The notes beneath the pieces were generated by a model. The model did not search any database. It was not told the DNA's origin and saw only the letters and a program-made list of their open reading frames with translations. Of a DNA stretch of 64,000 nucleotides, positions 1 through 64,000 are shown in pieces. Location of the stretch: contig NZ_CP042241.1 in NCBI RefSeq assembly GCF_007833275.1, forward strand, positions 1,302,001 through 1,366,000. Reading direction: 5' to 3'. The translations under genes were made by a program, and so were the position numbers. This DNA is from Salarchaeum sp. JOR-1 (lineage in GTDB: Archaea > Halobacteriota > Halobacteria > Halobacteriales > Halobacteriaceae). Within the stretch, counting starts at the first letter, position 1; each line of letters begins with the position of its first letter.

Positions 1-176
1 GTTCAGACGCAACGACTGCGACCACGAAAACGACGGCGACGAGGCCATTCACGACGCCGACAGGCTGGCCGACCCTTATCGTCGAGTACGTCCATTCGGT
101 TCACCAGTAGCAGTCATATCTCCCGAGAATACGACGACTTCACCGTCCGCAAGGGCTGACAGCACGCCCGGAGGCC
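1..176. other. Left edge, no gene called
   Basis: No complete gene fits here. On the minus strand a frame opens after a TGA at 101-103 and reads a hydrophobic run (VGVVNGLVAVVFVVAVVAS) off the left edge without an ATG. It could be the first membrane helix of a protein that lies outside the window, but a chance frame cannot be excluded. Bases 121-176 separate it from the next gene and show nothing I can name. Confidence 0.25.
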
Positions 177-1112
177 TCAGTTGTTGCGATAGTACTGAAT
201 GGTTCGATCCAGTCCCTCACTGAAGTCGACGGCTGGCTCGTAGCCGAGCTGCTCCTTGGCCTTCGAGATGTCGGCGTGGGAGTGGCGAACGTCGCCCGGC
301 CGAGGGTCGTCGTAGATCGGATTAATCTCGGTTCCGAGCAGGTCATTCAGATTGTCGACGAGATTATTGATCGTGACGCGTCCACCACAGCCGACGTTGA
401 ACGCCTCTCCAGTCACATCGCCCTCGGCGGCAAGGATGTTCGCCTGTACAGCATTGTCGATGAACGTGAAGTCACGTGACTGCTCGCCGTCCCCGTAGAT
501 GACGGGGCGCTCGCCCTCGAGCATCAGGGAGATAAACTTCGGAATGACGGCCGCATACTCACCATTGGGGTCCTGCCGCGGGCCGAAGATATTAAAGTAG
601 CGCAGCGCCGCCGTATCAATGTCGTAGAGGTCGCTGAACTGAATCGCGAGTTTCTCTGTGTAGTACTTCGAGAGCGCGTACGGCGATTCGGGCTGGGAGT
701 GCATCGACTCGACTTTCGGAAGCTGCTCGGTCGAGCCGTAGACGGAGGATGAAGAGGCGACAACGGCGGTGTCGACATCGGCGTTGCGGGCGGCGTTCAG
801 AATTGTGGCCGTTCCTGTACAGTTGGCGTCCGTCGTGGTGACGGGATCCTCGACACTCCGAGGAACGGATGGCACGGCGGCCTGATGGAAGACGTAGTCG
901 ACGCCGTCGGTGACGGTAGCCATCTGATCTGCATCACGGATATCTGCTTCATGGAACCTGAAGTCGTCGCTCGAACGAAGGGACTGGAGGTTTTGTTCGC
1001 GTCCGGTTTCGAAGTTGTCGACGCCGCGAACCTCGTAGTCGCGATCAAGCAGGGCATTCGCGAGGTTTGACCCGATGAACCCCGCAACTCCGGTGACGAG
1101 TGCAGTTGGCAT
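177..1112 (-). CDS. NAD-dependent UDP-HexNAc 4-epimerase (WbpP-like SDR)
   Basis: An extended short-chain dehydrogenase of 311 residues, the usual epimerase length. The NAD-binding glycine motif TGVAGFIG is at residues 7-14, a serine-rich active-site strand at 119-123, and the catalytic YxxxK at Y145/K149. The segment YFNIFGPRQDPNGEYAAVIP is typical of UDP-N-acetylglucosamine 4-epimerases such as WbpP rather than of plain GalE. It probably interconverts UDP-GlcNAc and UDP-GalNAc in the cytoplasm. It lies 48 bases downstream of the sugar-nucleotide dehydrogenase on the same strand, which fits a two-gene unit supplying uronic acid HexNAc donors. The exact substrate is inferred from the motif. 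Confidence 0.85.
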   Translation of the reverse strand: MPTALVTGVAGFIGSNLANALLDRDYEVRGVDNFETGREQNLQSLRSSDDFRFHEADIRDADQMATVTDGVDYVFHQAAVPSVPRSVEDPVTTTDANCTGTATILNAARNADVDTAVVASSSSVYGSTEQLPKVESMHSQPESPYALSKYYTEKLAIQFSDLYDIDTAALRYFNIFGPRQDPNGEYAAVIPKFISLMLEGERPVIYGDGEQSRDFTFIDNAVQANILAAEGDVTGEAFNVGCGGRVTINNLVDNLNDLLGTEINPIYDDPRPGDVRHSHADISKAKEQLGYEPAVDFSEGLDRTIQYYRNN

Positions 1113-1160
1113 ACCTGCGAGTTCTTCACGGACTGGGGTTAGTCTGTCGACTCCGAGCAG

Positions 1161-2435
1161 CTACAAGCGGACGATGTTCGTGGCGTCGAGGTGGCTCGTT
1201 GCGTTCCGAGTGTCGAAGACGAGTTCTGCCTCGTCGACGATTTGGTTGATGTCGAACGTTGAGTGGTCGGTGATAATGACGACACAGTCTGCGGCCGCGA
1301 GTCGGTTCTGAGTGAGGGGAACGGACTCATGCGTTTTCGTTCCGACGTCGAGGCGGGGCACGTGTGGGTCGTGGTAGTTGACCGTGGCGTCCCAGTTCTC
1401 TAGTTCTGCGATGACGTCAATCGCTGGCGATTCGCGGACGTCGGAGACGTCAGGCTTGTAGGAGGCGCCGGCGACGAGCACGTCCGCATTCGAGAGTGCG
1501 ATGCCGCGATCATTGAGTTGCTTGACGACGCGATCGACGACGTGCTGGGGCATCTCGCGGTTGACCGTGTCTGCGAGGTCGATAAACCGCGTATCGACGC
1601 CGTGTTGGTCGGCCTTCCAGGAGAGGTAGAACGGGTCGATCGGAATGCAGTGGCCGCCCAGTCCCGGCCCTGGATAGAACGGCATGAAGCCGAACGGTTT
1701 CGTTTCCGCTGCTTCGATCGTGTTCCAGATGTCGACGTCGAGTTCATGGGCGATCTGTGCGAGCTCGTTGATGAGGCCGATGTTGACGGCTCGAAACGTG
1801 TTCTCGAGCAGTTTGACGAGTTCGGCCTCGGTTGCCGAGTTGACACGCACGACTTCGTCGAAGACGGGTGCGTAGAGGGCTTCCGCCCGGTCGCCACACG
1901 CATCGGTGACGCCGCCGATGACCTTGGGGATATCCGTCGGCCCGTACTCCTCGTTCCCCGGGTCGATACGCTCCGGGGAGAACGCGAGATACAGATCTTC
2001 ACCAACGGTAGCGCCGTTTTCCGCGAGTGCGTCAGCGACCGCCTCTTCGGTCGCACCCGGATAAACGGTGCTCTCGAGGACGACCGTGCAACCGTCAGCG
2101 ACGACGGGTGCGAGCCGTTCCACGGCATCGAGGACGTAGGAGAGATCCGGTGTGTCGGTCTTTCGAAGCGGTGTCGGCACACAGATCGAGACCGCGTTGG
2201 CATCCGCAAGCTGGTCGTACTCCGTACTGAACGTGACCCCACCGCGTGTTGCCTCGGCGACCTCGTCGTCAGTGACGTCGTTGACCGTTGACTCCCCACT
2301 GCGAAGTCGTTCGACCTTGGCGGCGTCGACGTCGACACCGACCACGTCGTAACCCGCGTCGTGCATCGCTAGCGCCAGCGGGAGCCCAACGTATCCCAGG
2401 CCGATGACGCCGACGCGCGTCTGCTCAGCTTCCAT
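1161..2435 (-). CDS. UDP-N-acetylhexosamine 6-dehydrogenase (WbpA/WecC type)
   Basis: A nucleotide-sugar dehydrogenase that oxidises C6 of a UDP-HexNAc to the uronic acid with two NAD. The Rossmann motif GLGYVG is at residues 12-17. K208 and N212 sit in the central domain (ELVKLLENTF), and the nucleophile C263 lies in GPGLGGHCIPIDPFY. The 424-residue length is normal. I place the start at 2435, directly before VGVIGLGYVG. A longer in-frame reading would run into the divergent glycosyltransferase gene, and a TATA-like stretch lies about 30 bases upstream. The GGHCIPIDPFY form suggests UDP-GlcNAc/GalNAc rather than UDP-glucose as substrate, which matches the neighbouring epimerase. Confidence 0.88.
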   Translation of the reverse strand: MEAEQTRVGVIGLGYVGLPLALAMHDAGYDVVGVDVDAAKVERLRSGESTVNDVTDDEVAEATRGGVTFSTEYDQLADANAVSICVPTPLRKTDTPDLSYVLDAVERLAPVVADGCTVVLESTVYPGATEEAVADALAENGATVGEDLYLAFSPERIDPGNEEYGPTDIPKVIGGVTDACGDRAEALYAPVFDEVVRVNSATEAELVKLLENTFRAVNIGLINELAQIAHELDVDIWNTIEAAETKPFGFMPFYPGPGLGGHCIPIDPFYLSWKADQHGVDTRFIDLADTVNREMPQHVVDRVVKQLNDRGIALSNADVLVAGASYKPDVSDVRESPAIDVIAELENWDATVNYHDPHVPRLDVGTKTHESVPLTQNRLAAADCVVIITDHSTFDINQIVDEAELVFDTRNATSHLDATNIVRL

Positions 2436-2540
2436 ATACGCTGTCAAATACACTACACGCGTTTTAGAGTGTCGTTCGCTACTCAGTCTGCTTCCCGCTG
2501 CCGGAGAGAATGACTTTAAGTCAACGAGGGGCGTCGTCGC
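2436..2540. promoter_or_regulatory. Divergent promoter region
   Basis: The 105-base gap separates two divergent genes. For the rightward glycosyltransferase, CTTTAAG at 2514-2520 lies 21-27 bases before the ATG, as expected for a leaderless haloarchaeal transcript. For the leftward dehydrogenase, TCTAAAAC read on the minus strand at about 2461-2468 lies 26-33 bases before its ATG. Confidence 0.5.
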
Positions 2541-3671
2541 ATGTGTGACTGCTCGATGACGGGGCGTCCTCGTGTCTTCCACCTCATCACGCGACTGCTG
2601 AAAGGCGGCGCGGAGGCCAAGACTGTGGTAACTGTTCGTGGCCTTGATGGCTACGAGTTCACGGTCGGATACGGTGCGGAATACGACCCGGAGCAAGTCG
2701 AACACCTAGAACGTGCGAGTATCGAGACGAAACGCTTCCCACTAATCCGTCACTACAACCCCGTAACGACATTCCCCGCTGTGGCATCAGTGGCATGGTA
2801 TCTCCGCCGAAAGGATTTCGACATCGTTCACACTCACAGTACGGAAGCCGGCATTATCGGACGGTTTGCGGCGGCCCTCGCTGGGGTGCCCAACATCGTT
2901 CATACCGTGCACGGCGTGCCGTTCGCCGACGACCGCAACGACCTCCTAAATCGGTTCGTGCTTGGATGTGAGCGCCAGGCGGCACGATACACGGACCGGA
3001 TTATTACGAACGCTGACGTCATCGCTGACGACTATCTGGAGAGGGGTATTGGGACGGCTGAACAATACACGACCGTCTACAGCGGCATCGACATCGACGC
3101 GTTCGAAAATGCCGAGCCCGCCGAGGGCCTGCCGGGAGAGCGACCGCGCATCGTCATGGTTGGCCGACTTGTCGATGGTAAGGGGCACGAGGTACTGCTT
3201 GACGCGGTTGAATCACTTGGGAACTTTGACGGGTCGGTATGTATCGTCGGCGACGGCCCGCTGTACGACTCGCTGGACGCGGAAATCCAGGGCCGGGGGC
3301 TATCAGAGAACGTGTATCTCACTGGGTTCCGTGAAGACGTCCCGAGGGTGCTCGCGGCGAGCGACGTAATGGTGTTGCCGTCGTACCGTGAAGGAACGCC
3401 GAGGGTGATTACGGAGGCGATGGCTAGCGGACTGCCGGTAATCGCAACTAATATTGCGGGAATTCCAGAGCAGGTTGAACATGGGGAGACAGGATTTGTG
3501 ATTCCGACAGGAAATGCCATCCAACTGGAAAATTATCTATCTGAGTTCATTGATTCCCCAGCAAAGCGAACAAGGTTTGGCAGGCAGGCACAAATACGGG
3601 CTAAACGGTTCTCTATTGAGTCAATGTTAGATGGTTTAGAAGACGTATATGGTGCCTTTTTCCCTCGTTAA
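2541..3671 (+). CDS. Glycosyltransferase family 4
   Basis: A GT-B fold retaining glycosyltransferase of 376 residues. The N-terminal acceptor half carries LLKGGAE near residue 20 and HTHSTEAG near residue 97. The donor half carries VGRLVDGKGHE near residue 207 and the GT4 signature E284-x7-E292 (EGTPRVITE), which grips the donor nucleotide sugar. No membrane segment is visible, so it probably works at the cytoplasmic membrane face. The ATG at 2541 suits a leaderless message; a second in-frame ATG at 2556 is possible. Base composition becomes AT-richer in the last 150 bases, which marks the entry into the foreign-looking part of the cluster. Confidence 0.88.
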   Translation: MCDCSMTGRPRVFHLITRLLKGGAEAKTVVTVRGLDGYEFTVGYGAEYDPEQVEHLERASIETKRFPLIRHYNPVTTFPAVASVAWYLRRKDFDIVHTHSTEAGIIGRFAAALAGVPNIVHTVHGVPFADDRNDLLNRFVLGCERQAARYTDRIITNADVIADDYLERGIGTAEQYTTVYSGIDIDAFENAEPAEGLPGERPRIVMVGRLVDGKGHEVLLDAVESLGNFDGSVCIVGDGPLYDSLDAEIQGRGLSENVYLTGFREDVPRVLAASDVMVLPSYREGTPRVITEAMASGLPVIATNIAGIPEQVEHGETGFVIPTGNAIQLENYLSEFIDSPAKRTRFGRQAQIRAKRFSIESMLDGLEDVYGAFFPR

Positions 3672-3765
3672 GTCGATGACTTCAAAACCGAGAACAGCCC
3701 TTAATGGTGTCGGATCTTGAAAACACTCCAGATAATTAAAGGTTCAAGGATGGATTACCAAGAGA

Positions 3766-4758
3766 ATGGCAGAGAGAAAAATGGAAGATAGTATGGAGAT
3801 CTCCGTGGTTGTACCAACATACAATCGGCCACATGATGTCGTACTTTGTGTAAAGTCAATATTCGATCAGACAGCACTCCCACGTGAAGTCATAATTATT
3901 GATGACGGCGATCTATCGGACGATGTTGTCCGCCAACTGAAATCATTTGAGAAGGAAAGCGTCCCTGTTATTCTGTCTGAGTCGCGGGGACCAGCGGGGA
4001 CATCCACAGCTAGGAATACGGGAGTTCAAATCGCCAAGGGAGACATCGTACTAATTCTTGATGATGATGTCATCATATCGGAGGATTATATTGAACAGTT
4101 AAAGCGCGACTACGAAACTCTTGATTCCCCAAACCTAGCCGGTATTGGGGGATTCGATGAAGCGGACCTGAGAGAGCCCCCTTTTGCAGAACGGCTGTTT
4201 AACGCGATATTTTTACGCGGCAGAAAGAATTGGGATATTAATCGGATAGGAATCCAGTCGTGGACAATCGATATTGCTACACCTCAGAAGGCAGATTGGT
4301 TATCTGGAAATAACGCGAGTTTCAAACGGGAGGTGTTATCTGAGTATCCATATCCCCACTGGTCTGGTGGAAGAGAAGCTTACGAGGATGTCGCAATCGG
4401 ACTAAAGTTGAAGAAAGCTGGTTATCACTGCATCATAGACCCAGAACTCTCGCTAGACCACAATGAAGGAGAGTATGTCGAATCTCCTTTCAAGACAGGA
4501 TGGAAGTCGGGAAGAAATCGAGTAAATATATTCTTTGAATATTGTGATGCCTATCTCTTCCCCATCTTTATCTGGGCAATGCTCGGTGAGGCCCTAAGAA
4601 AATTTCTGGCTCCGGTTACGGACCGGCGATTCGGACACCATTGGAAGATAGGATTCGGGATAACTGCAGGAGCTCTTAAACAGATTGGGATAAAGATATC
4701 GAATATCAAAACCGTTGTCGGGACCACTATTCGAAACATCTTACTATCCCGGAACTAA
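3766..4758 (+). CDS. Glycosyltransferase family 2
   Basis: A GT-A fold inverting glycosyltransferase of 330 residues. VVVPTYNRP near residues 14-22 opens the nucleotide-binding fold, the metal-binding triad DDD is at 99-101 (LILDDDV), and SGNNASFKR marks the acceptor side. A hydrophobic stretch near residue 260 (YLFPIFIWAML) may touch the membrane. An AATTAAAG element at 3734-3741 suits a leaderless start at 3766. An ATG at 3750 runs straight into a stop. Codon use is AT-rich compared with the flanking chromosome. It is followed after 15 bases by the polymerase-like gene, so the two are probably co-transcribed. The sugar transferred cannot be read from sequence. Confidence 0.85.
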   Translation: MAERKMEDSMEISVVVPTYNRPHDVVLCVKSIFDQTALPREVIIIDDGDLSDDVVRQLKSFEKESVPVILSESRGPAGTSTARNTGVQIAKGDIVLILDDDVIISEDYIEQLKRDYETLDSPNLAGIGGFDEADLREPPFAERLFNAIFLRGRKNWDINRIGIQSWTIDIATPQKADWLSGNNASFKREVLSEYPYPHWSGGREAYEDVAIGLKLKKAGYHCIIDPELSLDHNEGEYVESPFKTGWKSGRNRVNIFFEYCDAYLFPIFIWAMLGEALRKFLAPVTDRRFGHHWKIGFGITAGALKQIGIKISNIKTVVGTTIRNILLSRN

Positions 4759-4773
4759 GAATCTCTTCAGGAG

Positions 4774-6051
4774 ATGTGGCCACCATCGAGTCAGTCCCTA
4801 ACTCAAGTAATACTCTTCCAGGCCTTTATCAGTATTATTATTATATTGGTTTTCCTCGGAGTAGTGTTTTACACTTGGCGGCTCCATGGAAATCTTCTCG
4901 CACCACCAGTCGTACATGGGGCGGGCTGGATTCTACCCCCGCTATTAATCGCTGTACCGCACCGTTTCCAATATGGATTGCGCCCGATTACTTGGTTTGC
5001 AATAATCCTCAGCTTCCTTTCTTTCTTTCTTGGATACTTATTCGCCACACGTATCAAGATCTTCCCTCACCGGAATTGGCGACAATCAATCGAAAAAATC
5101 GACTTATGGAATCGGTGTCGTTTTCGAGTCACACTCATTATATTGTTAATTGTATTTGGGATTGCATTTCTAGTAAATCTCAGTAATGTTTTGACCACTC
5201 TGGGATTAGACGCCTATTTAAATGCAAGTTTTCGAACTATCGAGGTAACGTTCGGGGGTGTCTCTCCATTTATAAACTATCTATACTTCTTAAATGGTTT
5301 GATCATCGTTTATGTAGTTATTTATTTGAAGGTCTATCGGCCCGAACCATTGGTAGTAACTATTGGGATTGTATCGTTGTTGTCTACCCTATTCTTCGGC
5401 CATAAGTCTGCCATCATCCTACCGGTAATTCTAGCTATCGCTGCATCTGCTTGCGTTGGGCTTAAATGGAAAGCACGCTACATTCCCGTGGCGTTTGTAA
5501 TTGTAGTTTCGTCATTTATGTTAGTGTATTTTTCCGCCGGGAATTCGCCTCAGAATATTGTCGCGGAATTCCTTATCATTCTCGATAGACTCGTAATGTA
5601 CATCACACCAAATTACATGAATCTACAGGCCAATATAATACATACTACCACGCCAACCCTTGGGGTCCGTACCTTAAGCAGTGTGCTCCGTCTTCTGACC
5701 TTGGAACGAATCACCGTTCAAACGCCTGGCTACCACCTAGTTGACCCTGCATACAATGTTGGAACATATGTGCTCGGCTATTATTTGGACTACGGCTGGG
5801 CCGGTTTCATCTTCCCGCAATTCTTTATCGGTATATTTTCGACTTACGTATACACTTGGTTTCTCGAAAAGCCTTCAGTACCATCCATAACGATATATGC
5901 AGTTGTTATTACGATGAACGTGATGGTATTCTTCTCGAATTACTACCTACGGATTCAATTCTGGTGGTATATCGTGGTCACGATTGTGTTATCCGCTATC
6001 GTTAGCCAGAGCACCAATCCAAGTTGGTTTATAAAGGGTTGGAATGAATGA
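4774..6051 (+). CDS. Wzy-like oligosaccharide repeat-unit polymerase (membrane)
   Basis: A 425-residue protein made almost wholly of hydrophobic helices, roughly ten to twelve, with one large external loop between about residues 275 and 335. That is the layout of O-antigen and capsule polymerases. It begins with a membrane anchor (ILFQAFISIIIILVFLGVV). Sequence motifs in this family are weak, so the call rests on topology and on its position between glycosyltransferase genes. It would join lipid-linked oligosaccharide units at the outer membrane face. The gene is AT-rich, and it is followed by about 150 bases of very AT-rich spacer that holds nothing I recognise. A flippase gene is not visible in the window. 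Confidence 0.7.
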   Translation: MWPPSSQSLTQVILFQAFISIIIILVFLGVVFYTWRLHGNLLAPPVVHGAGWILPPLLIAVPHRFQYGLRPITWFAIILSFLSFFLGYLFATRIKIFPHRNWRQSIEKIDLWNRCRFRVTLIILLIVFGIAFLVNLSNVLTTLGLDAYLNASFRTIEVTFGGVSPFINYLYFLNGLIIVYVVIYLKVYRPEPLVVTIGIVSLLSTLFFGHKSAIILPVILAIAASACVGLKWKARYIPVAFVIVVSSFMLVYFSAGNSPQNIVAEFLIILDRLVMYITPNYMNLQANIIHTTTPTLGVRTLSSVLRLLTLERITVQTPGYHLVDPAYNVGTYVLGYYLDYGWAGFIFPQFFIGIFSTYVYTWFLEKPSVPSITIYAVVITMNVMVFFSNYYLRIQFWWYIVVTIVLSAIVSQSTNPSWFIKGWNE

Positions 6052-6199
6052 AATTAACTCCTCGGCCTGGGCTTCTTTTGAAAACTTTGTAGCGGTTTGA
6101 TTAGTTACTTACGAGATAGAAACCTGATTTTGATCAGATATAATATTTGTGACTTCTTTAAGAAAATTATCTAGCTACTTGAAATTATCATTTACTGAT

Positions 6200-6745
6200 T
6201 AAAATTGGGGCGGCGACTCATACCAATTCGGGGGATGCAAAGGAGTTCCATTCCGAATCGCGTCAGAACTGGCGCCCGGGCCTTTGCTCAACCCGTAATT
6301 TCAACAAAGGCATTATTTGTCGAGTCCTCACTAATGGACTCACCAGTAAATTCGTCAATTGTTGATGATAGCCAAACTCTTCTGAACTACTCTACTCGTC
6401 AAAGGTGGTTACAGCCAATTCGCGTGATTCTATACGTTCTGCACGTTGAACGATATTCCTGCCGTACTGACCAATTGGAGCGCCTAATAGGACGAGTTCT
6501 TGTCCTTCAAGCTGCTTACGCTCTAATCGCTCGAATGCAGACAAGACTGTGCCATAACCCCCGTCTTGTTCATCGATCATCCCATGAATTGTAACTACGA
6601 ATCGGTCTTTCCCGATTTCCAGGTCGCCCCAATACTCTTTTGAAACAACAGGAGTGAATGACCGAACCGGGAGTTTCGAGTAGTTGGCCTCGGTGGATTA
6701 TCGAATCGGTTCATACTCAACCAGGAGGACGTCAACCTCCATCGG
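6200..6745 (-). pseudogene. Decayed glycosyltransferase (relative of the 7768-8922 gene)
   Basis: Read on the minus strand this stretch matches the intact neighbour at 7768-8922 segment by segment: MEVDVLLVEYEPIR against RRIDILLVEFDTIQ, SFTPVVS against TFTPVIS, ELVLLGAPIGQYGRNI against EVVLLGTPQGKYGEKI, and NLLVSPLVRTRQI against DILVSPLRQTRQV. The frame is broken by a TAA at 6698-6700, a stop at 6392-6394, and a frameshift near 6310 after which NNAFVEITG continues the match to VNGFVEEYG. The N-terminal half is missing at the junction with the transposase remnant. Divergence from the neighbour is large, so this is an old paralogue and not a fresh copy. Confidence 0.75.
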
Positions 6746-6746
6746 T

Positions 6747-7372
6747 TTAGACGGTGATCCACTCCTTCTCGTGGTCGCTGAGGAGGAGTCGCACGGTCGA
6801 TTCGTCAGTGGATTTCGCTGGCAAGACGTATCGCTAATCACTACTGCGATCAACGAGTATGAATACTGATGGCTTGTCCTCAGCATGGCTTCCGCGACCA
6901 CGTGAGCGCGACTCTCGGTCGCGCTCGCGGTCTTTCAGCCCCGCTGTCACGTAGACTTCCTCCATCTCGACCTAGCCCACGAGGTCGATGGTTGGCGCGT
7001 CAAGCGTTCTGGCGAACTGCTCGATGCGCCGCGGAAGCGACCGATACGACACGTCAAGTTCAGCGTCTAGCTGGCGGATACTCGTGTTGAACCGGAGTAA
7101 CACGTAGAATGCGAACAAGAGCTTGTCAAGGTCGATCTTCTCGTGTGCGAAGATTGTGCCGGTCTTGGGGTTGAACGTGCGGTCGCAATCCTTGCAGAGA
7201 TACCGTTGATACTCCCGATAGCTGCCGGGTTTAATTATCGCCTCAGACCGGCAGTGCGGACAGTAAAGGTCGGCACGCCAGCGAACCCTCTCCAGCACGT
7301 TCGCGGCGCTCGCTTCTGAGTTCAGCAACTCAAATTGGAACATTGCATTCGGATGACGCTGCAGTGACACCC
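6747..7372 (-). pseudogene. Broken IS1595-family transposase
   Basis: The minus strand encodes an N-terminal zinc ribbon (CPHCRSEA, then CKDCDRTFNPKTG) followed by a helix-turn-helix region. After the stop at 6972-6974 the same frame continues with VEMEEVYVTAGLKDRERDR, which is the start of the catalytic domain of this family. Further stops lie at 6834-6836 and 6747-6749, where the reading runs into the decayed glycosyltransferase. The likely start is the ATG at 7343 (MFQFELL). GCAGTGACACCC at 7361-7372 may be one outer terminal repeat; the other end is lost. The element is therefore truncated and carries nonsense codons. Confidence 0.75.
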
Positions 7373-7767
7373 TTGCCCGCTACGCTTCTCCAGCGACAGA
7401 CCTTTTCGACCAACAACCTGGTTCCGAAGAGCGTTATACGATCCTTCTTGTTGAAACTGACCTGATAGGCTTCGTGCTGTTTCTGTATGTCCATCTATCG
7501 TTTATCCGATCGTGGCTGACTGATCGTACGAACGGGGTGCTTGCAATCGGAAGTGCATGTGCAAAATGGTACTGTGGCCTTCTCGCACAGTCAATTGGAG
7601 GTGAATCCCGAGAACACCCAAAATTTTGTTTTCACTTTCGTTCTCCTTATCTCATCTAAAGCGCTAACCTGCCCAGTTAATAAGAGATTTAATCCGATCT
7701 AAATCCTCCTCACTCTATATTGACTATTCGAAACGCATAGGCCGGTCGCTATCGAACGTCATCCCAA
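7373..7767. other. Intergenic spacer with probable promoter
   Basis: A 395-base stretch between the transposase remnant and the next glycosyltransferase. I see no convincing gene in it. Its right part is AT-rich, and CTATATT at 7715-7721 is the best TATA candidate for the gene starting at 7768, which would give a leader of roughly 20 bases. Confidence 0.4.
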
Positions 7768-8922
7768 ATGTATTCGCCAGGAGAACCTGAAAAAGTAGGA
7801 ATATTGAATCTTTCCTCTCATGTAAATTTCCTTTCTGACCTATCTAAAATAGCGTTAAGTAAATACGAGGTTGAGGTATTTACTACGCCGTCCATTAAGG
7901 AACGAGTAAAAGATGACGTCAGTTCGCGCCCAAGACTTGAATGGTCAGTAAAGAAGGAGTCGGATTCGAAACGCGACTATCTCAGGCACGTGGAGCAAAG
8001 AACGGCTGCGGACGTAGATATACTACTTGCGTTTCCATTCTATGGAAATATTTTCGACTTCCGACACTACGCCCAGTTCTCTCCAAACTGTCCATACATA
8101 CAGATAGCTTACGAGATAAACGGATGGGCAGGAGAACGGCCGGCAGCTACCTCAGAGTTTTATAATTTCGCGAAATATCCACTCAAACGCTGGATGCTGC
8201 GACGAATAGATATCCTTCTCGTTGAGTTTGATACGATTCAAGAATATGCGCGCAGCCGGCTCCCAGAGACGAACATAGAAACCTTCACGCCAGTAATTAG
8301 TAATCACCACGATACCACAACTGGTCGAACTAGAGACCATTCCGAGATCGTTATTACTGTCCCAGGAATGATTGATAGAACCCGTCGTAACTACAACTTA
8401 CTCCTTGAAGCAATCACTAAGCTACCGCAAGCACACGCAGCCTCAATCGAGGTCGTCTTGCTTGGTACTCCGCAAGGCAAGTACGGTGAGAAGATTCTTC
8501 GACGAGCTGAAGAACTTAAGGAGGTCGGAAAGGTCACCTACTTCCGGGACTGGATTCCGGAAGCGGCGTTCGAACATCACCTTCGGAGATCCGATATTTT
8601 GGTAAGTCCACTTCGTCAGACCAGACAAGTTAATGGATTCGTGGAGGAGTATGGTCTGAGCAAAGGTTCCGGGGCGATTTCTGACGCTATTCGGCAGAGT
8701 ACTCCGTTACTACTTCCAGAGTGGTTCAAAGTTCCTGAACGCGTGGAACCCGCTATTCAAACATTTTGTGGAGTAAATGGGTTATCGAATGAGCTCTATA
8801 GGGTGATTTCAAACGAAGAATATTTTTCTGATCTTAGGGATGGTGCAAACCGCATGTCGGAACAGTACACGATACCGGAGCAACAGAAGCGATTATCTAA
8901 ACTCGTTCAAGACTTGATCTAA
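7768..8922 (+). CDS. GT-B type glycosyltransferase
   Basis: A 384-residue protein with the overall pattern of GT-B glycosyltransferases. The N half has a Rossmann-like opening (VGILNLSSHVNFLSDLSK). The C half contains ITVPGMIDRTRRNY near residue 195, VVLLGTPQGKYG near 232 and DILVSPLRQTRQVNGF near 275. The last two resemble the donor-site strands of GT4 enzymes, but the classic E-x7-E is not obvious, so the family is uncertain. No signal peptide or membrane helix is seen. A strongly diverged broken relative lies on the opposite strand just upstream. The gene is AT-rich like its neighbours. Sugar and linkage are unknown. Confidence 0.65.
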   Translation: MYSPGEPEKVGILNLSSHVNFLSDLSKIALSKYEVEVFTTPSIKERVKDDVSSRPRLEWSVKKESDSKRDYLRHVEQRTAADVDILLAFPFYGNIFDFRHYAQFSPNCPYIQIAYEINGWAGERPAATSEFYNFAKYPLKRWMLRRIDILLVEFDTIQEYARSRLPETNIETFTPVISNHHDTTTGRTRDHSEIVITVPGMIDRTRRNYNLLLEAITKLPQAHAASIEVVLLGTPQGKYGEKILRRAEELKEVGKVTYFRDWIPEAAFEHHLRRSDILVSPLRQTRQVNGFVEEYGLSKGSGAISDAIRQSTPLLLPEWFKVPERVEPAIQTFCGVNGLSNELYRVISNEEYFSDLRDGANRMSEQYTIPEQQKRLSKLVQDLI

Positions 8923-8991
8923 ACTCTCATAATAATCGAATTTCTGGATGTCCGGCTCTTTCCAACCTGATATCTCGCGCGGACAAGGACG

Positions 8992-9096
8992 TTCCAAGCG
9001 GAGCTCCGCGAGAAACATCGCGTTGAGACTGCTGTGTTTCTGGTCGAGTTAACAATATACTTCAGCCATGTAACTGTTGGCTCCGCCGGAATATAG
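8992..9096 (+). pseudogene. Scrap of an IS6-like transposase
   Basis: In the 270-base gap one frame reads TFQAELREKHRVETAVFLVE and then jumps to YFSHV before a stop at 9094-9096. Both pieces resemble the conserved C-terminal part of haloarchaeal IS6-family transposases, with the catalytic middle deleted. It is far too short to be functional. The match is from memory of the family, so confidence is modest. Confidence 0.35.
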
Positions 9097-9192
9097 TTAT
9101 AGACTATTTTCCGCTTGGGGTCAGCTAATTTGAAGATTGCTACGGTGAATCGAACCTTTCATACTTTTGTATGGTGGAGAGCGTGATACACG

Positions 9193-11693
<2,501 letters not shown>

Positions 11694-11694
<1 letters not shown>

Positions 11695-11738
11695 TGATGG
11701 AGTCGCTCTCGGTTCACAGTCCAGTACTGTCATTCATG
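11694..11738 (+). pseudogene. First 15 codons of the IS-interrupted helicase gene
   Basis: The ATG at 11694 overlaps the Nudix stop (TGATG) and opens a frame of exactly 15 codons, MMESLSVHSPVLSFM, before the left end of the IS element. If the element (11739-12667) is removed, this frame joins the open frame of the giant helicase (QSERPWEDF and onward) without a stop. That is the evidence that these 45 bases are the displaced start of the helicase. A one-in-three chance match of frame cannot be excluded. Confidence 0.5.
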
Positions 11739-12667
11739 CTCTATTGAAAATGCGGTACGGGAGCGGGATCATAGCGTTTTGGCGAGCTTCTTGAGGTTGT
11801 TGAGCGCGAACAGGAGAACGATCTCACGGAACTGGCGGTACCAGAACCGCGAACGCAGGGCGGAGTCCTGCGTTCGCTTGACCGTCGAGTAAGACGTTTC
11901 TGCCATCCATCGCTGTGTGTAGCCCTTCGCTCGGATGAGTGCGTTATTCGCGGTTGCCTTCGCTGTTGAACCGCGGTAGTGAACGAGGTACTCGATATCA
12001 TGTGCAGCGATCTCGTATTCGGTATGCCAGTCTTGGAAGCCGTTGTCGGCGGCCACGGCCCGCAGGTCGTCCGCATTCCGGCGGACGACCCGCGGGCCAG
12101 CCTTCGTATCGTGTTCACGCTCGATACAGCAGTGGACGTCCAGCACCGCCAACGATTCTGTATCGGTCAGCGTCGTCGCTTTGATCGTCTTGACACTTCG
12201 CCCACACCGCTGGAGATAGTGTTGTGAGGCTTGTTTCCGTTCGAAGAACGTACTGTCCAGTGCGACGTGACCAGACTGCGGGTGTTGCTGCGCGGAAATG
12301 CGCAGCAACGCCCGCCAGACGTACATCGCGTAGCGGTCGAACGAGTGGTAGAACGTGGTTGGATCAGGCGGCGCGTCCGGGTGAATGCCGAGGCGGTCGC
12401 AGACCGCCGGCATGAGACTCAGCCGATCAACGAGTTCGACGTAGCTGTGGCCCTCCTCCTTGCGAATACAGTGAGCGACGATGTGGGCCTCGCGGGCAAG
12501 CCCGCCTGAGTCGGGCTTGCCCGCTCGTTTCCCCAACGCTTGTTTAGCTACACGTAGTGCTGTCTCAACGAGGTCGAGTAAAGCGACTCCCATAATCGCC
12601 GTCTCGACCTCATTTCCTCAAACTCATTACGGAGTAATCCTGCCGCCGTCTTCCATTTTCAATAGAG
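11739..12667 (-). mobile_element. IS5-family insertion sequence
   Basis: A complete-looking element of 929 bases. Its ends are inverted: CTCTATTGAAAATG at 11739-11752 and the reverse complement at 12654-12667. It encodes one intact transposase on the minus strand. No clear target duplication is visible; the flanking bases allow at most a 2-base GC duplication, depending on where the element is taken to end. It sits at the 5' end of the helicase gene. Confidence 0.85.
11769..12593 (-). CDS. IS5-family DDE transposase
   Basis: A 274-residue transposase. The catalytic residues can be placed at D in HVALDSTFF, D in VAADNGFQDW and E in RWMAETSYSTVKR, followed by the conserved basic helix of IS5 enzymes (RFWYRQFREIVLLFALNN). 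The N-terminal third is the usual helical DNA-binding part. The frame is intact from 12593 to the stop at 11769, so the element may still be active. It moves its own DNA by cut-and-paste. The gene fills nearly the whole space between the inverted repeats, which is normal for this family. Confidence 0.9.
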   Translation of the reverse strand: MGVALLDLVETALRVAKQALGKRAGKPDSGGLAREAHIVAHCIRKEEGHSYVELVDRLSLMPAVCDRLGIHPDAPPDPTTFYHSFDRYAMYVWRALLRISAQQHPQSGHVALDSTFFERKQASQHYLQRCGRSVKTIKATTLTDTESLAVLDVHCCIEREHDTKAGPRVVRRNADDLRAVAADNGFQDWHTEYEIAAHDIEYLVHYRGSTAKATANNALIRAKGYTQRWMAETSYSTVKRTQDSALRSRFWYRQFREIVLLFALNNLKKLAKTL

Positions 12668-15600
12668 CAGAGTGAGCGGCCGTGGGAAGACTTCGCAGCA
12701 GATGCGGGGCTCCATCCCCGGATTATCGAGGCGTTCTCTTCGCTGGGGTTCGAACGGCTCTACGACTTCCAAGAGCGCAGCGTCGAGACAATTACAGAGG
12801 GGGAGAACGCACTCATAACCGCCGCTACGGGCCGTGGAAAGACCGAAGCATGGCTGATTCCGATTCTCGATTACATCCTGCGGGCCCGCGAAGGAGAAAT
12901 CGAAGACTGTGATCCCAAGAGTGTCAAAGCGCTCCTGATTTACCCGACCAAAGCACTCGCTCAGGACCAACTGAAACGGTTAATCGAGTACCTCTACAAG
13001 ATCAACCGCCACCTTCCGAAGCGGAAGCGCATCACGGTAGGGATCTACGACGGCGACACGCCGAGAGACACGAGCGAGAGCGGCGCTGAAGGGTACCTGC
13101 GATCGTCGTTCAAGTACTTCGAGTGCCCGGGATACAACGAAGACCTCGAGAAGTGCCGGACCTGCGGAAAGAGCCTCCGCGTGGAACCGGATCAGGGTCG
13201 TTTCACAGTCAAGCCGGAGAAGCCGAAGTGCGTTGACGACGTCCCGCTCGAATTCATTCACCTGACGAAAAACGACGTACTTCGCGGCGACGTAGACATC
13301 GTTCTCACGAACCCTGACACGATCAATCTCAAGGCGATCAACGTCAACGCCCCGGACGAACACGACACGTTCCTCTACGAACCGGACTTCCTCGTGTTCG
13401 ACGAGGTCCACACGTACTCCGGCCTGTTCGGCTCCTATACCTCGATGCTCGTCAAGCGGATGCGTGCTCTTCGCCGAGAGCGGTTCGGAAGCGACGACCT
13501 GCAAGTGATTGCCAGCAGTGCGACTGTCGGCAATCACGACGAACTCTTCAGGAAGGTCAGTGGCGTCGGGAGTATCGAGCACGTCGACGAAGACTCTCGA
13601 GAGCTGAACTACGAACCTCCTAATAGACTTCCTGCTACTCTCACCGATTCCGACATCTCTGAAGAGGATCTGATAAAGATGGGGCGCAAGCCGAGTGCAA
13701 CGCCCAACGCCTTCGGCGACTCCACCTTCCTCGTCGAAGACCACGAGAGCCTGAGTAATAACGAACTTGCAGACGCGGTCAGCGACCAACTGTTCGACTA
13801 TCTGACTCGGGAAAATCCAGATAGCCGGGTCGTGAGAGCGATTCAGGAACTACACTCTGATCTCCACGAGGAGCCCCGTACGCGGGACAGTTTCCTCTCG
13901 GACATTCAAGCGAAATACGGGCTGGATGAGGCCGACGCCGAAACGCTCCTCAGCAACTTTCGAACGATCGGCGAGTTCTCCGGCCTCCTCGAAAATCGAA
14001 GCCATCTCTTCTCATGGCCAATGGACGGGTTCTATAGCTGTGCGACTTGCGATGCCGTCTATCGGTCGCCACGGGACACGTGTGGTGAATGCGGCGGTCG
14101 CTTCGTCACGCGGTCTACCTACTGTAATCACTGCGCGGAAGAGTCACTGATGAGTTGGTACTGCCCCGGATGCGGGCAGTTGGAATCGTACATGCCCACC
14201 GAGCATGGCGGAGTCGAGCAGTCGTCCCGAGAGTGTCAGCGCTGTTCCGCTGCTAGGGACGAAGAGGTGGGGATGCTCCGCGTGACTTTCCGTCCGTATC
14301 TCGAATGTGACTCCTGCGGTCACGTCGAAAAGCGTAGCACAACGAGTGAGTGTCCCGCATGCGACGCGCCTACTGTTCGGACTGACGGCGACGTCGCAGT
14401 CTGCACAAATCCGAATTGCGAACGAGAACTGACTATCTCCTCAAACTGTTCGAACTGCGGTGGGGAGAACCGACACCTGAAGACCCGTCCCGAGGGAGGG
14501 GATTGTCCGTCGTGTGGACGTTCCTACGAGCGGATCCCAGCGGGCGGGCTCGAATGTGAATGCGGTGAGGTAGTGGTGAACACGCACCTTCTCCCCTGGG
14601 TATGTAGAAAGGACGACTGCGACGCACTCTATTTCGAGGCTCAGCCTCCGGGAACGTGTGACTGTGGCTCCAGAACATTTGCCCAGGCTGGACTCTACGA
14701 GGTTTTGGAGCGAACGGAGTGCCAGAACTGCCAATCGACGCTGATTCCCGGACACAGCTGCGATTGCGACGATCCGGACTTGACGGCCAGGATCTTCGAG
14801 CCGGATAATTACCACATGTTCGACCGAACGGGGGAGTTGCGCAGTCCGACCGACTTCCGAACCGGAGTACCCTGCTACCACGCGGGCACGTCCTATAGCA
14901 TCAGTGGGCGCGGACAGCGCTATTCGGAACTGATGCGCAGTCCGAACAACCTCGCCGTAACGACGTCCCAGTATCTCTTGCGAGGAGTGGCCGCTGACGA
15001 GGGATTCGAATCTGCAAAGATGCTGTCCTTTGCCGATTCACACCGCGATATGAACGAGTTGGGTCGGGACTTCGAGGACCCCGAGGCCGAGACGGTTCTC
15101 GACCAACTCCTCTACGACGGAGTCGTCTCGAATCAGGACGAGAACTCATGGGTCCCGCTCGATGAGGTACTCGAGACGGCAGGTAACCGTCTCGACCAGC
15201 TTGAGGAGTCCCTTTCGGAGGTGAGAGACGTCTCCGAAGGGCAGGTGTCTCTACGAAGCCAGTTGAAAGGGCGAGCTCGCCGCCGGTGGAGCCCGGGGGA
15301 AGCCCTGCGCGACCGACTACTCCGCCGAGCAATCCCTCATACCTACAGCGGTCGCTTCGGCGAACGGGACCCCCCGCTCGTTCACGATGGCGTACTCGAC
15401 ATCAAACTCCGCGAAACGAACGGCCTGTCTTCCGATGAGCGAGCAGTCCTCAGAGCTATAGTAGACGAAGGCAACGACATTGGAATCGATAATCTCCGAG
15501 AGAGCAGTGGGGCAGATAACGCTACCCGTGCCGTTGATACACTTGAAGAACAGGGTATCCTTGCCTACGACGCCGAGGAGGGTTACGTGTCGTTCGATCC

Positions 15601-17983
15601 CGCCGCCCTCGAGGTCACTGTCTCTGGTCGGGACGACGGCCTCCAGTATCATCCATACGACCAGGAGACCTACTCGTCCCTAGAGCGGAGGTTCGGTATC
15701 GTATCCAACGAGGCTGTAGAATTCGACACTACCTTCGATGAACAACGCGACCTGAATCATCCGCGATTCAACTATCGCGCGTACCGGATCGGCTACGTCC
15801 CCCCGATGTTCCTCCTAAGTGAGACGTATCTCGGGACGACACCGAAGCAAAAGCGGAGAAACATAGAGTACCTGTTCAAGGAGGGGAAGCATCCTCACTT
15901 CCTATCCTCCGGACCTACGATGGAGGTAGGGGTTGACATCGGGGCGCTCGATTCGCTCCTGCTGTTCGGGACCCCACCGAACATGAACGCGTACCTGCAA
16001 CGCGTCGGACGAGCGGGGCGACGGTCGAAATCAGCTCTGGTCCACAGCGTGAGTCAGCGCAATCCGATCGATTACTACTATTACGAGCAACCAGTCGATT
16101 TGATCGATACGTCGCCGAAGGACGTCCCCCTCAACGAACACAACGAAGAGGTTCTACGGGTGTCCCTGAGTTGGGCCGTCCTGGATTACATCGCTGCGAA
16201 CTTCGCCGTAGATTGGGACGTCCAACACGAGGGGCGGAACGCCCGTATCGAAGGGGGCGACAACTTCGTTAGAGATCCCGACGAGGGCGAGCAGTACAGC
16301 AAGTTCACTCATCTGATGGTCCTCGAAAACGGGACGCTCCAGTTGGAAACACAGCGCCCAAAACTCCAGATTCTGGGGACGTTACTCCACGACCACGAGG
16401 AGGACATCAGGGAGTACCTCGAAAGCCTGCTCGATTACGATTACTGCGTGTCCTGTGGCGCAAAGTATGACCAAACCACCAGTCCGGACAGTTGCTCAGA
16501 GCCCGATTGTGGCGGGAGGATCGAGTCGGCGTCGGACGAGTACGGCCATCTCGTCGAAGATGCGATCTCGTCCTTCACCGAGCGGTTCATCGAACATTAT
16601 CGGGAGTATACCGACGAATTGTACGAGACCGTCGATGAGCTATCTGAGCGGGAGCGCGAACTGAATCAGGAGTTACGGGGAGCCGCTGACGACGAAGAGA
16701 TAACGCGAATCCGGTCAGAGCTTGACGACGTTCGAGACCGCCAACAGGTAATTCAGGATCATCTCGCGGACGTTCGTTCAGAGGGTTACGTGGATTTCCT
16801 CCGCGGATCGAGACAGAGCAAGTACGCGTTCAATATGCGGAACATCTCCACGTCTGTCGGCCTGACTCTCATCGAGGAAAACTACGAACGTCGGCGACTC
16901 GGGGACGGAGACGGAGGCCGGGAGATGCGGATGGCGATGAACGAGTTACACCCGGCAGCCGCGTACCTCCATAACGGGGAAACGTACGTGGTGTCCAGAG
17001 TGAACTACGACGACTACGCGTCGGAAACGCTCGAAGACGAGATTGCGGAGAATGAAACCGTGGACTACGGGGAAGAGTACGTTTGCCCCGCTTGCCACGC
17101 CACCTACCAAGAGCGCCAGCAGGGGTGTGAGGAATGCGATGCCGAAGCACCCTTGAAGCGGCGACGGTTGGCAGTTATGGACTCAGTCGAGGCCTTCCGG
17201 GAAGACTTAGCCGTCTCCACGGACGACGGCCTCGAAGCGCGAGAAACACACTCCGAGAGCGACGCAGGAATACAGAGCACGTTCTCGGATCGAGACACGA
17301 GCATTCTTTCATTTGATTCGGAACGGGAGTTCAGTCTCGAAGACGCTGAGGGGGACGAAATAGGCACCCTCCGGTACGGCGAATTAGAGGTACTGGTTCA
17401 CGCGACGGGATATCGGGCACGCTACACGAATGGCGCCATTGACGCTCAAGAGTCCCTCTTCGAACGTTGTGGTGTTGAAGGGTGTCCGGGGGTAGTTGTC
17501 CGAGACGAGGAGTCCGTGAGGTGTACTGTCGATTCCGGACACGACCCCGATGGATTCGATTCTCCCTCTGAGTTCGTCCGGTTGGGACACAAGTACACCA
17601 CCGAGGGCATAGAGGTGAACCTGGAATCGGACGTAGCGGAACACACGTTCGCTCACGGGCTTCGTGTGAGTCTCCAGTACCTCGGCGGCGTGGACATCCG
17701 GGAGGTCAGTGAAAGCGTTGAAGACGATGTCGTTTACGTGTTCGACTCCCAGGAAGGCGGGGCTGAAATCTCTCGCATCCTCGTGGAAGAAGACGAAGGC
17801 TCCTTCCCCCAGTTCCAAGAGGCCATGGAACTGATCGAGGATCACTTCGAGTGCGACTGTGATAGCGGGTGCCCGTTGTGCGTCTACCAATACGGCTGTG
17901 ATCGTCGGAACGACCCCCAAACACTGGACAGGAGAAGTATAAGCGACGTATCTGGATCTATACAATTGAGTCAGGAAGACTGA
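12668..17983 (+). CDS. Giant DEAD/DEAH helicase with zinc ribbons and DUF1998 (DruE-like), 5' end cut by IS
   Basis: A superfamily 2 helicase of about 1,770 residues. Visible motifs: Walker A ATGRGKT (12824-12844), DEVH (13400-13411), SAT (13517-13525), the C-lobe GVDIGALD near 15930, and QRVGRAGRR (15998-16024). Between the lobes, 14035-14780 encodes a long chain of CxxC zinc ribbons. The end (CDSGCPLCVYQYGC, near 17855-17895) is a DUF1998 cysteine cluster. Domain order and size match DruE of Druantia defence systems; MrfA and Hrq1 repair helicases share the domains but are smaller. No ATG, GTG or TTG occurs in frame between the IS end and GTG 13181, which lies after Walker A. Without its original start the protein is probably not made in active form. 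Confidence 0.82.
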   Translation, partial: QSERPWEDFAADAGLHPRIIEAFSSLGFERLYDFQERSVETITEGENALITAATGRGKTEAWLIPILDYILRAREGEIEDCDPKSVKALLIYPTKALAQDQLKRLIEYLYKINRHLPKRKRITVGIYDGDTPRDTSESGAEGYLRSSFKYFECPGYNEDLEKCRTCGKSLRVEPDQGRFTVKPEKPKCVDDVPLEFIHLTKNDVLRGDVDIVLTNPDTINLKAINVNAPDEHDTFLYEPDFLVFDEVHTYSGLFGSYTSMLVKRMRALRRERFGSDDLQVIASSATVGNHDELFRKVSGVGSIEHVDEDSRELNYEPPNRLPATLTDSDISEEDLIKMGRKPSATPNAFGDSTFLVEDHESLSNNELADAVSDQLFDYLTRENPDSRVVRAIQELHSDLHEEPRTRDSFLSDIQAKYGLDEADAETLLSNFRTIGEFSGLLENRSHLFSWPMDGFYSCATCDAVYRSPRDTCGECGGRFVTRSTYCNHCAEESLMSWYCPGCGQLESYMPTEHGGVEQSSRECQRCSAARDEEVGMLRVTFRPYLECDSCGHVEKRSTTSECPACDAPTVRTDGDVAVCTNPNCERELTISSNCSNCGGENRHLKTRPEGGDCPSCGRSYERIPAGGLECECGEVVVNTHLLPWVCRKDDCDALYFEAQPPGTCDCGSRTFAQAGLYEVLERTECQNCQSTLIPGHSCDCDDPDLTARIFEPDNYHMFDRTGELRSPTDFRTGVPCYHAGTSYSISGRGQRYSELMRSPNNLAVTTSQYLLRGVAADEGFESAKMLSFADSHRDMNELGRDFEDPEAETVLDQLLYDGVVSNQDENSWVPLDEVLETAGNRLDQLEESLSEVRDVSEGQVSLRSQLKGRARRRWSPGEALRDRLLRRAIPHTYSGRFGERDPPLVHDGVLDIKLRETNGLSSDERAVLRAIVDEGNDIGIDNLRESSGADNATRAVDTLEEQGILAYDAEEGYVSFDPAALEVTVSGRDDGLQYHPYDQETYSSLERRFGIVSNEAVEFDTTFDEQRDLNHPRFNYRAYRIGYVPPMFLLSETYLGTTPKQKRRNIEYLFKEGKHPHFLSSGPTMEVGVDIGALDSLLLFGTPPNMNAYLQRVGRAGRRSKSALVHSVSQRNPIDYYYYEQPVDLIDTSPKDVPLNEHNEEVLRVSLSWAVLDYIAANFAVDWDVQHEGRNARIEGGDNFVRDPDEGEQYSKFTHLMVLENGTLQLETQRPKLQILGTLLHDHEEDIREYLESLLDYDYCVSCGAKYDQTTSPDSCSEPDCGGRIESASDEYGHLVEDAISSFTERFIEHYREYTDELYETVDELSERERELNQELRGAADDEEITRIRSELDDVRDRQQVIQDHLADVRSEGYVDFLRGSRQSKYAFNMRNISTSVGLTLIEENYERRRLGDGDGGREMRMAMNELHPAAAYLHNGETYVVSRVNYDDYASETLEDEIAENETVDYGEEYVCPACHATYQERQQGCEECDAEAPLKRRRLAVMDSVEAFREDLAVSTDDGLEARETHSESDAGIQSTFSDRDTSILSFDSEREFSLEDAEGDEIGTLRYGELEVLVHATGYRARYTNGAIDAQESLFERCGVEGCPGVVVRDEESVRCTVDSGHDPDGFDSPSEFVRLGHKYTTEGIEVNLESDVAEHTFAHGLRVSLQYLGGVDIREVSESVEDDVVYVFDSQEGGAEISRILVEEDEGSFPQFQEAMELIEDHFECDCDSGCPLCVYQYGCDRRNDPQTLDRRSISDVSGSIQLSQED

Positions 17984-18054
17984 ACGAACCCTCGCCATAC
18001 TGAACGGCTATAGAGCGAGTCGTCACCTGTGACGGGTTGCGTGGATGGGTGACT

Positions 18055-18209
18055 CTCAGGAAACGGCGGGGTGAATCTGGCTGGTTCTCAGGAAACGGTG
18101 GTGTGTTCAGTTCACTTCAATTCTCCGGGGAGAGTAGATTTACTCCGGTCACTCAGGAAACGATGGGGGTGAAGAGGCTCCGCTGTACTCTCAGGAAACA
18201 GTGGGGGTG
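18055..18209 (+). repeat. Four direct ORB-like repeats
   Basis: Four direct copies of a 19-20 base motif lie at 18055-18073, 18087-18105, 18152-18171 and 18190-18209. The third reads CTCAGGAAACGATGGGGGTG. All share CTCAGGAAAC followed by a G-run. The GGAAAC core plus G-string resembles archaeal origin recognition boxes bound by Orc1/Cdc6. Start-to-start distances are 32, 65 and 38 bases. They fill the gap between the helicase and the AAA+ ATPase, so they may instead be regulatory sites for this operon. Confidence 0.6.
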
Positions 18210-18310
18210 GGTACTGATCACGGTACGGTCAACGCCATGTGCCCTCAGCACGAACCGGGCCAAAGTCCCGGCGTATTTCTGTCACAACGCCCCAATTTCG
18301 ATGGGTCATC

Positions 18311-19651
18311 ATGCCGCGCAACAAGCTTACCGTTGAATTTGTGGCCCTTTCGGCGGCGACCAGTTGCGTCTTCGCTGTCGGGACCATTGTATCGCCCTCC
18401 ATCCAGCCGTTCCGGAACGTCGTCGGATATTTCGTAGCCAAGTCAGCCGTGAGTGCAAAAGTGATTGCAGGGGTCGCAATCGGAGCGCTCAGCCTCTATC
18501 TCGCCAGTCGGCGGGTCGTGAATCGGAAGCCGACAGGTCGAGACGGCGAACCCTCGCTGCCGCGACCCCCGGGGGACCGCGAATCGCGTCCCTCGGTACC
18601 TCGGACGACGTCCGTTGAGCCGGTCGGATCAACAAGCCACGTGGCCCGGGGAGTATCAGGCTCAAGCGACGAATCACGGGACACCGCCAGTGGGGATGAC
18701 AACACTGGTAGTGACGCGACGTCCGAATCGGAGTCTAGCCCCGAGATCGTGGATCCCCGTTACGACGATTCGGATGAGGAAGAACAATCTGAAGAGACAA
18801 CTACGCACGATGGGAGCGATCAGGAGGAAGAAACTGGTGACTCGACCACCGGCCTGATCGAGACATATATCGATACCAACGACTATCAGTTCGACTGGGT
18901 CACAGGAACGGGCGTGGAGATGGCTGACGTCGGGGGGCTGGACGAGGTGAATGAAGAACTGCGACAGGACATCGTCCGGCCGATGCGAGAGGAACCGAAG
19001 AAGGCCGAGAGATTCGACATCCCGCTGCCGAACGTGCTCCTTCACGGCCCTCCAGGAACCGGGAAGACCTACTTGGCGAAGGCACTCGCCACAGAACTCG
19101 GGTTCCCATTCGTGAGTCTGAGCGGTAGCGACGTGACAAGCAAGTGGGTTAACGAGAGCGCTGACCAAGTCGGGCAACTATTCGACGAAGCTGAAGATTT
19201 GGCTGAAGAGACCGGAGGTGCGGTGATATTCCTTGACGAACTCGATTCGGTCCTCCCAGAAAGAGAGTTGGACAGCCATGGGGAAGACCGCAAGGTCGTC
19301 AACGAGTTCCTGAGCCACCTTCAAGAGTCCGCGCGGAAGCGAGTCCTGTTTATTGGCGCGACCAATAGGCGCGATGATCTCGACAAGGCAGCGACGAGGA
19401 ATGGTCGCATCGACAAAGAGGCATACATCGGTGAGCCTGACTACGACGCAAGGGTCGAGATATTCAGGGTACAGTTAGCCAGACGGCCGAACTCGCTCAG
19501 CGAAAGCGAATTGGAAGACTTAGCCGCCGCAACTGAAGGTGTAGTGGCTGCGGATATCGAGTCAATGGTAAACCAGGCGGCACGAAACGCAGCTTATGGC
19601 CGTAACGGTGACCAAATCGAGTTCCAGGATCTGAAACACCAACTCAATTGA
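18311..19651 (+). CDS. Membrane-anchored AAA+ ATPase (Cdc48/FtsH-like module)
   Basis: A 446-residue protein. Two hydrophobic helices near the N terminus (about residues 7-25 and 48-66) are followed by a long acidic, serine-rich linker and one AAA+ domain. The domain has GPPGTGKT as Walker A, VIFLDELDS as Walker B, and GATNRRDDLD with a downstream R as second region of homology. It belongs to the Cdc48/FtsH type of substrate-unfolding ATPases, not to Orc1/Cdc6. No peptidase domain follows. The ATG at 18311 precedes the first helix; a GTG at 18239 is also in frame. It would act at the membrane, with its ATPase in the cytoplasm. The next gene overlaps its stop (TGATG). Confidence 0.82.
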   Translation: MPRNKLTVEFVALSAATSCVFAVGTIVSPSIQPFRNVVGYFVAKSAVSAKVIAGVAIGALSLYLASRRVVNRKPTGRDGEPSLPRPPGDRESRPSVPRTTSVEPVGSTSHVARGVSGSSDESRDTASGDDNTGSDATSESESSPEIVDPRYDDSDEEEQSEETTTHDGSDQEEETGDSTTGLIETYIDTNDYQFDWVTGTGVEMADVGGLDEVNEELRQDIVRPMREEPKKAERFDIPLPNVLLHGPPGTGKTYLAKALATELGFPFVSLSGSDVTSKWVNESADQVGQLFDEAEDLAEETGGAVIFLDELDSVLPERELDSHGEDRKVVNEFLSHLQESARKRVLFIGATNRRDDLDKAATRNGRIDKEAYIGEPDYDARVEIFRVQLARRPNSLSESELEDLAAATEGVVAADIESMVNQAARNAAYGRNGDQIEFQDLKHQLN

Positions 19652-19941
19652 TGACGACGAAATCGCCATCAAGGGATACGACGGAAAGTATCCCGGGGAC
19701 GTCACCGACTCGGGCCGCCGAAGAAACGCTCGATCTCGGCTTAGTCAACGCGGCCGTCGCTTCCCTTGCACTCACCTACGGCCTCGTCGCCTGGGTCGAA
19801 TTACACAGTTGCCTCGCTGTCGTCGGCATTATCGGTGCCGACGCGGTATTCGTCTTCCTCGTCGTCCCTCACCTGATCGCGTACTGGCTCGGTTACGACG
19901 TTGATGTACTGCTTTCCGGGCAATCTTCGGCCTCGAAGTGA
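19651..19941 (+). CDS. Small two-helix membrane protein
   Basis: A 96-residue protein with a polar N-terminal third and two membrane helices (VNAAVASLALTYGLVAWVEL and AVVGIIGADAVFVFLVVPH). I do not recognise a family. Its ATG overlaps the stop of the AAA+ gene by one base, so the two are translationally coupled. A partner of the membrane-anchored ATPase, for example a membrane effector or assembly subunit, is a reasonable inference but the sequence itself shows no functional residue. Confidence 0.65.
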   Translation: MTTKSPSRDTTESIPGTSPTRAAEETLDLGLVNAAVASLALTYGLVAWVELHSCLAVVGIIGADAVFVFLVVPHLIAYWLGYDVDVLLSGQSSASK

Positions 19942-19986
19942 CTCACTGGACTAGAACTATACATTCCAAAAGTGAAGCCCTCTGTT

Positions 19987-20889
19987 ATGAAAATACTGTC
20001 ATGGAATGTGCAGGGTGCCTTTCCACCAACAGGATCACCCGACCGGATTACGGATCAGCTTCGGTTCATTGTTGAGAACGCCAACAGTCCTGACCTCCTG
20101 TTGCTCAACGAGGTAACGACAGCCCGTCGAGAACTATGGCATGAGAAGTTGGAGGACGCGGGATACAGTGAGGTTGTTGATACCTTGGACTGGGATCGCA
20201 CATTAGCCGATATCGACGTTCCTCCATTTCAGGACTTCACAGGAGTGAACGGGAATTTGATAGCGATACACGATAATAGCGAACTGGAAAACCTCTGCCG
20301 ACAAACTCCGAGTATTCGAGACCCGCCGTTCGATGAGGCTACCCTGAAACACTGGGATACGAACCATCCCCAGAGAATTCTCAATGCCGAGGTTGACCTC
20401 GGGGACACGACGATTGACCTCTGGAATGTCCGAACTGTGCCCGGGAACATGTATGGCGAGGAGAAAATAAAGATTCTAGAGAACGTATATAATCGTATTC
20501 TCAAGAAGGAGGCCGGGCCTCGAATCCTCGCTGGAGACTTTAACGCTCCGAAGGCCGAAACTGAGGAAGGCAAGGTGATTCCGTGGCGCAACGAGAAACA
20601 AGACGAGTTGTCGAAACGATGGCAGAACGCAGAGCGAAATATTCTGACAGGGCTGGATGAAGTCGGGATGGTGGATGTCTTCCGAATGATCCATGGCTAC
20701 GGTGATTTGGACACGTTAGACGTTAGCCACCCAACTGGGGACAGCGATACGTTGACAGGGAAACGATTCGATCATCTGCTTGCATCCCGGAGCTTGAACG
20801 CTGAGGACTGTTTCTACGACGCGGATGGGCTCACCTGTAGCGACCATGCCCCCATTATTGCCAAATTCTATCCTGACTTCTCTGGTTGA
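19987..20889 (+). CDS. Endonuclease/exonuclease/phosphatase (EEP) family protein
   Basis: A 300-residue metal-dependent phosphodiesterase of the ExoIII/DNase I fold. The motifs are in order: ILSWNVQG at the N terminus, LLLLNEV near residue 37, the ILAGDFNAPK site near 180, RFDHLLAS, and SDHAPII near the end, carrying the catalytic Asp-His. Substrates in this family range from DNA and RNA to phospholipids, so the target is open. I use the ATG at 19987, which follows ACTATAC by about 26 bases and starts exactly at the first family strand; a GTG at 19972 is in frame. Forty-five bases separate it from the small membrane gene, so it may have its own promoter. Confidence 0.82.
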   Translation: MKILSWNVQGAFPPTGSPDRITDQLRFIVENANSPDLLLLNEVTTARRELWHEKLEDAGYSEVVDTLDWDRTLADIDVPPFQDFTGVNGNLIAIHDNSELENLCRQTPSIRDPPFDEATLKHWDTNHPQRILNAEVDLGDTTIDLWNVRTVPGNMYGEEKIKILENVYNRILKKEAGPRILAGDFNAPKAETEEGKVIPWRNEKQDELSKRWQNAERNILTGLDEVGMVDVFRMIHGYGDLDTLDVSHPTGDSDTLTGKRFDHLLASRSLNAEDCFYDADGLTCSDHAPIIAKFYPDFSG

Positions 20890-21038
20890 GCCCATCGCTA
20901 AACAGAGGAATGTACATACGTCGGGAGATATCTGAATTCAAGAACCCTTTATTTGAGATATATCCAATTGAGATAGAGAAAAGTAGAATAATGGCTGCAA
21001 AAACCCCTTTACGGTGGGGAGTTAAGAGAAACCAAGAG

Positions 21039-21857
21039 ATGACTGGGGATTCGGCAACGACAAGCTGGAAATCCGCTACAACCTCATCGAGCACTTCAAT
21101 CAAAACGACTGGACAACCAGAGCCGTCGAGTGTATACGGAGAATCCGTACAAGCACAGGTTCTGACAGCTACAGAAGCAATGGAAGTCTGCAATCTATCC
21201 CCGAGTAAGCGACTTGTAGGAAGACCCATCGAAGGAGAACTCGGGGACGACAATCTAACGACCAAACAAATTCGTCGCTATGCCAATGCAGTAGTGAAGT
21301 TGGACAATTGGCCATTGGCAGACGTCGATCTCGAGAAAGTCACGTTCGAGACTCGCATACGGGCGAAGCGACGACATGGCGTGTTCGAAGGCCAAGGGGA
21401 TGGATACAGTACAATCGGAATTAGCCAGCATACGATTGAGAATGGCGATTGGGAGAATGTCAAGGAAACCATCCGCCATGAGCTGGTTCATGCGTGGCAA
21501 CACCAACATAAGGGGGAACGTGCTGAACTCCCGAATGGCGATGTCGTCAAAGATATCGGGGTAGGCCATACTGGTAGTTGGTACAAGTGGGAAGACCTGA
21601 TGGATGTTCAGCGGCGCAATAACCATTACGATAGAGAACCTGACGACTATCGGTACATTCTAGGCTGTTCCGAGTGCGGAGATTGGATCGGTAGATTTCG
21701 ATTATCCAATCTGGTGCGTGAAGTTGCACAAGGAGAGAGACGCTGCGATTCGTGCGGCGCGCTTCTATATCTCTTTGACCCCGACACCGGATTTCGAGTC
21801 CCCCATGGCGAATATAGTGACTACGCAATCCGTGACTGGCTTGACGCCACTGAGTAA
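21039..21857 (+). CDS. SprT-like zinc metalloprotease with C-terminal zinc ribbon
   Basis: The protein carries the zincin motif HELVHAW (21477-21497), a downstream GVGHTGSWYKW that supplies the third zinc ligand as in SprT/Spartan proteins, and a C-terminal ribbon CSECGDW...CDSCGALL. Spartan and Wss1 proteins cut proteins crosslinked to DNA. I place the start at 21039 because the reading upstream (possible starts at 20991 or TTG 20886) is AT-rich and looks non-coding, which gives 272 residues. The start is uncertain. The serine/threonine-rich first 40 residues look disordered. It directly follows the EEP nuclease on the same strand. Confidence 0.75.
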   Translation: MTGDSATTSWKSATTSSSTSIKTTGQPEPSSVYGESVQAQVLTATEAMEVCNLSPSKRLVGRPIEGELGDDNLTTKQIRRYANAVVKLDNWPLADVDLEKVTFETRIRAKRRHGVFEGQGDGYSTIGISQHTIENGDWENVKETIRHELVHAWQHQHKGERAELPNGDVVKDIGVGHTGSWYKWEDLMDVQRRNNHYDREPDDYRYILGCSECGDWIGRFRLSNLVREVAQGERRCDSCGALLYLFDPDTGFRVPHGEYSDYAIRDWLDATE

Positions 21858-22000
21858 GCGACAACCTCAACGATAGACCTTGTCCAGTTAGCCACGTCGT
21901 ACGTCAAAAGACGAATCCTATCAACTCTCAGATTCTGTTACGGTTAGGTGGATTTCCGTAACAGACCTCGAGTAGCCGATATAGCATCGTTGTTACACGC

Positions 22001-23095
22001 TCAATTGTATCCGTGCGTCTCCCAAGCCGTCTGGGGATCGACTTCGCCTGACTCAATCGCTTCGATAATACGATTAATTGCCTTGTGAGAATATCGATCG
22101 GACATTCCGCTATACGGCGTATTCAACTCTCTATGATACTCCTCGTTTCCGTGAACGTCCAGCTTCCGTACGATGGCCCAGATCTTCGACCGTGTAATCT
22201 CCTTTGGACCCTCGTATTTCTCTTCAATCTTGTCTGCTAGGTCGTAGATTCCCATGCTATAGCGGTCGAAGGGGTTGACTTCTCGATACCCGATGACGTA
22301 ATCATCGACTTCCTCATCGTCCGAGACGTAGTGAACGGGTTGGCCTTCCGATTGAGTGAATTTGAGTTTGATTGTGGGGCCTTGTCCCTCAACGTCGAAT
22401 CTAAGATTGGACACGCCAGGGAAAATGCTATCAAAATCGTCGTCGGAGTCAATCCTATCTAAGATGGTATCCAGTTCGTCATCTGTGGGCGGATCGTCAT
22501 CTCCTTCTTGAGTTCTGTTGCTTATCTCGATTGCCCTGGCCCTAGCTCTAGCGGCGTCTCGAGCTCCTTGGTCGAGTAATTCTTGGATTTTCTCTGTTTC
22601 CTCCTCGTAGATAATATCGAGGTGTTTCAATGGGGCGCCTGAAATCGGCAATACGCGGCTTGGAAGGTGGTCGTTGAGCGATTCGTTAAATTCCTCCTTC
22701 AGAAGAGAATCGATGATCGAAAGACCAGAACGAGTGTATGCGTAAAGTAGTTGTTCACCAATTACACTATTCCCGTGCATCGCTTCATTGCGATGACCGG
22801 CGATTTCTTCCAAAGTGATTTTCTCATCCTCAGATAACAGGTTCAGACCCGGGTCGTCCTGTGTACCTCCGCAGAGAACGTTAATACACTTCCCTAGCTC
22901 AATCGTATGCCCGTTGCCTTTTCGGACATCGTAATCATGTCTGAGGAGGATTGATTTCAGAAGCATTTCAATAGAATGATTTAAATGGAGAAGAACGGAA
23001 GAGAGTCTTCCAGTTTCATGTGGCCGATTAAAAAATTCGACCACCAATACCAGAGAATCCTCTGACTTTTCCTTATACATTTGAGACTCTGTCAT
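22001..23095 (-). CDS. HEPN-like protein (DUF3644-type) with RX4H motif
   Basis: A 364-residue acidic protein. The N-terminal half is helical, with RLSSVLLHLNHSIEMLLKSI near residue 30 and the motif HRNEAMHG near residue 101. Its R-N-E-A-M-H matches the RX4-6H catalytic pair of HEPN ribonucleases. The arrangement resembles DUF3644-type proteins found in defence islands. The C-terminal half, after a very acidic linker, is unrecognised and may be a DNA- or partner-binding domain. It faces the helicase-protease genes. CTTTACTAT on the minus strand at 23117-23126 suits a leaderless start at 23095. Function as an RNase toxin is inference from the motif. Confidence 0.6.
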   Translation of the reverse strand: MTESQMYKEKSEDSLVLVVEFFNRPHETGRLSSVLLHLNHSIEMLLKSILLRHDYDVRKGNGHTIELGKCINVLCGGTQDDPGLNLLSEDEKITLEEIAGHRNEAMHGNSVIGEQLLYAYTRSGLSIIDSLLKEEFNESLNDHLPSRVLPISGAPLKHLDIIYEEETEKIQELLDQGARDAARARARAIEISNRTQEGDDDPPTDDELDTILDRIDSDDDFDSIFPGVSNLRFDVEGQGPTIKLKFTQSEGQPVHYVSDDEEVDDYVIGYREVNPFDRYSMGIYDLADKIEEKYEGPKEITRSKIWAIVRKLDVHGNEEYHRELNTPYSGMSDRYSHKAINRIIEAIESGEVDPQTAWETHGYN

Positions 23096-23394
23096 GTCCT
23101 TTTGTGTTGTCCGCCCAATAGTAAAGGTTGGTCGTCAGCTATTGACTTACCTTGAAGGGGGTATATTGCTGCTAGTAGATCTTCATCACTAATGCTCGCA
23201 GAGGAACTGCGTATCGCGCGCGGTTGATGAACTCCCAACTATTATGTCCGTTCGCTGCTATCTAAATCTTAGCGAACCGCACGACGTCGGCGACCCCCAT
23301 CACGGAACGTGATGAAATCAAATCGGCAAAACGGGGGGTGGTTTAAAAACGTCGTACTGCCGTCTGCCAAATGTTGCCCGTCACGCAGAATGAT
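23096..23394. other. Intergenic region between the HEPN-like gene and tRNA-Arg
   Basis: About 300 bases without a gene. It holds the HEPN-like gene's promoter at its left end, an inverted repeat GTTCGCT/AGCGAAC (23250-23256 and 23271-23277), and a tight hairpin CATCACG-GAA-CGTGATG at 23298-23314. Either hairpin could be a terminator or operator. No copy of the tRNA 3' end is present, so this is not an obvious attachment site. Confidence 0.4.
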
Positions 23395-23468
23395 GGGCGC
23401 TGCAGGATTTGAACCCGCGGCGTCTTGGTCCGAAGCCAAGTGCTCTGTCCAAGCTGAGCTAAGCGCCC
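23395..23468 (-). tRNA. tRNA-Arg (anticodon TCG)
   Basis: A 74-base cloverleaf on the minus strand. Acceptor GGGCGCT pairs with AGCGCCC, the anticodon stem CTTGG/CCAAG encloses loop CTTCGGA with anticodon TCG (codon CGA), and the T loop is TTCAAAT. No CCA is encoded. It separates the accessory block on the left from the core chromosome on the right. Confidence 0.93.
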
Positions 23469-23511
23469 GCACGTGTAGTTGTCGGCGCTGCGTGTTTGAC
23501 GGTTTCGATTT

Positions 23512-24288
23512 TCAGTAGGTCTGGGCGAGGGCGGTGAGGGCGTCATGGTGGTTGGTGGAGTGCGGGGCGGTAAGAGGGCTGACTGAGACGTGACCGTCGA
23601 GGACGGCGCGGCGGTCGGTGCCTTCGGGGTCGTCGACAGTGCCGTTTTCGACGCGATCCCACATGCGGTCGTGGATAGTGACGTGGGTGGCGTCTTGGCG
23701 GCGGGCGGTCATGTCGTAGGCGTCACTGGGACGGGTGATGCGCATTTCGCCGGTTTCCTGGCCGACGATTGGTGTGTTGACGTTGAGGTAGTCGGCGTGA
23801 TCGAAGACGCCGGCGCCGAGCGCGTGCTGTGCGAGGTATTTGACGGCGTGGGCGGCGGTCTGGTAGTCGTCGATGGTGAGGTCGCGGGAGCCAACGTCGC
23901 CGGGTTCGAGGAGGCGGGAGACGGCGATTGCGGGGACGTCGAAGAAGGCGGCTTCGACGGCGGCGGAGACGGTGCCGGAGCGGCCGAGGACGTACATGCC
24001 GAGGTTCGCGCCGGCGTTACAGCCGGCGACGACGAGGTCGGGGGTGGGGCCGAGGGCTTCCATGCCGGCGACGACGCAGTCGGCGGGTGTTCCTTGGACA
24101 GCGTAGCCTGCGTCGCGTTCTTCGACCTGGACGTCGGTCGACATCGCGCGGCCGGTGGCGCTCTGGTCACTGGCGGGCGCGACGACGGTGACGTCCCCGA
24201 CCTCGGCGAGGGCGTCGCGGACGGCGTGCAGTCCGGGGTTGTCGATGCCGTCGTCGTTCGTGAGGAGGATGTCGAGCGACTCGCTCAT
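23512..24288 (-). CDS. surE: 5'/3'-nucleotidase SurE
   Basis: A stationary-phase survival nucleotidase that removes phosphate from nucleoside monophosphates. The metal-binding opening ILLTNDDGID is at the N terminus, with VVAPASDQSATGRAMS near residue 38, a conserved VAGCNAGANLG near 92 and SGTVSAAVEA near 106. The length of 258 residues is usual. I start at 24288 (MSESLD), next to the first strand; an ATG at 24303 is in frame. It lies 39 bases downstream of the methyltransferase gene on the same strand, so it may share its transcript. Confidence 0.92.
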   Translation of the reverse strand: MSESLDILLTNDDGIDNPGLHAVRDALAEVGDVTVVAPASDQSATGRAMSTDVQVEERDAGYAVQGTPADCVVAGMEALGPTPDLVVAGCNAGANLGMYVLGRSGTVSAAVEAAFFDVPAIAVSRLLEPGDVGSRDLTIDDYQTAAHAVKYLAQHALGAGVFDHADYLNVNTPIVGQETGEMRITRPSDAYDMTARRQDATHVTIHDRMWDRVENGTVDDPEGTDRRAVLDGHVSVSPLTAPHSTNHHDALTALAQTY

Positions 24289-24327
24289 AGTGCTATGATT
24301 CATCGGGGGCGGGGATAAGTTCCGGCG

Positions 24328-25716
24328 TTAGCGCGCGCGGTCGACGACGGTGTCCTCGTCGATGACGACGTTGTACGCGGCTTCGTCGTCGTTCCAGAGG
24401 ACGAGTCCTTCCTCGATGGAGAGAACGCTCCCGTAGGGTGCGCGGGCGAGCGCGGCGTTCAACGCGTCCTCGTTTACGTGGACGGCGTAGGCGTCCTGGT
24501 TTTCGCTGCCGTCGCTGATTTTGTAGACGGGATTCGCGTCTTCGTCGGCGAGGTTCGCGCTGAGTTTCGCGACGAGGAGGTTCACGCGGTTCGTGACGTG
24601 CGCGTCGGCGTCCGCGAGTTTCGCGATCCGGGATTCGTCGAGGGACACGTCGTACCGGCGTTCGCCGTCCGTCCGCAACAGCGAGTACGAGAACTTTACC
24701 GTCTCGTTCAGGAACTCGCTCGGCCGCGGCGCGTTCTCGGCGAGTCGGCGCTGGAACCCCGGTGGTTCGATGTCGGGCCGGTGGTCGAAACTCCAACCGG
24801 TATCGGTGGGGCGTTCGCCGGGCCAGAACCGGACGGTAGGGCCGTAGACGGTCGCGCCCCGGGATTCGAGTTCGCGTTCGGTCTCGCGGAGGCCGATGCT
24901 GGTGTTGCGGTCGGCGGGTGCGAGCGCGAGGACGGTTCCGTCGGGTGCGAGGGCGTCGAGGAGTTTTTCGCCGGCGGCGACGGGGTCGTCGAGCTCGGAG
25001 AGCACGCTGCACGCCATGACGAGGTCGTACTCGCCGTCGGGTCTGAACTCCTCGATGCGCTCTCGGGTGAGTTCCGTGTGGAAGTTCGAGCCGGTCTCGT
25101 CGGTGAGGGAGTGGAGCACGTCGGCGGCGTCGCTCGGTTCGACGGCGTGGTAGTCCACGAGCGCGTCGTCGGGGAGGTAGTCGTGGAGGCCGAGCGCGGG
25201 GCCGCCGACGCCCGCGCCCACGTCGAGCACGCGCAGGTCGCCCGGAATCCGGCCGTCCCGGGCGAGGTAGTCGAGCGCGTACTGGACGGCCGCGTAGTAG
25301 TCCGGGAGGTGGTAGACGCCGTAGCCGAGCGCGGCCTCGTAGTCGTACTCGACGGGATGCTGGCGGTAGTAGTCCTCTTTCAGGCGTCGAATCGTCTCCC
25401 GCAGGCGCTTCCCGGAGTCGCCCTTCTGCCAGTTCCGTCCGTACTCGTCGAACAGGAGGTCTTCGAACGCGAACGCGTACTCGTCGGGGAACGCGGTCAC
25501 CGAGTCGAAGCGCGGGCGGACGGGCGAGCCGTCGGCGGGAACGAACGTGCCGTCGTCGCGCTCTACGAGGCCGAGGTCGGCGGCTTCGTCCCGGAGCGCG
25601 AGCGCGACGACGCGGTGGTCGGCCTCCACGTAGTCCGCGAGCTCCTCGGGGTCGAGCGGCCGAACGCCCCGGAGGTACTTCGCGGTGTCCCGCAACCGCT
25701 CCCTATCGACCGGCAT
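24328..25716 (-). CDS. SAM-dependent methyltransferase (Rsm22-like)
   Basis: A 462-residue protein. After an N-terminal helical and winged-helix-like part, LPDYYAAVQYALDYL leads into the SAM-binding motif LDVGAGVGGPALGL near residue 165, and ACSVLSELDD marks motif IV-V. YGVYHLPDYYAAV just before the SAM motif is reminiscent of Rsm22/METTL17 proteins linked to small-subunit ribosome assembly. The C-terminal 120 residues are not assigned. Its start overlaps the prephenate dehydrogenase gene by 14 bases, so they form one unit with surE. The true substrate is not visible. Confidence 0.7.
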   Translation of the reverse strand: MPVDRERLRDTAKYLRGVRPLDPEELADYVEADHRVVALALRDEAADLGLVERDDGTFVPADGSPVRPRFDSVTAFPDEYAFAFEDLLFDEYGRNWQKGDSGKRLRETIRRLKEDYYRQHPVEYDYEAALGYGVYHLPDYYAAVQYALDYLARDGRIPGDLRVLDVGAGVGGPALGLHDYLPDDALVDYHAVEPSDAADVLHSLTDETGSNFHTELTRERIEEFRPDGEYDLVMACSVLSELDDPVAAGEKLLDALAPDGTVLALAPADRNTSIGLRETERELESRGATVYGPTVRFWPGERPTDTGWSFDHRPDIEPPGFQRRLAENAPRPSEFLNETVKFSYSLLRTDGERRYDVSLDESRIAKLADADAHVTNRVNLLVAKLSANLADEDANPVYKISDGSENQDAYAVHVNEDALNAALARAPYGSVLSIEEGLVLWNDDEAAYNVVIDEDTVVDRAR

Positions 25717-26425
25717 CCTCGTACACCTCCGTGAACTCCTCGTTCACCAGTCGCTCTGCGGCGTCCCGGATGTCCTCCGCGCCGTCGAACGCGTCCTGAA
25801 TGTCGCCGTAGACGCGCGGCGTCCCGCTCGTCACGCGATCCGCGAGCGAACGCAGTTCCTCGTACACCGGCGTCTCCAGCCCCTCGGGCACGTCCGCCGC
25901 GGCGAGCGCGAACGCGAGAATCGCGGCGTGCGTCCGGCCCTGTACGGTTCGCATCGCGTCGTCGTGCTCCTCGGGTTCGACGTCGACGAGCGTGTTCCCG
26001 GCGTCCTCGAGCTCGCGGAGCACGCCGTCCGTCGCGGGGCCGCCAGCGCCCGTCGACACCGCGACGTTTCCGGGCGCGCTATCCCCGGCAAAGAGCGGGT
26101 GGAGGCTCACGCGCTCCCGGGCGGGGGCGGCGCGCGCCATCGCCGCGAGCGCGTCCGTCATCTGTCCTGTCACGTCCACGACGGCCTGCTGCGCGCGCCC
26201 CGCCTGCGCCTCGATAACCTCGGCGGCGGCGTCCATCGGCACCGCGACGCAGACGAGGCCGTACCGGGTTTCGCCGTCGACGCTGGCGACGCTCCCGCGC
26301 TCCCCCAGGGCGTCCGCGGCGTCCCGGGCGGCGGACTCGTCCACGTCAGCGAACGCGACGGCGTTCGAGACGGTTCGCGCGAACCACCGACCCATCTCGC
26401 CCGCGCCGACCACGAGTACGTCCAT
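25703..26425 (-). CDS. tyrA: Prephenate dehydrogenase
   Basis: A 240-residue NAD(P)-dependent dehydrogenase of the TyrA type, which converts prephenate to hydroxyphenylpyruvate on the way to tyrosine. The nucleotide motif VVGAGEMGRW lies at the N terminus, VAVPMDAA follows near residue 70, and RVSLHPLFAG carries the conserved histidine. The start at 26425 places the glycine motif at residue 7 as in the family; the longer reading adds a non-family tail. Two other aromatic-pathway genes, aroA and aroC, lie within 8 kb, which supports the call. Confidence 0.85.
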   Translation of the reverse strand: MDVLVVGAGEMGRWFARTVSNAVAFADVDESAARDAADALGERGSVASVDGETRYGLVCVAVPMDAAAEVIEAQAGRAQQAVVDVTGQMTDALAAMARAAPARERVSLHPLFAGDSAPGNVAVSTGAGGPATDGVLRELEDAGNTLVDVEPEEHDDAMRTVQGRTHAAILAFALAAADVPEGLETPVYEELRSLADRVTSGTPRVYGDIQDAFDGAEDIRDAAERLVNEEFTEVYEDAGR

Positions 26426-26505
26426 CACCAGAGCGTACCGGACGCCCCGGCAAAAGGCGTTCGTTCGTAACAAGAGTCTTAGGGACCGCGAGGCTACTGA
26501 CGGGT

Positions 26506-27081
26506 ATGACGAACCGGCCGACCGTCCTCGTCGTGGAGGACGAACACGACCTCGCGGCTCTCTACCAGTCGTGGTTGTCGGCCGACTACGACGTCCGCGT
26601 CGCCAACACGGGCGCGGACGCGCTCGCCGCAGTCGACGCCACGGTGGACGTGGCGCTCGTCGATCGTCGACTCCCGGAGACGGACGGCGACGAACTCCTC
26701 TGTGCGCTCCACGACACTAATCCGGGCCTCCGGGTCGCGCTCGTCTCGGGCATCGAACCCGACTTCGACATCATCAGCCTCGGGTTCGACGCGTACGTCG
26801 TCAAACCCGTCTCCCGCACGGAACTCCACGACGTGGTGCGCCGATTGCTCACGCGCGCCGTGTACAGCGGCGAGATTCGAGAGTTCTTCGCGCTCGCGTC
26901 GAAACGCGCCGCGCTCGAAGCCGAGAAGTCCGATGAGGAACTCGCGGAGAGCGCCGCCTACGACGACCTCGTCGACCGCATCGGGGCGCGGCGGGCCGAA
27001 CTGGACGACTTGCTCTCTCGGTTCACGACCGAGGACTTCGTCGCGGAGTTCCGCGAACTCAACGACGAGGTTCAGGAGTAG
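26506..27081 (+). CDS. HalX-domain response regulator
   Basis: A 191-residue protein with a receiver domain: acidic pair VVEDEHD near residue 10, phosphoacceptor aspartate in VALVDRRLP near 53, and the lysine in VVKPVSR near 102. The receiver is followed by the helical HalX domain typical of haloarchaea (SAAYDDLVDRIGARRAELDD). The output of HalX is unknown. It starts 80 bases from the divergent tyrA gene. The next gene on the same strand is another signalling protein, so they may work together. Confidence 0.9.
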   Translation: MTNRPTVLVVEDEHDLAALYQSWLSADYDVRVANTGADALAAVDATVDVALVDRRLPETDGDELLCALHDTNPGLRVALVSGIEPDFDIISLGFDAYVVKPVSRTELHDVVRRLLTRAVYSGEIREFFALASKRAALEAEKSDEELAESAAYDDLVDRIGARRAELDDLLSRFTTEDFVAEFRELNDEVQE

Positions 27082-27125
27082 GCCGCCAACGGCTATTTAC
27101 CCGTCAGTTCCCTTATCCCACCCGT

Positions 27126-28055
27126 ATGGATGGGAGTGCGCGCGTGCGCTACATCGGCGCTGGCGGCGGCGTTCGGGAGCGCGCCGACCGTACCGCCAGC
27201 CAGCGGGACACGCTTTCCGTTCGCGTCGCCGACACCGAGGCAGACGTGTTCGACGCGCTCGCGGAGGGGCGCGTGGATTGCGTGGTGAGCGAACACGACC
27301 CCGGCACGCTGGATGGCATCGACTTGCTCTCTCGGGTTCGGGACGTCGACCCCGCGGTGCCGTTCGTGTTGTTCACCGCGAACGGGAGCGAGTCCGTGGC
27401 GGGCGCCGCCGTCGACGCCGGCGTGACGAACTACGTTCCACGCGCGGGAGACTCTCCGTACGCGGATCTCGCGGACGCCTGTCAGTCGGCCGTCGACCAG
27501 TACCTCGCGGAGCGCGACGTGGCGATGCTGAACGACCTCGCGCGGAACGTCTACGAGCGCATCACGGACGCGTTCTTCGCGGTGGATCGCGACTGGAACT
27601 TCACGTACGTGAACGACGAGGCGGAGGAGTTACTGGACGTGCGCGCAGAGGACGTCATCGAGGAGAACATCTGGGACGAGTTCGAGGAAGCGGTCGGATC
27701 GACGTTCTACACGGAGTTCCACCGCGCTATCGCGACCCAGGAGGCCGTGACGTTCACGGAGCGCTACGACCCGCTGGGCGAGCACTTCCAGGTTCGGGCG
27801 TTCCCGTCCGAGAACGGCCTCTCCGTGCACTTCCACGCTATCGACCCGGAGAGCGACTCGGCGGACGGCGCGCACCTCATCGAACTCACGAACGTCCTCG
27901 CCTACGACCTCCTCGACTCCATCGAGCGCGCGCAGGCCTCGCTGAACGACGTGCGGGAGGGCGACCGCGAGGCGATAGACGACGTGGCGGCGGCGCTCGA
28001 CCGGATGGACGACCTCGTAACCCACTCCATCACGCTCGCCGCGAACCCGGACTAG
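27126..28055 (+). CDS. Receiver-like plus PAS sensor protein without kinase domain
   Basis: A 309-residue protein. Residues 1-130 resemble a receiver domain, but the phosphoacceptor position in CVVSEHDPG appears to be glutamate. Residues 140-235 form a PAS domain (ITDAFFAVDRDWNFTYVNDE). The last 60 residues look like a dimerisation helix pair (LLDSIERAQASL), without any ATP-binding kinase part. So it may sense and relay a signal through partners rather than by phosphorylation. It follows the HalX regulator by 44 bases. Its stop overlaps the converging peptidase gene by four bases. Confidence 0.72.
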   Translation: MDGSARVRYIGAGGGVRERADRTASQRDTLSVRVADTEADVFDALAEGRVDCVVSEHDPGTLDGIDLLSRVRDVDPAVPFVLFTANGSESVAGAAVDAGVTNYVPRAGDSPYADLADACQSAVDQYLAERDVAMLNDLARNVYERITDAFFAVDRDWNFTYVNDEAEELLDVRAEDVIEENIWDEFEEAVGSTFYTEFHRAIATQEAVTFTERYDPLGEHFQVRAFPSENGLSVHFHAIDPESDSADGAHLIELTNVLAYDLLDSIERAQASLNDVREGDREAIDDVAAALDRMDDLVTHSITLAANPD

Positions 28056-29227
28056 AGTTCGAAATCGAGCGGGTAGTCGGTGAAGTTCTCGTAGCCGTTC
28101 TCGGTGACGACGACGATGTCCTCCAGACGGACGCCGCCGACGTCAGGGTCGTAGAGGCCGGGTTCGATAGTGACGACGTGCCCGGGTTCGAGTTCGTCCG
28201 TCGCGTTCGTCGAAATCGATGGCGCTTCGTGGACGTCCAGACCGACGCCGTGGCCGGTGCTGTGGATGTAGCCAGTCTCCGTGCTCGGGTCGCTCCGGAG
28301 CGTGGGGTAGCCGGCGTCCTCGTACACGTCGCAGACGGCGTGGTGGACGTCCTCGCCGGTCGCGCCGGGTTCGAGCGCGTCGAACGCCGCATCCAGGGCC
28401 TCCCGCGTGAGGTCGTAAAACTCGCGCGCGTCATCGCTCGCATCGCCCTTCACGAACGTCCGCGTCATGTCCGCGTGGTACTTCGTCTCCTTGTCTCGGG
28501 GGAAGATGTCGATGATGATGGTCTCGTCCGCGTTGAGCGGGCCGCTCCCGCGATCGTGGGGGACTGACGCTGACTCGCCGCAGGCGACGATGGTCTCGTC
28601 GAGCGAACAGCCGTGCCGGAGGAGCGTCACCTCTATTTCCTCCTTCACGCGCTCGGACGTGAGTGGGTCGCCCTCGTAGTGGAGCACGCCGTCCCGCACG
28701 GTCGCGGCATCGAGGAGCGTCTCAGCGGCCCGCATCGCCGCTTCGTTCGCCGCCTGCGCGGCCTTCACGTGCTCGACTTCCTCTGCGGTCTTCGTCGCGC
28801 GAATCGCCCTCACCGTCTCGCCGTCGTCTACGTCCACCGCGATGTCGTTCTCGCGGAGACCGTCGGCGGTGGCGAGCGGAAAGCGCTCGTTCACCAGGAC
28901 GGATTCGACGCCGAACTCGGCGAGGAACTCGGCGTAGAGGAGGTCGCGCGCGGTCGACGTGTCGTTGTTCGCGCGCTTCTCCTGGTAGTCGTAGTCCGCG
29001 TACCGCCGCACGGTGTCCGCGCGCGACTCCTGTTTCGCTCGCGTGAATTCCAGGCCGGAGACGAGGAGAACGGTCTCCTCGGGCGTGTAGAGGCTGACGA
29101 AGGGGTCGCTCGCGTCGAACCCCGAGAGGTAGAGCTGGTCGGAGGTCGAGGCGTCCGCGTCGAGCAGGTAGCCGTCCGCGCCCGCCGCGTCGAGCGCGTC
29201 GTCGAGCGCGCCGAAATCGGGTTCCAT
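28052..29227 (-). CDS. M24 family Xaa-Pro aminopeptidase-like metallopeptidase
   Basis: A 391-residue pita-bread peptidase. The N-terminal creatinase-like domain is followed by a catalytic domain with metal ligands in [20 protein letters not shown], the [11 protein letters not shown] segment near residue 320, VVTIEPGLY and VRLEDIVVV. All five metal ligands (D, D, H, E, E) are present, so it should be active. It probably removes N-terminal residues before proline in peptides in the cytoplasm. The gene stands alone between the sensor gene and aroA, divergent from aroA. Confidence 0.88.
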
Positions 29228-29304
29228 ACTCGTGGCGTCCGCTGGCGCGAGTAAAACCCTACCGCCTCCGGAACGCCTACGTGCCGGCCGGTCGACTCCC
29301 CGCC

Positions 29305-30585
29305 ATGGACGTCACGGTCACGACCTCACGCGTTCGCGGGGACGCGGACGCGCCGCCGTCGAAGAGCTACACGCACCGCGCGATTCTTGCCGCCGGATAC
29401 AGCGACGGCGCGCGCGTCCGCAACCCCCTCGACAGCGCGGACACGAAAGCGACGATGGACGCGGTCGACGCGTTCGGCGGCAACGTCGCGAAGGCAGCGC
29501 AGACGCTCGAAGTCGAGGGGTTCGCCGGCCGCCCCGACGTGCCGACGGACGTCCTCGACTGCGCGAACAGCGGGACGACGATGCGCCTCGTCACCGCCGC
29601 CGCGGCGCTCGCGGACGGCGTCACCGTCCTCACCGGCGACGACTCGCTCCGGTCGCGCCCCCAGGGCCCGCTGCTGGACGCGCTCGAATCGCTCGGCGCT
29701 CGCGCGCAGAGCACGCGCGGGAACGGCCAAGCCCCCCTCGTCGTCGAAGGCCCGATCGAGGGCGGCCGCGTCGAGGTTCCGGGCGACGTGTCGAGTCAGT
29801 TCATCACCGCGCTATTGATGGCGGGCGCGGTCACCGACGAGGGCGTCGAAATCGACCTCACGACCGAACTGAAGTCCGAACCGTACGTCGACCTCACGCT
29901 CGACGTGCTCGACGACTTCGGCGTCGAGGCGACGCGGACCGACGACGGCTACCGCGTCCCCGGCGGCCAGACCTACCGCACCGAGGAGTACCAGGTGCCC
30001 GGCGACTTCTCCTCGGCGTCCTACCTGGTCGGCGCGGGCGCGCTCGCCGGCGACGAGAGTGTTCGAGTGCACAACGTCTACCCGAGCGAGCAGGGCGACA
30101 GCGCCATCCTCGACATCGTCGAGCGGATGGGCGCGCGCGTCGACTGGAACCGCGACGAGGGAACCGTCGAGGTCGAGCAAGCGTCGCTCTCCGGCGTCGA
30201 GGTCGACGTCGGTGACACGCCCGACCTCCTCCCGACGATTGCGGCGCTCGGCGCGGCCGCGGACGGCACCACGCGCATCACGAACTGCGAGCACGTCCGG
30301 TTCAAGGAGACGGATCGAGTGGACGCGATGGCGACCGAACTCGCCGCGCTCGGCGCGCGCGTCACGGAGGAGCGCGACACGCTCACCGTCCACGGCGGCC
30401 AGAGCGACCTCTCGGGGGCGACGCTCTCCGGACACGGCGACCACCGCGTCGTGATGGCGCTCGCGCTCGCCGGCCTCGTGGCTGACGGCGACACCACCAT
30501 TACCGGCGCACACCACGTGGACGTGTCCTTTCCGGGATTCTTCGACACGCTCTACGACCTCGGCGCGAGCGTCGCACTCGACTGA
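29305..30585 (+). CDS. aroA: 3-phosphoshikimate 1-carboxyvinyltransferase (EPSP synthase)
   Basis: This enzyme adds enolpyruvate to shikimate-3-phosphate, the sixth step of the shikimate pathway. Family motifs are clear: [11 protein letters not shown] near residue 15, NSGTTMRL near 90, [10 protein letters not shown] near 117, the HVRFKETDR segment near 330 and [10 protein letters not shown] near 380. The length of 426 residues is normal. The ATG at 29305 puts the first strand at the N terminus; the in-frame GTG at 29281 would add a tail. It stands divergent from the peptidase gene. aroC follows two genes later on the same strand. Confidence 0.95.
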
Positions 30586-30623
30586 ACCCCCACGCTTCTT
30601 ACCGCACGGGTTCTTCCACCGGT

Positions 30624-31847
30624 ATGCTCCGTTCCAGCCTCGCCGAGACGCTCGCCCGCGACGAACTCGAACCCGGGTTCGTTCGGCCCGCCTACGACGA
30701 CTACTGCTTCGCGCACGTCTCCGGCACCGCCGCCGACGTGCTCGGTGAAGACGTTGGCCCCGCGCTCCCCGAGGACGCCCTCCAGAACGTCGACGCGGAC
30801 GCCTCCACCGTCGTCGTCCTGCTCGTGGACGCGCTCGGGTTCGAGCACGCCAGCCGGCTCGCGGACTCGAACGGCCTCATGGGTGGGTTCGTCGAGCACG
30901 GCGCGGTGACGCCGCTCACCTCGACGTACCCCTCGGAGACGGCGGCGTGCGTCACGACGATGCAGACGGCGCGCTATCCCGTCGAGCACGGCCTGCTCGG
31001 GTGGAACGCGTACGACCCGGACGCGGACGCCGTGTACGAGTCTCTCCCGATGCTCGCGAAGGACGGTGGCGAACTCTCGCTCACCGCCCGCGAGCGCTTC
31101 GACGGCGACACAGTCTTCGACCGACTCGACGCGGCGGGCGTGGACTGCCACACCGTGCAGGAGCACGAGACGCCGACGGACGCCGCGACCGATCACCACT
31201 GCGAGACCGTCGGCGAGTTCGCCGCGACGCTCGCCGAAGTCGTCGACGAGGCCGCGGACGAGGAGCGCTCGTACGTCTACGCCTACTACTCCGGCGTGGA
31301 CGCAACCGGCCACCACGTCGGCCCCGGCCATCCCGCGTACGAACTGGAGGGGCACGCGGTGCTGTCCGCCGTCGAGCGCGCGCTCGGCGACGTGTCCGCT
31401 GCCGCGAAGGACGAGACGCTGCTGACGCTCACGGCCGACCACGGACAGGTGGACACGACGGGCGAGAAGCGCACGCTCGACGCGCTCGACGGCGTGCTGG
31501 ACGAACTCCAGCACGACCGCTCGGGAACGCCGCTCGTGCTCGGCGGCCCGCGGAACGTCCACCTGCACGTGGACGGCGACCGCTCGCGGGTGCGGGCGGC
31601 GCTCGACGGCGAGGACGCGCTCGTGTTCACCCGGGAGGAGGCGCTTGAGGGCGATCTCTGGGGGCCGGGCGAGCCGGGGCCCGCGTTCGAGCGGAACTGC
31701 GGCGACCTCGTCGTCGTCCCCCGGGAGGGGATGCTGTGGTACGCCGCGGAGGAACACCAGCTCGAGCTGGTGGGGATGCACGGCGGACTCGATCCCCGGG
31801 AGATGCTGGTGCCGTTCGCGGCCGCGGGGCTCGCGGACATCTGCTAG
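30624..31847 (+). CDS. Alkaline-phosphatase superfamily phosphodiesterase
   Basis: A 407-residue protein with the metal site of nucleotide pyrophosphatases: VVVLLVDALGFEH near residue 65, the nucleophilic threonine region TSTYPSETAACVTTM near 100, and YSGVDATGHHVGPGH and TADHGQVDT further on. It hydrolyses a phosphate diester or monoester. The natural substrate is unknown. No signal peptide is visible, which points to the cytoplasm, although members of the family are often exported. It is 38 bases after aroA on the same strand. Confidence 0.82.
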   Translation: MLRSSLAETLARDELEPGFVRPAYDDYCFAHVSGTAADVLGEDVGPALPEDALQNVDADASTVVVLLVDALGFEHASRLADSNGLMGGFVEHGAVTPLTSTYPSETAACVTTMQTARYPVEHGLLGWNAYDPDADAVYESLPMLAKDGGELSLTARERFDGDTVFDRLDAAGVDCHTVQEHETPTDAATDHHCETVGEFAATLAEVVDEAADEERSYVYAYYSGVDATGHHVGPGHPAYELEGHAVLSAVERALGDVSAAAKDETLLTLTADHGQVDTTGEKRTLDALDGVLDELQHDRSGTPLVLGGPRNVHLHVDGDRSRVRAALDGEDALVFTREEALEGDLWGPGEPGPAFERNCGDLVVVPREGMLWYAAEEHQLELVGMHGGLDPREMLVPFAAAGLADIC

Positions 31848-32006
31848 CACGGGACTCTCGGCGGGGCGCGTCGGTCGAGTCCCGGGGTTTCGCGGGGCCG
31901 ACGCGCGCGACGGCTACGTCACGCCCGGTCTGGGCGCGTCCTCGTATTTGAATAGTCGGTTGCGTGGAGTACAAACCCTAAATGCGCCCGCAACAGAGAG
32001 AGTGGT

Positions 32007-33209
32007 ATGAACGGAAATCGGTTCGGGCGGCTGTTCCAGGTGACGACGTACGGGGAGAGCCACGGCCCCGGCATGGGCGTCACCGTCTCCGGCTGTCCCG
32101 CGGGTCTCGAACTCTCGGAGGAAGACGTGCAGCGCGAACTCGACCGCCGCAAGCCCGGCCAGTCGATGATAACGACCTCTCGCGGCGAACCCGACGAGGT
32201 TTCGATTCAGTCGGGTCTGCAGGACGGCTACACGACCGGAACGCCCATCGGGATGACTATCGAGAACAAGGACGCGCGCTCCGGGAAGTACGAGCCGTTC
32301 ATCACCGCCCCGCGTCCCTCGCACGGCGACTTCACGTACTCGGCGAAGTTCGGGACGCGGAACTGGGGCGGCGGCGGCCGGTCGTCCGCGCGTGAGACCG
32401 TGAACTGGGTCGCTGCGGGCGCTATCGCGGACAAAATCCTGGAATCCGAGGGCATCCAGGTGAAGGCGCACGTGAACCAAATTGGGGACATCGAGGCGCC
32501 CGAGGTGTCCTTCGAGGAGCTGCTCGAACACACTGAGGAGAACGACGTGCGGTGTGCGCACCCCGAGACCGCCGAGCGGATGCAGGAGCGCATCGAGGAG
32601 TACCAGGAGGAAGGTGACTCCATCGGCGGCTCCATCTACTTCGAGGTGCAGGGCGTGCCGCGCGGACTGGGCGCGCCGCGGTTCGATTCGGTGAGCGCAC
32701 GCCTGGGGCAGGCGCTGATGGCGGTGCCGGCGGCGACGGCGTTCGAGTTCGGACTCGGACGGGACGCCCGCGAGTACACCGGCTCGGAGCGCAACGACGA
32801 GTGGGAGTTCGGCGAGCTGGAGTCGCGTAGCGACGCCGAACGAGCGAGCGGTGACGAACCGCGGGCAAGCGGCGACCCTGTTCCCGTGGAGAACGACCAC
32901 GGCGGCATCCAGGGCGGTATCACGACGGGCGAACCGATTTACGGCGAACTGACGCTGCACGCGCCCACGTCGATTCCGAAACCCCAGGAGACCGTGGACT
33001 GGGAGACGGGCGAGGAGAAGACGGAGCAGGTCATCGGCCGCCACGACCCCGTCCTCCCGCCGCGCGGCGTGCCCGTCGTGGAGTCGATGCTCTCGCTCAC
33101 CATCGTGGACTTCATGCTGCTTTCGGGCCGCATCAACCCCGACCGGCTCGACGGCCGGCCCGGCGAGTACGACACGGGCTACCATCCGAGCAGTCCGCGA
33201 AACGAGTAG
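32007..33209 (+). CDS. aroC: Chorismate synthase
   Basis: The enzyme makes chorismate from EPSP with reduced FMN. Signatures are present: GESHGPGMGV near residue 17, RPSHGDFTY near 104, the GGGRSSARET segment near 125 and HDPVLPPRGVPVVE near 345. The length of 400 residues is a little above the usual. The excess is an unusual stretch around 32823-32890 (SRSDAERASGDEPRASGDP) inserted before NDHGGIQGG. The inserted DNA resembles short repeats seen elsewhere in the window. The promoter TATA may be ACCCTAAATG near 31975. The ATG at 32007 is the clear start. Confidence 0.95.
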   Translation: MNGNRFGRLFQVTTYGESHGPGMGVTVSGCPAGLELSEEDVQRELDRRKPGQSMITTSRGEPDEVSIQSGLQDGYTTGTPIGMTIENKDARSGKYEPFITAPRPSHGDFTYSAKFGTRNWGGGGRSSARETVNWVAAGAIADKILESEGIQVKAHVNQIGDIEAPEVSFEELLEHTEENDVRCAHPETAERMQERIEEYQEEGDSIGGSIYFEVQGVPRGLGAPRFDSVSARLGQALMAVPAATAFEFGLGRDAREYTGSERNDEWEFGELESRSDAERASGDEPRASGDPVPVENDHGGIQGGITTGEPIYGELTLHAPTSIPKPQETVDWETGEEKTEQVIGRHDPVLPPRGVPVVESMLSLTIVDFMLLSGRINPDRLDGRPGEYDTGYHPSSPRNE

Positions 33210-34664
33210 TCAGGCGCGTCGCGCGACGAACGCCTCGCCGTCGAACCGGAACGTCCGCGCGCCCGCGTCGTAGCCGACGATGCCGTCGACGGTGCCGTCG
33301 TCGGTGTGAAGCTCGACCCGGACGACGCCGGACTCGAAGAACGGAAGCGTGTTGCGCAGGCCGCGGTTCCGCCGCCGCATCACTTGCTCCGGGATGAGTC
33401 GCGTGTCAGCGGTCTCGGCTCGTTCGACGACGAGCGTCGCATCCCCGCCCGTATCGGCGTCACGGCCCGGGCCAGTGACGGTGACGACGCCGTCGGATCG
33501 GGACGTGGTGACGCCGTCCGTCGGCGTCACGGAGACTGCGGGCGCGTCGAAGTCGAACAGCGCGGCGTGCGTCGGGCCGTCCTCGCTCGACATGCTCACG
33601 TGGAAGGCGTAGCGGCCGCCGCCGAGGTAGCCGAGCGCGATGGCGTCCTCGCACTCGACGCTCGGGCTGTTGAACGCGTGCAGCGTCCACGTGTGCGTGT
33701 CGCCCGGCGCGAGCGGCGTCAGCGGAACCGGAATCGCCCACGGAGCGATGTGATACCACTCGCCGTCGACCTGTTTGTAGAGCGCCCAGTCGTAGAAGTT
33801 TCCGGAGAGCGGCTCCGTCAGGTGGTTGTAGAGCGTGAACGACACCGGGGCGGGCGCGTCCACCTGCTCCGTGTTCGGCTGAAGGAAGGTCGGGGTCTTG
33901 GGCGTCGCCCCGTGATACCACTGGGGGGATTGCTTCTCGAACGCGGGCGGCGTCGCGTTCTCGAAGCGCGAGCGTTCCGCCGGGCCGGGCTTCGATGTCT
34001 GCCAGACGGAGAGCGTCAGCGGGTCGTCCGCGTACCCGAACGCGTACCGTCCGGTCGGTATCGACCCCGGTTCTCGCGGCACGACCGCGAACTCCCCGAC
34101 GAGCGTGTCGCCGGCCGCGAGGTCGACGGCTTCCGGCTGCCAGCGGTCGGGCGCGGCGTCGAGATACCAGCCGCCCGATTGGGCGCGCGCGACCCCCGGG
34201 GCAGTCGTCGCGAACCCGTGGTCTTCGGTCGGCGCGAGGTAGAGCGTGTGGTCGTAGTCGCGGCCCGGAGACGCGTGCGGCGTCGCGCCGAACGGCGGTA
34301 CGTCGCCGAGGCGGAGCGTGCTCTCGTACTCGGTGTCGTTCCTCAGCGTCGCCGTCACCCGCGCCGGATGGTCGGCGGTCGCGGTCGCGGACAGCCACGC
34401 CCGCATCACCACACCGCTCGACAGGCGTCGCCGCCCGCCGAGCAGGCTCACCGTCCGGTCTCGGGTCTCGAACACCGCCGTCGTCGCGTCAGCGAGCCCC
34501 GTCTCCGGGGGCGTCGGCGCATCGTTCGCGGTGGACGTGGTCGTTCGCGTCGAGTCGTCCCCGTGGGTCGTCGTCCCGTTTGCCCCGTCTGTTCGCCCGT
34601 TACAGCCCGCGATCGCCGCCACGCCCCCCGCGGCGAGCGACGACAGGAGAGCACGTCGCTTCAT
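33210..34664 (-). CDS. Secreted Tat-type lipoprotein, function unknown
   Basis: A 484-residue protein. It opens with MKRRALLSSLAAGGVAAIAG followed by Cys, a twin-arginine signal with lipobox at about residue 21, then a threonine-rich linker (to about 55), which is the normal form of haloarchaeal surface lipoproteins. The rest is beta-rich and seems to contain two Ig-like folds (VRVTATLRND-type and SFTLYNHLTEPL-type strands). I do not recognise a catalytic motif. The start at 34664 is fixed by the signal peptide; the reading frame continues upstream but overlaps the UDG gene. It converges with aroC, directly abutting its stop. Confidence 0.78.
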   Translation of the reverse strand: MKRRALLSSLAAGGVAAIAGCNGRTDGANGTTTHGDDSTRTTTSTANDAPTPPETGLADATTAVFETRDRTVSLLGGRRRLSSGVVMRAWLSATATADHPARVTATLRNDTEYESTLRLGDVPPFGATPHASPGRDYDHTLYLAPTEDHGFATTAPGVARAQSGGWYLDAAPDRWQPEAVDLAAGDTLVGEFAVVPREPGSIPTGRYAFGYADDPLTLSVWQTSKPGPAERSRFENATPPAFEKQSPQWYHGATPKTPTFLQPNTEQVDAPAPVSFTLYNHLTEPLSGNFYDWALYKQVDGEWYHIAPWAIPVPLTPLAPGDTHTWTLHAFNSPSVECEDAIALGYLGGGRYAFHVSMSSEDGPTHAALFDFDAPAVSVTPTDGVTTSRSDGVVTVTGPGRDADTGGDATLVVERAETADTRLIPEQVMRRRNRGLRNTLPFFESGVVRVELHTDDGTVDGIVGYDAGARTFRFDGEAFVARRA

Positions 34665-34765
34665 ATCACGCTCGTCGCCCACCAGGGGGAAGCGCCTTGT
34701 GGAGGCGAAAACGCCTGTTTCAGTCTGCGGCGATGCACCTAACCCGCTCGCCGCCCACGAACCGG

Positions 34766-35398
34766 ATGATGGACGCCCGGCAGGAGACCCAGCGCAACCC
34801 GTACGGGATGGACGAGGAGTGCACGAACTGCGCGCGCGCCGACGGCCGCGACCGCGTCGTGCACGGCTACGGGGACGTGAGCGCGGACTTCGTCTTCGTC
34901 GGGCACAGTCCGAGCGAGGCCGCCGAAGCCGCCGGCGTCCCCTTCGTCGGGGACGATGCCGGCGAGCGCTTCCAGGACGTCCTCGGGAACCTCGGCCTGA
35001 ACAACAGCCTCCCAACCAGCACCGAACCGGAGCTCGACAACGCCTACCTCTGCTATCTCGCCCGGTGTCGTCACTCCGACCACCCACCGACCGACGGCGA
35101 ACTCCACGCCTGCGAACCCTTCCTCACCGCCGACGTCCGCATGATAAACCCCGAACTCATCGTCCCCGTCGGCGAACGCGCGCTCGACGAAATCGCCCGC
35201 GAATACACCACTACGCCCGCCGGCGAGCTCGGCATTGACGACCACCACGCCACCAGCGTCCGCGGCCGCGGGTTCGAACTCCTCCCCATGAAACACCCCG
35301 GTCGCATGACCGACGCCGAGAAAGAACAGTTCATCACCTACTTCCTCGACCTCCTCCAGACGGACTACCGCCAAACCAAGGGCCGACGCGGCCGATAA
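34766..35398 (+). CDS. Uracil-DNA glycosylase family protein
   Basis: A 210-residue protein of the UDG superfamily, closest in outline to families 4/5. The first catalytic region appears as FVGHSPSEAAEAAGVPFVG near residue 48, and the second as LLPMKHPGRMT near 180. Cysteine pairs near the N terminus (EECTNCARAD) and in YLCYLARCRH could hold an iron-sulfur cluster, as in families 4 and 5. It probably removes uracil or another damaged base from DNA, but the atypical GHSPSE motif leaves activity open. An in-frame ATG at 34733 is an alternative start. Confidence 0.7.
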   Translation: MMDARQETQRNPYGMDEECTNCARADGRDRVVHGYGDVSADFVFVGHSPSEAAEAAGVPFVGDDAGERFQDVLGNLGLNNSLPTSTEPELDNAYLCYLARCRHSDHPPTDGELHACEPFLTADVRMINPELIVPVGERALDEIAREYTTTPAGELGIDDHHATSVRGRGFELLPMKHPGRMTDAEKEQFITYFLDLLQTDYRQTKGRRGR

Positions 35399-35765
35399 CG
35401 TCGGAATCTGCGTTAGTCACGATCCGCTACCGCGCGGGTCGAGCGCCGACTACCGCGGCGCTTCGCGCCGCGACTGGAGGTGCGGCGGCTTTCTATCGTC
35501 AGAACCACAGCGTTCTGGCTGCACAGCGAGACCAGCTGGTTCTCGCGACTGGTGGAGGTTTTTGCCAGCGAAATCGCTTCACGATTCCGCGTGGTCCGAA
35601 AGACGGTTCGCGTCTTTCGACATCCCGCGAGACGCAGCACGTCTCGCTTACGACGGCAAAAAAGTCCAGCGGTGCGGCTGGGACTCGAACTCGGACGAGA
35701 CGCCCGCTCACTGCGTTCGCCTGACTGGCTCGAAACCCAGTCTCCGTCGCTGTTCGCGAAGAATG
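35399..35765. other. Gene-free stretch downstream of tRNA-Ser
   Basis: These 367 bases contain no convincing gene. They do contain a decayed copy of the tRNA-Ser 3' end (entered separately) followed by CTCACTGCGTTCGCCTGACT at 35709-35728, a sequence almost identical to one in the tRNA-Leu array. The rest is GC-rich with local palindromes such as GGCGCTTCGCGCC near 35458. Confidence 0.5.
35671..35693 (-). repeat. Decayed copy of the tRNA-Ser 3' end
   Basis: GGCTGGGACTCGAAC in this stretch matches the tRNA-Ser T arm and 3' end (GGCTGGGATTCGAAC at 35772-35786) with one change. It lies about 100 bases beyond the 3' end of the gene, in the same orientation, and is too short to be a tRNA. Confidence 0.55.
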
Positions 35766-35847
35766 CGGTGAGGCTGGGATTCGAACCCAGGAGGCTTGCG
35801 CCACCGGTTTTCAAGACCGGCGCAATAGGCCGCTCTGCCACCTCACC
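35766..35847 (-). tRNA. tRNA-Ser (anticodon TGA)
   Basis: An 82-base tRNA on the minus strand with a long variable arm. Acceptor GGTGAGG pairs with CCTCACC, the anticodon loop CTTGAAA gives TGA, and the T loop is TTCGAAT. The gene is intact, but its first 30 bases (35818-35847) are duplicated at the far end of the integrated element. Its 5' flank, including its promoter, therefore now lies in element DNA. Confidence 0.92.
35818..35847 (-). repeat. Attachment repeat, left copy (within tRNA-Ser)
   Basis: Thirty bases identical to 44840-44869, in the same orientation. They span the tRNA-Ser 5' end through the D arm into the anticodon stem. Sequence differs immediately on both sides. This is the left junction of the integrated element. 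Confidence 0.85.
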
Positions 35848-36021
35848 ATACGAGTGTCGTCCGATTCGACGGCGTTCGACACGCACGCCAACCGTGACGG
35901 GCGTTCTGGGGCGACGTAGACCGCTTGCATCAGTCAACCACGATGCAAATGGCACTCGACCATACGAGTCAACGTGAACGGTCGTGCATCGCCTATCAAC
36001 CACTCGAACACCATCACCAAT

Positions 36022-37143
36022 ATGTCTGACGAACCCACCGACACGGACGTCGAAATCCTCGAGGGTGCATCAGTCGTCCCCAGACCCACGCAGGAACATC
36101 TCTCCGACCAGCAGTACGTCGACTATCGCGGCCATCGACGCGAGTTCATCCGCTGGCTCGCAAACCTCGGCAAAGACGAAGCCCGAGCAGAAGGGTACTC
36201 CGAAGACGTCGTCAAACGCCGTGCAGGTGACTGTGACCGCTTCTACCGATGGGCATGGGAGAACGAAACCGATGGCTATACGACGAACGTGACGACCGAC
36301 CATGCCGACGCCTACTGTCGAGAACTGGCGATGAGCGACCGCAGTTCGTCGGACAAAAACAACATCCAGTTATCTCTGAAGTCGTTGTTCGACTGGCAGG
36401 ATGTCGACTGGACGCCCGATATTTCCTTCCACGGCGACGACGGCACCTCCCAACCCCGCGACTACCTGACGCGAGCGGAACGTCAGCAAGTCCGTGAAGC
36501 CGTCCTCGAATGGGATTCAACCCCCGCGTATGCAGCGATGTCCCCACAGCAGCGACACCGCTGGAAGGGGTATATTGCTACCCGTCTCGGGAAGTCGACT
36601 GGCGACGTCTCGCCCGAGGATTTCGACGCCGTCAACGGCTTCAAGTACACCTCTCTGTTGTGGACGACGCTCGACGCGGGCCTGCGGCCTGTTGAAGTGA
36701 AACGGGCGAAGACCTACTGGGTCGATCTCGACAACGCCGTCCTTCGGATTCCACGGGAGGAATCGTCGAAGAACGACGGCAACTGGGTTGTGAGTCTCCG
36801 CGAACGGACGGCGGAGATGCTCGACCACTGGCTCGATGAACGGGAACTGTATCCGAAATACGACGACAGTGACCGTCTCTGGCTGACGGAGAACAGCAAT
36901 CCGTACACGCCGTCGTCACTCCGCTATGTGATGAACAAGGTCGTCGATCTGGCGGACATCGACGAGCGGGGACGGAGTTTGTCGTGGTATGCGATTCGTC
37001 ATTCGGTGGGGACGTATCTTGCTCGTGAAGAAGGGTTGGCGGCAGCCCAGAGTCAACTCCGACATACGTCGATTGACACGACCGCAAAGTACGACCAGGC
37101 CCCTATCGAAGACCGACGGGACGCCCTCGACGACATGGGTTAA
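36022..37143 (+). CDS. Tyrosine recombinase (integrase)
   Basis: A 373-residue phage-type integrase. The N-terminal core-binding domain runs to about residue 150. The catalytic domain shows Arg in LDAGLRPVEV, Lys in SSKNDGNWVV, then WYAIRHSVGTYLA, where the usual HxxR box reads YxxR, then QLRHTS and the nucleophile Tyr in TTAKYDQ. It catalyses excision and integration at the tRNA-Ser repeat that ends 175 bases upstream. I start at ATG 36022; a GTG at 35974 is in frame but adds a non-family tail. Archaeal SNJ2-type integrases show similar variation in the HxxR box. Confidence 0.9.
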   Translation: MSDEPTDTDVEILEGASVVPRPTQEHLSDQQYVDYRGHRREFIRWLANLGKDEARAEGYSEDVVKRRAGDCDRFYRWAWENETDGYTTNVTTDHADAYCRELAMSDRSSSDKNNIQLSLKSLFDWQDVDWTPDISFHGDDGTSQPRDYLTRAERQQVREAVLEWDSTPAYAAMSPQQRHRWKGYIATRLGKSTGDVSPEDFDAVNGFKYTSLLWTTLDAGLRPVEVKRAKTYWVDLDNAVLRIPREESSKNDGNWVVSLRERTAEMLDHWLDERELYPKYDDSDRLWLTENSNPYTPSSLRYVMNKVVDLADIDERGRSLSWYAIRHSVGTYLAREEGLAAAQSQLRHTSIDTTAKYDQAPIEDRRDALDDMG

Positions 37144-37254
37144 CACGGTCGACGCCGTCCACGACCGTCTATATTTCTTCGAGACGGATAGCCGACGTCC
37201 ACCCCGCTTATCAGTCGAAAACCTGATATGTTATGCGTATGTAACAGGCATTGT

Positions 37255-37602
37255 ATGTCGTCTGCTCTCGATCTCCTTCACGACCGTCGTCCCTTCACGA
37301 AAGACGAACTCCATCGCAAGTCGACTGTCGACGCTCTCTACCGCGCCCCTGTTGAATGTAATGCCAGCCAAACCCTGTATAATATTCATCGGATCGCCCA
37401 ACAGTGTACGCATCGAAATATCAAGCACGGAGAGATAGCTGCCGCCCTCGATTACCACGGTATCGAAGACATCCACGAATCAGAACAAAGCCAAGCCTTC
37501 CGTAACGAACTCCATCGTCGTGACGACGATGCAGAGCCCGATACGGGTCGGGTCGTCACCGACGAAGAAGAAACGGACATGAATCCCGAAACTTGGGTTT
37601 GA
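37255..37602 (+). CDS. Hypothetical protein of the integrated element
   Basis: A 115-residue acidic, helical protein I do not recognise. The first 60 residues contain a possible winged-helix or HTH pattern (RRPFTKDELHRKSTVDALYR), and the last 40 are very acidic. A GATATGTTATG stretch about 30 bases upstream could serve as promoter. It follows the integrase on the same strand by 111 bases, where elements often place an excision or repressor factor. That role is only a guess from position. Confidence 0.45.
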   Translation: MSSALDLLHDRRPFTKDELHRKSTVDALYRAPVECNASQTLYNIHRIAQQCTHRNIKHGEIAAALDYHGIEDIHESEQSQAFRNELHRRDDDAEPDTGRVVTDEEETDMNPETWV

Positions 37603-38393
37603 TGCTACCGTCGTATAATTGATATACCCGTGGCTCTCTAACCGCTAATTCGGTGTAATGCGTCCGAGGGGTCGCATCGTCGTCTTCGTAACCGCTCCTC
37701 TCCGCACCGCCCGTCGGGTTACGAAGCCTCCTCCGCGACCACCTCGGCCACGTTCCGCCGAAGGCGGGAATGGGGATGGAATGGATTCTTTCTCTCCCCT
37801 TCTTCGATGTACGTCCCATCACACTCCGTTTCCCTGAAGCGGACTTCCGTCGCTACGTACGTCCCGCCGTCGGTGGGGAAGTCCTTCCTGGCATCCCTCT
37901 CGTCCGCGGTGATTCAATGTGAGGACAAACAACTCCCTTTAATGGATACGGGGATGGATACCTCCCATCCGCCTTCCGCCTTCCGCCTGTCCACGGAACG
38001 CCGGGTTACTTCCCGACGTATGGGTTCACTCCCAGTGTCAAGGCCGACCAAACTTAAGCGCGGTTCACTGGTATCACAGCCAGTGACGCACCACGCGATA
38101 TAATCACCGCGTGGCCCACCATCGGCCCCTGCACCGTGAGATTCGACAGCGGCGGGCTTCCGTTCTGGATAGGGGTACGTCCTTCAGGCTGAAAAAACCA
38201 TTGATTCGTAACGTCGGTGTACGTTCTATGTAGCAGTCAAGTAGATTCTGTAGTGGTTATCAGGGCCTTCTCAAAATCTTTTGAGCGGCGATTGACGCCG
38301 TGTCAATAGCAAGACGATGGAAACCATATCCATCATCATTCTGTCGCCATTTACCCTGCGTATGGCGTTCTTCGTCATCGTATCACAGACCCA
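37603..38393. other. Largely non-coding part of the integrated element
   Basis: Nearly 800 bases with no gene I can support strongly. The minus strand at 37719-37913 is open with a halophile-like codon pattern but has no start codon. The remaining sequence has unusually many CCTTCCGCC-like runs near 37970 and AT-rich patches from 38200 on. It may hold a decayed gene or the control region of the minus-strand operon. Confidence 0.4.
37719..37913 (-). pseudogene. Possible gene fragment without start codon
   Basis: A 64-codon open frame after an in-frame TGA, beginning ITADERDARKDF and running through VATEVRFRETECDGTYIEEG to VAEEAS. The acidic composition is what a haloarchaeal protein would show, but there is no ATG, GTG or TTG before the conserved-looking part. 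It may be the remains of a gene. Chance is possible. Confidence 0.25.
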
Positions 38394-39743
38394 TCAATTC
38401 AGATTATCGAGGCTGCTACCATCATCGCCGACATCCGACTGGCCGCTTGTCATCCCCGTCTGACTGTCGACGATTTCGATGTCATCCGTATCCACGAACA
38501 TCGACACACGGAGTTTCGTATGCGGCACCATATCCGTGCCAGACTGATGTTGGAGGCTTTCGATCTCGTAGGAGAGTGTCGGTGGCTCCTCGTACGTTTC
38601 GTCGTGAACGGTTGGTTTTGCCCGTAGTTCGCCGAATGGGTACAGCGACGGTTCCAGGCTGGTTGCTATCATCCCGCCCCCTGCTTCGTCCAACCGCGAT
38701 TTCAGCATCGTTTTCACGGTGTTACGGGCTTCACCGAGGTTCGATGCCGCGATGTCCACTGACGTCGTGACAGGCCCGCCGAGACGGTCTTCCAGTGGTT
38801 CGTATTTCGCTGTTGCGACAGGATACTGGCTTGTCGACACAGGCACCTCGAAATCAGTCATCGGCACGTCCGTGCCAGTCCGCCCCACCCCGTGTAGACG
38901 AGTGAAGGGACGCATCTGCCAGAGGGCGTTATTTTGGAGGACGTCGATGCTGCCGCCGAGAGCCGTCTGCCTGAAAGTGGGCTGTGGGAAGTTGTCAGCG
39001 ACCACCAACACCAGACCGCCATCGGATTTTGGTTCGAACCAGAGGCGGAGGTTGGTATGGTAGCGGAACCAGTCGAGGACGTCCGCGAGCGTGTCGCGGT
39101 TTGCCGTGAAGCGTTTCCCTGTGACGAAGTTAATTCCGCCACCGCCGCCAAGGATGTACAAGAAGTCGTCGATGGAATAACTGACGTCGTCGAAGTAAAT
39201 CGGAGCGTACGAGTGTACGGTGTCGGCGGTGGCGACCGAGACGTCGTCAAAGACGGGCTGGCCGTCCTCCAAGGTATCGACGATATACGTCAGGACGTCA
39301 ACAGCGGATGCCGTCCCTCCGAACTTCTTCGACGCGGGAATCTCACTCAGGAAGTCCGCAACCGACCCGACCTGTAACTGGAGTTTGTTCGGTTCGCCCG
39401 TCCCGCCGATACCCTTCACGTAGCCACGGTGGGCGGTCGTGAAGGTGCCGTCGTTGTCGTGGCGGTACTGGACGTCGACAGGCGTTCCAAGTAATCCCTC
39501 TGAGTTGGGTGTGAAGCCGATAACTTGGTTCCAGTTATGGCCGAGCCCCGTGGCGATATACTGGACTGTTGTGAGGCGATTCACGTCCATCACGCCTTGT
39601 TTGCGAACGTGGGTTGTGACGCCGTTGTCGACGACAGGCAGTCGTTCGTCGCCGACGATTATCCGCTCCGCTGTCGGTGATTCAGGTTCGTAGACGTAGT
39701 CGTCGTCGGTTCCGCCACCTGTCGTCGTGTCAGCGGCGCTCAT
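38394..39743 (-). CDS. Large virion-like protein of the element, unknown
   Basis: A 449-residue acidic protein without signal peptide or membrane helix. Beta-rich segments (VDVQYRHDNDGTFTTAHRGY, LQLQVGSVADFL) are followed by TASAVDVLTYIVDTLEDG and TLADVLDWFRYHTNLRLWFE. Alternating beta domains with helix pairs of this kind occur in tail-hub or baseplate proteins of phages (late-control D type). I only note the resemblance and cannot confirm the family. It is the last gene of a minus-strand operon. Its ATG overlaps the stop of the 41-residue gene before it (ATGA). Confidence 0.6.
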   Translation of the reverse strand: MSAADTTTGGGTDDDYVYEPESPTAERIIVGDERLPVVDNGVTTHVRKQGVMDVNRLTTVQYIATGLGHNWNQVIGFTPNSEGLLGTPVDVQYRHDNDGTFTTAHRGYVKGIGGTGEPNKLQLQVGSVADFLSEIPASKKFGGTASAVDVLTYIVDTLEDGQPVFDDVSVATADTVHSYAPIYFDDVSYSIDDFLYILGGGGGINFVTGKRFTANRDTLADVLDWFRYHTNLRLWFEPKSDGGLVLVVADNFPQPTFRQTALGGSIDVLQNNALWQMRPFTRLHGVGRTGTDVPMTDFEVPVSTSQYPVATAKYEPLEDRLGGPVTTSVDIAASNLGEARNTVKTMLKSRLDEAGGGMIATSLEPSLYPFGELRAKPTVHDETYEEPPTLSYEIESLQHQSGTDMVPHTKLRVSMFVDTDDIEIVDSQTGMTSGQSDVGDDGSSLDNLN

Positions 39744-39865
39744 TTGCCAGCACCCCCGTCGTCGGTTTGGACGTCGATTTTCTCGTTAGCGGTCGTCACG
39801 AGGTGCGTGCGGTCGTCGTTCGAGTCGATACTCGGGTCGTAGTCGTCGAAATGAGAATCTTCCAT
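39740..39865 (-). CDS. Very small acidic protein (41 residues)
   Basis: A 41-codon frame, MEDSHFDDYDPSIDSNDD at its start, very rich in aspartate. Its stop overlaps the start of the 449-residue gene by four bases (ATGA), and this coupling is the main evidence that it is translated. No domain is recognisable. Confidence 0.55.
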   Translation of the reverse strand: MEDSHFDDYDPSIDSNDDRTHLVTTANEKIDVQTDDGGAGK

Positions 39866-39902
39866 AGAAACGATAGAACAGTGGCGGGCGTCGGTTCAGG
39901 GG

Positions 39903-39995
39903 TTACGCCAGCAGAAGTTTCCTATCGTCATTGCACTCGTCGTCGTCCGAAAACGGGTTCTCGAAGTCAGTCTTGGAGGGGTCGTCGTCGGTCAT
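39903..39995 (-). CDS. Very small acidic protein (30 residues)
   Basis: A 30-codon frame, MTDDDPSKTDFENPFSDDDE at its start. It lies 15 bases after the stop of the HNH-like gene and 37 bases before the 41-residue gene, on the same strand. Composition and spacing fit a translated mini-gene of the operon. It is unrecognised. Confidence 0.4.
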   Translation of the reverse strand: MTDDDPSKTDFENPFSDDDECNDDRKLLLA

Positions 39996-40010
39996 AGTCG
40001 AATCGGCGAG

Positions 40011-40364
40011 TTAGCCGTTTGTGGTGTCGTCGCGGAGGATGGGATACCCGTCGACGGTCGTGCGGTCGCCGTCGTCGTGGAGACGGGCGTGTTCCCGTGG
40101 GGTGAGGGCGTCGAGCCAGCGAGGCGCATCCGCGTACTTGTCGAGTTCGTGATGGGTTTGGTGGTTGTCGTCGAATAGGTCGTCGCCGATCTCCGCGTAC
40201 AGTGTGAGGCGATGGACGTGGGCGATGTCGGTGCCGTCGCTGACGTACGCGTAGCCGTCGCGGTCACGCCAGTACGATACCGATGTCGACGCCGTCTCGG
40301 CAGATGTTTCAAAATCGTTATCCGTCTCAAGTCCGTTAGATGAGATGGATTCGGCAGAACTCAT
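40011..40364 (-). CDS. Small HNH-like protein
   Basis: A 117-residue protein. The region HRLTLYAEIGDDLFDDNHQT, then HHELDKYADAPRWLDAL and TPREHARLH, follows the pattern of small HNH homing-type proteins (H-R-L, D-x-x-x-H-H, N/D-x-x-x-L, x-x-x-H-x-x-x-H). Asp replaces the central Asn, so nuclease activity is uncertain. Such proteins are common in haloarchaeal viruses and elements. It heads the minus-strand operon that ends with the 449-residue protein. Confidence 0.6.
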   Translation of the reverse strand: MSSAESISSNGLETDNDFETSAETASTSVSYWRDRDGYAYVSDGTDIAHVHRLTLYAEIGDDLFDDNHQTHHELDKYADAPRWLDALTPREHARLHDDGDRTTVDGYPILRDDTTNG

Positions 40365-40481
40365 TTTTCGCAGTGAGGGGCCGGTCGAACGTCGAGACTA
40401 CCGTGAATACGCCGTCAGTAGATAGTCGAGCGGCAGTGTGCCGACGACGGAGGGATGGGTGTCGTGGAGTGGTGTCGGCTG

Positions 40482-40637
40482 TTATGCCGTCTCTGCGTTG
40501 TTAGAGACGTGGTCGTCGCACAGGCGGTCGATGACGACGCCGTACGGTACTTCGTCCGTGCCGAACATCCGTTCACGGACGTCGTCGAGTCGTTCCTTCT
40601 CCGTATCGTGGAGTGAAATGGTGGTGTCTCGAATCAT
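40482..40637 (-). CDS. Ribbon-helix-helix-like small regulator
   Basis: A 51-residue protein, MIRDTTISLHDTEKERLDDV at its start. The short strand TTISLHD followed by two helices (KERLDDVRERM and PYGVVIDRLCDD) fits the CopG-type ribbon-helix-helix fold used by antitoxins and plasmid repressors. A longer start at 40712 (MGAIEADG) is in frame. A GTATAAC element near 40720-40727 would drive the shorter form with a leader of about 60 bases. No toxin partner is visible next to it. Confidence 0.55.
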   Translation of the reverse strand: MIRDTTISLHDTEKERLDDVRERMFGTDEVPYGVVIDRLCDDHVSNNAETA

Positions 40638-40850
40638 GGGTGCTGGCAGCGAAGGGGTGAGAGGCGGACGCCCACTGAAGGACGGATGACCGTCCGCCTC
40701 TATGGCCCCCATATTAATGTTATACTCAGGTTGAGGATTCTGGCAGTAGCGGCCGTGACGCGGAGACAGGTATAAAGACACGACCGTCGTGGAACCCGTA
40801 CGATACGAACCCGCTATTAATTAACATCAGTTATCACGCGCGCCCGACGT

Positions 40851-40958
40851 ATGGCCGATGATAATGGGGTTGTGAAGTGGGTCGGTTTCGGCGTGCAGGC
40901 GGCGTCTCTGAAGGGGGTGGTTTCCCGTTGCGAACCACGTCGATGTAACCTGTCTTAG
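40851..40958 (+). CDS. Possible tiny protein (35 residues)
   Basis: A 35-codon frame, MADDNGVVKWVGFGVQAASL at its start. It is preceded by the palindromic TTAATTAA about 30 bases upstream, which would suit a leaderless transcript. Its stop overlaps the end of the converging membrane protein gene by four bases. No family is visible. Confidence 0.3.
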   Translation: MADDNGVVKWVGFGVQAASLKGVVSRCEPRRCNLS

Positions 40959-41677
40959 GTCGTGGTTGGCCTGCGATACAGATAGACCGAGATCGGTGTG
41001 CCGACGAGAACGAAGAACAGCAATATCGTGACGAAACTGCCTAATTCGGATGCTGAATTGATGAACGCTGTTACGAACAGGCCGACGACAGCAACGACGA
41101 GATATGTGGCCAGTGACCGAATTTCGGGGTTGTGTCGATGATACCAGACCGCGCCGCCTGTAATCACGCCAGCAAGAATCCCCAGTATTCCACCACTGCT
41201 ACCTATCCAGGTTCCGAAAACCAGCATGGTTGATGTTATGGCTGCCATGCCGAGGTATCCGCCGACGACAATCGAGACGGGGTAGCCGAGTGTGGCGAGA
41301 ATCGGGTGTGACGTCGTCGATGTTTCGTCGAGGTCGAATGAGTCGGAGTCGCGTTCTTCGAATGACCGTCCGCGGACGTCTTCTAATTCGGTGAGGAAGG
41401 CTCGTTTGTATTTCTGTGGATTCGCGCCGATGTTCAGCCAGACGGATTTTTCCGCCCAGACGTCTATCGGCGTCTGTCCATCGTCCGTCGAGTCGGAGAA
41501 GTCGATGTAGATGTTTTCACCGTAACTCCAGAGGACGCGGGGGAAACTGATGCCTGTTTTCCCGACTATCTGACGGCTGCCTTCGTCGATCTCCGATATG
41601 CCGTCTGTTCGTTCGAGCGCGGTTTTCACGACGTCTTTGGCGTCGTCGAGTGGGTAGTCCAGAGAGAGTTCGGTCAT
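40955..41677 (-). CDS. Membrane protein of the element with soluble N-terminal domain
   Basis: A 240-residue protein. Residues 1-110 form a soluble alpha/beta domain (LDYPLDDAKDVVKTALERTD at the start, including ENIYIDFSDSTDDGQTPIDV), and residues 125-235 hold four membrane helices (such as ILGILAGVITGGAVWY and SLATYLVVAVVGLFVTAFI). No family comes to mind. Cargo genes of this type in elements sometimes give exclusion or envelope changes, but nothing in the sequence proves it. It lies on the minus strand between two short regulator genes. Confidence 0.6.
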   Translation of the reverse strand: MTELSLDYPLDDAKDVVKTALERTDGISEIDEGSRQIVGKTGISFPRVLWSYGENIYIDFSDSTDDGQTPIDVWAEKSVWLNIGANPQKYKRAFLTELEDVRGRSFEERDSDSFDLDETSTTSHPILATLGYPVSIVVGGYLGMAAITSTMLVFGTWIGSSGGILGILAGVITGGAVWYHRHNPEIRSLATYLVVAVVGLFVTAFINSASELGSFVTILLFFVLVGTPISVYLYRRPTTT

Positions 41678-42002
41678 AGACGGACGAAGATAATGACAAC
41701 GGATAGATGTTATCCATGGAGGTCGGTTAGCGAGAGGAAACCGCCCGAATTACTGGGTATCTCGATTGAAAACTGATTCAGATTTCGAACGGTGGTTCGG
41801 CATCGACCGTCAGACAAAATCGACGGGTGGGGTCGAAACCCGTCGTCCCATCAGAGCGGCGTCAATGTTCGATAGTTTCCGCGTGGAGGATGACCTCGGG
41901 GGGTTGGCATTTAGAGAAGACGGGCAACCTAACTTTGTCGGAGGGGGTCTAAACAGTGGGTTTTCGAGAGGTATCGAGCCGCCGACTGCCGTCCCGCGAG
42001 GG

Positions 42003-42206
42003 CTAACGGCAGTCAGTGAACCAGACCTGTACTTTTGCGATCTGTTTGCGTTTGATACGTCCGTCGTCGGCGAGGTCGTTCAGACGGCCATGGACGGCTT
42101 GTCGTGTCGCGTCGACTTCGTCGGCGACTTCTGATGTCCCTGCTGGCGCACATGCCTGTACTGCGGTCACGAGTTCGTCGTCATCGAACTTCCTCGGGCG
42201 GGGCAT
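42003..42206 (-). CDS. Winged-helix DNA-binding protein
   Basis: A 67-residue protein, nearly all one winged-helix domain: helix DDDELVTAVQAC, then the turn SEVADEVDATRQAVHGRLND as recognition helix region, and a wing DGRIKRKQIAKVQVWF. It probably regulates element genes. It is divergent from the SWIM gene. The 190-base gap between them holds an 8-base inverted repeat that could be its operator. The gap on its other side (41678-42002) shows no gene I can support. Confidence 0.68.
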   Translation of the reverse strand: MPRPRKFDDDELVTAVQACAPAGTSEVADEVDATRQAVHGRLNDLADDGRIKRKQIAKVQVWFTDCR

Positions 42207-42245
42207 GGTTGTCTAAATGGTTCGTGAGGCCTTATTTCTTTCTTC

Positions 42246-42285
42246 TGTAGCAACCTATGTCGGCCGAGTGATGTTAATTGCTACA
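42246..42285. promoter_or_regulatory. Inverted repeat, candidate operator
   Basis: TGTAGCAA at 42246-42253 and TTGCTACA at 42278-42285 form a perfect 8-base inverted repeat with 24 bases between them. It sits between the divergent winged-helix gene and the SWIM gene, where a repressor site would be expected. Confidence 0.4.
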
Positions 42286-42399
42286 ATGGAAAACTACTAA
42301 GTGGCACGCTCCCGTCACTGTCGAATGGAGTCACCGAGCGCATCAGAAAGATGCCCCGTGCTGGAACACGGGAGCAGGTGGCTTCGAGGTAGCGAAGCC

Positions 42400-42861
42400 A
42401 TGACAGAGTTAGAGAGCGACCCTATTCAGGGTCACGATAGCACTGAAGAACGAACCAAACGGGCACTCACAGAGGCGATGAGCGTCCTCGACGGCGATGG
42501 CGGAGTCTACACCGTCGTCGGTGAGAACGGCGACACGTACCGTGTTGACGCCGTCGACGGCCGTTGTACGTGTCCCGACGCCCGTCACAACCTCGACGCC
42601 GATACGCCGTGTAAGCACGAGCGGCGTGTCCGTTTTGCAACGGGCGTGCAGGCGATTCCCGCCGCGTTCGACCCGACGAGTGTCGACGCCCTCCTCGGCG
42701 ACCACGTCGACGAAACGCCCGTGTATGCCGCGACTGACGGCGGTGACGACGAGAGTCGTCCCGACGACTGCACCTGTCATCCCACCATGTCGGATCTGCC
42801 ATGCTGGCCGTGTTACCGAGACGGGTTCGACGTCCCTGCGTCCGTAGAGACTGCTAACTAA
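42400..42861 (+). CDS. SWIM-type zinc finger protein
   Basis: A 153-residue protein. The motif CTCPDARHNLDADTPCKH near residue 60 has the CxCx(n)CxH pattern of SWIM zinc fingers, which bind DNA or proteins. A second cysteine group lies near the end (CTCHPTMSDLPCWPC). Proteins like this are frequent in haloarchaeal plasmids and viruses. The ATG at 42400 is preferred to a start at 42301, which would add an arginine-rich non-family tail. It is followed after 19 bases by another small gene, probably on the same transcript. Confidence 0.7.
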   Translation: MTELESDPIQGHDSTEERTKRALTEAMSVLDGDGGVYTVVGENGDTYRVDAVDGRCTCPDARHNLDADTPCKHERRVRFATGVQAIPAAFDPTSVDALLGDHVDETPVYAATDGGDDESRPDDCTCHPTMSDLPCWPCYRDGFDVPASVETAN

Positions 42862-42880
42862 TCCACCGAAACCCAATCCA

Positions 42881-43162
42881 ATGACCGAAACTGCCTCCCG
42901 CCGCGACCTGAGTCGTATCGAGACTGAATCGCATCAGACGGCCGAGAGCGGTTCGTGTCATAACGACGAGTGGCCTGATACTGTTACCCATGGGCGGCCG
43001 ACGAACGTCGGTGACGATGTGCTTATCGGCGACACGGAAGCCTACGTCGCCCGCATCGAGGACGACGTCGTCTATCTGAACGAACGTGACGGTGACGGCG
43101 AGTACGTCGTTCCCAGGGAGATCGTCCCGTCGCATACGGTTTCCAACCCGCTAAACGGGTAG
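42881..43162 (+). CDS. Small hypothetical protein
   Basis: A 93-residue acidic protein. The last 50 residues (VGDDVLIGDTEAYVARIEDD, VVYLNERDGDG) look like a small beta-barrel. I know no family for it. It follows the SWIM gene closely on the same strand. Confidence 0.5.
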   Translation: MTETASRRDLSRIETESHQTAESGSCHNDEWPDTVTHGRPTNVGDDVLIGDTEAYVARIEDDVVYLNERDGDGEYVVPREIVPSHTVSNPLNG

Positions 43163-43260
43163 TTCGTCCGTCCCAGGGGTAGGGGTAGCGTCGTGGAAAC
43201 GGACTATCGAATGTCTATTCTTGTCCGACGTCACGGACAGCGGTCACGTCTCGTGTCGAC

Positions 43261-43416
43261 CTATATTTGGTCGAGTAGTTCGGCTTTCTTTGCTTCGAAC
43301 TCCTCGTCCGAGATGACGTCGTCGTCGCGGAGTTCCTTCAACTCGCGGAGTCGGTCAAGTGGGTCGTCGTCGCTCTCCTGGGTCGCCGTGTCCGTCGTCC
43401 GTCGAGCGTCCATCAT
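43261..43416 (-). CDS. SHOCT-domain small protein
   Basis: A 51-residue protein whose last 33 residues (DPLDRLRELKELRDDDVISD and onward) form a SHOCT domain, a short helical pair found at the ends of many prokaryotic proteins. Here it is almost the whole protein. I start at the ATG at 43416; a start at 43560 is in frame but adds a stretch overlapping the divergent gene. The function of lone SHOCT proteins is unknown. Confidence 0.6.
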   Translation of the reverse strand: MMDARRTTDTATQESDDDPLDRLRELKELRDDDVISDEEFEAKKAELLDQI

Positions 43417-43543
43417 GTCGGCGAGGTATTTTCTCCTGCTGTACACCCTGATGATGTCAGACGAGTTTGGAATGATCGCCGTACATATACCACCACTTTT
43501 TTGACTTGATAGGTACTTAGTTAGGATTGGAGAAGGAGCCACT

Positions 43544-44221
43544 ATGTCCCGACCGAACATTCCAGATCAGTTAGTCGAGGAAGTCGAAGAGATCCACAAA
43601 GAACACCGTGACTACGAGGCGAATACAGTGCAAGAAGCACTGGCAACCGTCACCGATGTCGCAAAGCAGTCCTCTGAAGAAATATCGACCGAGGAGACTC
43701 GAACATACGATATCGAAGATCCCATCCAGCGAGCAATTAAAGCAGGCATGACGAGTCCAAGCGATCTCACTTCACCAGACGGAACCCCAACAAGCCCACT
43801 TAGTCTCTTAGGAATACAGTTGGCGAGGGAACCGCGACACAGCGCGGGAAAAGGTGTTATCAATGCACAGAAGGCAATCAAGTCGATTCGACAACGAGAA
43901 GACGAGGGGGAAATCACGACCCATACAGCAGACCAACTCGTCAAGACCTATCGGAAAGCGTTAGAGATCCATATCGACGCAAAGCAGGATCAGCGAGAAC
44001 GAGACGACGAAGACTTCCAAGGAGCAAACGATCTCAAAGACGCGATTGATGAATTTCTGCATGAGAACTACATCGAAGAAGAATTTGAACGGAAGACAGG
44101 TTTCACAGACTTCGATATCGGGATAGAGGGGCTGTTCGAACTCATGGTGTTGCATCTGGATCAGAATGAGAGCGAGATATCCACCGAGCCATTAGACAAG
44201 AGCACGCTACCAGAAAACTAG
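43544..44221 (+). CDS. Hypothetical helical protein of the element
   Basis: A 225-residue, strongly helical and acidic protein that I do not recognise. Long charged helices run through the middle (KSIRQREDEGEITTHTADQL, KALEIHIDAKQDQRERDD). The end of the protein is AT-rich in coding. A Shine-Dalgarno-like AGGAG lies about 7 bases before the ATG, which is unusual here, where most genes look leaderless. It is the last gene before the right junction. Confidence 0.6.
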   Translation: MSRPNIPDQLVEEVEEIHKEHRDYEANTVQEALATVTDVAKQSSEEISTEETRTYDIEDPIQRAIKAGMTSPSDLTSPDGTPTSPLSLLGIQLAREPRHSAGKGVINAQKAIKSIRQREDEGEITTHTADQLVKTYRKALEIHIDAKQDQRERDDEDFQGANDLKDAIDEFLHENYIEEEFERKTGFTDFDIGIEGLFELMVLHLDQNESEISTEPLDKSTLPEN

Positions 44222-44839
44222 AAGAACAACCCCACATCACATTTTCCACCAAATAAATACCTACAAACAAATATTTGTTTGTTGGAGTATACTCTGAAAT
44301 AGTTACTCCTCCGTAAGAAATACTTATTTCATATATGAATTAAGTAATAATTTTATTGTGTCATTCCCCTAAGGAGAGTAAGAGGGAAGACAACGTGCAG
44401 TTTCGGAAATTGTCATTCCACCCATCTCTCACCCGAAGCCCTGTGGCGTTTGAGCGGGGGCGAGGCGAAGACTGACGCAACGGGGGCGGACACCGACGGC
44501 CGCGGCGGCGACGGCGTCGTCGGACGGCGAGGGATTCGTCGGGAGCGGCGTCGGGCACCGAGGCCGTCCGTCAGTCCGCCCGCCACCCCCTATCAGTTGA
44601 TAGGGATAGCACCGTACATGGGTGGGTGGTTCGAGATCGAGAGTCCCTGTATGTGATGGGCGTCCAGTGACGTAGATACCGCTTCGACGGTCAATCACGC
44701 TGCAAGTGGGGGTGGGCCATCGGCCCAGGGATTTATGGCAGTCGTTCAAGAATACACGCGATAGGTGCAAGCGGGGACTTAAACCCCTCCACGTCTGTCA
44801 CGGGATTCGGTGGTAGCGGCCTGCTGTGCGGGTGCTGTG
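44222..44839. other. Right-end non-coding region of the element with palindromes
   Basis: Over 600 bases without a supported gene. The first 150 are very AT-rich and contain the perfect palindrome ACAAACAAATATTTGTTTGT (44263-44282), GAGTATACTC (44285-44294) and TTCATATATGAA near 44330. Further right, CCCTATCA-GT-TGATAGGG lies at 44588-44605. Frames in the GC-rich part (44429-44770) look like by-products. The AT-rich palindrome cluster could be a replication or transfer origin, or operators. At 44768-44792 there is a T-arm-like fragment. Confidence 0.5.
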
Positions 44840-44869
44840 CGGCGCAATAGGCCGCTCTGCCACCTCACC
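44840..44869 (-). repeat. Attachment repeat, right copy
   Basis: Thirty bases identical to 35818-35847, in the same orientation: the 5' part of tRNA-Ser (D-arm side) without the rest of the tRNA. To the right of it the chromosome resumes. It marks the right junction of the integrated element. Confidence 0.85.
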
Positions 44870-44911
44870 TCGTGTGGGTGGAGTCGGAGCGCGCACTTTA
44901 CGGTGTCGTCT

Positions 44912-45655
44912 CTACGCGCGCTGGAGGCCGTCGTCGGTGAGGTGGACGCCGAGTTCCGCGAGGTACCGGGCGGTGTGAGTGGGCGTGATGCGGCCTGCGC
45001 GGCGGCGGGCGTCGAGCGTGGGGAGGAGGGTTTCGAGGTCGCTGCCGGTGCGGACGAGGGGTTGGTGGGAGAGGAAGTCCACGTCGCCGCCGGCGTCTCG
45101 GGCGCGGGCGGTGAGGGTGTCCAGTTCGGGGGTGGTGTACGCGCCGGCGAAGTCGATGGGGTGGGTGAAGCCGGCGTAGTGGACGCGACCCCGGTCACTC
45201 GGGCCGAGGACGACGTCGCGGCGGCGGAGTTTCATCGCGGCGCTGTCGAGGTCTTTTCGGGCGAGGAGGGGGGCGCGGGGGTCGACGACGGCCACGGAGG
45301 ATTCGTCCTCGTCCCGGAGGAGGTGGGTGACGGTGTTGCCGACGCGGGCGTCGTAGCCCGAGCCGACCTGCACCTCGAAGCGCGCTTCGCCGGGGTCTTC
45401 GAGGGCGTCCGTGACGACCGCACGGAGATCGGCCTCGGGCGGCCGGCCGGTCTCGTGTTCGGGCGGGATGTCGTCGGCGGGCGGGTAGTTGACGAGGAGG
45501 CTCCCGCCGCTGGTGGCGGCGGCGACGCACGCGTCTTTCACCATCGCCTCGTAGAGCGCGGTGGCTTCGGACTCGGTGAGCGGCGACGTGTCGGGGAGGT
45601 CGGGAAGGACGAGGCCGTCCCGGGGCGGGTCGGCGAGCAGGACGTGAACGGTCAT
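44912..45655 (-). CDS. DUF2064-type glycosyltransferase-like protein
   Basis: A 247-residue protein with a GT-A-like fold. The region from DARVGNTVTHLLRDEDESSV to RDVVLGPSDRGRVHYAGF matches the DUF2064/TIGR04282 family, in which GPSxDGGYYLIG is the key motif; here it reads GPSDRGRVHYAGF, so catalysis may differ. Nucleotide-sugar transfer is assumed only from the fold. It is the first chromosomal gene to the right of the integrated element and ends 43 bases from the junction. Confidence 0.7.
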   Translation of the reverse strand: MTVHVLLADPPRDGLVLPDLPDTSPLTESEATALYEAMVKDACVAAATSGGSLLVNYPPADDIPPEHETGRPPEADLRAVVTDALEDPGEARFEVQVGSGYDARVGNTVTHLLRDEDESSVAVVDPRAPLLARKDLDSAAMKLRRRDVVLGPSDRGRVHYAGFTHPIDFAGAYTTPELDTLTARARDAGGDVDFLSHQPLVRTGSDLETLLPTLDARRRAGRITPTHTARYLAELGVHLTDDGLQRA

Positions 45656-45727
45656 ACTCGGTCGTGGTTCGGGCGCGCCCTAAATGGCGATGATTACGGC
45701 TAAGGGCCTCCGGAGTGAGACGCTGGT

Positions 45728-45946
45728 ATGGACTGGGATACGCTTGTCGGCGCGCTCGGGGTGCTCGGCATCCTCGTGGGCGCGCTCGGCGCGCTGGTGT
45801 CGCTCGGAACGAACGCGCTCGCCGCCCCTGCGGGCTACACCGTCGCGGCGGCGGGCGCGACGCTCGCGGTCGGCTGGGGCGTCGTCGCCGTCGTCGCGCT
45901 CGTGGGCGCGGGGAGTGCGGCGACGAAGACGACGCCGTACTGGTAG
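45728..45946 (+). CDS. Small two-helix membrane protein
   Basis: A 72-residue protein with two glycine/alanine-rich membrane helices (LVGALGVLGILVGALGALVS and LAVGWGVVAVVALVGAG) and a short charged tail. Small proteins of this kind are conserved in haloarchaea without known role. It is on the same strand as the next gene, 48 bases before it. Confidence 0.6.
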   Translation: MDWDTLVGALGVLGILVGALGALVSLGTNALAAPAGYTVAAAGATLAVGWGVVAVVALVGAGSAATKTTPYW

Positions 45947-45994
45947 CGTACCGCGAAAGATGGCTTTTTGACCCCCGGCGTCGAACCCGTGCGT

Positions 45995-46318
45995 ATGGAC
46001 GACATGTACGACCCGTCGGGCCGGGACTGGCCGCACGACCCGGACGGCGAGGAGGGTAGCGAGGGCGGACGCCAGTACGGGATGGCCGTCCTGTCGAAGA
46101 AGGTCGACGAGGACGAGGACTTCCCGCTTCGGACGGACGCGTTCGTCGAGGAGTACGGCGACGACCCCGTCCGCATCAACTACGAGAAGGTCGTCTCGGT
46201 GTCCGAGATCTTCGAGCACGTCGAACCCGAGGAGTTCGAGACGAAGGTGGAGTTCTGGAAGAAGGTCGGTGACGGGATGCGGGCGGGCGACCTCTGGGAC
46301 TTCCAGCCGCAGGCCTAG
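45995..46318 (+). CDS. Conserved haloarchaeal protein (DUF5785-like)
   Basis: A 107-residue acidic protein, MDDMYDPSGRDWPHDPDGEE at its start, with a glycine-rich linker and a folded part from MAVLSKKVDEDEDFPLRTD to DGMRAGDLWDFQP. It resembles the DUF5785 group of conserved haloarchaeal proteins. Its role is unknown. The start at 45995 is preferred to GTG 45968 because the family begins with this methionine. It converges with the uridine kinase gene, overlapping its stop by four bases. Confidence 0.65.
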   Translation: MDDMYDPSGRDWPHDPDGEEGSEGGRQYGMAVLSKKVDEDEDFPLRTDAFVEEYGDDPVRINYEKVVSVSEIFEHVEPEEFETKVEFWKKVGDGMRAGDLWDFQPQA

Positions 46319-46971
46319 AGCTGGTTTTCGGCTTCGCGGGCCGCCCACTCCGCGAACGCGCCCGTTTCGGCTTGCACTTTCTCCTCGAGGAGGTTCACCG
46401 CGACGGAGTTCGCGCCCTCGGGAATGATGATGTCGGCGTGCTTCTTCGTCGGTTCGACGAACTGTTCGTGCATCGGTTTCACCGTGGAGAGGTACTGCTC
46501 CATCACGCCTTCGAGCTCGCGGCCGCGTTCGAGCACGTCGCGGTCGATGCGGCGGAGGATGCGCACGTCGGCGTCGGTCTCGACGTAGATGTGGAGGTCG
46601 AGCATGTCGTTCACGCGCTCGTCGTAGAGCGCGAGAATTCCTTCCAAGACGATGACGTCCGTGGGTTCGACGGTGACGCGTTCGTCCTGCCGGACGTGTT
46701 CGCTGAAGTCGTACTGCGGCATCTCGACGGCTTGCCCGGAGAGGAGGCGGTCGAGGTGGCTGTGGAGGAGGTTCCACTCGAACGCGTCGGGGTGGTCGTA
46801 GTTGGCGTCCGCGCGCTCCTCGAAGCTCATGTGACTGAGATCCTCGTAGTAGTTGTCGAGGGGGACACGGGTGACGGCTTCGCCGACGTTCTCCGTGATT
46901 TCGCGGGCGACGGTCGTCTTCCCCGCGCCCGTTCCGCCAGCGATGCCGATGGCGAACGAGGGAATGGTCAT
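46315..46971 (-). CDS. udk: Uridine kinase
   Basis: A 218-residue P-loop kinase that phosphorylates uridine and cytidine with ATP or GTP in pyrimidine salvage. Motifs: Walker A IAGGTGAGKTT near residue 10, VPLDNYYEDLSHM near 36 for the nucleoside, DAFEWNLLHSHLD near 61, VLEGILALYDERV near 109, and the lid region IRRIDRDVLERG near 138. Length and motif order are typical of the family. It stands divergent from the CBS gene. Confidence 0.92.
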   Translation of the reverse strand: MTIPSFAIGIAGGTGAGKTTVAREITENVGEAVTRVPLDNYYEDLSHMSFEERADANYDHPDAFEWNLLHSHLDRLLSGQAVEMPQYDFSEHVRQDERVTVEPTDVIVLEGILALYDERVNDMLDLHIYVETDADVRILRRIDRDVLERGRELEGVMEQYLSTVKPMHEQFVEPTKKHADIIIPEGANSVAVNLLEEKVQAETGAFAEWAAREAENQL

Positions 46972-47094
46972 TACTCACTGGGAGTTCGGACTGGCGTTTA
47001 CAGTCTTCGGCTTCGGGTCGCGCCCGGTATGGCGTCCCACACGCCTAAGGCTACCGGGGAAACGGTTTAGTCCCGATGTGTGGTACGTAATAGC

Positions 47095-47643
47095 ATGAAT
47101 GGTGTGCCCGTGCGGGAGGTGATGGATCGCGACTACGTCGGCGTGAGCGAATCGGACAGCCTCGACGCCGCCGTGCGAACCATCCGGGAGGCGGACGCGA
47201 CCGGCGCGCTCGTCCTCCGCGGCGGCGACGCCGTCGGCTACCTCTCGACGAGCGACGTGCTCGACCACCTCGCGGACGCGGGCGCGCTCGACGGCGCTGT
47301 CGGGGACGCGATGACGGACGTCCCGCCGTCCCTCCGCCCCGAGGCCGCCGTCGAGGACGCCGCGACCCGTCTCACGTCCGCGAACACCCGGCACGTCGTC
47401 GTCGCGAACGGCGAGGGCGTGCTCGGTCTCGTGGACGCAACCGACCTCGTTCGCGGCGGCCCCGAACCCGCCGCGTCACCGCGGGCCCAGGAGGCACCCG
47501 AGTCCGCCACGCCCGACGACCGAGTCGGCGAACCGGACGACACGTACTCCCACCGGAGCGTCTGCGAGGTCTGCGGCGCGCTCGCGGACGGCCTCTCGAA
47601 CGTGAACGGGCGACTCGTTTGCGCGGACTGCCGAACGGTATAA
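47095..47643 (+). CDS. CBS-domain protein with zinc ribbon
   Basis: A 182-residue protein. Two CBS motifs (residues about 6-60, VREVMDRDYVGVSESDSLDA; and about 68-118, VGDAMTDVPPSLRPEA) form one adenosine-ligand-binding Bateman module. After a proline-rich linker a zinc ribbon CEVCGALADG...CADC ends the protein. Such proteins sense adenylate ligands and pass the signal to a partner; the partner is unknown. The ATG at 47095 follows CGGTTTAG by about 25 bases, which suits a leaderless message. It is followed by pgk 36 bases later. Confidence 0.85.
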   Translation: MNGVPVREVMDRDYVGVSESDSLDAAVRTIREADATGALVLRGGDAVGYLSTSDVLDHLADAGALDGAVGDAMTDVPPSLRPEAAVEDAATRLTSANTRHVVVANGEGVLGLVDATDLVRGGPEPAASPRAQEAPESATPDDRVGEPDDTYSHRSVCEVCGALADGLSNVNGRLVCADCRTV

Positions 47644-47679
47644 CAACGCCTATACGCACCCCGGAGTAGGCTTCGAGTG

Positions 47680-48882
47680 ATGGCGATTCGGACTCTCGAC
47701 GACCTCGACGCCGCCGGGACGACAGTCGGCGTGCGCGTCGACATCAACAGCCCGCTCGCGAACGACCGCTCGCTCGCGGACGACGCCCGCCTGCGCGCGC
47801 ACGTCGAGACGCTCGACGAACTCCTCGACCGTGGTGCCCGCGTCGCCGTGCTCGCCCACCAGGGCCGGCCCGGCGGCGACGAGTTCGCCCGCCTCGAACC
47901 CCACGCCGAACGCCTCGACGAACTGCTCTCGGGGCCGGTGTCGTACTGCGACGCCACCTTCACCGTCGGCGCGCGCGACGCTATCGGGGCGCTCGACGAC
48001 GGCGAGGCCGTCCTCCTGGAGAACACGCGGTTCTACAGCGAGGAGTACATGGAGTTCGACCCCGAGCGCGCGAGCGAGACGTTCCTCGTCGAGCGGCTCT
48101 CGCCCGCGCTCGACGCGTACGTGAACGACGCGTTCGCGGCCGCACACCGCAGTCAGCCGAGCCTCGTCGGCTTCCCGCCCGTCCTCGACGCCTACGCGGG
48201 CCGAGTGATGGAGGCGGAACTCGACGTTCTCGGCAGCGTGAACGACCAGCCCGACCCCCGCGTCGACATCGTCGGCGGCGCGAAGGTCGCGGACTCCATC
48301 GACGTGGTGCGCCACGTCCTCGAACACGACCTCGCGACCGAAGTCCTCACCACGGGCGTCGTCGCGAACGTGTTCATGCTCGCCGCGAGCGTCGATATCG
48401 GGGACGCGAGCGCCGCGTTCGTCCGCGAGGAAGGCTACTGGGATCAGGTCGAACGCGCAGCCACGCTGCTCGACGGCCACCGCGACCGCGTCCGCCTCCC
48501 CGTCGACGTGGCGGTCGAGCGGGACGGCGAGCGAACGGAACTCGACCGAGACACCCTTCCGCCGCGCGAGAACGAGTCCGTGATGGACATCGGCCACGGC
48601 ACAATCGAGGCTTATTCTCGCGTCGTCGCGGACGCCGGAACCGTCGTGTTGAACGGGCCCGCGGGCGTGTTCGAGGACGCCGTGTTCGCGGACGGCACCC
48701 GCGAACTGTTCACCGCGGTCGCGGAGTCCGACGCGTACAGCATCGTCGGCGGCGGAGACAGCGCGGCCGCGATTCGCCGATTCGGCATCGAGGGCTTCGA
48801 TCACGTCAGCACGGGCGGCGGCGCCGCGCTCCGCATGCTCACCGGCGAACCCCTGCCCGCGGTGGACGCGCTCGACCAGTGA
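47680..48882 (+). CDS. pgk: Phosphoglycerate kinase
   Basis: The glycolytic kinase that transfers phosphate between 1,3-bisphosphoglycerate and ADP. Motifs: VRVDINSPLANDRSLADDAR near residue 17, VAVLAHQGRPGGDEF near 58, AFAAAHRSQPSLVGFP near 152, VGGAKVADSIDV near 200, and the nucleotide-binding VLNGPAGVFED near 322 with VGGGDSAAAI near 350. The 400-residue length is usual for archaeal enzymes. The start is ATG 47680; a GTG directly before it is in frame. Its stop overlaps the acetyltransferase start (GTGA). Confidence 0.95.
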   Translation: MAIRTLDDLDAAGTTVGVRVDINSPLANDRSLADDARLRAHVETLDELLDRGARVAVLAHQGRPGGDEFARLEPHAERLDELLSGPVSYCDATFTVGARDAIGALDDGEAVLLENTRFYSEEYMEFDPERASETFLVERLSPALDAYVNDAFAAAHRSQPSLVGFPPVLDAYAGRVMEAELDVLGSVNDQPDPRVDIVGGAKVADSIDVVRHVLEHDLATEVLTTGVVANVFMLAASVDIGDASAAFVREEGYWDQVERAATLLDGHRDRVRLPVDVAVERDGERTELDRDTLPPRENESVMDIGHGTIEAYSRVVADAGTVVLNGPAGVFEDAVFADGTRELFTAVAESDAYSIVGGGDSAAAIRRFGIEGFDHVSTGGGAALRMLTGEPLPAVDALDQ

Positions 48883-49364
48883 CCACCATCGAGGCCGCGA
48901 CCACCGACGACCTGGACGCCCTCGTCGAGCAGTGGGCGGCGCTCGTCGAAGGCCAGCGCCGCCACGGCACCCACCTGCTCGCCGCCGAGAACCGGAACGC
49001 CGCCCGCGGCGTCCTCGGCCAACGCATCGCCGCCGACCAGCTTCGCGTCGCCCGCGACGGCGACGGCCGTCTCGGATTCGCGACCTACTACCTCGAAGAC
49101 GGACTCTACGACCAGGACGCCACCCGCGGCATCGTCGAGAACGTCTACGTCGACCCTCCGCACCGAAACCAGGGCATCGGCTCCCGACTCCTCGACGCCG
49201 CCGAAACCGAACTCGAAGCCCGCGGCGCGGACACGCTCGCCATCGCTGTCATGGCCGACAACGACGCCGCCCGCGGACTCTACGAATCCCGGGGGTACGC
49301 AGCCCACCGCGTCATCCTGGAAAAACCGGCGGAAAACGATACCCACACAAACCCCGAGAGCTAA
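48879..49364 (+). CDS. GNAT family acetyltransferase
   Basis: A 161-residue GNAT protein. Strands around IVENVYVDPPHRNQGIGSRL near residue 87 include the acetyl-CoA motif RNQGIG, followed by the helix LLDAAETELEARGA and the final MADNDAARGLYESRGY. The acceptor substrate is unknown. The GTG at 48879 overlaps the pgk stop by four bases, which suggests coupling, though a role linked to glycolysis cannot be inferred. It ends 11 bases before tRNA-Thr. Confidence 0.85.
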   Translation: MTTIEAATTDDLDALVEQWAALVEGQRRHGTHLLAAENRNAARGVLGQRIAADQLRVARDGDGRLGFATYYLEDGLYDQDATRGIVENVYVDPPHRNQGIGSRLLDAAETELEARGADTLAIAVMADNDAARGLYESRGYAAHRVILEKPAENDTHTNPES

Positions 49365-49375
49365 TCTCGACTCGC

Positions 49376-49449
49376 GCCAAGGGAGCTTGGGCGGTTCAAG
49401 CACTCGATTTGTAATCGAGAATTCGAGGGTTCAAATCCCTCCCTTGGCT
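49376..49449 (+). tRNA. tRNA-Thr (anticodon TGT)
   Basis: A 74-base cloverleaf. Acceptor GCCAAGG pairs with CCTTGGC, the anticodon loop TTTGTAA with stem CTCGA/TCGAG gives TGT, and the T loop is TTCAAAT. No CCA is encoded. Its last 22 bases plus one flanking base are repeated 111 bases downstream. Confidence 0.93.
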
Positions 49450-49538
49450 CTTCTCCGAGCGAACGAGCGAGGGGAGAGCCATCAGGGGATTTTAATCACG
49501 AGAGTCGCAGCCGAGCGAGAGCGAGGTCGTCTCTCGGC

Positions 49539-49561
49539 GGTTCAAATCCCTCCCTTGGCTC
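49539..49561 (+). repeat. Exact copy of the tRNA-Thr 3' end
   Basis: Twenty-three bases identical to 49428-49450, the T arm and acceptor end of tRNA-Thr. Only 88 bases separate the copies, and these are GAGCGA-type low-complexity sequence. No gene lies between. The pattern could be the trace of an excised or never-completed insertion. Confidence 0.8.
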
Positions 49562-49565
49562 GTAC

Positions 49566-49601
49566 CTTTTTACTGCGCTCGCTTCGCTCGCTGGTAAAAA
49601 G
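49566..49601. terminator. Hairpin between converging transcripts
   Basis: CTTTTTAC at 49566-49573 and GTAAAAAG at 49594-49601 form a perfect inverted repeat around CGCTCGCTTCGCTCGC. With T-runs at both ends, it could end transcription of tRNA-Thr from the left and of the membrane protein from the right. Confidence 0.45.
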
Positions 49602-49710
49602 CTACGCTAAAAAGCCGTCGCCCCTTCAGCCGCGGCTTCGCCGCGTTAGTCGGGGCTCGGCCCGCGCTCGCTTCGCTCGCGCGGCGGGAGGACTGGACGT
49701 TCCGCCGCTG

Positions 49711-50784
49711 TTATCGCTGTGAGCGGCGGAGGATGAGGGGGCCGATTGCGAGGGTGCGTTTGGCGATGGTGGCGATGCGGGCGATGTAGGAGACGAGGAG
49801 GAGGAAGGGGAAGACGGAGACGGTGAAGGCGGCGGCGACGAGGAGGAGGACGTTCTCGACGCCGAGGGTGGTTCCGGGGACGGTGCCGGTGCCGAAGAAG
49901 CCGAGCATGCCGCCGGTGACGACGAGCGCGGGGATTGAGACGTAGAGGATGAGCTGGGAGAGGTCGATGAGCGACCACTGGAAGTAGAGCGTTTTGATGT
50001 GTTCGCGGGCGGGGCCGAACATGGAGAGCGCCGTGTGGAGGTCGGCGAGGAGGCGGTCGGCGTCGTCGCTGACTTCGCCGGCGTACTCGTTCTGGAGGCG
50101 TTCGACCTGGAATATCTTCCAGCCGTAGTTGAAGTCGAGGGCGGCGTGGAGGACGCTGAACTCGCCGAACTGCGCGCCTTCAAGTTGGTCGCGCACGGCG
50201 TCCGCGTTCCCGGTGAGGCTGTCCGTGAACTCGTCGACTTCTTCGCGGAGGTCGTCGTTGTCGCTGCCGGCGACGCCGTCCCGGAGGGCTTCGGCGCGGC
50301 GCTGGGTTTCGTTCACGAGTTCGCGGAGGAACGCGGAGGGGTCGACGGGCGAGGGGTGGCCGTACATCTCGCCGACGAACTCGCGGAAGTCCATCGTGTT
50401 GCTCATGCGGTCGTGCTGGTCGCCGAGCGGGCCGTTCTCCTGGGAGATGACGAGCTGGCTGATGGTGACGATGAGTGTGGTGCCGGTGATGATCGCGCCG
50501 AGCATCGTGGAGAAGATGGTGGCCTTCGTGTCGTCCGTCGCGAGGTTCGCGGCGAGGTCGTTCACGCTCCCGACGGCGACGAACGAGGCGAACACGAAGA
50601 CGGCGAGCGCGCCCGCGACGAGGAGGCGGTTCGCGCTCAACAGCACGCGGAGTTTGATCCGGCTCTCGTTCGCGCGTTCGCGCATCGTGTTCGCGGTGGA
50701 GATGTCGGCCGTGTCCTCGGCGGTCTCGATGTCCGTGTCGGACTCCGCGTCGACGTCCACGTCCCGGTCCGGTGACGCGCTCAT
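49711..50784 (-). CDS. Integral membrane protein, unknown
   Basis: A 357-residue protein with an acidic N-terminal tail and two helices near residues 53-75 and 88-110 (including LLVAGALAVFVFASFVAVGS). A soluble helical stretch (about 120-270) follows, then two or three helices (ILYVSIPALVVTGGMLGFFG and VENVLLLVAAAFTVSVFPFL). I do not recognise the family. The start at 50784 overlaps the stop of the small DUF4177 gene (ATGA), so both are translated together. Longer readings upstream would run through that gene and the aldo/keto reductase gene in another frame. Confidence 0.7.
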   Translation of the reverse strand: MSASPDRDVDVDAESDTDIETAEDTADISTANTMRERANESRIKLRVLLSANRLLVAGALAVFVFASFVAVGSVNDLAANLATDDTKATIFSTMLGAIITGTTLIVTISQLVISQENGPLGDQHDRMSNTMDFREFVGEMYGHPSPVDPSAFLRELVNETQRRAEALRDGVAGSDNDDLREEVDEFTDSLTGNADAVRDQLEGAQFGEFSVLHAALDFNYGWKIFQVERLQNEYAGEVSDDADRLLADLHTALSMFGPAREHIKTLYFQWSLIDLSQLILYVSIPALVVTGGMLGFFGTGTVPGTTLGVENVLLLVAAAFTVSVFPFLLLVSYIARIATIAKRTLAIGPLILRRSQR

Positions 50785-50963
50785 CGGTCCACCGGGCGCT
50801 TGAGGACGAGAAACTTCGTCCCGCCGTCCGCGTAGTCGATGGTGTCGACGAGCTCCCAGCCGTCCGCGCCGAGTTTGTTCAACGCCTCTTTCGGGTCTTC
50901 GGCTTCCTTCTGCGTCGCGCCGCGCGGCGGACGCAGCGTCTCGTACTCCCACTCCCGTGACAT
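50781..50963 (-). CDS. DUF4177 family small protein
   Basis: A 60-residue protein. WEYETLRPPRG at the start, LNKLGADGWELVDTIDY in the middle and KFLVLKRP at the end match the DUF4177 pattern, a small beta-alpha-beta fold of unknown role. It lies upstream of the membrane protein and overlaps its start by four bases, so they form one transcript. The membrane protein could be its working partner. Confidence 0.8.
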   Translation of the reverse strand: MSREWEYETLRPPRGATQKEAEDPKEALNKLGADGWELVDTIDYADGGTKFLVLKRPVDR

Positions 50964-51077
50964 AGGGACGGAAAGCCACGCAACGGGGAAAGGCGTGGCG
51001 GCTACCGCGGGGTTCTGCGCGGTTCCGCGCGGTTCTGCGTGGCGAACGCTTACTGTCCCGCGCGCAGAACGCCGCGT

Positions 51078-51875
51078 ATGGACGACTCACTGACCCCGGG
51101 ACTTGGTACGTCGGGGAACGACGAGTTCGCGCAGTGCGCCGAATCGGTCGAGACGGCGCTCGAACTCGGGTATCGACACGTCGACACGGCGCAGATGTAC
51201 GACAACGAGGCCGCCGTGGGCGAGGGCGTCGCGAACACGGACGTCCCTCGTGAGGACGTGTTCGTCGCGACGAAGATCCATCCGGACAACCTCGCGGCCG
51301 ACGACGTGCAATCGACGTTCGCGGCGAGCCTCGACCGACTCGGGCTGGAGTACGTCGACCTGCTGTACGTGCACTGGCCGATGGGCGCGTACGACCCCGA
51401 CGGGACGCTGTCGGCGTTCGACGACCTGTACGCGGACGGCCGCGTGGAGAACGTCGCGGTGTCGAACTTCTCGCCCGACCTGCTCGCGGAGACCGTCGAC
51501 CTGCTGGACGCGCCCGTGCTCGCGAACCAGTTCGAGTGCCATCCGTTCCTCCCGCAGGCGGAGTGGCGGGCCGCCTGCGAGGAGCACGGCGTGACGCCGG
51601 TCGCGTACTGCCCCCTCGCGCAGGGCGAGGTCGTCGGACATCCCGTGCTCGAAGCCGTCGCGGACGACCACGACGCGACCGCGCCCCAGGTGAGTCTGGC
51701 GTGGCTGGACGCGAAGGGCGTCGTGCCGATTCCGAAGGCGACCGGTGAGCCCCATCTCCGCGAGAACTGGCACGCCCGCGACCTTGACCTCGCCGACGGC
51801 GAAGTCGCGCGCATCGACGACATCGAGCGCGAGGAACGCCGCGTCGACCCCGACGCGGCCCCCTGGAACCGGTAG
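51078..51875 (+). CDS. Aldo/keto reductase
   Basis: A 265-residue NADPH-dependent oxidoreductase. The catalytic tetrad can be placed: Asp in YRHVDTAQMYDN with its Tyr, Lys in VFVATKIHPDN, and His in LLYVHWP. The C-terminal cofactor region VVPIPKATGEPHLREN is also typical. It reduces aldehydes or ketones; the natural substrate is unknown. I begin at ATG 51078 because the family starts with this residue, while 51039 adds a basic tail. It stands divergent from the DUF4177 gene. Confidence 0.9.
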   Translation: MDDSLTPGLGTSGNDEFAQCAESVETALELGYRHVDTAQMYDNEAAVGEGVANTDVPREDVFVATKIHPDNLAADDVQSTFAASLDRLGLEYVDLLYVHWPMGAYDPDGTLSAFDDLYADGRVENVAVSNFSPDLLAETVDLLDAPVLANQFECHPFLPQAEWRAACEEHGVTPVAYCPLAQGEVVGHPVLEAVADDHDATAPQVSLAWLDAKGVVPIPKATGEPHLRENWHARDLDLADGEVARIDDIEREERRVDPDAAPWNR

Positions 51876-51914
51876 ACTCGGAAGACTGAAACATCGACCT
51901 CGCGTACGTCTGGT

Positions 51915-52934
51915 GTGGCTCGGCCGCTCCGGTTCAGGTACTCCGGCGAGACGTGGAGCGACCAGCGGGTGCGCCGCGATATCCGCCAACCGCTCGACGA
52001 CAACATCGGCGCGACCGCTCGCGACCCCCGGTTCAGTCCGCCGCCGGAGTACCGAGCGCGGCGCTTCGAGATGGCGAACGGCGATCTCGCGCTGTTCGCG
52101 TGGCATCCCAATACATCGGGCGCGTACTGGCTCGGGAACACGGAGACGCCGAGCGCGCTCTGGCGCACCGACAAGCGCGACTTCGAGAACGCGCCCTACG
52201 CGATTTCGCGCTGGGCGCAACGCGAGTTCCTCGACACGCTCCTCGACGAGGAGCCGTGGCTCGAACCCTATCGATATCTCGCGTGGTTCTTCCTCCCCGT
52301 CCTGTGTTCGAAGGACGGCCGGGAGACGACGCGGGCGTTCTTCCGCGAGCACGCCGCGGGGTTCCCGGACGCGAACCGGGACGACGCGCTCTCGTTCTAC
52401 GACGACTTCCTCAAGACGGGCGTGTTCGAGGCGTACCGTCACGAGATGGCGTCGAAACTCGGGACGAGCCCGGAGTTCGATCTGGTGCGGATGAGCGCGA
52501 CGATGAGCGAGTTCAACGTCGCGTACGTCCTCACGGAAGCGGGCTACGACCTCACGCCGGAAATCGAGGTGTCGACGGGGCACTCGCTCGACTTCCGCGC
52601 GGACGACCCCGGGGGGAACGGCGTGCTGGTGGAGGTCACGCGGCCGAATCCGCCGTCGCGGCGCACTGCGAACTCTCCCGTTGTGGCGCTGAAGGAGACG
52701 GTGGACACGAAGACGCGCGGGCAGTTGGAGGCGCACGGCGGCGGCGCGGTGCTGTTCGTGGACTGCTCGAGCTTCCACGCCGACGACTGGCAGCGGGTGC
52801 TCGGTGAGCGCCCCGACGTGGGGCATCGGCCGGCGGTCGTGTTCCGATTGCGGCCGGACGGAACGCTCTCGGGGTACGCGAAGGGTCGCGTTCCGATCGA
52901 CGTGGACTTCGTGCTGGAATCCGCGACTTCTTAG
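51915..52934 (+). CDS. DUF5784-like haloarchaeal protein
   Basis: A 339-residue protein known only as a conserved haloarchaeal family (DUF5784-like). It begins with GTG at 51915 (MARPLRFRYSG). The C-terminal half has EIEVSTGHSLDFRADDPG followed by VLVEVTRP, where D-x(n)-E-V-T resembles the core of restriction-type PD-(D/E)XK nucleases, although the final lysine is replaced. That is a weak inference. The XPD-type helicase gene follows after 25 bases on the same strand, so a joint role in DNA handling is possible. Confidence 0.65.
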   Translation: MARPLRFRYSGETWSDQRVRRDIRQPLDDNIGATARDPRFSPPPEYRARRFEMANGDLALFAWHPNTSGAYWLGNTETPSALWRTDKRDFENAPYAISRWAQREFLDTLLDEEPWLEPYRYLAWFFLPVLCSKDGRETTRAFFREHAAGFPDANRDDALSFYDDFLKTGVFEAYRHEMASKLGTSPEFDLVRMSATMSEFNVAYVLTEAGYDLTPEIEVSTGHSLDFRADDPGGNGVLVEVTRPNPPSRRTANSPVVALKETVDTKTRGQLEAHGGGAVLFVDCSSFHADDWQRVLGERPDVGHRPAVVFRLRPDGTLSGYAKGRVPIDVDFVLESATS

Positions 52935-52959
52935 GTGAAGCGGCCCCACCCGCGAGTAG

Positions 52960-55329
52960 ATGAGCGAGTCCGCCTGGGAGTCCGTGTTCGGGTTCGAGGA
53001 GCCGTACGCGAACCAGGCGGACGCGATAGAGACCGCAATCGAGGTCGGGAAGCGACGCGGATTTCTCGCGATGGAAGGCCCCTGTGGTACCGGGAAGACG
53101 ATGGCCGCGTTGACGGCGGGGGCGACGCTCGTGCGGGAGACGAGTCGGTTCGAGCGCGTGCTCGTCGTCACGCCGGTGAAGCAGCAACTCCAGCAGTTCG
53201 TAGAAGACCTCCGCGCGATGAACGACGACCTCGACGAGCCGATGAACGGCGTGTCGCTCGTGGGGAAGCGCGACCTGTGTCCGTACGGCCGCGAGGGCGT
53301 GTTCCCGCGGGACGCGAGCACGCACGAGCGCTGCGACGACCTCCGGGAGAACACGGCCGCCCTGGTGGAGGGCAGGGAGGGGTCGACGCGCGGCACGCCG
53401 ACGGGCGAGGCGACGGCGGCGCTCCGACCCGAGGACGCCCTCGAAGACGCGTGGTGGGACGCCGGGACGGCGCGCCGGCTCGCCCGCGACGCCCGCCACG
53501 ACGACCCGGAGACGCTTTCCGGCGCGCTCGCCACGGCGGGCGCTGAGTCGCCGTACGTCCGCCACCAGCCGAGCGCGCCCGACGAGGTGAGCGACGAGGA
53601 CGCGCTCTACTGTCCGTTCGAGGCGGACTGGTACGGCCGCGAGAAGGGGTCGCCGCTCGGGTTCGACGCCGGCGAGAACCACGTCGTCACGGTGGACGAA
53701 CTGCTTCCGGGGGCCGTCGAGTACGGGACGTGCCCGCACCGCGCGCAGTCAGTCCTGCTCGAACACGCCGACGTCATCGTGGGGAACTACAACCACCTCT
53801 TCGACCCGGGGACGCGCCCGCTTCTCGAAGGATTGCTCGACGAGGGAACGTTCGTGGTGGTGGACGAGGCCCATCGGATGGAGGAGCGCGTGCGCGACCT
53901 CCTGAGCGACCGCATCGGCCGGCACACGCTCGTTCGCGCGCGAAACGACTTCCAGACGCTCCTCCAGTACGCCCGACAGAGCCACGAGAACGAGCGCGAG
54001 TTCGACCAGAAACTCGCGGACTACGGCGCGACCCTGGACGCCGTCGAGGACGCGAAGAACCTCGTGGACGACGTCGTCGGCTGGCTCGACGACCGCGTCG
54101 AATCCCACCTGAGTACCGAGTACGGGACGCTCGACCCCGACCGGCTTCCCGAACGCGACCTCGAAATCCCGCTGCGCGACCCGGAGACGAACGAGGTGGA
54201 CGACCTCACGGAGTGGGGGGAGGAGTCGGGGTACACGGGGGGAGTGTGGCGGTCGCTCGGCGACGTCGGATCCGCCGTCGAAGCCGTGCTGAACGAGGGC
54301 GACAACGACCGGCAGTGCGTCTGCACCGCGGTCGGCCAACTCCTCGGCGCGTGGTGGGAGCGCGACCACGTCTCGTTCTTCCGGGAGATAGAACTCGAAC
54401 ACGCGCCCGCGGACGCCGGCTCGGTCTCCCGGACGTACGAGGCGGCGTACACGCCCGCGCTCGTCACGTACAACTGCATGCCCGGCGACCAGATTCGGGG
54501 CGTGCTCGAGGAGGTCGGCGGGGGCGTGCTGATGAGCGCGACGCTCGAACCGATCGACGTGTTCCGCGAGGTCGTCGGCCTGGACGCCCTGGAGAGCGGC
54601 GACGACCGCCCCGTCGTGGAGCGCACGTACGACATGGTGTTCCCCGAGTCGAACCGCGCGAGTTACGTTGTGGACGCCGCGCCGTTCACGCGCTCGAATC
54701 GGGGTGAACCCGGTGAGCCGACGCGGACGCGCGACCAGTACGAGTACGTCCTGCGAACGGTCGCGCGCAGTCCGGGGAACGTTCTGGTGTGCATGCCGAA
54801 CTACCGGGAGGCGGCGTGGGCGGGCGAGTACCTCGCTGACGCCGTGGAGAAGGAGGTGCTCGTGGATTCGAGTTCGTCGAACGAGGCGACGGACGACCTG
54901 AAGGCCGAGTTCTTCGCCGGCCCGGGGAAGGTGCTCGCCACGAGCACGCGCGGGACGCTGACCGAGGGCGTTGACTACGACGGCGAGAAGCTCGCGGCGT
55001 GTCTCGTCGTCGGGATTCCGCTCGTGAACATCGGGTCGCCGCGCGTCCGCGCGGTCCGCCACGCGTACGGCGACGCGTTCGGCGAGGAGCGGGCGTTCGA
55101 GTACGCGCTCACGGTACCCGCGGTTCGGCGCTCCCGGCAGGCCATCGGCCGCGTCATCCGCGGCCGGGACGAGGTCGGCGTGCGCGTGCTCGCGGGCCGG
55201 CGGTACGTCGAGGGCGCGCGCCACTCCGTCCACGAGTACCTCTCGCCGGAGGAGCGCGCGGAGTTCGTGCGGATGACGCCGGAGTTCCTCGGCGACCAGC
55301 TCGGCGCGTTCTGGCGCGACCACAAGTAA
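52960..55329 (+). CDS. XPD/DinG-type ATP-dependent DNA helicase
   Basis: A 789-residue superfamily 2 helicase of the Rad3/XPD group, acting 5' to 3' on DNA. Walker A is GPCGTGKTM near residue 45, the DEAH box is VVVDEAHRMEE near 305, the C lobe has VLMSATLEP near 525, the STRGTLTEGVDYDG segment near 665 and RQAIGRVIRG near 728. Four cysteines between motif Ia and II (for example GKRDLCPYG, HERCDDL, YCPFE, CPHRAQ) fit the iron-sulfur domain of this group. It likely serves repair. A HEWD gene follows after 27 bases. Confidence 0.9.
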   Translation: MSESAWESVFGFEEPYANQADAIETAIEVGKRRGFLAMEGPCGTGKTMAALTAGATLVRETSRFERVLVVTPVKQQLQQFVEDLRAMNDDLDEPMNGVSLVGKRDLCPYGREGVFPRDASTHERCDDLRENTAALVEGREGSTRGTPTGEATAALRPEDALEDAWWDAGTARRLARDARHDDPETLSGALATAGAESPYVRHQPSAPDEVSDEDALYCPFEADWYGREKGSPLGFDAGENHVVTVDELLPGAVEYGTCPHRAQSVLLEHADVIVGNYNHLFDPGTRPLLEGLLDEGTFVVVDEAHRMEERVRDLLSDRIGRHTLVRARNDFQTLLQYARQSHENEREFDQKLADYGATLDAVEDAKNLVDDVVGWLDDRVESHLSTEYGTLDPDRLPERDLEIPLRDPETNEVDDLTEWGEESGYTGGVWRSLGDVGSAVEAVLNEGDNDRQCVCTAVGQLLGAWWERDHVSFFREIELEHAPADAGSVSRTYEAAYTPALVTYNCMPGDQIRGVLEEVGGGVLMSATLEPIDVFREVVGLDALESGDDRPVVERTYDMVFPESNRASYVVDAAPFTRSNRGEPGEPTRTRDQYEYVLRTVARSPGNVLVCMPNYREAAWAGEYLADAVEKEVLVDSSSSNEATDDLKAEFFAGPGKVLATSTRGTLTEGVDYDGEKLAACLVVGIPLVNIGSPRVRAVRHAYGDAFGEERAFEYALTVPAVRRSRQAIGRVIRGRDEVGVRVLAGRRYVEGARHSVHEYLSPEERAEFVRMTPEFLGDQLGAFWRDHK

Positions 55330-55356
55330 CGTGGTTCTCGGGCACGTACCACGCGC

Positions 55357-55527
55357 ATGGTCGAAATCAGGACGCCTGACGAGCGGTCGTGTCTCCGCTG
55401 CGGTCGACGGGAAGTGTGGGACGAGGACGCCGGCGCGTGGCAGGTCGGCGACGACGAAGTCGGGGACGTGTACTGCATCCACGACTGGGACGTGACCGGC
55501 GAGTTCACGCCGGTCGCGAAACCGTAG
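55357..55527 (+). CDS. HEWD family protein
   Basis: A 56-residue protein, MVEIRTPDERSCLRCGRREV at its start, with CxxC and a later Cys-His (VYCIHDWDVTGEFTPV). It matches the short haloarchaeal HEWD family, named from a motif that appears here as HDWD. The four metal-binding residues suggest a zinc-bound mini-domain. Its role is unknown. It is downstream of the helicase on the same strand. Its last 23 bases overlap the end of the converging winged-helix gene. Confidence 0.75.
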   Translation: MVEIRTPDERSCLRCGRREVWDEDAGAWQVGDDEVGDVYCIHDWDVTGEFTPVAKP

Positions 55528-55720
55528 CGAATCCCTCGGTCGTCCGCCGGACGTGCCCCGTCTCGCGGAGCGACCGCAGGACGGTGAGGAGCGTGAGCTG
55601 TGAGAGGCCGAGTGCCGCCTGAATGTCGGAGAGCGACGCGGTTCCTTCGGTTCTGAGGTAGAGGTAGACGAGTTTTCCGCGCGCCGACGCCACTTCGTTC
55701 GGTATCTGTCGTTGACTCAT
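55505..55720 (-). CDS. Winged-helix transcription regulator
   Basis: A 71-residue protein forming one winged-helix domain: KLVYLYLRTEG as first helix, then SLSDIQAALGLSQLTLLTVL as helix-turn-helix and RETGHVRRTTEGF as the wing. It resembles the DNA-binding part of TrmB or MarR-like regulators. Such single-domain proteins are common haloarchaeal regulators; the target is unknown. It converges with the HEWD gene. Confidence 0.75.
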   Translation of the reverse strand: MSQRQIPNEVASARGKLVYLYLRTEGTASLSDIQAALGLSQLTLLTVLRSLRETGHVRRTTEGFATVSRPA

Positions 55721-55817
55721 TCGTCAGTCGGCGAAACGGGTACGACGAACATAAAAACTGGTCTCGACGTTCGTCGAAACACGTGGGTTTTAGCGCGCTC
55801 GCCGCCTACTCGTCGGC

Positions 55818-56312
55818 GTGACCGAGCGACGCCACGACCGCCTCGACCGCCACCCGACGGTCGGCCCCCGGAACTCCCTCCGCCACTGGCCGGACGCCGT
55901 CCACCCGCTTCGCGTGGCGCTCAACTACGCCGTCGTCGTGCTCGCGCGCATCACGCCGAGCATGCGACTGAAGAACTGGCTCTACACGACCGTCCTCGGG
56001 ATGACGGTCGAACCCGGCGCGTCGTGGGGCCTGGAGGCGACCCCTGACGTGTTCTGGCCGCACCTCATCACCGTGAAGGCGGACGCCATCGTCGGGTACG
56101 ACGCGACGGTTCTCTGCCACGAATTCCTCCAGGACGAGTACCGAACGGGCGAGGTCGTAATCGGCGAGCGCGCGATGATCGGGGCGGGCGCGGTCGTCCT
56201 CCCCGGAGTCGAAATCGGCGCGGACGCGCAGGTCGCGGCGAACAGCCTCGTCGCCGAAGACGTGCCCGAGGGCGCGACTGTCGCGGGCGTCCCCGCGGAC
56301 GTCGTGGATTAG
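55818..56312 (+). CDS. Left-handed beta-helix acyltransferase
   Basis: A 164-residue protein. A basic/helical N-terminal half (residues 1-85) is followed by hexapeptide repeats from VVIGERAMIGAGAVVLPGVE to NSLVAEDVPEGATVAGVPAD, which build a left-handed beta helix as in acetyltransferases of the DapD/NodL type. HEFLQDEY has a histidine that could be catalytic. Substrate unknown. The GTG at 55818 is the only plausible start. The end overlaps the converging MscS-type gene by four bases. Confidence 0.78.
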   Translation: MTERRHDRLDRHPTVGPRNSLRHWPDAVHPLRVALNYAVVVLARITPSMRLKNWLYTTVLGMTVEPGASWGLEATPDVFWPHLITVKADAIVGYDATVLCHEFLQDEYRTGEVVIGERAMIGAGAVVLPGVEIGADAQVAANSLVAEDVPEGATVAGVPADVVD

Positions 56313-57079
56313 TCGATGACGCGGACGACGCCCGACCGAATCACGAGGTGGTTCGGGATGACGTACTCCGTGCCGTCGTCCTCGATGCGCGTGACGAACA
56401 CGTCCACTTCCTGCACGAACCCCTCCATGTCCTCGACGCGAATCGTGTCCCCGATGCCGTATGGTTCGGTGAGGAGGAGGTAGAGACCGGCGGCGCCCGC
56501 CGCGAGCAGGTCGCGGGTCGCCACGAGAAAGGCGAGGATACCGGCGGCGAGGTAGGCGGCGAACGCGATCACGAGCGCCATCGTCGCGACGCCGAGCTGG
56601 CTGAGCGCGACGAGGACGGCGACGAACACGACGCTGTACCGGGCAGCAACGGGAAGCACGCCGATTTCCGGGAGCTTCACGCCGCGGAGGCGCTCGCTCA
56701 CGGCGAGCTCGGCCTTGTCGCCCGCGATGAGGCCGACGACGAGCACGACGAGCGCGATGACGACGTTCGGGAGGTAGCCAGTCACCTGCACCCAGAGCGC
56801 CGTCGCGAGAAGCGGATTCACGACGCGTAGCGCGAGGACGAGGGCGACACCGTAGATGACCCAGCCGGAGATGCGGGCGACGAACGCCGTCGTCGTTGTC
56901 CCGAAGTTTCGGGCGGTGCGCTCGACGCTCGTCCCCTCGACGGCGTCCCCGACGCCGAGCGCGGCCATCACGCGCTCGTTCATCCGGCGCGCGACAGCAC
57001 CCGTCACCACCCCGAACGCGACGATGACGGCGGCGAGAATGTAGTCGTAGTTCTCCGCGACGAACTGGGATACGTCCAT
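56309..57079 (-). CDS. MscS-type mechanosensitive channel
   Basis: A 256-residue membrane protein with about five helices, of which AALWVQVTGYLPNVVIAL and LVATRDLLAAGAAGLYLL lie nearest the pore. The MscS beta domain is recognisable in EPYGIGDTIRVEDMEGFVQE and VDVFVTRIEDDGTEYVIPNH. It would release ions on osmotic downshock. It starts one base inside the stop of the diadenylate cyclase gene, so both are co-translated. Link to c-di-AMP osmotic signalling is therefore likely. Confidence 0.85.
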   Translation of the reverse strand: MDVSQFVAENYDYILAAVIVAFGVVTGAVARRMNERVMAALGVGDAVEGTSVERTARNFGTTTTAFVARISGWVIYGVALVLALRVVNPLLATALWVQVTGYLPNVVIALVVLVVGLIAGDKAELAVSERLRGVKLPEIGVLPVAARYSVVFVAVLVALSQLGVATMALVIAFAAYLAAGILAFLVATRDLLAAGAAGLYLLLTEPYGIGDTIRVEDMEGFVQEVDVFVTRIEDDGTEYVIPNHLVIRSGVVRVID

Positions 57080-57891
57080 CAGTACGCCTCCGGGTCGAGT
57101 TCTAAGACCAGTTCACCGCCCTTGAACGCGCGAACGAGCCCGTCGCTCTCCGAGAGGACGACCGAGACGGCGTTCGTGTCCCGGGTGATGGACGCCGCGG
57201 CCATGTGGCGGGTGCCGAGGCCCTTCGGGATGTCCACGCCCTCCGCGCTCGGTTCAAGGTAGCGGTACGCGGACGCGATCTTCCCCGAGTCCGTGATGAC
57301 GAACGCGCCATCCAAGCGTGAAAACTCCTTCAGCATGACGTTCACGATCGGGTCGCCGACGTGCACGTGCGACTTCTCGAACGGATTGTAGCTCAGGGGC
57401 CGGCTCTTGTTCATCACCTTCCCCGCGTCCCCGACGACGAACAGTGCGCCGACGGGCTTGCCCTTCTGGCCTTTCCGACCGAGTTCGATGACCACGTCGA
57501 GCACGTCCCGGATGACGCTCGGATCCGCGCGCGAGTTCACGAACAGGTCGTAGATGCCGGAGTGCGCGGACTCGTCCGCCCGCACGCGACTCATCGTGTC
57601 GATGTCGTCCCCGAACACGTTCGTCGCGCACGCGATCAGTTCGCCGTCCTCGACGAGTCCCTCGTCCAGCGCGCCCTCGACGCCGAAGCGCACGCGCTCC
57701 GTCACGTCCGCGAACTCGAGGGGAAGTTCGACGAACTCGTCCGCGCCGACCGCGTTCTCCTGCGCGACAACGACCACGTCGGTGTCCTCCAGGTCGGCCG
57801 CGCGCTCGTAGTACGACCCGCTCGGCGAGAACAGGAAGAGCGCGTCGACGCCGTCCACGAGATCGGTCGCGAGACCGGAGAGCGAACTCAT
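57079..57891 (-). CDS. dacZ: Diadenylate cyclase (c-di-AMP synthase)
   Basis: A 270-residue protein with the DisA-N catalytic domain in its C-terminal half: GKPVGALFVVGD near residue 146, the DGAFVITDSGKI motif near 195 and GTRHMAAASIT near 228. These DGA and RHxAA motifs join two ATP into c-di-AMP. The N-terminal part resembles the pyruvate-kinase-like domain of archaeal DacZ. The product controls osmotic and potassium balance. It is in one transcript with the MscS-like channel. Confidence 0.93.
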   Translation of the reverse strand: MSSLSGLATDLVDGVDALFLFSPSGSYYERAADLEDTDVVVVAQENAVGADEFVELPLEFADVTERVRFGVEGALDEGLVEDGELIACATNVFGDDIDTMSRVRADESAHSGIYDLFVNSRADPSVIRDVLDVVIELGRKGQKGKPVGALFVVGDAGKVMNKSRPLSYNPFEKSHVHVGDPIVNVMLKEFSRLDGAFVITDSGKIASAYRYLEPSAEGVDIPKGLGTRHMAAASITRDTNAVSVVLSESDGLVRAFKGGELVLELDPEAY

Positions 57892-58008
57892 TACTCCTAC
57901 GTCGTGTGCGGGTTACGAAAAGGATTGCGGGCTGTCAGACGCCCGTCGAACACTTCTCCCGTCGATTCGCTCCTCCTCGCGCAGTCGCTCCTCACTTCGT
58001 TCGCCGCA

Positions 58009-58251
58009 TCGCTCGTCAGTGCGCGAGACCGGATTCGAACTATCGTCAGACTCACTCCGTTCGCCTGACTGAGTTCGAATTCGCTCGTCAGTGCGCGAGA
58101 CCGGATTCGAACTATCGTCAGACTCACTCCGTTCGCCTGACTGAGTTCGAATTCGCTCGTCAGTGCGCGAGACCGGATTCGAACTATCGTCAGACTCACT
58201 CCGTTCGCCTGACTGAGTTCGAATTCGCTCGTCAGTGCGCGGGACCGGATT
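58009..58251 (-). repeat. 72-bp tandem array built from the tRNA-Leu 3' end
   Basis: Three identical 72-base units lie at 58009-58080, 58081-58152 and 58153-58224, with a partial fourth running into tRNA-Leu. Each unit carries a slightly changed tRNA-Leu 3' end (GCGCGAGACCGGATTCGAAC against GCGCGGGACCGGATTCGAAC in the gene) and a linker with CTCACTCCGTTCGCCTGACT. The array lies at the 3' side of the gene. Reading frames across it are artefacts. Confidence 0.9.
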
Positions 58252-58320
58252 CGAACCGGCGAAGGTCTACACCATAGCGTCCTAAGCGCTACGCCTTTGG
58301 CCTGGCTTGGCGACCCGCGC
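58236..58320 (-). tRNA. tRNA-Leu (anticodon TAG)
   Basis: An 85-base tRNA with a long variable arm on the minus strand. Acceptor GCGCGGG pairs with CCCGCGC, the anticodon loop CTTAGGA gives TAG, and the T loop is TTCGAAT. No CCA is encoded. Its 3' end is followed by the 72-base tandem array. Confidence 0.93.
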
Positions 58321-58402
58321 GCACTTCCCGGTAGCCGCGTCCGGCACAAGTACGTGACGCATCCCTCCGTGGGTTTAAATCCGGGAACGACCAACTCCGG
58401 GT

Positions 58403-58711
58403 ATGTATCGTGCGGGCGACGAAGTGGATCAGCGGGAGTGGCTCGCGGAACTCGACGCGGTCGCAGACCGTCTCGAACTCGAGAGTAGCGCGCGGTCGAA
58501 CGCCCGCGACATCTTCCTCTCCACGCTCCCCGACGAGGAGCGCTCGAAGCGGGCGGCGCTCGCGGCGAGCGTGTACGCGGGCGCGCTCATCGCGGGCGAC
58601 CAGCGCTCACAATCACGGGTCGCGGACGCCGCGGACGTATCACGGCTCTCCGTGCAGGGAAAGTGGAAGAACTTGGTCGAAGAAGCCGGATTCGACGCGC
58701 CGGATTGGTAG
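58403..58711 (+). CDS. TFIIB-like cyclin-fold protein
   Basis: A 102-residue protein with one cyclin fold as in TFB: RSNARDIFLSTLPDEERSKR, AALAASVYAGALIAGDQRSQ, and VADAADVSRLSVQGKWKNLV. The second cyclin repeat and the zinc ribbon of full TFB are missing. It may bind DNA or TBP-linked promoters, but no activity is known. It converges with the coaD gene, with one base between the stops. Confidence 0.72.
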   Translation: MYRAGDEVDQREWLAELDAVADRLELESSARSNARDIFLSTLPDEERSKRAALAASVYAGALIAGDQRSQSRVADAADVSRLSVQGKWKNLVEEAGFDAPDW

Positions 58712-58712
58712 C

Positions 58713-59204
58713 TTACTGCTCCTGCGCTCGCCCCTCGCGCTCGGGCGTGACGTTGCCATGTTCGTCGATTTCGCCCTTCACGATGCGCGTCGAGGAGATG
58801 ATGTCGCCGTCGTCGGCCGTCACGTGGTCGACGACCTCGATGTCGAGCGGGTCGAACCCGCGCTCCGCCCGCAGTTCGTTGATGCGCTCCGCGCCCGCTT
58901 CCGTTTCCGGGGAGACGACGAGCACGTCGAACTTCTCCTCCGCCGCCGCGATGCCTGTCGGCTCATCCAGGCGTCTAACCTCGAAGTCGCGGGCGTACTC
59001 GTCCGCGAACCGGGAGAGCTCCCGCTCGAGGGCGGTCTTCCGATCGTCGAACGACCGCACGTGTCGCTCCTCGTTACGGGTTTTCGGCGCGAGGTCGTCG
59101 CTCGTCAAGCCGACCGTAACGTCACCGAGTTCGAACGCGCGCTCGAAGAGCGCGCGATGGCCGTCGTGAATGGGGTCGAACGTCCCGCCGAGGGCCACGT
59201 CCAT
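58713..59204 (-). CDS. coaD: Phosphopantetheine adenylyltransferase
   Basis: An archaeal-type PPAT of 163 residues for the fourth step of coenzyme A synthesis. MDVALGGTFDPIHDGHRALF at the N terminus is the nucleotidyltransferase motif with TxxxH, followed by VGLTSDDLAPK, RKTALERELS and IISSTRIVKGEID (the ISSTRI motif). The start at 59204 lies directly at the motif; an upstream basic stretch in the same frame is not part of the family. The next gene upstream on the same strand is a winged-helix regulator. Confidence 0.92.
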   Translation of the reverse strand: MDVALGGTFDPIHDGHRALFERAFELGDVTVGLTSDDLAPKTRNEERHVRSFDDRKTALERELSRFADEYARDFEVRRLDEPTGIAAAEEKFDVLVVSPETEAGAERINELRAERGFDPLDIEVVDHVTADDGDIISSTRIVKGEIDEHGNVTPEREGRAQEQ

Positions 59205-59229
59205 ACCCCGGGGGAAACGCCGCGCGCGT

Positions 59230-59700
59230 TTATCGGTTGGGGTTCTCCTGCTCCGTGTTCGTGCCTTCGACTTCGATGTGGACGGGTTCGTTCTCGTCCG
59301 CCGCGTCCCCGTTCCCACCGAGGTACGTGTCGAGGTTGAACACGGTGTTCAGCTCGTCCTGCACGCGCCCGACGACGCCGCCAACGAGGTCGCTCGGCGC
59401 GATAGCCGTGTACTCGTAGGGGTTGTTACCCGCGCCCCCGCTCTCGCGTTTCCGGCGCTCCACGGTGTCCTCTTCGTTCAGTTCCGCGAGCGCCTCCCGC
59501 ACCGTACTCGGATAGAGTCCGGTGCCTTCCGCGATCTCCTCGCTCGTGCTGTTCGGGTGCTGGCGGAGGTAGACGTAGATTTTCGCGCGCGTCTCCGTGT
59601 CGAGAACCCACGAGAGAATATTCACCACACGGTCGTCGAACCCGGCCTTCGCTCGGTCCCGGGTGTTCCGGGAGCCATCGCTGTCCTCTGAATCAGACAT
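59230..59700 (-). CDS. Winged-helix transcription regulator (ArsR/TrmB-like)
   Basis: A 156-residue regulator. After an acidic N-tail the winged helix is clear: TETRAKIYVYLRQHPNSTSE, IAEGTGLYPSTVREALAELN, and a wing with ERRKRESGGAGNNPYEY. The C-terminal part is acidic and could bind a ligand or partner. It is 25 bases upstream of coaD on the same strand and 49 bases downstream of gshA. Direct control of the neighbours is possible but not shown. Confidence 0.78.
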   Translation of the reverse strand: MSDSEDSDGSRNTRDRAKAGFDDRVVNILSWVLDTETRAKIYVYLRQHPNSTSEEIAEGTGLYPSTVREALAELNEEDTVERRKRESGGAGNNPYEYTAIAPSDLVGGVVGRVQDELNTVFNLDTYLGGNGDAADENEPVHIEVEGTNTEQENPNR

Positions 59701-59749
59701 GTGTCGCCTCTTGCCCGACGAAAGCCGCCCAGCGATTAAAACGCTTTGC

Positions 59750-60820
59750 TCAGATCCGCACTCCGTCGTAGAGCGCGCGAACCCCCTCCTCCTTGCGGAT
59801 ACGGCGCTGTCGCGCGGCTCCGCTCTCCCGGGCATACACGTCTCGGATGCCCGAGACGCCGAGGCGTTCTGCCTCCCGCTCCACGACCTCCCCGAGTTCG
59901 ACGACGCCGCCCGCGGGTTCGAGGAAGGACGCGTCGTGGCCCCGGCGGAGCGCCCGCCACTTGTTCTCGTCCAGAATCTCGCGGCGAACGTCCGTCCCGG
60001 GTTCACCGTCCTCGTAGCGCTCCGCGAAGTCCACGACGAGCGCGTGCGTGTACTCGACGAACGCCTCAACCACCGCGGGGTCGTGCTGGCCGTCCGGCGC
60101 CCGTATTTCGACCGTTCCGTGGCCCGAGTGCGGGCGCACGTCGAACCAGAGTTCGCCGCGGTCTTCGATGCTCCCCTGGGAGACCATCCGCTCCTCGTAG
60201 TCCTCGAACGCGTCGTAGTCTTCGAACGCGGTCGGCATCCCCGTGTTCGGGAGGGTCTCGAATATCTTCGCGCGCGCCGACGCCAGTCCCGTGTCGAACC
60301 CGTTCCAGAACGGCGAGTTCGCCGAGAGCGCGAGCAGTACCGGCAGGTACCACCGGATCTCGTTCGCCACCCACACCGCCTTGTCCGGGTCGTCCACGCC
60401 GACGTGGACGTGCAGGCCCGCCGTCGTGTTCCGGTGCTGCGGGTACTGGATGCGCTCCAACTGCGAGCGGTACCGCGGCTTCTCCGCGTGCTCGTGTTCG
60501 CGCCACCGCGCGCCCGGATGAAGGCCCGCGCCGGCGATGCCGAGGCCGTGCGACTCCGCGTACTCGACGAGCGCCTCGCGCACGTCACGAATCGCGTTCC
60601 CCGCCTCGCCGATGCCGTCGAGGCGCGGCGTCTGCGTCTCCACGACGAACTTGAACAGTTCGTGGTCGAGGCGGCCGTCGAGCAACTCCGGGGGGTCGCC
60701 GTCGTACACCAACTGGTCGCTCCCCGCGGTCGGCACGCCCGACTCGTCGACCACGAAGAACTCCTCCTCGACGCCGAGCGTCCCGAGTTCCGTGAACGCG
60801 TCCCGCGAACCCGTCACCAT
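59750..60820 (-). CDS. gshA: Glutamate-cysteine ligase
   Basis: A 356-residue GCS2-type enzyme that makes gamma-glutamylcysteine, the main low-weight thiol of haloarchaea. Motifs include [16 protein letters not shown] near residue 13, [10 protein letters not shown] near 56, [18 protein letters not shown] near 130, and [20 protein letters not shown] near 221. The start at 60820 (MVTGSRDAF) fits the family; a longer reading to 60880 is less likely. Later gene order on the strand is regulator, then coaD. Confidence 0.92.
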
Positions 60821-60892
60821 TCGCCCGTCAGTTCTCCGTCCGCGAATAAATAAGCCCGGATGCCGGCGAGCGCTCACCACACATCCGCCGCC

Positions 60893-61528
60893 CTACTTGG
60901 GTCGCGCGACCACGCCGAGGTGGTCGGCGTGGTACGGTTCGAGGCGCTGTGTCTCCAGCACCTCGTACGCGGATTCGAGCTCGTCCAGCACGTCCGCGAA
61001 CACGTCGCTCGGGTCGCGCGTCACGTCCTCGCTCCGCGCCTTGAACGCCGCGAGCAGTCGGCCGTCGTCCGCGAGGAACGCCGCGTTCTCGACCGCCACG
61101 CGCGCCTGCCCGCGCGTCGCCACGTCCTGCACCACGGCGTCCACGTCCGCCTCGACGACGTGCGCGTACGTCTCCGGCTTCCGCGCGTCCTTCAGGAGGG
61201 GGAACAGCCGCTCCCGGGACTCCGCCACGTCGAGCAGGTCGCGCACGGGCCGCGGCGCGAACTCGACGGCGTACGTCGGCCCCGCGAAGTCCGCGACGTG
61301 GCTCACCGTCGTCCCGTTCGCCGCGCCGAGGTAGAGCACCGCCTCGCCCCCCGCGAGCCCGGCGTCCATCTCGTGTTCGAGCATCGCGCCCAGCTTCGAG
61401 CGGTTCGGGTTCCAGCGCCGCCACCCGTCCTCGACCGGTTCGCCGTACGCCGGTTCGCCCCGGGTCGCCAGCCACGACCCCTCGCTCCCGTCGAACGCGC
61501 GGCGCTCCACGCCGTCGGGGAGGCTCAT
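60893..61528 (-). CDS. flpA: Fibrillarin-like rRNA 2'-O-methyltransferase
   Basis: A 211-residue class I methyltransferase and the catalytic subunit of box C/D RNPs, which methylate rRNA and, in archaea, tRNA. RRWNPNRSKLGAMLEHEMDA is followed by VLYLGAANGTTVSHVAD (SAM site), YAVEFAPRPVRDLL and VEADVDAVVQDVA. The start overlaps the Nop5 stop by four bases (ATGA), so both subunits are made in concert. All expected motifs are present. Confidence 0.93.
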   Translation of the reverse strand: MSLPDGVERRAFDGSEGSWLATRGEPAYGEPVEDGWRRWNPNRSKLGAMLEHEMDAGLAGGEAVLYLGAANGTTVSHVADFAGPTYAVEFAPRPVRDLLDVAESRERLFPLLKDARKPETYAHVVEADVDAVVQDVATRGQARVAVENAAFLADDGRLLAAFKARSEDVTRDPSDVFADVLDELESAYEVLETQRLEPYHADHLGVVARPK

Positions 61529-62355
61529 TCGTCACCCCGCGAGCGGATGCGCTCGATGCGCTCGTCCAGTTCGTCCTCGAGTTCGGGCCGCCGGTCGCCC
61601 GAGTAGTGGTCGATGCGCGCCGCGATGCTCAGCTTCCCCGCGATCGCCCGCGCGGCCGACCCGCGCTCGTCCGGCCGCGTCCCCCGGACGTACTCGTGGA
61701 CGTAGATGACGCCGTGCTTCGGCGACGGCGCGTGCCCGCGGAGGTGGGCGAACAGCGCGTCCTCCGCCCCGAGCACCTGCACCGTCCCGGACGGCATCTT
61801 CGCGAGCGACTCCAGGCCGCCCGCCTGCTCGACGAGGCGCGCGGCGAGCGTCGGCCCCGCGAGCATCGAGAGGTTCGGCGCGACGACGCGCGACTGCTCC
61901 TCCACGTACGCTTCGAGGTTCGCGCGCTCGTTCGCCAGATCGCGCACGCGCTCCGCGAGCGACACCACGCGCTCCTCGGTCACGTCGCTCGGCTCGCGGC
62001 CTGCGACCTCGCGGGCGTACTCGACGCCCGTCCCGGACTCGTCGAACAGGCTTCCCGCCCACTCGGCGACGCGCTCCGCCAGCTCGTTCACCGTACTCGT
62101 GAGGTCGGCGACGCCGCGAACGGCGTGCACCAGCTGCTGGTCGGTCGCGCGTTCGCGCTCACGAACCGCCGTCCGAGCGGCCGCCATCGTCGCCGCGTGG
62201 AGCGCGTCGTAGTACTCGTCCGTGTCCGTCGCGAACCCGGCCTCGACCGCCTCGGTCGGCCAGTCCGCGGGCGCGCCCGCCGACCCCTCGCGCACGCTCG
62301 CCGAGAGCGCGCCCACGTCGTCGGCGTCGCCGCTCGCGAACCATCCCTGCGTCAT
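61525..62355 (-). CDS. nop5: Nop5/Nop56-type box C/D RNP scaffold
   Basis: A 276-residue scaffold protein that bridges L7Ae-bound guide RNA and fibrillarin. The coiled-coil region spans about residues 90-170, and the Nop domain follows with VVAPNLSMLAGPTLAARLVE, LAKMPSGTVQVLGAEDALF and KHGVIYVHEYVRG. The N-terminal fibrillarin-binding domain is short. It is the first gene of a two-gene operon with flpA. The guide RNAs are not visible in this window. Confidence 0.92.
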   Translation of the reverse strand: MTQGWFASGDADDVGALSASVREGSAGAPADWPTEAVEAGFATDTDEYYDALHAATMAAARTAVRERERATDQQLVHAVRGVADLTSTVNELAERVAEWAGSLFDESGTGVEYAREVAGREPSDVTEERVVSLAERVRDLANERANLEAYVEEQSRVVAPNLSMLAGPTLAARLVEQAGGLESLAKMPSGTVQVLGAEDALFAHLRGHAPSPKHGVIYVHEYVRGTRPDERGSAARAIAGKLSIAARIDHYSGDRRPELEDELDERIERIRSRGDE

Positions 62356-62398
62356 ACACTGGACTGCACGCCGTCCGCGTAAAAACCTACGTCTTCGC

Positions 62399-62608
62399 TT
62401 ACCGCGGCTGCTCGCGGCCGCCCTCCGACGGAACGACGCGCCGCACGCGGCCCTCCGCGCCGGACTTCAGCTTCACGTCCGCGCCGTTCGGGTCGGCCTC
62501 GCCGAGCACGGTCGCCACCTCGCCCCGAATCGGCTCCTTGTCGTGGCCCTGTTCGATTTCGACGGTCATCCCGCGCTCCAACTCCCGGGGTCGTGGATAC
62601 TCGGGCAT
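62399..62608 (-). CDS. YwbE/DUF2196 family small protein
   Basis: A 69-residue protein. RELERGMTVEIEQGHDKEPI, then RGEVATVLGEADPNGADVKL and KSGAEGRVRRVVP match the small YwbE (DUF2196) family, a compact beta barrel of unknown job, possibly RNA-related. The start at 62608 (MPEYPRPRE) is the usual family start. It is divergent from the DUF2391 membrane gene. Confidence 0.8.
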   Translation of the reverse strand: MPEYPRPRELERGMTVEIEQGHDKEPIRGEVATVLGEADPNGADVKLKSGAEGRVRRVVPSEGGREQPR

Positions 62609-62683
62609 ACCCGGACTTGTTCGACGCCACCCGAAAGAACGTGGCGGCCAACCTTCATACCGAACGGCCGCGTTCTCCGACGC

Positions 62684-63247
62684 ATGCCGGAGCGCGAACT
62701 CGACCAGCTGTTCGACGAACTCGAAACCCTCGAAGCCACGGTGGACGAGGACGCGCGCGAACGGGTGGCCGCCGTGATCGACGCCGCAGAGGACGTCGAG
62801 GACGAAGTCGCGTACCTCGAAGACCGCGGCGCGTTCGGGAACGTCATCCGCGGATACGACCGCGCGGACATCACGGAGACGTTCCTCGGGAGTCTCCTGT
62901 TCGGCGTTCCGATGGCCGTCGAGGGCGGCACCACCGAGGTCGGCGCGTTCTTCGCCGCTCGACCCTGGTTTCTCGCCGGCACCGTCGCGGCCACCGTCGC
63001 GCTCGTGTACGGCGTTCTCTACGTCGCGGACATCCAGGACGTTCGCGTCAAGGATCCACTCCTCGGCGTCTTGCCCCGGCGGTTCGTCGGTGTCATCAGC
63101 ATCTCCCTCGGAACCGCCGTCGTCCTGCTCACCGGATGGGGCCGCATCGACTGGACGGCTCCGGCGGTCGCGCTGGGCGCGTGCGTCGCCGCGTTCTTCC
63201 CGATGGCTATCGGCGCGGCACTCGGTGACATTCTCCCCGGAAGCTAG
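62684..63247 (+). CDS. DUF2391 family membrane protein
   Basis: A 187-residue protein. A helical soluble N-terminal part ([20 protein letters not shown] through about residue 65) precedes four membrane helices ([57 protein letters not shown] and [20 protein letters not shown]). It fits the DUF2391 group of haloarchaeal membrane proteins. Role unknown. A CTTCATA element lies about 30 bases before the ATG. Confidence 0.78.
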
Positions 63248-63293
63248 CGCGGAAAGGACAACCGTTAAAACCGCTCCCGCGACTAACCCCAGT

Positions 63294-63473
63294 ATGAGCG
63301 AATCAGAGACCCGGCAGGCGCGCAAGTGCGTCTCCTGCGGGATTAACATCTCCGGCACGACCGCCGCCTCGTTCAAGTGCCCTGACTGTGGCCAGCAGAT
63401 CTACCGCTGCTCGAAGTGCCGGAAGCAGAGCAACCTCTACGAGTGTCCTGACTGCGGATTCCGGGGGCCGTAA
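63294..63473 (+). CDS. Small zinc-ribbon protein (HVO_2753-like)
   Basis: A 59-residue protein with four CxxC pairs: CVSCG, CPDCG, CSKC and CPDCG. They form two zinc ribbons, as in the haloarchaeal HVO_2753 family. Such small zinc proteins affect motility or biofilm in Haloferax, but the mechanism is open. It lies two bases before the aEF1B gene, an arrangement conserved in haloarchaea, so a link with translation is likely. Confidence 0.85.
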
Positions 63474-63475
63474 CG

Positions 63476-63742
63476 ATGGGGAAAGTCGCCGCACGCATCA
63501 AGGTCATGCCGCAGAGCCCGGAAGTCGACCTCGACGCCCTCACCGAGCGCCTCGAAGACGCGCTCCCCGAGGGCGCGAAGATCAGCCGAACCGACCGCGA
63601 GGACGTCGCGTTCGGCCTCATCGCGCTCTTCCCGACCGTCATCATCCCGGACGAAGCCGGCGGCACGGAAGCCGTCGAGGACGCGTTCCGCAACGTCGAC
63701 GAAGTCGAATCCGTCGACGTCGACGAAGTCGGTCGGATATAA
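63476..63742 (+). CDS. ef1B: Elongation factor 1-beta (aEF1B)
   Basis: An 88-residue nucleotide exchange factor for aEF1A. It starts [20 protein letters not shown] and ends with [15 protein letters not shown], and has the alpha-beta sandwich pattern of the C-terminal domain of eukaryotic EF1-beta. It sits in the same transcript as the zinc-ribbon gene. A T-run (CCTTTTTATT) follows the stop and probably ends transcription. Confidence 0.92.
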
Positions 63743-63873
63743 CGGCCTTTTTATTGTGAGTGCTGGCGGTCGCCGGCACTCGATTCCGCTCGATCAAAAC
63801 GCCGCCGTCCGCTCGTCCCGCGGTGGTCGTTCGTCGACCCCCGAGCCACCTGCGTGCGGGCGTTACCGTCCCG

Positions 63874-64000
63874 TCACGCGTCCGCGAGCGTCACCTCGAA
63901 CCCCCACTCGGTCTCCCCGAGGTAGTTCCCGTCCTCGAACCGGTAGGTCGCGGCCGCGAGGCAGTCGCTCTCCGGGCCGCCGAGAAGCGCGTACGTCCCG
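63874..64000 (-). CDS. C-terminal end of a gene running off the right edge
   Basis: The last 41 residues of a minus-strand protein, from GTYALLGGPESDCLAAATYR to GFEVTLADA and the stop TGA at 63874-63876. It is acidic and haloarchaeal in style, but too short to name. Its start lies outside the window. Confidence 0.6.
   Translation of the reverse strand, partial: GTYALLGGPESDCLAAATYRFEDGNYLGETEWGFEVTLADA

Follow-up and report, generated by a model that had tools for sequence, protein, structure and literature searches.

An integrated virus-like element at the 5′ end of tRNA-Ser(TGA) in a haloarchaeon and a clade of related integrases that use the tRNA 5′ half

Our analysis of a 64,000-nucleotide window of the Salarchaeum sp. 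JOR-1 genome, the whole stretch of DNA that was examined and to which all positions below refer, indicates that positions 35848–44869 are almost certainly an integrated virus-like element (or a satellite or provirus remnant) that was inserted via its integrase at the 5′ end of tRNA-Ser(TGA). The intact tRNA gene lies at the integrase end, all of the DNA upstream of it now belongs to the element, and the original 5′ end and promoter of the tRNA have been shifted to the far end. The element is a haloarchaeal representative of a known, rare type of archaeal integration into the tRNA 5′ half, and the haloarchaeal form appears to be new. This 5′-half habit extends beyond the window element and is common to a clade of integrases.

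The intact tRNA-Ser(TGA) gene was located at 35765–35847 on the minus strand with ARAGORN, and an exact 30-bp direct repeat comprising tRNA nt 1–30 marks both ends of the element (minus strand in both cases). The integrase-proximal copy of the att core is at 35818–35847, within the intact gene, and the integrase-distal copy at 44840–44869 is the displaced original 5′ end of the tRNA, as judged from the exact repeat and from collinearity with the intact tRNA of a same-genus genome (G001). The preliminary description had reported that the repeat covers the 5′ end, the D arm and the start of the anticodon stem; this was confirmed, as it spans the 5′ acceptor strand, D arm and anticodon stem start, and a whole-genome search with the tRNA region found matches only at the two core positions (E 7.5e-9 for the 30-mer). 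The identity stops at tRNA nt 30 and so does not reach the anticodon loop (nt 33–39). A 22-nt copy of the tRNA-Ser 3′ end is also present at 35669–35690, and a similar copy occurs in G001.

The empty-site comparison rests on one same-genus genome, G001, in which the sequence corresponding to 35847..35739 (98%) is directly joined to that of 44840..47639 (93.7%) with exactly 30 bp in common, and native upstream DNA adjoins the intact tRNA. When 35848–44869 was removed in silico, the product was collinear with G001 over 1109 bp (93%, one gap). This collinearity sets the insert at 9022 bp and fixes the order of events: the copy on the right represents the original 5′ end, together with its native upstream DNA. 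The preliminary description had placed the integration in the 5′ half of tRNA-Ser, with the intact tRNA on the left and the displaced 5′ end on the right, and had proposed that an empty site be sought in a relative; the site found in G001 agrees with this placement, is collinear across the 30-bp core and contains no isolated right copy of the repeat. We propose that integration took place when the tyrosine integrase recombined the 5′ end of the tRNA-Ser(TGA) gene in the host with a circular attP that carried a copy of tRNA-Ser nt 1–30.

The family of this integrase is large: of 392 Halobacteriales genomes, 180 gave a match with an E of 1e-20 or lower. We inspected 123 loci of the integrase's relatives for an adjoining tRNA. 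A complete non-Ser tRNA (Glu, Gly, Arg, Leu, His, Cys, Met, Pro or Thr) was found beside the integrase at 98 loci, in every case with its 3′ end toward the integrase; at all 13 loci with tRNA-Ser(TGA) beside the integrase (the window and 12 others), it was the 5′ end that faced the integrase. The tRNA-Ser type was found in named hosts such as Halobellus clavatus, Halobellus salinus, Halorubrum persicum and Salinibaculum sp. KK48. The far end carried only the 5′ part of the tRNA in 10 of the 13, and in L067, L068 and L076 the far copy was a complete tRNA still behind its native promoter. Among elements of the 3′ type, 22 far copies were found by exact match, most of which begin somewhere within about nt 8–40 and extend to, or close to, the 3′ end.

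Seven further loci displayed a second 5′-half arrangement, in which the displaced 5′ half adjoins the integrase and the intact tRNA is at the far end, with element DNA upstream of it. The tRNAs concerned are tRNA-Arg(TCG) (L054 and L082), tRNA-Leu(GAG) (L140 and L141, with identical integrases), tRNA-Leu(CAA) (L154) and tRNA-Glu(CTC) (L156 and L165). In L054 the repeat continues for about 50 bp on the upstream side and takes in the promoter box, and L082 and L140 each have their own promoter-like DNA. These seven loci had at first seemed to be without a tRNA.

A tree of 120 rows placed all 13 tRNA-Ser integrases on one side of a branch with an SH-aLRT of 66, and the window integrase was nested among those of the 3′ type. 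A 55-row tree gave a clade with support of 98/97 that comprised 15 tRNA-Ser rows, three second-arrangement rows and one 3′ row of tRNA-Met; thus, 18 of its 19 rows were of the 5′-half type. The tRNA-Ser group alone received 80/40, which makes its single origin likely rather than established.

The preliminary description had also stated that the element supplies everything upstream of the tRNA, including its promoter. G001 bears out the first part, as the upstream DNA is that of the element; the promoter part is an inference, since a PWM scan of the element DNA that separates the tRNA from the divergent integrase and lies upstream of both (35848–36021) detected no canonical BRE/TATA of the haloarchaeal kind between −60 and −18 relative to the tRNA. 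The matrix was trained on 98 native tRNA upstream regions and yields a BRE/TATA-like motif that usually starts at −42. The native tRNA promoter box, AGACGACACCGTAAAG (44896–44911, minus strand; −42 to −27 of the tRNA start; PWM score 5.9), is now 9 kb from the intact tRNA and is identical in the G001 empty site. Across the tRNA-Ser elements, the displaced native flanks scored 3.0–10.1 and the element sides −5.7 to 2.7 (−60 to −18), with Mann-Whitney p values of 1.6e-5 for this comparison and 2.2e-5 for that with held-out uninterrupted tRNA-Ser genes, which are only indicative because the loci are related. The matrix scan recognised no promoter box on the element side in the window element or its 12 relatives. 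TTCAAT-type motifs, which in nine relatives lie at a constant 94–97 bp from the tRNA, were rejected as the tRNA promoter: their distance to the start of the integrase gene is about 30 bp, so they may serve as its promoter instead, and the window element has none.

An own-genome search found a single copy of tRNA-Ser(TGA) in the 2.52-Mb genome, and the other Ser tRNAs (GGA, GCT and CGA) are present once each, which leaves tRNA-Ser(TGA) as the only one with a UGA anticodon. By established decoding rules, it should be essential for UCA codons. As a single-copy gene and the sole Ser tRNA with this anticodon, it must be expressed somehow. Transcription would start inside the element and produce a leader that RNase P would trim off. 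The promoter would probably be atypical or distant, in the 174-bp gap between tRNA and integrase or further on; after precise excision, the tRNA would regain its native promoter. The lack of a canonical BRE/TATA at −60 to −18 means that the range given for the start site in the preliminary description (35848–35900) may be too short.

It follows from this anatomy that expression of tRNA-Ser(TGA) would depend on element DNA. We consider it rather unlikely that read-through or promoterless leak is enough, so that transcription specific to the element would not drive the tRNA and there would be no real dependence on the element. The absence of BRE/TATA on the element side speaks for such leak, and there is a precedent in Haloferax volcanii, where 13 of 52 tRNAs have no start site close by and one tRNA carries a leader of 300 nt (PMC4983044). 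However, a single-copy tRNA with a unique anticodon has to be made, any read-through would still begin in or traverse element DNA, and some 5′-half relatives of the second arrangement (L054, L082 and L140) do have promoter-like DNA on the element side.

The position of the crossover was approached through the extent of identity between the two tRNA copies. Exact identity covers nt 1–19 in L106, 1–20 in L069, 1–30 in the window element and 1–34 in L138, and none of these four blocks extends past the point where the anticodon loop begins. Assuming no mutation of the copies since integration, the crossover of the tRNA-Ser type maps to the first 19 nucleotides of the tRNA. In L067 and L068 identity between the copies begins only at about nt 8 and continues past the 3′ end, which sets a lower limit near nt 8; comparison of the copies thus places the crossover probably within nt 8–19, at the start of the D arm. 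In elements of the 3′ type and of the second arrangement, the interval common to the copies is near nt 30–40, in the anticodon loop.

Alternatively, the element might have been inserted at the anticodon loop, with later decay of the right copy past nt 30, and the D-arm crossover would be an artefact of that decay. The identity continues through the loop in L073 (nt 1–44), L088 (−1 to 42) and L121 (1–51), and the 3′-type relatives appear to cross over near nt 30–40. In contrast, the exact blocks stop at nt 19–34 in four separate elements, the window copy retains no loop-like remnant, and the limit near nt 8 from L067 and L068 is at odds with such a history, which we regard as improbable compared with a crossover in the D arm. 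The idea that the repeat arose by tRNA duplication, already raised in the preliminary description, or by homologous recombination, with an unrelated genomic island in the 9 kb between the copies, could appeal to the tRNA pieces nearby, such as the 22-nt 3′-end copy and its counterpart in G001, but is in effect refuted by the precision of the empty site, whose clean junction falls exactly at the 30-bp core, by the integrase adjoining the core and the direct repeats flanking it, and by the same layout at tRNA-Ser(TGA) in 12 other loci.

The integrated element is virus-like and has a GC content of 56.5% against 62.2% in the flanks. The tyrosine recombinase (36022–37143, plus strand; 373 aa; PF00589, 6.5e-14; phrog_1, 5.3e-24) starts 174 bp from the tRNA and points away from it. 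Its reading frame is intact and complete, with the att outside the gene, and R222, K250, R326, H348 and Y357 are invariant in an alignment of 10 relatives; the second catalytic position is occupied by Y323 instead of H or K. XerA/XerC-type recombinases were the only NCBIfam families in the element. A 449-aa protein (38394–39743, minus strand; AlphaFold model with pLDDT 75.5) has a tail/baseplate-hub fold of the VgrG, gp27 and late control D type, with Foldseek PDB matches (E 3e-13) that include the HFTV1 tail protein, and it matches the late control GPD of Halogranum tailed virus 1 (5e-18). The other annotated products are an HNH endonuclease-like protein (40011–40364, minus; phrog_21964, 1.1e-7), a small winged-helix regulator-like protein (42003–42206, minus; phrog_18890, 5.8e-7), a haloviral protein whose translation has a zinc-finger-like CxC..CxH pattern (42301–42861, plus; phrog_17897, 1.7e-27) and a SHOCT-domain protein (43261–43560, minus; PF09851, 1.4e-9). 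No capsid, portal or terminase was recognised among the element genes; therefore, the element may be a provirus remnant or a satellite. PADLOC detected no defence gene of note in the element.

Local alignment revealed an imperfect direct repeat of about 59 bp inside the two ends (35894–35952 and 44653–44709, plus strand), with a score of 39, whereas the best of 300 shuffles scored 26. These copies are candidate integrase arm sites, placed as expected for the arm-type sites of an attP. A repeat search also found a 20-nt repeat (80%) of the core edge TGCCACCTCACCATACGAGT (35836–35855) at 35950–35969 on the plus strand, and inverted arm sites in the window element did not rise above shuffles. An excised or episomal form was sought in viral contigs; the integrase relatives there were 33–45% identical, and the adjoining tRNA pieces were from Thr, Gly or Leu, none being a tRNA-Ser 5′ half. 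HSTV-2, for example, has a 3′-type attP of tRNA-Leu(GAG).

The puzzle raised by these results is how a presumably essential single-copy tRNA stays expressed when it has been severed from its promoter and no BRE/TATA can be recognised in the DNA that took the promoter's place. The loci also provide a natural series in which a change of target half and direction by an integrase can be studied; it consists of the 3′ type, the 5′ type in both arrangements and the possible intermediates L067, L068 and L076. We tentatively raise the possibility that one integrase lineage once reversed its target, from the anticodon loop of various tRNAs to the D arm of tRNA-Ser(TGA) in the opposite direction. An essential single-copy tRNA would thus have come under the transcriptional control of the element via an unrecognised promoter type, and the element, which could be lost only by precise excision, would in effect be addictive.

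The closest haloarchaeal systems are the tRNA-3′ elements (L074 at tRNA-Glu(CTC) of the same genome, HSTV-2, HCTV-6 and HRTV-5), which share the integrase family at about 35–60% identity, and in which the core likewise adjoins the integrase start and the integrase points away from the core. They carry the 3′ part of the tRNA and keep the native promoter, whereas the window element does neither; furthermore, their crossover is near the anticodon loop, and the tRNA is oriented oppositely relative to the integrase. The integrases of SNJ2-type pleolipoviruses, as described in PMC8371274, use a 14-nt att at the tRNA 3′ end, in contrast to the 30 nt at the 5′ end here. We found no published haloarchaeal 5′-half case in the literature that we searched, although an earlier mention in Krupovic 2010b, which is cited for 5′ integration, is possible.

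Integration at the 5′ end is considerably less frequent among archaeal elements, and CalSub-E1, in a tRNA-Ser, was the one 5′ case among 39 tRNA-targeting elements (Krupovic 2019, PMC6563490). Its host, Ca. Caldiarchaeum subterraneum, belongs to a different phylum; CalSub-E1, which we set apart by its published description only, is a single case without promoter or clade analysis. The attachment site of pTN3 is 41 bp long and lies in tRNA-Leu, and the rebuilt tRNA is cut from its original promoter (Cossu 2017, PMC5495485); TKV4 of Thermococcales also has an att in the 5′ half of a tRNA, according to Krupovic and Bamford 2008 as cited in PMC8371274. The window element resembles pTN3 and TKV4 in that its att is in the tRNA 5′ half, an intact tRNA is rebuilt and the native promoter is separated from it. 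However, the pTN3 integrase is suicidal, with attP within its own gene, which is split on integration, while the window integrase is intact, has its att outside the gene and points away from the tRNA; the pTN3 att includes the anticodon, and the identity in the window element ends before the anticodon loop. The pTN3-like integrases have been called unique in archaea for their use of the tRNA 5′ half (Badel 2021, PMC8371274). Set against that view, our study reveals a whole haloarchaeal clade with this habit, with an intact integrase and a crossover that appears to lie outside the anticodon loop.

The tRNA-Ser elements at L067, L068 and L076, three loci of integrase relatives, carry a complete tRNA at the end distal to the integrase, with the native promoter, in the host DNA originally upstream of the tRNA, still in front of it. 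In L067 and L068, the acceptor stem of the integrase-side tRNA copy is damaged. These elements may be intermediate forms, or they may solve the promoter problem in a different way. The same integrase family also includes a second arrangement of integration in the tRNA 5' half (L054/L167, L082, L140, L141, L154, L156 and L165), in which the integrase adjoins the displaced 5' half, and the intact tRNA, namely tRNA-Arg(TCG), Leu(GAG), Leu(CAA) or Glu(CTC), lies behind element DNA at the opposite end.

Some of the elements in which the 5' end of tRNA-Ser(TGA) faces the integrase carry recurrent motifs. A TTCAAT-type motif lies 94–97 bp from the tRNA 5' end in L070–L073, L076, L088, L106, L121 and L138; it keeps a fixed distance from the tRNA as well as from the start of the integrase, and may act as an arm site or as the promoter of either the integrase or the tRNA. 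Close to the opposite end, a TTTTAT motif recurs.

The T arm and acceptor of tRNA-Ser, forming its 3' end, recur in slightly diverged form (20/22 nt; window 35669-35690, minus strand) approximately 75 bp downstream of the tRNA, and the same-genus genome with an empty site has a comparable copy at G001:C1:1596582-1596613. This extra copy may be the scar of an earlier integration of the 3' type, with the tRNA 3' end facing the integrase; if so, tRNA-Ser would have been used from both ends.

The 9-kb window element encodes a tail/baseplate-hub-fold protein of the VgrG/gp27/late control D type (window 38394-39743), a relative of which is found at L068 8054-9937, within the 8.4-kb tRNA-Ser element of G337; no capsid genes were recognised in the window element. 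It may be a satellite or provirus remnant.

The usual 3' arrangement is seen in the same genome, where a second integrase of the family (L074; G000:C2:1653978-1655388) adjoins tRNA-Glu(CTC). In the tailed halovirus HSTV-2 (KC117376.1), nt 17-85 of tRNA-Leu(GAG) (L266 2806-2872) adjoin the integrase as a typical 3'-type attP, suggesting that HSTV-2 is able to integrate.
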